From Bacteroidia bacterium (lineage in GTDB: Bacteria > Bacteroidota > Bacteroidia > UBA4408): 34,596 bases of DNA. Shown piece after piece: positions 1 through 34,596 of this stretch (position 1 is its first letter; every line of letters starts with the position of its first letter). A model generated the notes under the pieces. The model saw only the letters and a list, made by a program, of their open reading frames with translations, did no database searches and was not told the DNA's origin. A program made the translations under genes and the position numbers. Location of the stretch: NCBI GenBank assembly GCA_020845635.1, contig JADLFI010000038.1, forward strand, positions 1-34,596, given 5' to 3'.

Positions 1-122
1 AGTATTTACAATTGTACCTTGATGAATTTTGTTACAAGCTTAATCGAAGGTATTTTGGTGGGGTAATGTTCGATAGATTAACAGTAGCAGTAGTTAATGG
101 CAACTGGCATGAAAAAGGATGA
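1..122 (+). pseudogene. IS1595/ISXO2-like transposase, C-terminal end (cut by window edge)
   Basis: An open frame enters from the left edge (first full codon at base 3) and stops with TGA at 120-122. Its 39 residues include YLDEFCYKLNRRYFGG followed by FDRLTVAVV. This is the pattern at the end of the ISXO2-like transposase domain of IS1595-family elements (YLdEFxyRxNRR). Only the tail is visible, so whether the transposase is intact cannot be judged. No terminal inverted repeat or target duplication is obvious between the stop and dnaG. The assignment rests on the short motif alone. Confidence 0.6.
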
Positions 123-206
123 GCATATTTTTTAATTTTATTTTTTTACTAAATGTTTAAATAAACTTAGCTTTACTTTATTTTTCTATAAAATATTTAT
201 TCATTA

Positions 207-2180
207 ATGATTCCTAAAGATACCATAGCCAAAATTATTGATGCAGCAGAAATTGTTGATGTTATCAGTGATTTTGTTTCATTAAAAAAGAAAGGGGTAA
301 ATTATTTAGGAAACTGTCCTTTTCATAATGAAAAAACACCTTCTTTTACCGTATCCTCGGTAAAGGGTATTTATAAATGCTTTGGATGCGGAAAGTCAGG
401 TACATCAGTTAACTTTATTATGGAACATGAAGGCCTTACCTATCCCGAAGCTTTGCGTTTTTTGGCGCGTAAATACAATATCAAAGTTGAAGAGGTTGAA
501 CAAACTGCCGATGAAATAAAAGAACAAAATGCCAAGGAAAGTATGATGTTGTTAACAGCCTATGCACAACAACAATTTACACACAACTTATGGCATAGCG
601 AAGAAGGAAAAAATATTGGCTTATCGTATTTTAAAGAAAGGGGCTTTAGTAAACAAACTATTGAAAAATTTCAACTGGGCTATGCTTTGGAAAACCGTAA
701 AGCCTTTACAGATAAAGCTGTTACCGATGGCTATTTAATAGAGTTCTTAACGGCTACGGGCCTTACCATTGAAAGTGAAGACGGCAGGCATTTTGACCGA
801 TTTGCCGGCAGAGTAATGTTTCCAATATTAAATATTAGTGGTCGTCCTATTGCCTTTGGAGGGCGTATTTTAGGAAATAACAAAAAGCTGGCTAAGTACC
901 TCAACTCGCCCGAAAGTCAAATATATCATAAAAGTAATATACTCTATGGTTTGTTTCAGGCAAAAAAATCAATAGTTGAGAAAAACAATTGTTATTTGGT
1001 AGAAGGATATACCGATGTTATAAGCTTATCGCAAGCAGGTATAGAGAATGTTGTAGCCTCCTCGGGAACTTCTTTAACAACCGAACAAATCAGGCAAATA
1101 AGACGCTTTAGTCCTAATGTTACAGTAATGTATGATGGAGATAATGCCGGAATTAAAGCTTCGTTTCGTGGAATAGACTTAATACTGAATGAAGGTTTAA
1201 ACGTAAAAGTTATTTTGTTTCCTGATGGCGAAGATCCTGATTCCTTTGCACAAAAGCATACACAAGAAGACTTAATTTTGTTTTTGGAAAAAAATGCAGT
1301 TGACTTTATTACTTTTAAAACAAATTTGTTGCTTAACGAAACACAAAACGATCCATACGCAAAAGCACAACTAATTAATGAAATTGTAGAAAGCATAAGT
1401 GTTATCCCCGATAGTATTGCACGCTCGTTATATACCAAAGAATGTGCCCGGATTATGCAGGTAGAAGAACAACTTTTGTTGAACACCCTAAATAAATTAT
1501 TACGCCAAAAACGTATTAAGGAAATTAAAGAGGATATTATACACGTTGAGGATACCGAAGCGCATACCGGGTTTGAATTGCCTGCCCCACCACCCGAAAA
1601 AGTAAGTGGAACTCCTGAATTGGAACTGGCTATGGTTGAATCGGAAATAATACGTTTGCTTTTATTGTACGGAGCTGAAAAAATAAAGTTTGATTATATT
1701 GATGAAAATGAAATACCACAAGTAAGCGAAATTCATTTGGCTTCCTATATTTTTACTAACCTGTTAGAAAATGAAATAACCTTTGACGATTTAACTTACA
1801 ATGCTGTTTTTACTGAATATATGAACGAGGTTAATCAGGGAAATTTCTTAAAAATAGAATATTTTCTGGCGCACGAAAATGTTGAAATACGTGATGTGGC
1901 AGCTATGGCATTAGTTGACATGAACCAACTTAGTCCTAATTGGGAATCAAAATATCATCTCATTGTAAAAAATAAAGATGCCGATTTAAAGCAAGTCATT
2001 ATAAATACTATTGATCGTCTAAAACAAAAGCACCTGCTGCGTATGCTACATCAAGTGCAGGAAGAAATAAAAAACTGTAAAGAGGAAGAAAAAATGCAAG
2101 ACTTATTAGTGGAATATAAAACCTTGTTGGATATGAAAGAGCTATTATTTGGAGAAACAGGAACTACTATATCGCACTAA
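207..2180 (+). CDS. dnaG: DNA primase DnaG
   Basis: Makes the RNA primers for chromosome replication, working with the replicative helicase. At 657 residues it is longer than the E. coli enzyme. The N-terminal CHC2-type zinc-binding domain has C37, H40, C58 and C61 (CPFHNEKTPSF, then CFGCGKSG). The TOPRIM catalytic core has VEGYTD around E266, the acidic pair in YDGDNAG (D310, D312), and DGEDPDSF shortly after. The C-terminal third, which would bind helicase, is divergent. The ATG start at 207 gives the expected N-terminus (IPKDTIAKI). lnt follows after 10 bases, so the two are probably co-transcribed. All catalytic motifs are intact, so the identification is firm. Confidence 0.97.
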   Translation: MIPKDTIAKIIDAAEIVDVISDFVSLKKKGVNYLGNCPFHNEKTPSFTVSSVKGIYKCFGCGKSGTSVNFIMEHEGLTYPEALRFLARKYNIKVEEVEQTADEIKEQNAKESMMLLTAYAQQQFTHNLWHSEEGKNIGLSYFKERGFSKQTIEKFQLGYALENRKAFTDKAVTDGYLIEFLTATGLTIESEDGRHFDRFAGRVMFPILNISGRPIAFGGRILGNNKKLAKYLNSPESQIYHKSNILYGLFQAKKSIVEKNNCYLVEGYTDVISLSQAGIENVVASSGTSLTTEQIRQIRRFSPNVTVMYDGDNAGIKASFRGIDLILNEGLNVKVILFPDGEDPDSFAQKHTQEDLILFLEKNAVDFITFKTNLLLNETQNDPYAKAQLINEIVESISVIPDSIARSLYTKECARIMQVEEQLLLNTLNKLLRQKRIKEIKEDIIHVEDTEAHTGFELPAPPPEKVSGTPELELAMVESEIIRLLLLYGAEKIKFDYIDENEIPQVSEIHLASYIFTNLLENEITFDDLTYNAVFTEYMNEVNQGNFLKIEYFLAHENVEIRDVAAMALVDMNQLSPNWESKYHLIVKNKDADLKQVIINTIDRLKQKHLLRMLHQVQEEIKNCKEEEKMQDLLVEYKTLLDMKELLFGETGTTISH

Positions 2181-2190
2181 ATATAAATTT

Positions 2191-3783
2191 ATGAACAGAA
2201 TAACCGCTTTAACCTATAGTTTATTTTCGGGTATCTTATTAAGTGCTGCATGGCCGGTGGCGGGCTTTTTTCCTATTATATTTTTTGCATGGCTCCCTTT
2301 ACTTTATGTTGAGGATGAAATTTGCAACAATTACCAAACTAAAGGGAGCTTCTTTACATATAGCCTTATAGCTATGCTTGCATGGAATCTGCTTACTACC
2401 TGGTGGGTAAAAAATGCTTCATTGGGTGGCGCTGTCATGGCTATTGTTGCAAATAGTTTGTTGATGACATTAGTACTCACCTTTTTTCATTGGGTAAAAC
2501 TAAAAAAAGGCAACAAGTATGGATATGCGGCATTTATTGCCTTTTGGATGACATTTGAATATATACATTTGCGTTGGGACATTACCTGGCCTTGGCTAAA
2601 TCTTGGAAACTGTTTTGCCGGAAATATTAAAATTATTCAATGGTACGAGTTTACAGGTACTTTTGGTGGTACACTTTGGGTACTGGTGGTAAATATTTTA
2701 TTGTTTCGTTTAATAAAAAACTATAGAAACAAATTGCCAATAAAAAAGTTAGCTGTCATTATTGGGCTTACTTTATTCATTCCTATACTTATTTCGTTGC
2801 TGGTGTATTATAGTTATAATGAAAAATATGCTCCTCTCAAGGCAGTTATAGTTCAACCCAATATTGACCCCTATAACGAAAAATTCAGTAATCTGAGCTC
2901 CGAAGAACAGCTTCAAAAATTATTAAGCTTAGCCATAAAAAAATTAGATACTGAAACCAACTTTCTAATTGCCCCTGAAACAGCTATAGTTGACTATTTA
3001 TGGGAAAATAAAATTCATGAGTCGCCTGATATTAAAATGTTAGATTCACTGATTAAAATTTATCCCCAATTAAATGTCTTAATAGGGGCTTCAACACTGC
3101 AAACTTTTGGTCCGGGACAAGCCATATCGTTAACAGCACGTAAGTTTTACGATAGCAACGAGTATTACGACTCCTATAATACAGCTTTGCAACTTAACCA
3201 TACTCCTAATATTCAAATATATCATAAATCAAAACTTGTTCCGGGAGTAGAGAAAATGCCTTGGCCATCAGTTTTCAAATACTTTGAAAAATTTGCCATT
3301 GATTTGGGCGGTATAAGCGGAAGCCTTGGTACTCAAGAAGAACGCGAAGCTTTTTTTACGACCGATAAAAAATTTGCTGCCGCCCCAATTATTTGTTACG
3401 AGTCGGTTTATGGCGAATATGTTGGGGAATATATTAAAAAAGGAGCCAATTTTTTGGCCATTATTACCAATGATGGTTGGTGGGGCGACACTCCGGGTTA
3501 TAAGCAACATTTAGAATACGGAAGTTTAAGAGCCATTGAAACTCGCAGAAGCATACTTCGTTCGGCCAACACAGGTATTTCTGCGGTTATTAACCAAAGA
3601 GGCGAAATAGTACAAAAAACCAACTGGTGGATTGAAGATGCGCTAACAACAACTATAAACACCAACCAAAAAATTACTTTTTACACGCGTTTTGGCGACT
3701 ACCTAGGTGTAATAGCCATAATGTTTTCTATTGTTGTTATAATATCCACTTTAGGCTTCAATACAAAATTCAAGGCGAAATAA
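2191..3783 (+). CDS. lnt: Apolipoprotein N-acyltransferase Lnt
   Basis: Inner-membrane enzyme that adds the third acyl chain to the N-terminal cysteine of lipoproteins, the last step of lipoprotein maturation. The N-terminal half has several hydrophobic membrane segments. The C-terminal half is a nitrilase-fold domain with the expected Glu-Lys-Cys triad: E263 in APETAIVDY, K346 in YHKSKLVPG and C402 in PIICYESVYG (numbered from the start used here). I chose the ATG at 2191, ten bases after the dnaG stop. The longer frame needs a TTG at 2149 inside dnaG and adds 14 charged residues before the first membrane segment. lspA, which acts one step earlier in the pathway, is about 10 kb downstream. 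The window also encodes several lipoproteins that would be substrates. Confidence 0.93.
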   Translation: MNRITALTYSLFSGILLSAAWPVAGFFPIIFFAWLPLLYVEDEICNNYQTKGSFFTYSLIAMLAWNLLTTWWVKNASLGGAVMAIVANSLLMTLVLTFFHWVKLKKGNKYGYAAFIAFWMTFEYIHLRWDITWPWLNLGNCFAGNIKIIQWYEFTGTFGGTLWVLVVNILLFRLIKNYRNKLPIKKLAVIIGLTLFIPILISLLVYYSYNEKYAPLKAVIVQPNIDPYNEKFSNLSSEEQLQKLLSLAIKKLDTETNFLIAPETAIVDYLWENKIHESPDIKMLDSLIKIYPQLNVLIGASTLQTFGPGQAISLTARKFYDSNEYYDSYNTALQLNHTPNIQIYHKSKLVPGVEKMPWPSVFKYFEKFAIDLGGISGSLGTQEEREAFFTTDKKFAAAPIICYESVYGEYVGEYIKKGANFLAIITNDGWWGDTPGYKQHLEYGSLRAIETRRSILRSANTGISAVINQRGEIVQKTNWWIEDALTTTINTNQKITFYTRFGDYLGVIAIMFSIVVIISTLGFNTKFKAK

Positions 3784-3960
3784 AATTAAAATTCTCCACT
3801 TCAACTAAAAAACATCAATGAGTATAACATATTTTCTGGCATCATAGTAATAAGTCTAAATTTATCAATATCCTCAAATAATTTCAATCAATTAATAATC
3901 AGAGAATTGCACTTTTAGGATATTTTTTCTAATTTACACCAATTTATACAAAAAAAAGTG

Positions 3961-3968
3961 TACTTTTG
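3961..3968 (+). promoter_or_regulatory. Bacteroidota -7 promoter box upstream of atpD
   Basis: TACTTTTG followed by C matches the Bacteroidota -7 consensus TAnnTTTG. It lies about 50 bases before the atpD start. A -33 TTTG at the proper distance is not clear. Confidence 0.6.
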
Positions 3969-4011
3969 CGCCCGAAAATATAAATACTGTAGTAAAAAAC
4001 AGCTAAATTAA

Positions 4012-5526
<1,515 letters not shown>

Positions 5527-5553
5527 TTATACAAACTATTCAATAATTATCTG

Positions 5554-5787
5554 ATGTTTTTAGAAATCATAAGCCCTGATAAGAAACTTTTTGAAGGCGA
5601 CATTAAATCCGTAACTCTACCGGGAAGTGATGGTTTATTGGGAATATTAAATAATCATGCTCCTATGATTAGTGCACTGAAAGCCGGAAAAGTGAAAATT
5701 ACAGATAACTCAGGCGTTCAAACCTTTACCATTAAAGGTGGAGTAGTTGAAGTTCTAAAAAACAAGATTATTGTTTTGGCCGAATAA
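5554..5787 (+). CDS. atpC: F1F0 ATP synthase subunit epsilon, short form
   Basis: Central-stalk subunit that couples rotation to catalysis. The 77 residues cover only the N-terminal beta-sandwich domain (FLEIISPDKKLFEGDI, then LLGILNNHAPMISAL). The C-terminal helical hairpin that can inhibit ATP hydrolysis in longer homologues such as E. coli (about 138 residues) is absent. Short epsilon subunits are usual in Bacteroidota, so this is probably not a truncation; there is no frame disruption and the stop is clean. It lies 27 bases after atpD and is followed by a strong terminator. Confidence 0.93.
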   Translation: MFLEIISPDKKLFEGDIKSVTLPGSDGLLGILNNHAPMISALKAGKVKITDNSGVQTFTIKGGVVEVLKNKIIVLAE

Positions 5788-5814
5788 TAACTTATTCAAG
5801 AAATATTTATTTAG

Positions 5815-5846
5815 TAGCACCACCTTTGTGGTGCTATTTTTGTTTT
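5815..5846 (+). terminator. Rho-independent terminator after atpC
   Basis: Perfect 9-bp stem: TAGCACCAC at 5815-5823 and GTGGTGCTA at 5828-5836, with a CTTT loop, then a T-rich run. It ends the atpDC unit. The end of the convergent feoB gene overlaps the T-run. There is no T-tract on the other strand, so it should act mainly on atpDC. Confidence 0.85.
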
Positions 5847-7962
5847 AGGACAATAGGTGATATACTATAAAGCTGCCTATGTAAGCCATAAATGACATAA
5901 ATGCAAATTGTATGATCGGCCACTTTATGCCGCCTGTTTCTTTATATACCACAGCAATAGTACTCATACATTGCAAGGCAAAGGCATAAAAAATCATTAA
6001 TGAAAAGGCAACTGCAGTGCTGTACATTGGTTTACCTGTTAACGGATTAATAGCTTCTTTCATTTTTACCCTTATACTTCTTTCATCAGCATCATTCCCT
6101 ACACTGTATATAGTAGCCATAGTACCTACAAAAACCTCACGTGCCGCAAAACTTGTTACCAAACTAATTCCAATCTTCCAATCAAAACCCAATGGAGCAA
6201 TAATAGGCTCAATGGCCTTACCGGCTATTCCGGCATAAGAAGCCTCTAACTGTTCAGAAGCAATTTTATTCTTTATTTCAGGGTCAGCAAGGTCGGCATG
6301 GCTGTTTACATATTTTTGTTCTATCTCCTGCATACGATTACCCGGAGCATATGAAGCCATTAACCATAACACAACCGATACGGCAACAATTATTTTTCCT
6401 GCCTCAAGAATAAATATTTTTACTTTATCAAAAATAACAAACAAAACATGCTTTGTTTGTGGAACACGATACACCGGAAGCTCCATTATAAAATAGCTGT
6501 GCTCACGGCTCTTAATTAGGTACTTTAATACAAAGGCCGCCAATATAGCTGCCAAAAATCCTATTAAATATAGTGACATCAGCACTAATCCTTGTATATT
6601 AAGAAAACCCCATACTTTGGTTGAAGGTACCACTAAAGCAATAAGCAAGGTATAAACAGGTAACCGGGCACTACAACTCATAAGTGGCGTTACCAAAATA
6701 GTAATTAAACGCTCTTTAGTATTACTAATGGTGCGAGCTCCCATTATAGCAGGTACAGCGCAAGCCACTCCGCTAATCAGCGGAATAACAGATTTCCCGT
6801 TTAGTCCAAACTTTCGCATCAGTTTATCCATAATAAAACTAACACGTGCCATATACCCGCTGTCTTCCAGTATAGCAATAAAGGCAAATAAAAATGCTAT
6901 TTGAGGAATAAATACAATAACACCACTTAACCCGGCTAATATTCCCTTGGTAATAATATCATTTAAAATACCCGGGGGCATAGTATTCCCAACCATCTCA
7001 CTAAACCATATAAACAAGTTTTCAATCCACTCCATTGGTAAAGCACTAAACGAAAAAATAAACTGGAAAATACAAAACAGGATAAGCAAAAAAACAATAA
7101 ACCCCCATACCTTATGAGTAAAAATATTATCTAGTTTTTGAGTTAATGTACTAACCTCCCGTGCCTCATAACTTACACATTGTTGTATAATTTCAGCTAT
7201 ATTCTTATATCTGTTTACCGATTCGTTAGTTTGCAATTGAATTATATCAACTTTGCTTTCTTTAAAGAAATCCTCCAGCCCTACATTCCGCTTAAAGTTT
7301 AAATCCAATAAATTATTAATATATAAAACAAATGCATCAAAATCACTATTGGCATTAATATTTTCCTTTAATTCCGACCACCTAAGTGTACTAAATTTTG
7401 AAATATCTAATTGTGGTTTTCCTTGCTTTGGTTCATAGTTTGCAATTACACTTTTTAATTTTGTTATCCCCTCACCCTGCTTTGAGTTTACACTTACCAC
7501 AGGTACACCTAACATTTGCGAAAGCTTAGTTTCATCAATTACTATGGTTCTCTTTAAGGCCTCATCAATCATGTTCAACACAAGGATAACAGGTAATCCG
7601 GTATCAATAAGTTGTGTACACAAATACAAACTGCGTTTTAAATTGGTAGAGTCGGCTACCATCAGTGTTACATCAGGATAATCAGCATTTTGCTTGTTAC
7701 TAAGTACTTCGGTGGTAACTTGCTCATCTATTGACTTAGGAAACAAACTATAAGTTCCGGGTAAATCAATAATTTCAATTTTTTGCTTATTGGGAAGCAC
7801 ACAAATACCTTTATGAATATCTACCGTAACGCCAGGAAAATTACCTGTTTTTTGCCGCAATCCCGTAAGCATATTAAACAGGGTTGATTTACCGCTGTTA
7901 GGATTACCGGCCATAGCCAATCGCTTAACTTTTATTGAATTGCCTTCAGAAATACTGCTCAC
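5845..7962 (-). CDS. feoB: Ferrous iron transporter FeoB
   Basis: Large inner-membrane protein that imports Fe2+ under control of an N-terminal G domain. In the 705 residues, the G1 motif GNPNSGKS is at 19-26 (after KVKRLAMA), followed by G3 IIDLPGTYSLFP and G4 NMIDE. A helical linker leads to the membrane part, which has two Gate-type repeats. The second half contains ISGVACAVPAIMGARTI and the C-terminal gate region with AAREVFVGTM. It lies eight bases after feoA on the same strand, so the two form a feoAB operon. The genes are separate here, whereas some Bacteroidota have a fused feoAB. Length and motifs are normal. Confidence 0.96.
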   Translation of the reverse strand: MSSISEGNSIKVKRLAMAGNPNSGKSTLFNMLTGLRQKTGNFPGVTVDIHKGICVLPNKQKIEIIDLPGTYSLFPKSIDEQVTTEVLSNKQNADYPDVTLMVADSTNLKRSLYLCTQLIDTGLPVILVLNMIDEALKRTIVIDETKLSQMLGVPVVSVNSKQGEGITKLKSVIANYEPKQGKPQLDISKFSTLRWSELKENINANSDFDAFVLYINNLLDLNFKRNVGLEDFFKESKVDIIQLQTNESVNRYKNIAEIIQQCVSYEAREVSTLTQKLDNIFTHKVWGFIVFLLILFCIFQFIFSFSALPMEWIENLFIWFSEMVGNTMPPGILNDIITKGILAGLSGVIVFIPQIAFLFAFIAILEDSGYMARVSFIMDKLMRKFGLNGKSVIPLISGVACAVPAIMGARTISNTKERLITILVTPLMSCSARLPVYTLLIALVVPSTKVWGFLNIQGLVLMSLYLIGFLAAILAAFVLKYLIKSREHSYFIMELPVYRVPQTKHVLFVIFDKVKIFILEAGKIIVAVSVVLWLMASYAPGNRMQEIEQKYVNSHADLADPEIKNKIASEQLEASYAGIAGKAIEPIIAPLGFDWKIGISLVTSFAAREVFVGTMATIYSVGNDADERSIRVKMKEAINPLTGKPMYSTAVAFSLMIFYAFALQCMSTIAVVYKETGGIKWPIIQFAFMSFMAYIGSFIVYHLLS

Positions 7963-7970
7963 CCTAATTT

Positions 7971-8201
7971 TTATAAATTTGAAACAACCACCTGAGAGGC
8001 CTCATTTTTTCTAAGACTTAGTGAGTATCCGGCAACTTGAATGGCAATTGGATCACCCAAAGGGGCTACTCTTTCTAGAAATACCTTTTCACCGGGCAAG
8101 CAGCCCATTTCCATTAGCTTTAAAGCAATATTTTGTTCTTTGAATTGCAAAATGATGGCTTGCTCTCCAACTCTTAAATCTGATAATAATAATTCAGCCA
8201 T
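7971..8201 (-). CDS. feoA: FeoA, SH3-like partner of FeoB
   Basis: Small cytoplasmic protein of 76 residues with the FeoA beta-barrel fold, thought to regulate FeoB. The pattern LSDLRVGEQAIILQF, then LMEMGCLPGEKV and VAPLGDPIAIQVAGYSLSLR, is typical. The frame can be extended to 8279, but the added residues are hydrophobic and unrelated to the family. The ATG at 8201 gives the usual MAELLLSDLRVG start, so I used it. It is the first gene of the feoAB operon. Confidence 0.92.
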   Translation of the reverse strand: MAELLLSDLRVGEQAIILQFKEQNIALKLMEMGCLPGEKVFLERVAPLGDPIAIQVAGYSLSLRKNEASQVVVSNL

Positions 8202-8222
8202 GATACACTTAATGTTAGCCAA

Positions 8223-8230
8223 CAAATTTA
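8223..8230 (-). promoter_or_regulatory. Possible -7 box for feoAB
   Basis: Read on the minus strand this is TAAATTTG, matching TAnnTTTG, about 21 bases before the feoA start. No good -33 element is seen, and the region is so AT-rich that a chance match is possible. Confidence 0.35.
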
Positions 8231-8336
8231 AATTAATTCTTAATAAGAAATAATCCCATAAAAAAGGTATTTTCAACAAATCCTAATAAATTATACATAC
8301 AAGATATAAGAACAAATATTTTATCCTTATAATGTT

Positions 8337-8344
8337 TACTTTTG
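8337..8344 (+). promoter_or_regulatory. Bacteroidota -7 box for the RNA methyltransferase gene
   Basis: TACTTTTG followed by CGCC, the same extended form seen ahead of atpD, 25 bases before the methyltransferase start. The shared sequence TACTTTTGCGCC makes this convincing. Confidence 0.6.
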
Positions 8345-8368
8345 CGCCTCAGTATTTAATGAAAATAT

Positions 8369-8914
8369 ATGCGAAAACTCAGTAACAGCGAATTGTTGCG
8401 TAAAAGCCCCGATGAATTTAAGCAAGCCCAAAAAACACCGGTTGTATTAGTGCTCGATAATGTAAGAAGCTTAAATAATGTAGGTTCTGTTTTTCGTACG
8501 GCCGATAGCTTTTTGTTGGAAGCAGTTTATTTATGCGGTATTACCGGAACCCCACCTCATAAAGATATTCAGAAAACAGCCCTGGGAGCCACTGCTACCG
8601 TTAATTGGAAATATTATAAAACTACCGAAGAGGCTGTTGAAGAATTACAAACCCATAAATATCAGGTTTTTGCCATTGAACAAGCCGAAGGAAGTGAAAT
8701 GTTGCATCAACTCCAATTCAACTTTTTGCAAAAAATAGCCTTTGTTTTTGGTAATGAAATCAGTGGCGTTTCACAATCAGTTATTAACTTGTGTCATAGC
8801 TGTATTGAAATACCCCAATCGGGCTTTAAACACTCCCTCAATATTTCGGTAGCCACCGGTATTGTTTGTTGGGAAGCTTATCGGCAATTTCTTTTATGGC
8901 AAAATTCCATATAA
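8369..8914 (+). CDS. TrmH/SpoU-family RNA 2'-O-methyltransferase
   Basis: SPOUT-class enzyme that transfers a methyl group from AdoMet to a ribose 2'-OH in tRNA or rRNA. The 181 residues contain the three SpoU motifs: NNVGSVFRTAD at 36-46, FVFGNEISGVS near 130, and IPQSGFKHSLNISVA in the C-terminal knot. There is no N-terminal substrate-binding domain like that of RlmB, so it is a minimal catalytic unit. The exact target (for example tRNA position 18 or an rRNA site) cannot be told from sequence. It has its own promoter box and faces away from feoAB. Confidence 0.9.
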   Translation: MRKLSNSELLRKSPDEFKQAQKTPVVLVLDNVRSLNNVGSVFRTADSFLLEAVYLCGITGTPPHKDIQKTALGATATVNWKYYKTTEEAVEELQTHKYQVFAIEQAEGSEMLHQLQFNFLQKIAFVFGNEISGVSQSVINLCHSCIEIPQSGFKHSLNISVATGIVCWEAYRQFLLWQNSI

Positions 8915-9030
8915 TACCCTCTAAAGTCATTGTATTAATGGGGCTTCGGTTTCAATAAAAAGCCTAAGTACCTTTGAATTATCTGCAAAATTAATTCTTC
9001 ATAACAGTTGCAATTCAGCACTAAAAATTG

Positions 9031-9038
9031 TAATTTCG
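9031..9038 (+). promoter_or_regulatory. Probable -7 box for ileS (TTTCG variant)
   Basis: TAATTTCG followed by CG is a one-base variant of TAnnTTTG. A TTG at 9008-9010 lies 20 bases upstream. The same variant, TAATTTCGCG, occurs ahead of the OmpA/TPR gene at 22140. A consensus TACCTTTG also lies at 8969-8976, so ileS may have two promoters. Confidence 0.45.
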
Positions 9039-9121
9039 CGCGCTTAATAGAAAGGCAATCTATTACTAATTAATTTATTAGCATAGCAGAAGCTGCTTTT
9101 TATACGCGATATAGGATTATT

Positions 9122-12100
9122 ATGACTAATTATAAAACATATAACCAATTAAACCTTCCCGAAGTGGCTATTGAGGCGCAGAAAAAATGGGAAGCAGAAA
9201 ATACTTTTGACCAATCTATTGAAACCCGAGAAGGAAAAGCCCCATTTGTTTTTTACGAGGGGCCTCCGAGTGCCAACGGATTACCGGGTATTCACCATGT
9301 TATGGCTCGTACCATTAAAGATATTTTTTGTCGTTATAAAACACTAAAAGGTTATCAGGTTAAGCGCAAAGCCGGTTGGGATACACATGGATTGCCGGTT
9401 GAGCTGGGTGTGGAGAAATCATTAGGCATAACCAAAGAAGATATTGGTACTAAAATTACCGTTGAGCAATACAACTTGGAATGTCGTAAAGATGTAATGA
9501 AATATACCGATGTATGGATTACCCTGACCCAAAAAATGGGCTACTGGGTAGATATGCAAAATCCGTACATTACCTATAACAATAAATATATTGAAAGTGT
9601 TTGGTGGTTATTAGCACAATTGTACAAAAAAAATGTTTTATATAAAGGCTATACTATTCAACCTTATTCGCCTGCTGCCGGCACCGGGCTTTCATCGCAC
9701 GAGTTAAATCAGCCGGGGTGTTACCGAGATGTAAAAGACCGTACAGCCGTGGCAATGTTTAAAATAGTAAATAATACACTTTCCGAATCATTATTTACCA
9801 AAACAAACTGTACCGATATTTATTTCCTTGCTTGGACAACTACCCCTTGGACTTTGCCCTCAAACACCGCTTTAGCGGTAGGAAAAAAGATAAATTATGT
9901 ACTAGTAAAAACATACCACCCATACCTATTCAAAGTGGTTAACGTTGTTCTGGCCAAAGATTTATTAGATAAATATTTTCCTGCTAAGAACAAAGACCTA
10001 AGTTTTGAAACTTACAAAGAAGGTGATAAAAATATTCCTTTTGAAGTGATTGCCGAAATAAAAGGCGAGCAATTATTGGGTATTTCGTACCACCAATTAT
10101 TGCCTTTTGCACAACCCGAGAATGGTGATGCGTTTAAAGTTATTCCTGGCGATTTTGTAACTACTGTGGACGGAACAGGTATTGTACACATGGCGCCTAG
10201 CTTTGGTGCTGACGATTTCAGAGCAGCACAACAAAGTGGTATAGGTTCCTTAACTTTAGTTGATAAACGTGGAAAATTTTTACCACAAGTAAGTGATGGT
10301 ATATTTTTATACGGAAACGAATATGTAAAAGAAGCCTATTTAAGTGCCGAAGAGTTAGAGCAAGAGTTTCAGCATCAAAAGAAAGTTTTGGAAAGTAACG
10401 GAAAAATTAAAGAGCTGAAAAACTATTTGAGTGTAGATGAACGCATTATTTTAAAACTGCAAGAAGAAGGAAAACTCTTTAAAAAAGAAAGCTATGAACA
10501 TAGCTATCCGCACTGTTGGCGTACTGATAAACCTGTATTGTACTACCCGCTCGATTCCTGGTTTATTAAAACAACAGACTTTAAAGAAAGAATGATTGAG
10601 CTAAATAACACCATTAACTGGAAACCTGAATCAACAGGTTCGGGACGATTTGGAAACTGGCTTGAAAATTTGAATGACTGGAATTTATCACGTTCACGCT
10701 TTTGGGGTATTCCTATTCCTATTTGGACCAGCGAAGATAAAACCGAACAAATTTGTATTGAGTCTGCCGAGCACCTTAAAGCAGAAATAGACAATGCCAT
10801 AAGCAAAGGATTTATGACTTCTAATCCGTTGGCTGCTTTTGTTCCCGGAAATAATGATGAAGATAATTATAATACCTTTGATTTACATAAACCTTATGCT
10901 GACAATATTGTATTAGAACGTAACGGTAAAAAACTTTTCCGTGAAACCGACCTGATAGATGTTTGGTTTGACTCAGGCGCCATGCCGTATGCTCAGGTGC
11001 ACTACCCCTTTGAGAACAAAGAACTAATTGATAAAAATTTATATTATCCGGCCGATTTTATTGCTGAAGGTGTTGACCAAACCAGAGGATGGTTTTTTAC
11101 GCTACATGCTATTGCAGCCATGTGTTTTGATTCAGTAGCATATAAAAATGTTGTAAGCAATGGCTTGGTACTTGATAAAAACGGCCAAAAAATGAGCAAA
11201 CGATTGGGAAATGCTGTTGATCCTTTTCAAACCATTGATAAATACGGCCCCGATGCTACACGTTGGTATATGATTACCAATGCAGCTCCTTGGGATAATT
11301 TAAAATTTGATGTGGAGGGCATTAGTGAGGTGCAACGTAAATTTTTCGGCACTTTACACAATACCTATTCATTCTTTGCCTTATACGCTAACGTAGATGG
11401 ATTTAGCTATAAAGAAGAAAACATTCCGCTTCATCAACGTCCCGAAATTGATCGCTGGATTATTTCAGAGCTAAATACCCTAATCAAAAATGTAGAGCAG
11501 GCTTATGATGAGTATGAACCACACCGTGCAGGCAGGTTAATTGAAGAATTTGTAGATGAACATTTGAGTAACTGGTATGTTCGTTTGTGCAGAAGACGCT
11601 TCTGGAAGGGCGATTACAGTAATGATAAAGTAGCCGCTTATCAAACACTTTATACCTGTTTGGAAACAATCAGCATTTTATTTTCTCCTATTGCTCCATT
11701 CTTTGCCGAGAGGTTGTTTGGCGACCTCAATGCTGTAACACAAAAAATAAAATCACCATCAGTACATTTAAGCAATTTTCCTAAATATAATCCACAGGAA
11801 GTTGATAGTACATTAGAACAAAAAATGGAACTGGCTCAGAAAATATCTTCTATGATATTAGCTATTCGCAAAAGAGAAAACATTAGAGTAAGACAACCAT
11901 TGGCAAAAATCCAAATTCCGGTGTTGAATGATGATATTAAGTCAAAAATTGAGGCCGTAAAAGATTTAATATTATCAGAAGTAAATGTTAAAGAAATGGA
12001 TTTGGTGAATGAAGATCAGACCCATATTGTAAAAAATCTGAAACTTAATTTTAAAACCTTAGGTAAAAAGTATGGTAAGTTTATGAAAAACATTCAGGAC

Positions 12101-12559
12101 TATACCGCTAAAAATGAGCAACAGATGATTAAAGAACTAGAATTAAACAACAGCTATGTTTTTAGTTTGGATAATAACAATATCGAAATTGAATCGGAAG
12201 ATGTGCAAATTATTCCGGTAGATATTCCGGGATGGAAAACCCTAAATAATGGGGCATTAACTGTAGCTTTAGATATTGTGATTACCGAAAAATTACGCGA
12301 GGAAGGTATAGCACGTGAGTTGGTAAACAGAATACAAAATTTGAGAAAAGAACTAAGATTTGATTTAACCGACCGCATAATATTGAAAATCAAATCACAA
12401 AATGAAATTAAATCAGCAGTATTAAATAATTTAGACTATATTTGCACCGAAATTTTAGCCAATAAAATTGATTTTATTGAACAAGCCCCCTCGTCAGAGG
12501 CTGTATCAGTTGAATTAGAAGAAGGCTTAGGTGCTGTAGTACAAGTAGTTAAAGTATAA
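9122..12559 (+). CDS. ileS: Isoleucyl-tRNA synthetase
   Basis: Charges tRNA-Ile with isoleucine and edits misactivated valine. The 1145 residues are longer than the E. coli-type enzyme (about 940). The class I HIGH signature appears as GIHH at 56-59 in the context GPPSANGLPGIHH, and the KMSKS signature as KMSKR at 690-694. Between them lies the CP1 editing domain, including LAWTTTPWTLPSNTALAV. GWDTHGLPVE and LIDVWFDSGAMPYAQ are also present. No C-terminal cysteine zinc motif is seen. Together these features point to the longer, eukaryote-like (type 2) lineage, which often has low sensitivity to mupirocin; that property is inferred, not seen. A DksA-like gene follows after 17 bases. Confidence 0.97.
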   Translation: MTNYKTYNQLNLPEVAIEAQKKWEAENTFDQSIETREGKAPFVFYEGPPSANGLPGIHHVMARTIKDIFCRYKTLKGYQVKRKAGWDTHGLPVELGVEKSLGITKEDIGTKITVEQYNLECRKDVMKYTDVWITLTQKMGYWVDMQNPYITYNNKYIESVWWLLAQLYKKNVLYKGYTIQPYSPAAGTGLSSHELNQPGCYRDVKDRTAVAMFKIVNNTLSESLFTKTNCTDIYFLAWTTTPWTLPSNTALAVGKKINYVLVKTYHPYLFKVVNVVLAKDLLDKYFPAKNKDLSFETYKEGDKNIPFEVIAEIKGEQLLGISYHQLLPFAQPENGDAFKVIPGDFVTTVDGTGIVHMAPSFGADDFRAAQQSGIGSLTLVDKRGKFLPQVSDGIFLYGNEYVKEAYLSAEELEQEFQHQKKVLESNGKIKELKNYLSVDERIILKLQEEGKLFKKESYEHSYPHCWRTDKPVLYYPLDSWFIKTTDFKERMIELNNTINWKPESTGSGRFGNWLENLNDWNLSRSRFWGIPIPIWTSEDKTEQICIESAEHLKAEIDNAISKGFMTSNPLAAFVPGNNDEDNYNTFDLHKPYADNIVLERNGKKLFRETDLIDVWFDSGAMPYAQVHYPFENKELIDKNLYYPADFIAEGVDQTRGWFFTLHAIAAMCFDSVAYKNVVSNGLVLDKNGQKMSKRLGNAVDPFQTIDKYGPDATRWYMITNAAPWDNLKFDVEGISEVQRKFFGTLHNTYSFFALYANVDGFSYKEENIPLHQRPEIDRWIISELNTLIKNVEQAYDEYEPHRAGRLIEEFVDEHLSNWYVRLCRRRFWKGDYSNDKVAAYQTLYTCLETISILFSPIAPFFAERLFGDLNAVTQKIKSPSVHLSNFPKYNPQEVDSTLEQKMELAQKISSMILAIRKRENIRVRQPLAKIQIPVLNDDIKSKIEAVKDLILSEVNVKEMDLVNEDQTHIVKNLKLNFKTLGKKYGKFMKNIQDYTAKNEQQMIKELELNNSYVFSLDNNNIEIESEDVQIIPVDIPGWKTLNNGALTVALDIVITEKLREEGIARELVNRIQNLRKELRFDLTDRIILKIKSQNEIKSAVLNNLDYICTEILANKIDFIEQAPSSEAVSVELEEGLGAVVQVVKV

Positions 12560-12576
12560 TATTAAAAGTTTTAGAT

Positions 12577-13779
12577 ATGGCAAAGAAAATTCAGAAAGCA
12601 GCAAAAGCTCCGGCAAAAAAAACTTCAAAGCCGGTAGCTAAAAAAGCTACTAAAGCTGTGGCCAAAAAAGCAACTAAACCTGTTGCTAAAAAAGTTGCCA
12701 AACCAGTGGCAAAGAAAGCTTCAAAACCGGTAGCTAAAAAAATGGTTAAACCGGCAGCCAAAAAAGCAACTAAACCCGTTGCTAAAAAAGTAACTAAAGT
12801 TGCACCTAAAAAAGCTGCTAAACCCGTTGCTAAAAAAGTAACTAAAGTTGCACCAAAAAAGGCAGCTAAACCCGTTGCTAAAAAAGTAACTAAAGTTGTG
12901 GCCAAAAAAGTAGCTAAACCCGTTGCTAAAAAAGCAACTAAAGTTGCACCAAAAAAGGCAGCTAAACCCGTTGCTAAAAAAGCAACTAAAGTTGCACCAA
13001 AAAAGGCAGCTAAACCCGTTGCTAAAAAAGTAACTAAAGTTGCACCAAAAAAAGCAGCCAAACCCCTTGCTAAGAAAGTTGCTAAACCTGTTAAAAAAAC
13101 AGTAAAACCGGTTGCCAAAAGTGTTGCTAAGCCAATTAAAAAGACCGATAAGACCTCAAACAAAGAGGTGGTTAAACCTATTGTAGTAAAGGTAGCAGCC
13201 AAAAGAGGTCGCAAACCTAATAAACCAATTGTTGAGTCTGCTTTATCAAAAAAACCAATTACTATTGATCAAATCATTGAAGCCAATAAAATTCCAATAG
13301 AGAAGAGTTTTCCGCAAACAAAACGCGAAATAAAAGCTACTTCAAGACCTTCTATTGATAGTGCTGATATGTTAGGCACCAACAAACCGGTGAAAGCTCC
13401 AATTATTGGTAAAACCAAATTTACCGATGAAGAACTCGAAGAGTTTAGAGAATTGATTAACAAAAAATTATCAGAAGCTGAAAGAGATTATGAATTATTG
13501 AAAGATACCCTTTCACACCGCGATAATAATGGCACAGATGATACCTCTCCTACTTTCAAACTTCTTGAAGATGGTTCTGAGGTAATGTCAAAAGAAGAAA
13601 CCACGCAATTAGCTATTCGTCAGGAAAAGTTTATCCAAAACTTAAAAAATGCTTTAATACGTATTGAGAATAAGACCTATGGAGTTTGCCGAGCTACCGG
13701 TAAAATGATTTCCAAAGAAAGGCTTAGAAGTGTACCACATGCTACTCTTAGTATTGAAGCCAAAAGAGAACAACAATAA
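12577..13779 (+). CDS. Lys/Ala-repeat (histone H1-like) protein with C-terminal TraR/DksA domain
   Basis: The 400 residues fall into two parts. Residues 1 to about 215 are almost only Lys, Ala, Pro, Val and Thr, in PVAKKATK/VAPKKAAK units like the tails of histone H1 and bacterial H1-like proteins; this part should bind DNA or RNA nonspecifically. A linker follows. From about residue 280 there is a DksA/TraR-like domain: a coiled coil (FTDEELEEFRELINKKL onwards) and a tail matching the zinc-finger region (YGVCRATGKMISKERLRSVP). Only one of the four zinc cysteines remains, which is usual in Bacteroidota members. It probably acts on RNA polymerase or the nucleoid. It sits 17 bases after ileS and before a strong terminator. 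Confidence 0.85.
   Translation: MAKKIQKAAKAPAKKTSKPVAKKATKAVAKKATKPVAKKVAKPVAKKASKPVAKKMVKPAAKKATKPVAKKVTKVAPKKAAKPVAKKVTKVAPKKAAKPVAKKVTKVVAKKVAKPVAKKATKVAPKKAAKPVAKKATKVAPKKAAKPVAKKVTKVAPKKAAKPLAKKVAKPVKKTVKPVAKSVAKPIKKTDKTSNKEVVKPIVVKVAAKRGRKPNKPIVESALSKKPITIDQIIEANKIPIEKSFPQTKREIKATSRPSIDSADMLGTNKPVKAPIIGKTKFTDEELEEFRELINKKLSEAERDYELLKDTLSHRDNNGTDDTSPTFKLLEDGSEVMSKEETTQLAIRQEKFIQNLKNALIRIENKTYGVCRATGKMISKERLRSVPHATLSIEAKREQQ
12772..13059 (+). repeat. Six tandem 48-bp repeats inside the DksA-like gene
   Basis: Six in-frame 48-bp units begin at 12772, 12820, 12868, 12916, 12964 and 13012, each starting AAACCCGTTGCTAA (a seventh, partial unit follows at 13060). They differ at only a few positions. 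Each encodes a 16-residue unit of the KPVAKKxTKVAPKKAA type; the third unit is the most divergent. The near-identity at DNA level suggests recent duplication, and copy number may vary between strains. Confidence 0.9.
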
Positions 13780-13806
13780 TTGATTGAAAAATAAGTCAGA
13801 AACAAT

Positions 13807-13838
13807 AAAGGCATACTACTTCGGTAGCTATGCCTTTT
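13807..13838 (+). terminator. Rho-independent terminator after the ileS-dksA-like unit
   Basis: A 13-bp stem with one bulged C and a TTCG tetraloop at 13820-13823, ending in TTTT. AAAGGCATACTAC pairs with GTAG and TATGCCTTT. It separates this unit from lspA. Confidence 0.85.
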
Positions 13839-13867
13839 AAATTGAATAATTAGAATAATATTTATTT

Positions 13868-14527
13868 GTGAAAAAGCCCTTACTCCTTATCATTATCATT
13901 TTGATTATTGATCAAGCCCTTAAATTATGGATAAAAAGCAATATGTACTTAGGTCAAGAATATGTAATTTTTCCCAATTGGGCTATAATACATTTTACCG
14001 AGAACAATGGTATGGCCTTTGGTATGGAACTAGCAGGCTATTATGGAAAATTGATGCTCAGTTTATTTAGGGTATTTGCCATTGCCGGTTTGGGCTATTA
14101 TCTATATTGGTTGGTAAAACATAAGCAACCTCAACTTTACATCTATTGTATAGCAATGGTATTTGCCGGAGCCTTCGGAAACATTATTGACAGTGCCTTT
14201 TATGGTATAATTTTTAATGATAGTTATAATCAGGTAGCCACTCTTTTTCCTCCTGAAGGCGGATATGCGCCATTCCTGTTTGGCAGAGTGGTTGATATGT
14301 TCTATTTTCCAATTGTTCAGGGGCATTTCCCACAGTGGTTTCCATTATGGGGCGGTGAAGATTTTATATTCTTCAGACCGGTATTCAACTTTGCCGATTT
14401 CTCTATTACCGTGGGTGTTTCATTAATAGTACTTAATCAAAGGAAGTTCTTTGCCGAAAGCAGTCCCGAAACCATAGCTGAAAACAAAAAATTACCTCAA
14501 GAGGAAAATGAAATAAAGACCAATTAA
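13868..14527 (+). CDS. lspA: Lipoprotein signal peptidase LspA
   Basis: Inner-membrane aspartic protease that removes the signal peptide from diacylated prolipoproteins, one step before Lnt. The 219 residues have four hydrophobic segments. Conserved blocks are IIDQALKLW near the start, FTENNGMAFG, GAFGNIIDS at 101-109, GRVVDMFYF with D143, and FNFADFSI with D177; D143 and D177 are the expected catalytic pair. About 30 residues are inserted between GNIIDS and GRVVDM, and the C-terminal tail is charged. This makes it longer than the E. coli enzyme (164) but is common in Bacteroidota. The start is GTG at 13868, directly before the first membrane segment. It converges on ansA with six bases between the stops. 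Confidence 0.94.
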   Translation: MKKPLLLIIIILIIDQALKLWIKSNMYLGQEYVIFPNWAIIHFTENNGMAFGMELAGYYGKLMLSLFRVFAIAGLGYYLYWLVKHKQPQLYIYCIAMVFAGAFGNIIDSAFYGIIFNDSYNQVATLFPPEGGYAPFLFGRVVDMFYFPIVQGHFPQWFPLWGGEDFIFFRPVFNFADFSITVGVSLIVLNQRKFFAESSPETIAENKKLPQEENEIKTN

Positions 14528-14533
14528 ATTAAC

Positions 14534-15556
14534 TCAACAAGAAATTTCGCCTCTCAAGTTAAGCTGAAGTAACTTCTTTATTTCATCAATATCGCTATAA
14601 TTTCCTAACAAATACATGAGTTTGGTAACAGCGGCCTCAAAGGTCATATCCATACCACCTATTACTCCGGCATTCTTTAAACCTATACTGGTAGCATAAC
14701 GACCCTGTTCTACCGAACCTTGGTTGCATTGTGTAATATTAAGTACTATAACTCCATTTCTTACTGCTTGTTCAATTTCATCTAAAAACCATTTCCGGGT
14801 GGTTCCATTACCAGAACCAAAGGTTTCAACAATAACTGCTTTTATTCCATCAATGCTGAAAATACTTTTTACCAACGATGGGGTAATCCCCGGAAATAAC
14901 TTTAAAACCCCTATATTACAGTTCATGGCAGAAGAAACATTTAATGTACCTCCAACCTGTTTATTTAATGCCTGATAGTTATAATCAATATCTATCCCGG
15001 CTTCGGCAAGTATTGGATAATTAGGCGATTTAAAAGCATCAAAATGTTCGGCATTATACTTATGCGTTCTATTCCCTCTGTATAATTTATATTCAAAATA
15101 AATAGCCACTTCTTTTACAATAGGTTCATTGTTTTGCTTTGCCCCGGCAATTTCAATGGCTGTTATCAAATTTTCTTTTCCATCTGTTCTAATAACCCCT
15201 ATAGGTAGCTGCGCTCCGGTTAAAATAACCGGTTTATTCAAGTTCTCTAGCATAAAACTCAAGGCCGATGCAGTAAAAGCCATAGTATCTGTTCCATGCA
15301 ATACCACAAACCCATCATAATCATTATAATTTTCTTTGATAGTTGAGGCAATTTTTACCCAGTCCTCAATATTCATATCTGAAGAATCAATAGGCTTATC
15401 AAAAGAATTTACCGATATATTTAAATCAAATTTTCCTAACTCAGGAACTTGTTGATATAGATGCTTAAAATCAAAAGGAACAAAAGTATGGCTTTTGGGA
15501 TCCATTACCATTCCTATAGTTCCACCGGTATATATAATTAAAACATTTGATTTCAC
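14534..15556 (-). CDS. ansA: Type I (cytoplasmic) L-asparaginase
   Basis: Hydrolyses L-asparagine to aspartate and ammonia. The 340 residues have the two threonine-containing active-site signatures: YTGGTIGM near residues 9-16 and VVLHGTDTMAFTASAL near 85-100. The length and the block LENLNKPVILTGAQ match the E. coli AnsA type. No signal peptide is present, which supports a cytoplasmic location. The start is a GTG overlapping the tatD stop (GTGA), so translation is probably coupled to tatD. It is the last gene of the ctp-tatD-ansA run. Confidence 0.93.
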   Translation of the reverse strand: MKSNVLIIYTGGTIGMVMDPKSHTFVPFDFKHLYQQVPELGKFDLNISVNSFDKPIDSSDMNIEDWVKIASTIKENYNDYDGFVVLHGTDTMAFTASALSFMLENLNKPVILTGAQLPIGVIRTDGKENLITAIEIAGAKQNNEPIVKEVAIYFEYKLYRGNRTHKYNAEHFDAFKSPNYPILAEAGIDIDYNYQALNKQVGGTLNVSSAMNCNIGVLKLFPGITPSLVKSIFSIDGIKAVIVETFGSGNGTTRKWFLDEIEQAVRNGVIVLNITQCNQGSVEQGRYATSIGLKNAGVIGGMDMTFEAAVTKLMYLLGNYSDIDEIKKLLQLNLRGEISC

Positions 15557-16338
15557 ACTCCAAAGATATGAATAGAATTTTGATTGGTTACTTCTGCTAC
15601 CTCAAATAAGCTGCATTGTTTTATTTCTGCTAATTTTTCAGCCACAAACCGTAAGTATGCAGCCTCATTTCGTTTACCCCGCATGGGTACAGGCGATAAA
15701 TAAGGAGCATCGGTTTCAAGTACCAAATACTTTAAATCAATATCGGCAATAACCTGAGCAAGGCCCGAATTTTTGTAGGTTAATACACCCCCAATTCCCA
15801 AATAAAATCCATAATTAATTAAACGCTGAGCTTCTTCTTTTGTTCCCGAAAAACAATGAAAAATCCCTTTAAAACTTTTGTCTTTATAGCTCTCTGTTTT
15901 TAGTTCTTCTAATAATTGAAATATTTCATTTATAGCATTTCTACAATGAATACTTACCGGCAAATCACGCTCTAAAGCCCATAAACATTGTGTTTTAAAG
16001 GCTTTCTTTTGTGCCTCAATAAAAGTTTTATCCCAATATAAATCTATTCCTATTTCACCAATGGCTATATATTTATTCCTATCAAGTTCAGCTTTAATAA
16101 GTTCTAATTGCGTATCAACCTGTTCATTTACCGAACAAGGATGAAGACCCATCATTCCAAAACAATGATGGGGATATTTTTCAAGCATTTGTTGCAGTCT
16201 TTCAATGCTTGTATCGTCAATATTAGGTAAAAAAAACCTTTTAACACCATATTGTTCCGCCCTTCTCAACATCTCATCTCTATCACTGTCAAACTCCGGG
16301 GCATATAGGTGAGTATGTGTATCACTTAAAATAATCAA
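15553..16338 (-). CDS. TatD-family metal-dependent hydrolase
   Basis: A TIM-barrel metallohydrolase; relatives act as 3'-5' DNA exonucleases or D-aminoacyl-tRNA deacylases. The 261 residues have the metal ligands in order: DTHTHLYAPEFD at 6-17, GEIGIDLYW, the histidine in LPVSIHCRNA, FHCFSGTKEEA, and the late aspartate in LETDAPYLSP. It overlaps ansA by four bases and lies 55 bases after the protease gene on the same strand. The motifs are all intact, but the cellular substrate is not shown by the sequence. Confidence 0.92.
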   Translation of the reverse strand: MIILSDTHTHLYAPEFDSDRDEMLRRAEQYGVKRFFLPNIDDTSIERLQQMLEKYPHHCFGMMGLHPCSVNEQVDTQLELIKAELDRNKYIAIGEIGIDLYWDKTFIEAQKKAFKTQCLWALERDLPVSIHCRNAINEIFQLLEELKTESYKDKSFKGIFHCFSGTKEEAQRLINYGFYLGIGGVLTYKNSGLAQVIADIDLKYLVLETDAPYLSPVPMRGKRNEAAYLRFVAEKLAEIKQCSLFEVAEVTNQNSIHIFGV

Positions 16339-16393
16339 AACAAAAAAATTTGGTTAAACAACAAAAAATGGGGAGAAAACTACAATCAATTTA

Positions 16394-18088
16394 TTATTCT
16401 TTTCCTTCAGTTTCATTAGAGTTTTTATAAGTACCGGCTAATATGGAGTTAAACTTATTATCGTCTTGGAATAAATTTACAGCCTCCATTATTTCTGAAT
16501 CATTAGCTAATAAATATTGTATTTTCCCTTTTTGATAGTAGTATTGTGTCACAATTTCGCGTTCAATAATTTGTTTTATTTCTTCCTTAAAAGTTATCAA
16601 ATCTTCTTTCTCTTGATGGGTAATTTTTTTCTCCATTATTTTAATCTCCTCTTTCATAGCTTCATTCATATAACTTTCTGTTTCCAGCATTTTCTGCAAT
16701 TCTTTAAATTTTTTCTCGGTATTAGTGGTATAGGAGTAATCTTTATCTTTTATGAAAGTCATAAAGTCATCATAATCTTTCTCCGAAATTTTAAATTCGG
16801 CTGCCGGTGCTATATTGGGGTTTTTCTTTCGGTACATTACGGCATATTCAAAAATATATAATTTATTTTCGAGTGTTCTGGCTATTAGGCTTGCCGCTTT
16901 TGCTTTTAGAGAAATATCAGGGTTTATACCCCCACCATCATAAACAATACGTCCTGCCTTTGTTTTAAAGGGTTTTATTAATGAGTCAGGTATTTTCCCG
17001 ACACTGCCATCAGCGTTTCTGTGGCTATAATCTAAAGCCTGAATACAGCGCCCGCTTGGAGTATAATATTTTGCTGTAGTTACCTTCAATTTTGAGTTGT
17101 AGGTTAAATCGGGGGTTGATTGAACAAGTCCTTTCCCAAAAGTACGTTGCCCTATAACTACTGCCCTGTCAAGATCTTGCAGGCTTCCTGAAACAATCTC
17201 GGAGGCTGAGGCAGAACCACGATTAACCAATACAACTAATGGCAAGTCTTTATCGTCAGGATTATTTAAGGTTTTGTAACTTTTTTGCCAACTCACCACT
17301 TTGCCTTTTGTACTTACTATTTCTTGTCCTTTATCAACAAATAAATTGGTAATATTTACTGATTCGTGTAATAAACCACCGGGGTTATTACGCAAATCCA
17401 ATACAAGTTTTTTAATATGATAGTGTTTCTTTAATGAGTCTATTGCTTCTTTCAATTCCTTACTGCATTTTTCAGTAAAACTGGTAAGAACTACATAGCC
17501 TATATCATCTTTAAGCACTCCGCAAAATGGTACTGCTTTAACTTTTATTTCTTCTCTAACTATTTTTTTTTCTATCTCTTTTCCATCTCTTTTTAACACA
17601 ACATTCAATGTTGTTCCGGGCTGCCCTTTAAGTATTTTGCTCATTTCGTCAGAGCTTTTGCCTTTTACAGACTTTCCATCTACCATCAGCAATGTATCGC
17701 CTGCCATAATTCCACTTTTATAAGCGGCATAATTCTCATAAGGTTCAGATATTATAATATACTCCCCACTTTTTCTAATTAATGACCCAATGCCTCCGTA
17801 CTGACCGGTGGTCATAAACCTATAATCTTCAATTTCTGACTCCGGTATGTAGGTTGTATATGGGTCTAAATCTTTAAGCATAGTGTCTATTCCCTTTTTT
17901 ACCATCTCACCGGGTTTAATATCGTCAACATAATTGGCATTTACCTGACGAAAGACTGAGGCAAAAATTTCAAGGTTTTTTGAAATTTCAAAGTAATTAT
18001 CTACAAACGAGGAGCTAAGCAATGCAACCAAAAATAATCCAATAACAGCAAGCGGTTTTACCAATCTCTTTAAAAAAAGTTTTTTCAT
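16394..18088 (-). CDS. S41-family C-terminal processing protease (Ctp/Prc-like)
   Basis: Periplasmic serine protease that cuts near the C-terminus of envelope proteins. In its 564 residues, a signal peptide or membrane anchor (about 10-30) is followed by a PDZ domain at roughly 95-170 (GQYGGIGSLI to PGTTLNVVL). The S41 peptidase core has LDLRNNPGGLL at 230-240, the serine motif GSASASE at 291-297, and the lysine in GQRTFGKGLVQ (K319). The C-terminal 150 residues are Lys/Glu-rich and probably helical. The catalytic Ser-Lys pair is intact. It leads a minus-strand run with tatD and ansA. Confidence 0.93.
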   Translation of the reverse strand: MKKLFLKRLVKPLAVIGLFLVALLSSSFVDNYFEISKNLEIFASVFRQVNANYVDDIKPGEMVKKGIDTMLKDLDPYTTYIPESEIEDYRFMTTGQYGGIGSLIRKSGEYIIISEPYENYAAYKSGIMAGDTLLMVDGKSVKGKSSDEMSKILKGQPGTTLNVVLKRDGKEIEKKIVREEIKVKAVPFCGVLKDDIGYVVLTSFTEKCSKELKEAIDSLKKHYHIKKLVLDLRNNPGGLLHESVNITNLFVDKGQEIVSTKGKVVSWQKSYKTLNNPDDKDLPLVVLVNRGSASASEIVSGSLQDLDRAVVIGQRTFGKGLVQSTPDLTYNSKLKVTTAKYYTPSGRCIQALDYSHRNADGSVGKIPDSLIKPFKTKAGRIVYDGGGINPDISLKAKAASLIARTLENKLYIFEYAVMYRKKNPNIAPAAEFKISEKDYDDFMTFIKDKDYSYTTNTEKKFKELQKMLETESYMNEAMKEEIKIMEKKITHQEKEDLITFKEEIKQIIEREIVTQYYYQKGKIQYLLANDSEIMEAVNLFQDDNKFNSILAGTYKNSNETEGKE

Positions 18089-18144
18089 TTTTTACATTGT
18101 GTTTTATATTTTTTGAAAAGGTGCTCGTTTTTACACTCAAACTT

Positions 18145-18152
18145 CAAAAATA
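18145..18152 (-). promoter_or_regulatory. Possible -7 box for the protease operon
   Basis: Reads TATTTTTG on the minus strand, matching TAnnTTTG, 57 bases before the protease start. The nearest TTTG (CAAA on plus at 18166-18169) is closer than the usual spacing. Confidence 0.35.
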
Positions 18153-18241
18153 ATAAAATTATTGCCAAACATTTTAATCTTTATAGGGCAATTGACCAAT
18201 ATTAACATTCACAGCAAATTATTGAACTGTGTATATAAAGT

Positions 18242-18267
18242 AATAGGAGCTATAAATAGCTCCTATT
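18242..18267 (-). terminator. Hairpin after the outer-membrane protein gene
   Basis: Perfect 11-bp stem: AATAGGAGCTA at 18242-18252 and TAGCTCCTATT at 18257-18267, with a 4-base loop. It lies 27 bases past the stop of the minus-strand gene. The following T-run is weak and interrupted, so this is a probable rather than classical terminator. Confidence 0.55.
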
Positions 18268-18293
18268 GGGTAAGATATTTTATGAATAAAAAG

Positions 18294-19073
18294 TTAAAAG
18301 GCCACACCAATACAGAGTCCGGTTCGTAAGCCCAAATAAGGAACTCCTTTAACATCCATAATCACTTTACTGCCTGAGGTGTTAACAACTTTGTTAAATC
18401 TCATATCCATATCGTCTATTTGTTCACTTAAATCACTCAAATCATCAGATATAGCACTGCCGTCAACGGTTAATCTAACCTTGCTTACACCGCCATGAAA
18501 ACCTATAATCCACCAATCAATAGACACTCTGTTTTTTATTATCCATTGTGCCCCTAACATTAGTCCGCCCCCAATACCTGAGTAGGTAAGCTTAGTACCT
18601 ATATTTTTATAATCAACCACGGGCGGATAGTTTGTAGAATCTTTGTACTCAAAAGTTGTTGCGGCAGTATATGCGGCATGTCGCATATATAACCCAAAAT
18701 AAAAACCATGTGGTGCCTGTTTATCATGCTTAACACCCGGGTAAATACGAAACTCTGGACTTACGTTATACCCTGAAAATTTTATATTCCCAATTCCTGA
18801 TGGAATCGAAGATTTAATAATTCCGGGCATCCCCAAGGTTGGTATCATGCCTCCCTGCAAAGCAAAGGATAGGTTTTTGTGTAAGGCTCTCTCGTATTGC
18901 AACGAAACATTGGCGGTACCTAAAGCAAATAAATTTAGTTTTACTACGTTTTTAGATGTTCTTGATTCCTGTTTTGTCGGATTTGGTTGGGCATTCCCAA
19001 CTTCCTGAGCATGTAGAATTTTTACATTCGTAAAAATAAATGCCAAAGCTATTAAAAGTAAATTTTTTTTCAT
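18294..19073 (-). CDS. Probable outer-membrane beta-barrel protein (DUF3575-like)
   Basis: 259 residues with a clear signal peptide (MKKNLLLIALAFIFTNV, probable cleavage after LHAQ). The mature part alternates polar and hydrophobic residues in short strands with glycine turns and ends in an aromatic residue (GLCIGVAF), as outer-membrane beta-barrels do. The segment VVKLNLFALGTANVSLQYE resembles the start of DUF3575-type barrels, but that match is from memory of the pattern. The function is unknown. It is transcribed alone, with a TAnnTTTG box upstream and a hairpin downstream. Confidence 0.7.
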   Translation of the reverse strand: MKKNLLLIALAFIFTNVKILHAQEVGNAQPNPTKQESRTSKNVVKLNLFALGTANVSLQYERALHKNLSFALQGGMIPTLGMPGIIKSSIPSGIGNIKFSGYNVSPEFRIYPGVKHDKQAPHGFYFGLYMRHAAYTAATTFEYKDSTNYPPVVDYKNIGTKLTYSGIGGGLMLGAQWIIKNRVSIDWWIIGFHGGVSKVRLTVDGSAISDDLSDLSEQIDDMDMRFNKVVNTSGSKVIMDVKGVPYLGLRTGLCIGVAF

Positions 19074-19143
19074 AGATTGTGGATAAGGTGAATAATAATT
19101 ACTCTAACGAAATTGTAAAATAATTAGTTGCGTTTTACTTAAC

Positions 19144-19151
19144 CAAAGTTA
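19144..19151 (-). promoter_or_regulatory. -7 box for the outer-membrane protein gene
   Basis: Reads TAACTTTG on the minus strand, a full match to TAnnTTTG, about 70 bases before the start codon at 19073. Confidence 0.5.
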
Positions 19152-19235
19152 CCTACCGCCTTATTATTTTAACATGCTTAACGAAAAAGATAACACCTTC
19201 CTATTTTATCAATAAAGTACTATCTATATTTTTGC

Positions 19236-20114
19236 TCAATTACGCTTATCAATACCCCACATAAGCTTTAAGCGAAGAGTATTCATAAAATCATTCCCCT
19301 TAATTCTCACTAAATTTATCATAAAATTTTCGCGCATTATGGTTAATTCCTCATTTGCGTCAAATATCTCTTGGCGCGAATCAAGAGTAACTAAGAAATT
19401 ATCATTCCGTCCCTCCACTCTTAATGTTACAATATCTTTATCAGAAATAATGATAGGACGTACATTAAGATTATGTGGAGATATAGGTGTAATGATAAAA
19501 TTTGACGAATCGGGCATTACCAAAGGGCCGCCACAACTTAAACTATAGGCGGTTGAACCTGTTGGTGTGGAAATGATTAATCCATCGGCCCAGTATGAAT
19601 TTAAAAACTCACCATTAACATAGGTATGTATAGTCATCATGGTGGTATTGTCGTTTTTATGTACAGTTACCTCATTCAATCCAAAATTAAATTTCCCGAA
19701 TGGATTTTGAGCTGCCTCTAATCGAACCAAAGAACGCTTATCAAGTTCATATTTACCGACAAATATAAGGTCAATAGCAGTTTCAATATCCTCAATAGAA
19801 ATGCCCGACAAAAACCCCAAACGACCGGTGTTAATTCCAATAATAGGAATGTTAGAATTACCCACCAAAGTTATTGTTTTAAGCATAGTTCCATCACCTC
19901 CAATACTACAAAAGAAAGAAGGCTTTCTCTGCAATACTTTGTCATCTTTGAAGCACGATATAATTGTACTGAACTTAATTTTCTCTTTAATGATATTATA
20001 AAAATCTTGATGCAAACATAGCTCAGCACCAGCACTTTCCAGTTTAGTAATTAAACGCTGAATTGGACTGGCATTGTAATTATTTAGAGACTTTCCGTAA
20101 ATGGCAATGAGCAT
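19236..20114 (-). CDS. nadK: NAD kinase
   Basis: Phosphorylates NAD+ to NADP+ in the cytoplasm. The 292 residues have the family signatures in order: GGDGTMLKT with GGDG at 72-75, INTGRLGFLS, FGLNEVTVHK, and WADGLIISTPTGSTAYSLS followed by CGGP. The final residues, about KLMWGIDKRN, are usual for Bacteroidota NadK. Length is normal. It is separated by 162 bases from the minus-strand outer-membrane gene and is divergent from the MbnP-like gene. Confidence 0.95.
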   Translation of the reverse strand: MLIAIYGKSLNNYNASPIQRLITKLESAGAELCLHQDFYNIIKEKIKFSTIISCFKDDKVLQRKPSFFCSIGGDGTMLKTITLVGNSNIPIIGINTGRLGFLSGISIEDIETAIDLIFVGKYELDKRSLVRLEAAQNPFGKFNFGLNEVTVHKNDNTTMMTIHTYVNGEFLNSYWADGLIISTPTGSTAYSLSCGGPLVMPDSSNFIITPISPHNLNVRPIIISDKDIVTLRVEGRNDNFLVTLDSRQEIFDANEELTIMRENFMINLVRIKGNDFMNTLRLKLMWGIDKRN

Positions 20115-20202
20115 AAAACAAATTATTTCGTAAATATAATTTATTTATTAAAAAAAACATAGTAATAAATTTAAAAGATAAAAATAAGTTCCAAGTATTT
20201 AT

Positions 20203-20210
20203 TACCTTTG
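20203..20210 (+). promoter_or_regulatory. -7 box for the MbnP-like/peroxidase operon
   Basis: TACCTTTG, a full match to TAnnTTTG, 26 bases before the start of the MbnP-like gene. The -33 element is unclear. Confidence 0.55.
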
Positions 20211-20235
20211 TATGTTATACAAATAACCAATTTAA

Positions 20236-21036
20236 ATGAAACAATTTTTTATTCTATCAGCAGCCTTAGTTTTAATTAGTTTAGGAGCTTGTAAAAAGGA
20301 TCCGGCTATTGACAAAGATATTAAAGACCCTGCAGTGCCCCCTCCCGTTGCTACACCATTAGATTTTGGAAAGGTTTCAATTACATTTAACAATATGGCA
20401 GGTGCAGAAAACCTGGCTTTAAATACCGGAAATTACATTAATGCCAATGGCGATTCTTTTACTGTTTCAGTTTTTAGATATTATATCAGCAACATAGTTT
20501 TAACCAAAGATGACGGTACAACTTATAAGCAACATGAAAGCTATCATTTGGTAAACACTTCTAATGGTATAACTCATACCTTAGAGTTAGATAGTGTGCC
20601 TCCGGGAACCTACACGGGTATTACCTTTTTATTGGGTGTTGATAGTGCCCGAAACACATCGGGACCTCAGTTAGGCGCCTTAGACCCTGTATTAGGAATG
20701 TTTTGGGATTGGAATCAAGGTTATATTTTTATGATGATGGAAGGTAAGTCGCCTAGCTCTACCTCTTATAACAATTTTCTTTCGTTTCACTTAGGCGGTT
20801 TTACCGTTCCCTATAATTGTATTCGTAAAATTACTCCCACTTTTGGTGCTGATAACTTAGTTGTTTCTAAAGATCATACCAGTAAAATAGGAATTAAGAC
20901 CGATATATTGAAAATGTTTTCGACCCCTAATAAAATAAGATTTGCCTTTACCAGCGAAGCTATGGGAGGAGCTGTTGGAGTTTCTATTGCAGATAATTGT
21001 GTGAATATGTTTAGTGTTACTTCCATTGAAAATTAA
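20236..21036 (+). CDS. MbnP-like periplasmic lipoprotein (putative copper-binding)
   Basis: 266 residues. The signal peptide ends in the lipobox SLGAC with C19, so the protein should be lipid-anchored and would be processed by LspA and Lnt. The mature part opens with a beta-rich domain (LDFGKVSITFNNMAG), then FRYYISNIVL. A tryptophan-rich stretch, GMFWDWNQGYIFMMMEG, is a hallmark of the MbnP family. In methanotrophs MbnP binds copper after its partner di-heme enzyme MbnH oxidises a tryptophan to kynurenine. Here the next gene, starting directly after the stop codon, is a MbnH/MauG-type di-heme protein, so the pair is conserved. No methanobactin precursor or biosynthesis gene is visible. The copper role is inferred. 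Confidence 0.82.
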   Translation: MKQFFILSAALVLISLGACKKDPAIDKDIKDPAVPPPVATPLDFGKVSITFNNMAGAENLALNTGNYINANGDSFTVSVFRYYISNIVLTKDDGTTYKQHESYHLVNTSNGITHTLELDSVPPGTYTGITFLLGVDSARNTSGPQLGALDPVLGMFWDWNQGYIFMMMEGKSPSSTSYNNFLSFHLGGFTVPYNCIRKITPTFGADNLVVSKDHTSKIGIKTDILKMFSTPNKIRFAFTSEAMGGAVGVSIADNCVNMFSVTSIEN

Positions 21037-22077
21037 ATGAAGTTAAAGGTAACATATACCTGTATAGCCATAATCCTTATATGTTGCTTATATACCTCTT
21101 GCAAGGTTGATTCAAAAGTTGAACCCCAAGTAAGCGATTCTGACATCAAACTCAGCTGGCCGGATTATTTTCCGCCACCGTTTTATAATTTTGAAGAAAA
21201 CCCGCGCACAAAAGAAGGATTTTTTCTAGGTCGTAAGCTTTTTTACGACCCCTTATTAAGTAAAGACGGAACTATAAGTTGCGGAAGCTGTCATCAACAA
21301 TTTGTGGCCTTTGCCCATTCCAATCATAAGATTAGCCATGGTGTTAATAACAAGCTTGGTACACGAAACTCTCAAGCTCTGTTTAATTTAATGTGGAATA
21401 AGGAGTACTTTTGGGATGGAGGAGTTAAGCATTTAGAAATGCAGCCCGTTAGCCCTATCATTAATCCGGTAGAAATGGCAGAAACCATGGAAAACGTTAT
21501 TAATAAACTGAATCAAAATAGTGAGTATAGAAGTTTATTTAAATCGGCCTTTAACATTGACACAATTAATAGTAAGTATTTATTAAAAGCCATTACCCAA
21601 TTTATGGGTTCATTTATTAGTGCTCAATCTAAATACGATTTATATTTACAAAACCCAAAGTCAAACCCTCTAACAATTAGCGAGTTATCGGGCTTAGAGA
21701 TATTTAAAAAGAAATGTAACAGTTGCCACACCGAACCGTTATTTACAGATAATAGTTATAGGAATAACGGTTTAGACAATATTTTTCAGGACAGTGGACG
21801 ATATAGAATAACAAATATTAACACTGATATGGGAAAATTCCGTGTTCCTACCTTACGTAATATAGCATTAACCGCGCCATATATGCACGATGGACGATTT
21901 GAAACCCTCCCTGAGGTTCTTAACCATTATAGCCATGGCATTAAGCAATCGGCCACACTCGACCCTGAATTAGAGCACGGAATAACACTTTCGGACAAAG
22001 AAAAAGAAGAAATAATTGCATTTTTAAATACCCTTACAGATTATAATTTTACGAACGATAAAAGATTTAAAGAGTAA
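21037..22077 (+). CDS. Di-heme cytochrome c peroxidase/MbnH-like lipoprotein
   Basis: 346 residues. The N-terminal hydrophobic segment ends in the lipobox LYTSC (C22). Two c-type heme sites are present: CGSCH at 82-86 and CNSCH at 227-231. FFLGRKLFYDPLLS, LGTRNSQALFN, KFRVPTLRNIALTAPYMHDG and FETLPEVLNHYSHG match the bacterial CcpA/MauG superfamily. Since it starts at the base after the stop of the MbnP-like gene, the most likely substrate is that protein, with tryptophan oxidation as in the MbnH-MbnP pair. Hydrogen peroxide removal is the alternative. Cytochrome c maturation genes would be needed elsewhere. Confidence 0.88.
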   Translation: MKLKVTYTCIAIILICCLYTSCKVDSKVEPQVSDSDIKLSWPDYFPPPFYNFEENPRTKEGFFLGRKLFYDPLLSKDGTISCGSCHQQFVAFAHSNHKISHGVNNKLGTRNSQALFNLMWNKEYFWDGGVKHLEMQPVSPIINPVEMAETMENVINKLNQNSEYRSLFKSAFNIDTINSKYLLKAITQFMGSFISAQSKYDLYLQNPKSNPLTISELSGLEIFKKKCNSCHTEPLFTDNSYRNNGLDNIFQDSGRYRITNINTDMGKFRVPTLRNIALTAPYMHDGRFETLPEVLNHYSHGIKQSATLDPELEHGITLSDKEKEEIIAFLNTLTDYNFTNDKRFKE

Positions 22078-22139
22078 GTTTTTATACTTTTATAACCATA
22101 AAATAAGTGTCTGTCATTTTTTTTTAAAGAAAACATTTA

Positions 22140-22147
22140 TAATTTCG
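22140..22147 (+). promoter_or_regulatory. Probable -7 box (TTTCG variant) for the OmpA/TPR gene
   Basis: TAATTTCG followed by CG, 43 bases before the start codon and the same variant as the one ahead of ileS. This suggests a recurring promoter subclass in this genome. Confidence 0.4.
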
Positions 22148-22189
22148 CGACCAAAATAAAACTACTTTTATACTTATAAACTAAAAAGG

Positions 22190-24016
22190 ATGAAAACTTT
22201 CTCTACGAAAAATAATTTTTTGATTGTGTTATCCGTAGCACTTGCCTTTTCGGGGTGTAAAACTACCGATTGGTCTAAAGTAACTTACACCACAACTCCT
22301 AATCCGTTAGAAATGCATGGAGATACCATTGTTGTTACTGTAAAAGGTTCTATTCCGGCAAAAACACAAGCACCAAAAGAAATGATAACTTTAACCCCAA
22401 TAATTAAATGGGAAGGCGGAGAGGCAAGCTTAAAACCTATCATTTTTCAGGGCGAAAAAGTAAAAGAAGGTAAGGGAATTGTTGTTGCCAAGAAAAAAGA
22501 AACTAATTTTAATTATACCGACCGTATAGCTTACCAACCTGAAATGAGAGTAAGCGAGTTTACCGGAAAAGCCACTACCACTAAAAAAGATAAAGTAAAA
22601 AAAGAATATCAATTACCAAAAATAGCCGATGCTACTATAGTTACTCCACTACTTGTGCAAAGTGATGAAAAACCGGTAATGGGCAAAGAAAATATGCCTA
22701 GAATAATTCCAATGAGCAGCGAGGCTGATATACATTTTGTAATTAGCCAATCAAACGTTAGACCGGCAGAATTAAAGGCTGATGATATGAAAGTATTGTT
22801 TGACTTTTTAAATAACAGCCAAACCGCTGTGAAAGACGAGAAAGGCAAGAAAGTAATTGGCTACAATAGAAATTATGATATAAAAGGTATTGCTATCTCA
22901 GCTTATGCTTCGCCTGATGGAGAGCAAGATAAAAATGCCAATTTAGCAGCCGACCGTGGTAAAGCCACACAAAAAGAATTAAACAGTTTTTTGAAGAAGA
23001 ATGATTTAACTTATTTAATTGAAACTACCGATACTGTAAGTGTTGATAATGGAAAAGGGAAAATAACCCAAAAATTTAGTAAAAGAAGTCTAGAAGATTC
23101 TTTCTATTCTTTATCTTCTACTCCTGAAGACTGGGAAGGCTTTAAATCTAAAATGGAAGTTTCCACTGTGCCTGATAAAGATATGATTTTACGCATCCTT
23201 TCTACTTATTCAGATTTAGATAAGAGAGAAGCAGAGATTAAAAATATAAGTAAAGCCTATACCGAAATTTCTGATCAAATTTTACCTGCACTTAGAAGAT
23301 CTAAAATTACCGTAACTGCTGAAAAGAAATGTAAAACAGACGAAGTACTTACACAAATGTCTGCTTCAATGCCCGACTCTCTAACAGCCGAAGAATTATT
23401 ATACGCTGCAACACTAACAAATGATATAAATACCCAAATATCAATATATAAAAATATTACTCGTATTTATCCTAATGAGTGGAGAGGACACAACAACTTA
23501 GGTTGCATGTACTTAATGCAAAATAAGATTGATGATGCTGCTGCCAGTTTTGAGAAAGCCAACCAAGCAGCTGCAAACAATGCATCAATACTCAACAATT
23601 TGGGAATTATTGCCATGAAAAAAGGCGATAGAAACAAAGCTGCCGAATATTACAGCCAAAGCAGCAGCCCTGAAGCTTCTTACAATATGGGAAGAATTAA
23701 TATTTTGAAAGGAAATTATTCAGGCGCTGTTTCAAATTACAGCGATGCTAATTCTTTTAACTCAGCTTTAGCCAAATTACTTAATGGTAATGCAGATGCT
23801 GCTATGAGCACCATTGAGGCTTCAAATGATAAAGATAGTGCTATGGGTAATTATTTAAAGGCTGTAATCTCTGCCAGAAAATCTGATGCCGAAGGTGCAG
23901 CAAAATATTTAACTAATGCATTTGCTAAAGATGCTTCTTTAAAAGACAAAGCAAAAACTGATATGGAATTTTTGAAAATTAAGAGTAATGCTGCTATTAG
24001 CTCAATACTTAATTAG
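22190..24016 (+). CDS. Outer-membrane lipoprotein with OmpA-like and TPR segments
   Basis: 608 residues. The signal peptide ends in the lipobox AFSGC (C23). The N-terminal 180 residues have no family I recognise. At about 180-270 the pattern ADIHFVISQSNVRP, then IKGIAISAYASPDGEQDKN and LAADRGKATQKEL, is that of an OmpA-like peptidoglycan-binding fold, but the fold appears interrupted by a long insertion. Residues from about 400 onward form tetratricopeptide repeats (EWRGHNNLGCMYLMQNK, then ASILNNLGIIAMKKGDRNKA). It is probably a periplasmic scaffold attached to the outer membrane. Lone transcription is suggested by its own promoter box and the terminator that follows. Confidence 0.75.
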   Translation: MKTFSTKNNFLIVLSVALAFSGCKTTDWSKVTYTTTPNPLEMHGDTIVVTVKGSIPAKTQAPKEMITLTPIIKWEGGEASLKPIIFQGEKVKEGKGIVVAKKKETNFNYTDRIAYQPEMRVSEFTGKATTTKKDKVKKEYQLPKIADATIVTPLLVQSDEKPVMGKENMPRIIPMSSEADIHFVISQSNVRPAELKADDMKVLFDFLNNSQTAVKDEKGKKVIGYNRNYDIKGIAISAYASPDGEQDKNANLAADRGKATQKELNSFLKKNDLTYLIETTDTVSVDNGKGKITQKFSKRSLEDSFYSLSSTPEDWEGFKSKMEVSTVPDKDMILRILSTYSDLDKREAEIKNISKAYTEISDQILPALRRSKITVTAEKKCKTDEVLTQMSASMPDSLTAEELLYAATLTNDINTQISIYKNITRIYPNEWRGHNNLGCMYLMQNKIDDAAASFEKANQAAANNASILNNLGIIAMKKGDRNKAAEYYSQSSSPEASYNMGRINILKGNYSGAVSNYSDANSFNSALAKLLNGNADAAMSTIEASNDKDSAMGNYLKAVISARKSDAEGAAKYLTNAFAKDASLKDKAKTDMEFLKIKSNAAISSILN

Positions 24017-24034
24017 ATAAATATCGTTTTACAC

Positions 24035-24070
24035 AATAACCTGTTCAAGAAATTGAGCAGGTTATTTTTT
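24035..24070 (+). terminator. Rho-independent terminator after the OmpA/TPR gene
   Basis: A 14-bp stem (one G-T pair) at 24035-24048 and 24053-24066 with a GAAA loop, followed by a T-tract of about nine. A strong terminator. Confidence 0.9.
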
Positions 24071-24153
24071 TTTATCCATGAAAATTTATACTTTAGCAAC
24101 TCAAAAACAAATTTTATTTAATTCGTGAAACTACTTTTTCAAAAGCAAGCAAT

Positions 24154-24729
24154 ATGATTAACCTTTTAAAACCTCTATTCTTCTCCATTCTATTTTATGT
24201 CGCTAGTTTAGGTAACACCTACGCACTTACACCCGACAATGACTCTAGTTTGGTAAGAGATCCAAAGAAATTTTATTTAGAAATAAATTCAAAAATTAGA
24301 GATTCGAAAGGGCCTGATAAGGCTGATGAAAAGCTTGTAGTTAAAGGTGCTGTAATAAAAGTAATTAATAGTAATAACTACCTAATTGCATCATACTTTA
24401 CCGATAAAAAAGGAAATGCATCTTTTAAACTTCCCTTAGATAATAAGTATAAATTAATTATACAGAAGAAAGGATATGTATCCAAAATAGTTGAAGTAAA
24501 CACCTCCTTACCTAAGGAAATAAATAATGCTTTTATTTTTGGTGTTGATATTGCTTTGTTTGCTGAAGTAAAAGATTTGAATACCGAGGTTTTGCAAAAA
24601 CCTATTGCCAAAATACATTTTGACAAAATGAGTAAGCAATTTAACTACGATGTAGCTTATACCCATAAGGTTAATGGCGACCTTAAAAAGATGTACAAAG
24701 AATATTACGACCTAAAAAAGAAAAAGTAA
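24154..24729 (+). CDS. Small secreted protein with carboxypeptidase-regulatory-like domain
   Basis: 191 residues with a signal peptide (LLKPLFFSILFYVASLG, probable cleavage near TYA). The segment VVKGAVIKVINSNNYLIASYFTDKKGNASFKLPL, followed by YKLIIQKKGYVSK, fits the small beta-sandwich of carboxypeptidase-regulatory/CNA-B-like domains, which is very common in Bacteroidota envelope proteins. The C-terminus is Lys-rich (KMYKEYYDLKKKK). No catalytic motif is visible and the function is unknown. A variant -7 box TACTTTAG is at 24089-24096. Confidence 0.65.
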   Translation: MINLLKPLFFSILFYVASLGNTYALTPDNDSSLVRDPKKFYLEINSKIRDSKGPDKADEKLVVKGAVIKVINSNNYLIASYFTDKKGNASFKLPLDNKYKLIIQKKGYVSKIVEVNTSLPKEINNAFIFGVDIALFAEVKDLNTEVLQKPIAKIHFDKMSKQFNYDVAYTHKVNGDLKKMYKEYYDLKKKK

Positions 24730-24774
24730 ATATAAGCTTTAGTTTATTATTTGCTGTTTCTTTAGTTTATAGCT

Positions 24775-25569
24775 ATGCAACAATATCATGATCTCTTAAA
24801 CCATGTACTAAAAAATGGTGTTCATAAATCTGACCGCACCGGAACAGGTACTATCAGTGTTTTTGGGTATCAAATGAGGTTTGATTTACAACAAGGTTTT
24901 CCTTTACTAACTACCAAAAAACTTCATACCAAAAGTATTATACACGAGCTATTATGGTTTTTAAAAGGCAGCACTAATATAGCTTATTTAAAAGAAAATG
25001 GAGTTAGTATTTGGGACGAGTGGGCAGACAATGAAGGAAATTTAGGTCCGGTATATGGGTATCAATGGCGTAGTTGGCCAAAACCTGATGGAGGACATAT
25101 TGACCAAATATCACAACTCATACACAACATTAAAACCAACCCCGACTCCAGAAGATTAATAGTAAGTGCCTGGAATGTTGCCGATATTGAGCAAATGAAA
25201 TTACCGCCTTGCCACGCCTTTTTTCAGTTTTATGTAGCAAACGAAAAATTAAGCTGTCAGTTGTATCAGCGTAGTGCCGATATTTTTCTGGGAGTTCCTT
25301 TCAATATTGCCTCTTATGCCTTGTTAACCCACATGGTAGCACAAGTATGCCATTTACAGGTTGGTGAATTTGTACATACCTTAGGTGATGCTCATATTTA
25401 TTCAAACCATTTGGAACAGGTAAGTTTGCAGCTAAGCCGCCCTTTCAGACCATTACCCGAGCTAAAAATAAACCCCGAAGTAGAAGATATTTTTTCTTTT
25501 AATTTTGACGATTTCAGTATTGTAAACTACAACCCACATCCACCCATAAAAGGTGCAGTTGCCGTATAA
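24775..25569 (+). CDS. thyA: Thymidylate synthase
   Basis: Converts dUMP to dTMP using methylene-tetrahydrofolate. The 264 residues equal the E. coli length. Key blocks are [27 protein letters not shown], the nucleophile C146 in [10 protein letters not shown], and [21 protein letters not shown] followed by HMVAQV. The C-terminus is [18 protein letters not shown], as in the family. The motifs are all intact, so this is firm. It begins 45 bases after the small secreted-protein gene, and no dihydrofolate reductase gene lies next to it in the window. Confidence 0.98.
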
Positions 25570-25600
25570 TTATTATTTTATTCATTTTTGCCTTTTTTAC

Positions 25601-25627
25601 TTTGGGATAAATTTTTTTGTAGTTTTG
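25601..25627 (+). promoter_or_regulatory. Promoter for trxA
   Basis: TTTG at 25601-25604 and TAGTTTTG at 25620-25627 form a -33/-7 pair with a 15-base spacer (slightly short). The start would lie near 25634, leaving a leader of about 100 bases before trxA. Confidence 0.5.
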
Positions 25628-25740
25628 TTGTCTTGGAAAAACATATATCATTATGCCAACATGACAGATAATATTACTGGCAAGGATTTTGTAATTTACA
25701 GTATATAAATATTTAATAATCACTTAATAATTAGTTTACT

Positions 25741-26061
25741 ATGGCCTTAGAATTAACAGACTCAAATTTTGAAGAATTGGTATTAAATGCAAAGCAACCT
25801 GTATTGGTTGACTTTTGGGCTGAATGGTGTGGTCCATGCCGTATGGTTGGCCCTGTTGTTGAAGAGCTTGCCAAAGAATACGAAGGGAAAGCTATTGTAG
25901 GTAAAGTTGATGTTGACAACAACCCTAACATATCAGCTAAGTTTGGTATCAGAAATATTCCTACCTTGTTGGTATTTAAAAATGGTCAAATTGTAGATAA
26001 GCATGTTGGTGTTGCGCAAAAATCACAATTGGCCGGAAAGTTAGATGCCCAAATGGCATAA
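25741..26061 (+). CDS. trxA: Thioredoxin
   Basis: Small cytoplasmic thiol-disulfide oxidoreductase. The 106 residues match the family length. The active site is WCGPC with C30 and C33 (DFWAEWCGPCRMVGP). The cis-proline region GIRNIPTLLVFKNG and the C-terminal VGVAQKSQLAGKLD are also typical. It is preceded by its own promoter and followed by a strong terminator, so it is probably transcribed alone. There is no signal peptide, which rules out the periplasmic thioredoxin-like proteins common in this phylum. Confidence 0.96.
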   Translation: MALELTDSNFEELVLNAKQPVLVDFWAEWCGPCRMVGPVVEELAKEYEGKAIVGKVDVDNNPNISAKFGIRNIPTLLVFKNGQIVDKHVGVAQKSQLAGKLDAQMA

Positions 26062-26084
26062 ATATTGGGTTTTAAAATTAATTT

Positions 26085-26119
26085 AATCCGGTAGCTAATT
26101 AAACTACCGGATTTTTTTT
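26085..26119 (+). terminator. Rho-independent terminator after trxA
   Basis: Perfect 10-bp stem AATCCGGTAG at 26085-26094 and CTACCGGATT at 26104-26113, then a T-tract of six to eight. Confidence 0.92.
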
Positions 26120-26143
26120 GATATTTACCGCTCTAAATAGCTT

Positions 26144-27079
26144 ATGAAAAATTTGCTCGACTTAACCGAAATTCACACTATCAGTAATCTGGAATTTATT
26201 GCCAAACAAATTGTTGAAGGTTTTATTACCGGATTACATAAAAGTCCATTTCATGGATTTTCGGTTGAGTTTGCCGAACACCGGCTGTACAACACTGGCG
26301 AATCAACTCGCCATATAGATTGGAAACTATACGGGCGTACCGAAAAATTGTTTATTAAGAAATACGAAGAAGAAACAAATTTGCGATGCCAAATAGTTAT
26401 TGATACTTCATCATCAATGTATTTTCCGGAAAAAGATTTATTACAAAAATACAAAGCCAATAAACTTACTTTTTCGATTTACTGTGCGGCTGCCTTTATT
26501 GAAATGCTACGCAAACAGCGAGACGCTGTTGGGCTTACCCTTTTTGCCGATAATATAGAGGTTCATACTCCGGCAAAGTCTAATCTTAGTCACCAAAAAC
26601 TATTATTTTCAAACTTGGAGAACTTACTTCAAAAAAACAAGCCAGGTACAAATAAAACCACTAATGCTATAGCTGCTTTGCATCAGGTTGCCGAGAATAT
26701 ACATAAACGCTCTTTGGTCATTATTTTTAGCGATATGCTCGATTCAAGCTTCAAGCAAAACGAAATACTGTCGGCTTTGCAACACTTAAAGCATAATAAG
26801 CATGAGGTTATTCTTTTTCATGTTACCGATAAAAAATATGAAATGGATTTTGACTTTGAGAACAGATTGTATAGCTTTATTGATATGGAAAGCAATGAGG
26901 AAATTAAATTGTATCCATCGCAAATAAAAGATTACTACACAAAATCAATGAATGAGTACAAGCAAGCCTTGAAATTAAAGTGCGGACAGTATAGGATTGA
27001 TTTTGTTGAAGCAGATATTAATATTGGTTTTCAGCAAGTTTTGCTTCCATTTTTAATAAAACGATCAAAAATGAAATAA
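26144..27079 (+). CDS. DUF58-family protein with von Willebrand A-like domain
   Basis: 311 residues. The DUF58 signature is clear in STRHIDWKLYGRTEKLFIKKYEEE, followed by the vWA-like metal site IDTSSSMYF. Such proteins usually sit in MoxR-ATPase operons and are thought to be involved in chaperone or metal-loading assembly, or in membrane-complex maturation. Here no MoxR gene or TPR/vWA partner is next to it: trxA with a terminator lies before it and tRNA-Asp after it. It is a stand-alone copy. The function is unknown. Confidence 0.88.
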   Translation: MKNLLDLTEIHTISNLEFIAKQIVEGFITGLHKSPFHGFSVEFAEHRLYNTGESTRHIDWKLYGRTEKLFIKKYEEETNLRCQIVIDTSSSMYFPEKDLLQKYKANKLTFSIYCAAAFIEMLRKQRDAVGLTLFADNIEVHTPAKSNLSHQKLLFSNLENLLQKNKPGTNKTTNAIAALHQVAENIHKRSLVIIFSDMLDSSFKQNEILSALQHLKHNKHEVILFHVTDKKYEMDFDFENRLYSFIDMESNEEIKLYPSQIKDYYTKSMNEYKQALKLKCGQYRIDFVEADINIGFQQVLLPFLIKRSKMK

Positions 27080-27081
27080 AA

Positions 27082-27112
27082 TTTGTAGTATTGAAAATTT
27101 AAACTAATTTTG
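27082..27112 (+). promoter_or_regulatory. Promoter for tRNA-Asp
   Basis: TTTG at 27082-27085, a 19-base spacer, then TAATTTTG at 27105-27112: an exact Bacteroidota -33/-7 promoter, about 15 bases before the tRNA 5' end. It is the best-formed promoter in the window. Confidence 0.8.
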
Positions 27113-27127
27113 CAAACTCAAAACCAC

Positions 27128-27201
27128 GGAGTGGTAGTTCAGCTGGTTAGAATGCCTGCCTGTCACGCAGGAGGTCGCGGGTTCGAGTCCCGTCCATTCC
27201 G
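27128..27201 (+). tRNA. tRNA-Asp (anticodon GTC)
   Basis: 74 bases. The acceptor stem GGAGTGG pairs with CCATTCC (one G-T pair). The D-loop is AGTTCAGCTGGTTAGA. The anticodon stem CCTGC/GCAGG encloses CTGTCAC with anticodon GTC (Asp). The T-arm has GTTCGAGTCCC. The discriminator is G at 27201 and CCA is not encoded. It forms the left edge of the accessory region; 3' ends of tRNA genes are common integration sites for tyrosine recombinases. Confidence 0.97.
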
Positions 27202-27505
27202 CAAAAAGTCCATAAAGTAATAACTTTATGGACTTTTGCTTTTTAGGTAAAAGTTTATCTCTTAACAATATATGCTTGGGCAATGAACCGCTCGTAATTT
27301 TTTAACACATAAATGCTTTGTAAGTGAATTGTAAGCATGGCAAGTGACCGATAGTATTTTCAAAACATATACTTCAATTCCATCTGAATATACTTTAGGT
27401 AAACATGCCTACCATTCCTGTGTAACCTATGGAAATACTGCTTAATATACTATTTTGCAATAAGCGCTCCAATGTATTTGTGCGGAAGTATGGTATATAA
27501 AACAG
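27202..27505. other. Non-coding region between tRNA-Asp and the integrase gene
   Basis: 304 bases without a gene. After the terminator it contains an imperfect direct repeat: GGCAATGAACCG at 27279-27290 and GGCAAGTGACCG at 27339-27350, with similarity continuing for about 32 bases at a 60-base offset. A looser third copy, TTGCAATAAGCGCTC, lies around 27454. It could hold integrase arm or core sites, which is a guess. The 3' end of tRNA-Asp is not duplicated elsewhere in the window. Confidence 0.5.
27204..27244 (+). terminator. Strong terminator after tRNA-Asp, likely bidirectional
   Basis: Perfect 15-bp stem: 27204-27218 and 27223-27237, loop AATA, followed by TTTTGCTTTTT. On the minus strand the stem is followed by five T's, so it can also stop transcription coming from the convergent integrase gene. 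It starts two bases after the tRNA. Confidence 0.88.
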
Positions 27506-28582
27506 CTACGATAATTTATCTAAAGGGCTTTTAACTGCATCAAGGCTTGTATCAGCAACGTGAGCGTACAGCATGGTAGTTTTTATATTATTATGTCCCA
27601 ATAATTTTTGTATTAATGTTATATCTGTTCCTAATTCAAGTAAGTGGGTAGCGTAGCTATGTCTAAGCCCATGAATCCCAATTGCTTTTCTGATTTTAGC
27701 TTTTTTCATGGCATTCTTAAAAACTGCCTGAACACTACGTATGCTATATTGCTTACCGAATTGGCCTTCAAATAAGTATTCCTTGGGGTTGTCAATTCTA
27801 TAATATTCTCTTAATTCGGGCAATAAACTTTCGGGAAGATTAACATAGCGGTCTTTTTTTCCCTTCCCTCTTCGGATAAGAACTTTCATTGCCTTGCTGT
27901 CAATATCTGATATTTTGATATTAACAATTTCGCCAACCCTCAAACCCATTCCATAACAAAGTTTCAGCATTACTCTATGTTTTATATTCTCGGTAACTTC
28001 AAACAATTTACTTACTTGTTTCATATTAAGGAATCTCGGCAAATGCATCACTTTCTTAGGTCTAGGAATATCAATAAACATTTTAGGTTGACGCAAAACT
28101 TGTTCAAAATAAAATTTAATGGCATTGATACGGCTGTGAATCTGATTTTCTGAGAGTTTCAACTCTTTATGGCAATACAAAAAATAGCTTTGCAATTTTT
28201 CGGAAGTCAATTTATCCACCGGCTTATCCTTAAGAAGGTATAGCAACTGTGCAAATTCAATAGTGTAAGTTCTAAGGGTGTTTTTGCTATATCCTTTTAA
28301 AGTTAAGGCATTAATAAACTTATTAAACTCAGTCAGATTAATAGGGTTGATTCTTTTAAACACTTCATGACTTACCACCTTTTGCTCTATACCAAACCAA
28401 TTACGATAGGTATAATTATCGCTAACATACCAACACTTTTGTGACTGACTCCATTTAGCAGGTATATGCTCTTTAAGGTGATTGATTAACTGTGTGTCTT
28501 TCACAAAATGTATCCATATTACATTTTTATCATTATGTTTACCTAAGGAATAGGAATAATTATGGACTTTAAAAGCATTCAT
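27506..28582 (-). CDS. Tyrosine recombinase/integrase (XerC/D-like) with extra N-terminal module
   Basis: 358 residues. The catalytic domain has R215 (GMGLRVGEI), a beta-hairpin lysine in RRGKGKKDRY, HGLRH with H304 and R307, H330 (LLGH) and nucleophile Y339 (TTMLYAHV), so all the strand-exchange residues are intact. The core SAM-like DNA-binding domain spans about 80-165. The N-terminal 70 residues are an added module with AKWSQSQKCWYV at 42-53. The protein has no IntI-type insertion, so it is not an integron integrase. It lies next to tRNA-Asp, points toward it, and is the likely mobiliser of the following island. A single-copy chromosomal role cannot be ruled out. Confidence 0.9.
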   Translation of the reverse strand: MNAFKVHNYSYSLGKHNDKNVIWIHFVKDTQLINHLKEHIPAKWSQSQKCWYVSDNYTYRNWFGIEQKVVSHEVFKRINPINLTEFNKFINALTLKGYSKNTLRTYTIEFAQLLYLLKDKPVDKLTSEKLQSYFLYCHKELKLSENQIHSRINAIKFYFEQVLRQPKMFIDIPRPKKVMHLPRFLNMKQVSKLFEVTENIKHRVMLKLCYGMGLRVGEIVNIKISDIDSKAMKVLIRRGKGKKDRYVNLPESLLPELREYYRIDNPKEYLFEGQFGKQYSIRSVQAVFKNAMKKAKIRKAIGIHGLRHSYATHLLELGTDITLIQKLLGHNNIKTTMLYAHVADTSLDAVKSPLDKLS

Positions 28583-28623
28583 ACTTTCATACGTATTTTA
28601 AATAATTACAAAAATAAATAAGA

Positions 28624-28631
28624 CAAAGATA
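28624..28631 (-). promoter_or_regulatory. -7 box for the integrase gene
   Basis: Reads TATCTTTG on the minus strand, matching TAnnTTTG, about 42 bases before the integrase start codon. The -33 element is unclear. Confidence 0.5.
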
Positions 28632-28845
28632 CATAAAATACGCAATTAAATTATTTATCTTGTGCATTTACTTCATTTAATATTATTACCTCATAACCAT
28701 ATTATTACAAAAATATTTAATATTACTTTTGGTTTTGAGAAGGATTTTGTATAATTGCGTGTATTTATGAGTTACAAGCAAGCCTAAAAAACCGACAACT
28801 CGACAACAAACCGACCGAAACGGAGGACGAATATGCCAACGCTTC

Positions 28846-28909
28846 GCAAAATTAAAAGAGCTGCAAGCCGACACACAAGCCAACGCTTTTGCAGCACATT
28901 TAATTTTGC
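28846..28909. repeat. Imperfect palindrome with 21-bp arms
   Basis: Arms at 28846-28866 (GCAAAATTAAAAGAGCTGCA onward) and 28889-28909 pair at 19 of 21 positions around a 22-base loop. GCCAACGCTT appears both just before the left arm and at the end of the loop (28835-28844 and 28879-28888). There is no T-run, so it is not a normal terminator. It could be a folded recombination site, a miniature element remnant or a protein-binding site. Its position between integrase and operon is suggestive only. Confidence 0.75.
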
Positions 28910-29012
28910 CCAACCGCACCCAAGCCCACCCACCACCCGACCAGTGGACACGGTAAATTTCCTACTTTACAGAGAATTGAACAGAAAAAATTAGATACTA
29001 ACGAAAAGTTGA

Positions 29013-29020
29013 TATATTTG
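29013..29020 (+). promoter_or_regulatory. -7 box for the restriction operon
   Basis: TATATTTG matches TAnnTTTG. It lies 19 bases before the ATG at 29039, which makes the ATG at 29009 (upstream of the box) unlikely as the start. No clear -33 TTTG is seen. It would drive the whole regulator-methylase-specificity-ATPase operon. Confidence 0.5.
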
Positions 29021-29038
29021 CATCAAATGCCGATTAAT

Positions 29039-29254
29039 ATGAGTAAGAAAGCAATTAACAGATTAAAAGCAGTTTTAGCGGAACAAAGCAAGACAAACAA
29101 ATGGCTTGCCGAGCAACTCGACAAAAACGAAACTACAATCTCTCGTTGGTGCACCAATGAAATACAACCATCTATGGACAATCTTGTGGCAATTGCATCA
29201 CTCTTAAAAGTTGACGTAAGAGATTTAATTAACTCAACAAAAACGACAAAGTAA
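29039..29254 (+). CDS. XRE-family helix-turn-helix regulator
   Basis: 71 residues, one HTH domain and nothing else: LKAVLAEQSKTNKWLAEQLD, then NETTISRWCTNEIQPS as the recognition helix and DNLVAIASLLKVDVRDLI. This is the size and type of controller (C) proteins that time expression of restriction-modification genes. I chose ATG 29039 because an upstream ATG (29009) lies before the probable -7 box; 29027 is also possible. It is two bases ahead of the methylase-nuclease gene, so it probably regulates its own operon. Confidence 0.85.
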   Translation: MSKKAINRLKAVLAEQSKTNKWLAEQLDKNETTISRWCTNEIQPSMDNLVAIASLLKVDVRDLINSTKTTK

Positions 29255-29256
29255 TT

Positions 29257-31527
29257 ATGCAAGTAGAAATCAAGAACAATAAAATAAAAGTGCCTTTAAA
29301 AGGTAAAGACGAATGGTTAGTTCTTAAACCAGAAGAACAAGTTCGCCAAGAATATATTTGCAGACTTGTAAATAATTATGGCTTTGCCTTGGAGCAAATG
29401 GCTCAAGAAATCCAAGTGAGCAATTCGCAACGTGGACAAGGAAGAGCAATGGCAGACATTGTAATTTGGAAAAACGTAAAAGACAAAAGAGAAAACAACA
29501 GTCCAATAATTGTTGTAGAATGTAAAGCTGAACATATTACGGTTCGTGAAGAGGATTATTTTCAAGGGTACAATTACGCATCTTGGGCTGGTGCCGATTT
29601 TTTTGTTACAACCAACTTAAAGGAAACAAGAATTTTCAAAGTAGTAAAAGGAAAGATTCCGAAAAAACTTGAGGAAGTTGTAAATATTCCTGATGCCAAA
29701 ATCATCAATGACGAGAAAAAAATAACAGAGTTATTAAAGCAAACAAAAGCATTTACAAGAGATGAGTTTTCTAAACTACTTTTCAAATGCCACAATATTA
29801 TTCGCAACAATGACAAACTTTCGCCAGAAGCATCATTTGACGAAATAAGTAAAATTCTTTTCATCAAAATTCGTTACGAAAGAAGCAACTCAGAAAATCA
29901 AATTTTTTCAAAAGAGCAGTTTGAAAAATTGAAAAAAGCATACGATGAAACTAAATCAAAAAGTAGCCCTGATTTTTATCAACAGCTATTTGAAAGAACA
30001 AAAGAGGATTTCAAAGACGATGACCTTTTTGAACCTAACGAAATAATAAGAATAAGAGAAAACAGTTTTGAAGCTATTGTAGAAGAATTAGAAATTTACA
30101 ATCTTTCAACAACTTCTGATGATGTAAAGGGAATTGCATTTGAACAGTTTCTAGGTAAAACCTTTAGAGGAGAGTTAGGACAATTCTTTACACCTAGAAC
30201 TGTTGTTGACTTTATAGTTGAAATATTAGACCCACAAGAAAGTGAAATTATTTGCGACCCTTGCTGTGGTTCAGGTGGTTTTCTTATTAAAGCATTTGAA
30301 TTTGTAAGGGCAAAAATTGAAAATGAAATTCATTTAGCTAAAGAAAAAATCAAAAAGGATTATTATAATGAAGCCTACGAAAAACTAACAGACAAGAAAA
30401 AAGCGGTTGTAGATGAAACAGTAACCGAACTTTTTGCTAAACTCAATGCAGAATTGGATATTAACAACCCTAAAAGCCGAATCAGAGAATTGAGTTATGA
30501 CTGTATTTTTGGAACAGATGCTAATCCTCGAATGAGTCGTACAGCAAAAATGAATCTGATTATGCACGGTGATGGACACGGTGGCGTACATCACAATGAC
30601 GGACTTTTGAATGTAAATGGCATTTTTGAAAACCGCTTTGATATTATTCTTACAAATCCTCCATTTGGAAGTAGAGTTGAAAAATCTTTAAAAATTACAG
30701 AAGCAGACAAGTACACAGACGAAGAACGTATTAAAAAATACAAAAAAAGATATGGACCTGCTTATGATGATGCTTTAAAACAAGTAAACGACAATATTGG
30801 TAAATCATTACTTGATTTGTACCATACTGGAACAATGAGTACACTAACAGAGGTGTTATTTATAGAACGCTGCTTGAACTTATTAAAACCAGGCGGACGA
30901 ATGGGAATAGTTTTACCTGAAGGCGTTTTGAATAATACAAACCTTCAAAAAATAAGAGAATTTGTAGAAAGTAAAGCGAAAATTATACTTATCACTTCTA
31001 TTCCACAAGATGTATTTATTGCAAGTGGTGCAACAGTAAAACCAAGTTTACTTTTCTTCAAAAAATTTACAGAAGAGGAAGAAAAGCAATGGAAAACCAT
31101 TGCTACAAAAGCAGAAAAAGAAATAACAAAAAAGTACGAACCACAAACAAAGGCAATTACTTTACAACTAGAACTAAAGGGGAAAGAAGCACCAAGTACA
31201 GAAGATAAAAAGAAATTGAGAGCCGAGTTAAAGCAAATTGAAGACATCATTATTAGTGAAATTAGAATACAACTAAAAAAAGAATTCAATTATCAAATAC
31301 CAATTGCAGAAGTTGAGAAAGCAGGAATTAGCACAACTGGTTCTCAAATAGAAAATGAACTTGTTCCTTTGGCAAAAGAATTTAAAAAATATAGAGAAGA
31401 CAACAAACTTTGGGCAACTTATGTAAAGGAAATAAACTATCAAATAACAGATGAAGAAATTGGTAGAGTTAGAATTGTAGATGGTGTGGTTTCTGAACCC
31501 GAAGTTTTTTATGGCAAAAACAAATAA
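29257..31527 (+). CDS. Fused HsdR-N-type nuclease and N6-adenine DNA methyltransferase
   Basis: 756 residues. Residues 1 to about 160 form a HSDR_N-type PD-(D/E)XK nuclease: D67 in ADIVIW and E88-C-K90 in IIVVECKAEH, followed by YFQGYNYA, all apparently intact. The N-6 methylase part follows. GELGQFFTPRTVVDFIVEIL precedes motif I (DPCCGSGGF at 334-342), and motif IV is NPPF at 467-470. The helical region before motif I resembles HsdM N-terminal domains. Joining cutting and methylating parts in one chain, with a separate S subunit, resembles BcgI-type enzymes. No helicase/translocase motifs are present. The gene starts two bases after the regulator and has AGA-rich arginine codons. Confidence 0.88.
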   Translation: MQVEIKNNKIKVPLKGKDEWLVLKPEEQVRQEYICRLVNNYGFALEQMAQEIQVSNSQRGQGRAMADIVIWKNVKDKRENNSPIIVVECKAEHITVREEDYFQGYNYASWAGADFFVTTNLKETRIFKVVKGKIPKKLEEVVNIPDAKIINDEKKITELLKQTKAFTRDEFSKLLFKCHNIIRNNDKLSPEASFDEISKILFIKIRYERSNSENQIFSKEQFEKLKKAYDETKSKSSPDFYQQLFERTKEDFKDDDLFEPNEIIRIRENSFEAIVEELEIYNLSTTSDDVKGIAFEQFLGKTFRGELGQFFTPRTVVDFIVEILDPQESEIICDPCCGSGGFLIKAFEFVRAKIENEIHLAKEKIKKDYYNEAYEKLTDKKKAVVDETVTELFAKLNAELDINNPKSRIRELSYDCIFGTDANPRMSRTAKMNLIMHGDGHGGVHHNDGLLNVNGIFENRFDIILTNPPFGSRVEKSLKITEADKYTDEERIKKYKKRYGPAYDDALKQVNDNIGKSLLDLYHTGTMSTLTEVLFIERCLNLLKPGGRMGIVLPEGVLNNTNLQKIREFVESKAKIILITSIPQDVFIASGATVKPSLLFFKKFTEEEEKQWKTIATKAEKEITKKYEPQTKAITLQLELKGKEAPSTEDKKKLRAELKQIEDIIISEIRIQLKKEFNYQIPIAEVEKAGISTTGSQIENELVPLAKEFKKYREDNKLWATYVKEINYQITDEEIGRVRIVDGVVSEPEVFYGKNK

Positions 31528-31530
31528 TCA

Positions 31531-32868
31531 ATGCGAGTAACAACTGAAACATTTTTAAAGTTTATTCCCTATTTGCAATTTGATTTGTGGGACACAAAAC
31601 GCTATACATCAAAATCTATTACGTCAATTTATGAGGTGGTTGATTTAGGGAATTGCATAAAAGAAGAAAATAAAAAATATAAACTTTTTGAAGAAGAAGA
31701 AAAAGAGTTTGGAATTTTAGGAGTTAATAATAAAACAGGAATATTTGATGCTTATTTGCAGAAAGGAAAAGACATAAATCAAGCATATAAAAAAATGGAA
31801 GTAGGTTGGTTAGCCTATAATCCATATCGTATCAATGTAGGTTCAATTGGTGTTAGGCTAACGGAACATAAAAACGAATATATAAGCCCAGCGTATGTTG
31901 TCTTTAGTTGTAAAAACAACATTTTACCCGAGTATTTATTTCTACTATTCAAAACAAATACATTCAATAAAGTTATAAATGAAAGTACAACTGGTTCTGT
32001 TAGGCAAAACCTAACGATTGATATACTTAAAAAACTAAAAATTCCACTCCCTTCAATAAAAGAACAAGAGGCTTTAGTTAGAGTTTACCACAAAAAGACA
32101 AAAGAAGCAGAAAGCCTTTCATTACAAGCAAATGATTTAGAAAGTGAAATTGAAAAGTATTTTTTAGAACAGTTAGGGTTAAAGCCTTTCAGTATAAAAG
32201 AAAAAATATTAACCCTTCAAACAACAGATTATGTTTCATTAGACCGTTGGGATTTCTTTTCAACGGATACAAGAATTGCTATTGAATTGAGAAAATCAAA
32301 ATTTGAATTATCATCAATTGGTAAATCATTTCAATTTGCGAAACGCAGTTTTAATAAAGCACAATACAAAAAGGAAACCTTTAAATACATCGAAATTGGA
32401 GCAATAGACCCAACAAAAGGAATTCTTGAAGCAAAAGAAATAGAGGTAAAAAAAGCACCTAGCAGAGCAACACAAATTGTAAAAGAAGGCGATTTAATTA
32501 TTGGAACCACAAGACCTTATTTGAAGAAATTTGCAATAGTTACAAACGAATACGACAGTGATATTTGTTCGTCAGGTTTTAGTATAATTGGTCAATCCGC
32601 AAATTATCATCTTCCATTTTTACATCAATTTCTAAAATGCACTTATGGAATTGAACAATTGAAAAACAGAATGACTGGTGGTCTTTATCCAGCTATTACC
32701 GAACCCGAATTGAAAGAAATAAAAATACCTTTCCCAAAAGTTGAAACCCAAAAGGAAATAATGACATTAATTGACCATAAGAAGGAAAACATTTTAAACA
32801 ACAAAGAATTAATTGTTTCGATTAAAGAAAAAGCGGAACAAGAATTTGAAAAAGCAATATTTAGTTAA
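31531..32868 (+). CDS. Type I-like specificity subunit (HsdS) with two target-recognition domains
   Basis: 445 residues with two TRD-plus-coiled-coil repeats. The first half ends in GSVRQNLTIDILKKLKIPLP with SIKEQEALVRVYHKK, then a helix (SLSLQANDLESEIEKYF). The second half ends in GGLYPAITEPELKEIKIPFP, then KVETQKEIMTLIDHKK and a second long helix. Two TRDs mean a bipartite recognition sequence. It starts three bases after the fused methylase-nuclease, which it should guide. The recognition sequence cannot be predicted. Confidence 0.9.
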   Translation: MRVTTETFLKFIPYLQFDLWDTKRYTSKSITSIYEVVDLGNCIKEENKKYKLFEEEEKEFGILGVNNKTGIFDAYLQKGKDINQAYKKMEVGWLAYNPYRINVGSIGVRLTEHKNEYISPAYVVFSCKNNILPEYLFLLFKTNTFNKVINESTTGSVRQNLTIDILKKLKIPLPSIKEQEALVRVYHKKTKEAESLSLQANDLESEIEKYFLEQLGLKPFSIKEKILTLQTTDYVSLDRWDFFSTDTRIAIELRKSKFELSSIGKSFQFAKRSFNKAQYKKETFKYIEIGAIDPTKGILEAKEIEVKKAPSRATQIVKEGDLIIGTTRPYLKKFAIVTNEYDSDICSSGFSIIGQSANYHLPFLHQFLKCTYGIEQLKNRMTGGLYPAITEPELKEIKIPFPKVETQKEIMTLIDHKKENILNNKELIVSIKEKAEQEFEKAIFS

Positions 32869-32871
32869 GTT

Positions 32872-34596
32872 ATGAAAATTAAAAAACTGAAAATAAAGAA
32901 TTACAAAAATTTAGATGCAGACTTAGTTCATAACTCTGATTTAATTGCCTTTATCGGGAATAATGGAAGTGGTAAAAGTAATTTGCTTGAAGCAATAAGC
33001 CATATTTTTCGAAGCCTTTATGTATCAAAATACAAAGTAAATTTTGACTATTTAATTGAGTATTTAACTTCTAAGAACAATACTGTACAAATAGAAAAAA
33101 CTGGTAAAGACTTAAAGTATACTTTAGATGGAAATAGTAAATCATCGTCAGAAATTTCAAGCTACTTGCCACAAAAAGTTGTAGGGATTTATAGCGGAGA
33201 AGAAACTAGATTGTTTGATGATTGTTACGGTCCATTCTATTTAGAATTTGTAACTAACATAAACAAAGCACAAAATCAAGGTACTGTTTATTCTGAATTA
33301 CCTAAAATGCTTTTCCTTAATAAATTTTATTGGAACATTTCTTTGTTATGCCTTTTAATTTCAGATTCACAGGATAATAAAAAGTTTGTAGAACAGGTTT
33401 TAAAAATAAAAGACCTCCAAAAAATTAAAATTAAAATTGACTTTATTAAACGTAATTATTCCAATTACAACGACAATCAAGCTCTTACAATAGTTCGTGA
33501 TATTGATGCAAAATCTGAATACACTTTAGCTGAATTTACAAAGTTACTCAACGACAAATATTACACACCCTACAATGTTTTTAAATATTTGTATTTGGCT
33601 TATACGCCAAAGGATGCGAAAATAATCGATGATATAATAATCGAGTTTTCAGATGGTCTTACAGTTTCAGATTTAAGTGAAGGAGAAAAAAAATTACTGC
33701 TAATAAAAGGAGCTTTAGAATTTGCAGGTCAAGAAGATAGCATTTTTATATTGGATGAACCAGATTCTCACATCCACATCAACAACAAAGAACAGATAAT
33801 AAATAGTTTCAAAGATTACTTACACAATCGCCAAATAATTATCACTACTCACTCTCCTGTACTTACACAATGTGTAAAGGACGAGAATGTTTATATGCTT
33901 AATAGTGGTAAAATTGAAGACAGAAATAGACAAGAAATAATTCAAGAAGTTGCTGGTGAATTTTGGAACAAACATCAACAAAATAGTTTTCTCTCATCTA
34001 AAAAACCAATTCATTTATTTGTCGAGGGTATTCACGACAAAAAACATATTTCTAATGCTTACAGAATTTTAGAACCCGAATACAAAGATTTACAATTTGA
34101 TATTTTTTCATTAGGTGGAGAAGGCAAAATTCATCCATTTTTAAATGGATTATACGAAGCTAATTTGAAAGATGACAAGTTACATATTGCTATTTACGAC
34201 AATGACAATGCAGGTGAACAAGCATATACTAAATCAGGATATTTGCCATTACAACCACCTACTGAATTTAGAAAACTAAAAGAAGATAAAATAAAGCATA
34301 ATAATTTTTTCGCTTTCAAACTTCCAAAGCCAGATAATCATAATGCTGAATGTACCATAGAAAATATGTTTGATTCAACAATGTATGAACAAGCCTATAA
34401 AGAAGCATTTGAAGGACGAATTGGCAAATTTGAAGGCTTTTCAATTGACAAAATCAACGAAGAAATATTAAAGGATTCGAAAAACATTTTATCAAATAAG
34501 ACTGAAAACTTAACGGACAAAGAGGATTTTAAAAATTTTAGAAAACTATTTGATTTAATAAAGGAAATCAAAAAATATAGTGATGATAACAAAGTA
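32872..34596 (+). CDS. OLD-like ATPase-TOPRIM protein, partial (cut by window end)
   Basis: 575 codons with no stop before the window ends. The N-terminal ABC-type ATPase domain has Walker A GNNGSGKS at 29-36, signature LSEGEKK starting at 268, Walker B IFILDEPDSH at 291-300 and the H-loop THSP at 326-329. A TOPRIM-like domain follows: FVEGIHDKKH with E385 and IYDNDNAGEQ with D443 and D445. This order is that of OLD-family nucleases, as in the GajA subunit of Gabija. The start is ATG 32872, three bases after hsdS, so it belongs to the same operon. A role in phage defence is inferred from context. RloA-type or PtuA-type ATPases are alternatives, but they lack or differ in TOPRIM. Confidence 0.85.
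   Translation, partial: MKIKKLKIKNYKNLDADLVHNSDLIAFIGNNGSGKSNLLEAISHIFRSLYVSKYKVNFDYLIEYLTSKNNTVQIEKTGKDLKYTLDGNSKSSSEISSYLPQKVVGIYSGEETRLFDDCYGPFYLEFVTNINKAQNQGTVYSELPKMLFLNKFYWNISLLCLLISDSQDNKKFVEQVLKIKDLQKIKIKIDFIKRNYSNYNDNQALTIVRDIDAKSEYTLAEFTKLLNDKYYTPYNVFKYLYLAYTPKDAKIIDDIIIEFSDGLTVSDLSEGEKKLLLIKGALEFAGQEDSIFILDEPDSHIHINNKEQIINSFKDYLHNRQIIITTHSPVLTQCVKDENVYMLNSGKIEDRNRQEIIQEVAGEFWNKHQQNSFLSSKKPIHLFVEGIHDKKHISNAYRILEPEYKDLQFDIFSLGGEGKIHPFLNGLYEANLKDDKLHIAIYDNDNAGEQAYTKSGYLPLQPPTEFRKLKEDKIKHNNFFAFKLPKPDNHNAECTIENMFDSTMYEQAYKEAFEGRIGKFEGFSIDKINEEILKDSKNILSNKTENLTDKEDFKNFRKLFDLIKEIKKYSDDNKV

Follow-up and report, generated by a model that had tools for sequence, protein, structure and literature searches.

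What is a gene for an ABC ATPase with a C-terminal OLD-type TOPRIM nuclease domain doing directly behind the specificity gene of a restriction-modification (RM) operon? The arrangement is found at the right end of the window, by which we mean the whole stretch of DNA analysed here, a complete contig (C38) of 34,596 b from a genome of 3.05 Mb in 60 contigs. Four genes follow one another on the forward strand. A small, controller-like HTH regulator of 81 aa (29009..29254; Pfam HTH_3, 1.3e-8) is followed after 2 nt by M, the RM subunit (29257..31527), in which an HsdR-type PD-(D/E)xK nuclease is fused to an N6-adenine methylase. The specificity subunit S (hsdS; 31531..32868; Methylase_S in two stretches, 3.9e-15) begins 3 nt beyond M, and a further 3 nt separate it from the ATPase-TOPRIM gene (32872..34596). 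The original prediction had this gene starting three bases past hsdS and its product carrying a full ABC motif set plus the acidic residues of a TOPRIM domain. Both claims are borne out, the former by an hsdS end at 32868 and an ATPase open reading frame starting at 32872, and the latter by the translation. The gene extends for 575 codons and lacks its 3' end, which has been cut by assembly since the window is an entire contig. Searching the other contigs of the genome with the complete Salegentibacter protein (L006) did not recover the missing end, which may differ from that of L006. The arrangement is not a matter of chance, as it recurs in the relatives described below.

The operon lies downstream of a tRNA-Asp(gtc) gene (27128..27202, forward strand; ARAGORN) and of a leftward-transcribed tyrosine integrase (27506..28582; Phage_integrase, 2.3e-41). 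Two genomes of the same genus (G002 and G003) match the window at 76% until about position 27207, right after the tRNA, where the homology is lost; a third (G001) gave zero matches. A 29-bp copy of the tRNA-Asp end is present again in G002. Because the homology stops behind the tRNA and the tRNA end is repeated in G002, the operon is probably part of an island integrated at tRNA-Asp, this tRNA gene being the likely integration site.

The first component to consider is the restriction enzyme. M is a single open reading frame in which HSDR_N_2 (1e-23) precedes N6_Mtase (2.2e-36), and the nuclease residues D67 and E88-x-K90, together with the methylase motifs DPxxGSGGFL and NPPF, are kept in all 18 of the M proteins aligned. 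Its longest PDB match is to RM.BsaXI, over profile positions 166-676, outside the nuclease part. There is no hsdR in the readable part of the window operon. The genome does encode one above-cut-off hsdR on another contig, accompanied by its own S-profile match, which could help in trans; a second hsdR-family match at the same locus falls below cut-off, and no ATPase of the window family is present there. With an intact HsdR-type motif in M and an operon that is without hsdR, the predicted enzyme resembles type IIB systems (BcgI-like), in which nuclease and methylase share one chain and S is separate. PADLOC calls the RM fusion a type I methyltransferase (PDLC03018) despite the intact nuclease motif and the missing hsdR, and automated annotation of such RM-fusion operons may be wrong.

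The second component contains the ABC motifs Walker A (GNNGSGKS, residues 29-36), signature (SEGEKK, 269-274), Walker B (LDEPD, 294-298) and H-loop (THSP, 326-329), and then the TOPRIM residues E385-G386-x-x-D389, D443-x-D445, T495-x-E497 and K537. In an alignment of the window protein with five relatives all of these motif residues are invariant save N30 and T495, and the E, D, DxD, E and K positions are invariant across the eight TOPRIM proteins of RM-fusion operons, among which the T/S position varies. The TOPRIM and its helical domain occupy residues 365-570 (33964..34581, forward strand), an assignment based on alignment, PDB profile search and Foldseek. In the window protein Pfam detects AAA_21 (4.4e-22) and AAA_15 (1.1e-14) but, at a threshold of 0.001, none of its TOPRIM families; OLD-like_TOPRIM does exceed its cut-off (26.9 vs 23.2 bits) in the protein from Salegentibacter, which is 55% identical. 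For the B. pseudomallei class 2 OLD enzyme the reported two-metal residues are E400, E404, D455, D457, T506, E508 and K562 (PMC6755086). The C-terminal domain of the window protein is an OLD-type TOPRIM and a predicted nuclease; it retains these residues and those of the retron Eco2 TOPRIM (PMC12405507).

Structural comparisons place the two halves of the protein near different relatives. An AlphaFold model of the whole protein (mean pLDDT 79.8) returns OLD, retron I-A PtuA, PARIS AriA and GajA among the top Foldseek matches, at a low whole-chain TM of about 0.3. For the ATPase part PtuA leads the structural alignment (Z 17.3, rmsd 3.5, 257 residues aligned), rows within 1 Z being tied, followed by SMC and Rad50 heads (Z 15-16); AriA aligns over model residues 1-347 with Z 15.6, as many ABC heads do. 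The best PADLOC match of the ATPase is likewise PtuA (PDLC00293; 9.7e-46, 154.8 bits), with models for GajA, AriAB and mad3 also among the matches and AriAB, at 68.6 bits, weaker than PtuA. Since the VIA-align rows mostly cover model residues 1-364, the TOPRIM was modelled separately (pLDDT 79.0). Five Foldseek matches to this model have E<=0.001, all of them OLD C-terminal regions (6njx, 6njw, 6njv, and 6nk8 chains A and B; TM 0.43-0.49, rmsd 8.5-9.1), and by sequence the TOPRIM profile matches the retron Ec67/Eco2 protein best among PDB entries (1.2e-4). The Eco2 TOPRIM is reported to be an RNase (PMC12405507) and the class 2 OLD enzymes to cut DNA (PMC6755086), so that the fold, being closest to class 2 OLD, does not favour an RNA substrate.

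Searches with the ATPase identify two close loci in named genomes, Chitinophaga (L005, 60%) and Salegentibacter (L006, 55%), two loci besides the genome's own among 198 relatives, and six plasmid records, of which the best, from Flammeovirga, was inspected and carries the operon; the other five cover 12-18% of the query. The order M-S-ATPase is common to all five of these first relatives (Chitinophaga, Salegentibacter, the two relatives and the Flammeovirga plasmid). Searches with M add G361, G400, G555 and G495 (395 genomes), a distant locus in G670 (244 genomes) and 16 loci from a viral collection, the G495 locus ending with its contig just past M. The ATPase is present in three of the five viral loci in which M exceeds 1000 bits (L027, L030 and L035) and missing from the other two, which have just M and S (L028 and L029); there is no ATPase-profile match in the 11 more distant viral loci, several loci being cut by contig ends, or in G670. 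Restriction seems not to need the ATPase, given these M-S pairs without an ATPase match both close (L028, L029) and distant (G670), and a guard of restriction or an independent passenger fits them better than an essential subunit. Three plasmid records match M, and the one inspected, from Acidithiobacillus, has no annotated ATPase behind M. Among 50,697 phage records the ATPase has no match at 1e-5 and M none at 1e-60. Two weak ATPase matches in the viral collection (L045 and L046, 39 and 29 bits) may be ordinary ABC proteins, and no M-profile match is present near them in the stretches fetched.

The effector encoded behind hsdS differs among the 12 RM-fusion operons that have the ATPase. Eight encode an ATPase-TOPRIM protein (the window, L005, L006, L007, L008, L013, L022 and L030), and four a PtuA-like ATPase together with a PtuB-like HNH gene (L023, L024, L027 and L035, with best PADLOC PtuB E-values of 5e-53, 1.5e-66, 6e-45 and 6e-66). 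In all 12 the ATPase starts between -29 and +3 nt from the end of S, depending on the choice of start (L005 is counted from the first aligned residue and L007 from an upstream TTG), which may shift values by tens of bases. The M frame of the HNH-type locus L023 (G555:C30:1733-3979) contains one internal TGA, and the open reading frame used starts at 1874, reflecting either a later start or a decayed gene.

The TOPRIM and HNH types are scattered on the M tree, which has a midpoint root, 7 of 15 inner branches unresolved, and omits G670 and eight of the eleven distant viral M loci. At least three changes are needed on well-supported branches, and the labels cluster no more strongly than in shuffles (218 of 500 as low). 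The TOPRIM operon L006 and the HNH operon L024 are sisters (100/100) with identities of 88% in M, 54% in S and 30% in the ATPases, and L007 (TOPRIM) and L035 (HNH) form a second such pair (100/100) with identities of 70%, 30% and 31%. On the ATPase tree the labels are clustered, requiring two changes (as low in at most 1 of 500 shuffles), and the eight RM-fusion TOPRIM proteins form a single 100/100 clade; on this tree the division by effector type coincides with that by RM type in four clusters, and support for the deeper branches is 83-84%. Contig-cut loci were left out, namely L071 and L072 from the ATPase tree and adjacency count, and L025 from the effector labels. Since the labels are scattered on the M tree and clustered on the ATPase tree, the ATPase-effector unit appears to have entered the slot repeatedly, and the simplest reading of these sequence comparisons is that M stays conserved while the units behind it are swapped whole, S also being variable.

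The position of the ATPase was also examined from the opposite direction. A profile of the 12 ATPases, used against 395 genomes of the phylum at a threshold of 1e-20, matches 16 genomes, of which five had supplied profile rows and two (G395 and G514) are cut by contig ends. All nine others (G100, G209, G246, G254, G348, G352, G484, G488 and G518) have an S-profile match immediately upstream of the ATPase and an M-profile match before S, in type I-like order, and PADLOC confirms HsdR in both of the upstream open reading frames scanned (L065 and L069). The gap between S and the ATPase is -20 to +12 nt in eight of them and +163 in the ninth. TOPRIM motifs are present in four of the nine; the remaining five have an HNH partner, recognised through PADLOC PtuB in three and by inspection of the translated sequence in two. 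Judged by gene order and motifs, members of this ATPase family recur in the slot behind hsdS in type I-like and RM-fusion operons alike, where they come with the same two effectors.

Even close relatives end differently: the ATPase-TOPRIM protein has a fused DUF5655 in L005 (L005:10004-12163), a fused DUF4357 in L006 (L006:10001-12058) and no such extension in L007, L008, L013, L022 and L030. In L007 (L007:4649-7534, genome G104) the ATPase gene is followed immediately by a separate 276-aa gene carrying DUF4357, and then by a 680-aa Piwi-domain gene; by eye, we take the front of the 276-aa product to be GIY-YIG-like. An 871-aa AAA_23/SMC-like open reading frame in L008 (L008:6625-9240, genome G172) overlaps the ATPase-TOPRIM end by 59 nt and is possibly a further component. 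Downstream in Chitinophaga (L005:13187-16090) are a capP-like gene and a phospholipase effector, and in Salegentibacter (L006:12519-18036) a type IIG enzyme and a GmrSD_N protein.

What do these features say about the role of the gene? Gene order, near-overlapping genes, conserved active-site residues and repeated exchange of the effector module emerge from the sequence comparisons, and because the near-overlapping position is fixed, units are replaced repeatedly, and catalytic residues are kept on both tiers, they suggest a functional tie between the two enzymes. Conserved adjacency could also reflect the joint transfer of independent defence genes. In the interpretation that we favour, ranked above the amplifier and the independent passenger considered below and in our view about as apt to be right as wrong, the operon would be a two-tier defence in which the ATPase-TOPRIM protein is a PrrC-like guard that fires when restriction is disabled. 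The first tier would be a translocase-free RM enzyme of a type IIB-like kind, with cleavage and methylation in one chain and site recognition in a separate S, and the second would be the ABC ATPase-TOPRIM protein encoded directly behind S. While the RM complex is intact the ATPase-TOPRIM protein would stay idle, most likely through contact with S or with the RM-S complex. A phage anti-restriction factor that blocks or strips the RM complex would, by analogy with known guards, release it, whereupon the ATPase head would free the TOPRIM nuclease to cut the infected cell's nucleic acid, with RNA or tRNA a slightly likelier target than DNA. Growth would then presumably stop before phage are made, as with PrrC on EcoprrI.

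The guard also has precedents in PrrC, PARIS and a tRNA-cutting Septu. PrrC, the best documented of them, is embedded in the EcoprrI operon, is silent in the RM complex, and is reported to become active when T4 Stp inhibits the enzyme (PMC3874165, PMC3506569, PMC12707154). PARIS, an ATPase with a TOPRIM nuclease, is described as triggered by the anti-restriction protein Ocr and as cutting tRNA (PMC12409363, PMC12707154), and a recent review presents PARIS, like PrrC, as a guardian that detects when restriction has failed (PMC12707154). Septu PtuAB, a module of the same kind as the alternative occupant of the slot, is reported to cut tRNA-Tyr (PMC13096335).

It is also conceivable, if rather improbable, that the RM-S enzyme senses unmodified DNA and thereby activates the ATPase-TOPRIM protein, which would degrade the invading DNA alongside restriction and not after its failure. 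An added processive nuclease would be useful to an M with a single nuclease domain in an operon without a translocase, the TOPRIM fold best matches class 2 OLD, of which the B. pseudomallei enzyme is reported to degrade DNA processively (PMC6755086), and PrrC can, according to one review, also be activated by unmodified DNA (PMC3506569). Such amplification sits less well with a slot that also accepts Septu-like HNH modules, one studied Septu being reported to cut tRNA (PMC13096335), that is filled in type I operons as well, two of them with confirmed HsdR, and with the existence of M-S pairs without the ATPase. We consider it similarly doubtful that the ATPase-TOPRIM gene is an autonomous OLD-type defence whose only connection with the operon is to be encoded in it and transferred along with it. 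There are class 1 OLD proteins, such as P2 Old, that are encoded by single genes (PMC10568477), and the locus is an apparent island at tRNA-Asp, where many kinds of defence gene may gather. An independent gene would nonetheless be expected elsewhere too, and among the 14 genomes whose matches reach 1e-20 and have readable flanks it is never found away from this place. It lies immediately behind S in 12 of 12 operons of the family and in all nine of the additional loci whose flanks can be read, in type IIB-like and type I-like systems alike, which lends support to the proposal, made when only the window had been read, that its partner may be the restriction enzyme.

Much less probable than either is that the locus is a Gabija, PARIS or MADS system that has been misread. 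The matches to the PADLOC models GajA, AriAB and mad3 point in this direction, as do matches of the NCBIfam MADS2 and MADS5 models to M and S. The MADS scores are far under the NCBIfam cut-offs, with 302.9 of 720 bits for the window M and 68.1 of 400 for its S, and MAD3, for which the relatives' ATPases were scanned, gives 37.9 of 420 (L006) and 33.9 of 420 (L005). A MAD2 family search of 345 genomes of the phylum gives three matches, none above cut-off; two of these regions are without an ATPase of the window family, and in the third (L084) the contig breaks off soon after S. The original prediction had named a UvrD-like neighbour as the sign of an ordinary Gabija pair. The window itself ends inside the ATPase gene and L030 also ends too early to be read, but UvrD is not the next same-strand gene in any of the six readable relatives (L005, L006, L007, L008, L013 and L022), and we reject the Gabija pair on this basis.

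If the guard interpretation is correct, it would account for the recurrence of Septu- and OLD-like ATPases immediately next to hsdS. More tentatively, and with distinctly less confidence than we attach to the guard itself, the place behind hsdS may be a general site into which guards of restriction enzymes, effectors gated by an ABC ATPase, are plugged, in type I and in hsdR-less type IIB-like systems. TOPRIM, Septu-like HNH and, in EcoprrI, HEPN PrrC effectors would be alternative occupants of it, with cleavage of tRNA or RNA as their probable common outcome, and PARIS, Septu and the retron type I effectors would be free or re-partnered versions. Many anti-restriction proteins are carried by phages, and whether a second weapon is common among restriction enzymes is a testable question. 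Closely related RM-S pairs with two different ATPase-nuclease modules constitute a natural swap experiment, from which it can be tested whether the ATPase senses S or the RM complex, and whether the TOPRIM and HNH effectors share the same trigger.

The general idea of OLD-ABC nucleases beside RM-like systems is already known. Krishnan 2020, cited in PMC12839542, is said to report ABC-ATPase RM-like systems, and may contain part of what our literature search did not find elsewhere, namely an hsdR-less RM-fusion partner, a fixed slot across RM types and exchange on the M tree. OLD-ABC proteins with TOPRIM or HNH domains have been described as presumed backup effectors in BREX and RM-like systems, beside modification systems (PMC12839542), as here; the hsdR-less RM fusion, the fixed place behind hsdS and effector exchange on the M tree are not described in the available part of that report. 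The NCBIfam family TIGR04435 (restriction system-associated AAA family ATPase) belongs to the same ATPase superfamily and has the RM association in its name, but all 10 of the ATPases scanned fall below its 300-bit cut-off, five HNH-type ATPases scoring 104.6 to 147 bits and five TOPRIM-type ATPases 49.6 to 69.4.

Several defence systems share the components of the window protein in other settings. Gabija GajA and the class 2 OLD proteins have the same fused ABC ATPase-TOPRIM architecture, and the window TOPRIM fold is closest to the C-terminal regions of the latter; unlike in Gabija, a UvrD-type GajB is not the neighbour. PARIS (AriA-AriB) also combines an ABC ATPase with a TOPRIM nuclease, sometimes fused (PMC12409363). 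The window gene differs in being coupled to hsdS. DUF4435, which we take to be the Pfam family of AriB, was not reported in the Pfam scan of the window. The likeness to Septu (PtuA-PtuB) is twofold, as PtuA is the best PADLOC match of the window ATPase and the alternative occupants of the slot are themselves PtuA- and PtuB-like. Going by the names of the PADLOC models, type I retrons show the same pair of alternatives, an ATPase with HNH in I-A and an ATPase-Toprim in I-B, their partner being a reverse transcriptase with its DNA whereas here it is the RM-S enzyme. PrrC in the type IC EcoprrI operon is similar both in architecture, with an ABC-type NTPase and a C-terminal nuclease, and in location, its gene lying inside an RM operon (PMC3874165, PMC3506569, PMC12707154). 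It differs in that its nuclease is a HEPN-type anticodon nuclease, whereas that of the window protein is an OLD TOPRIM encoded in an operon without hsdR.
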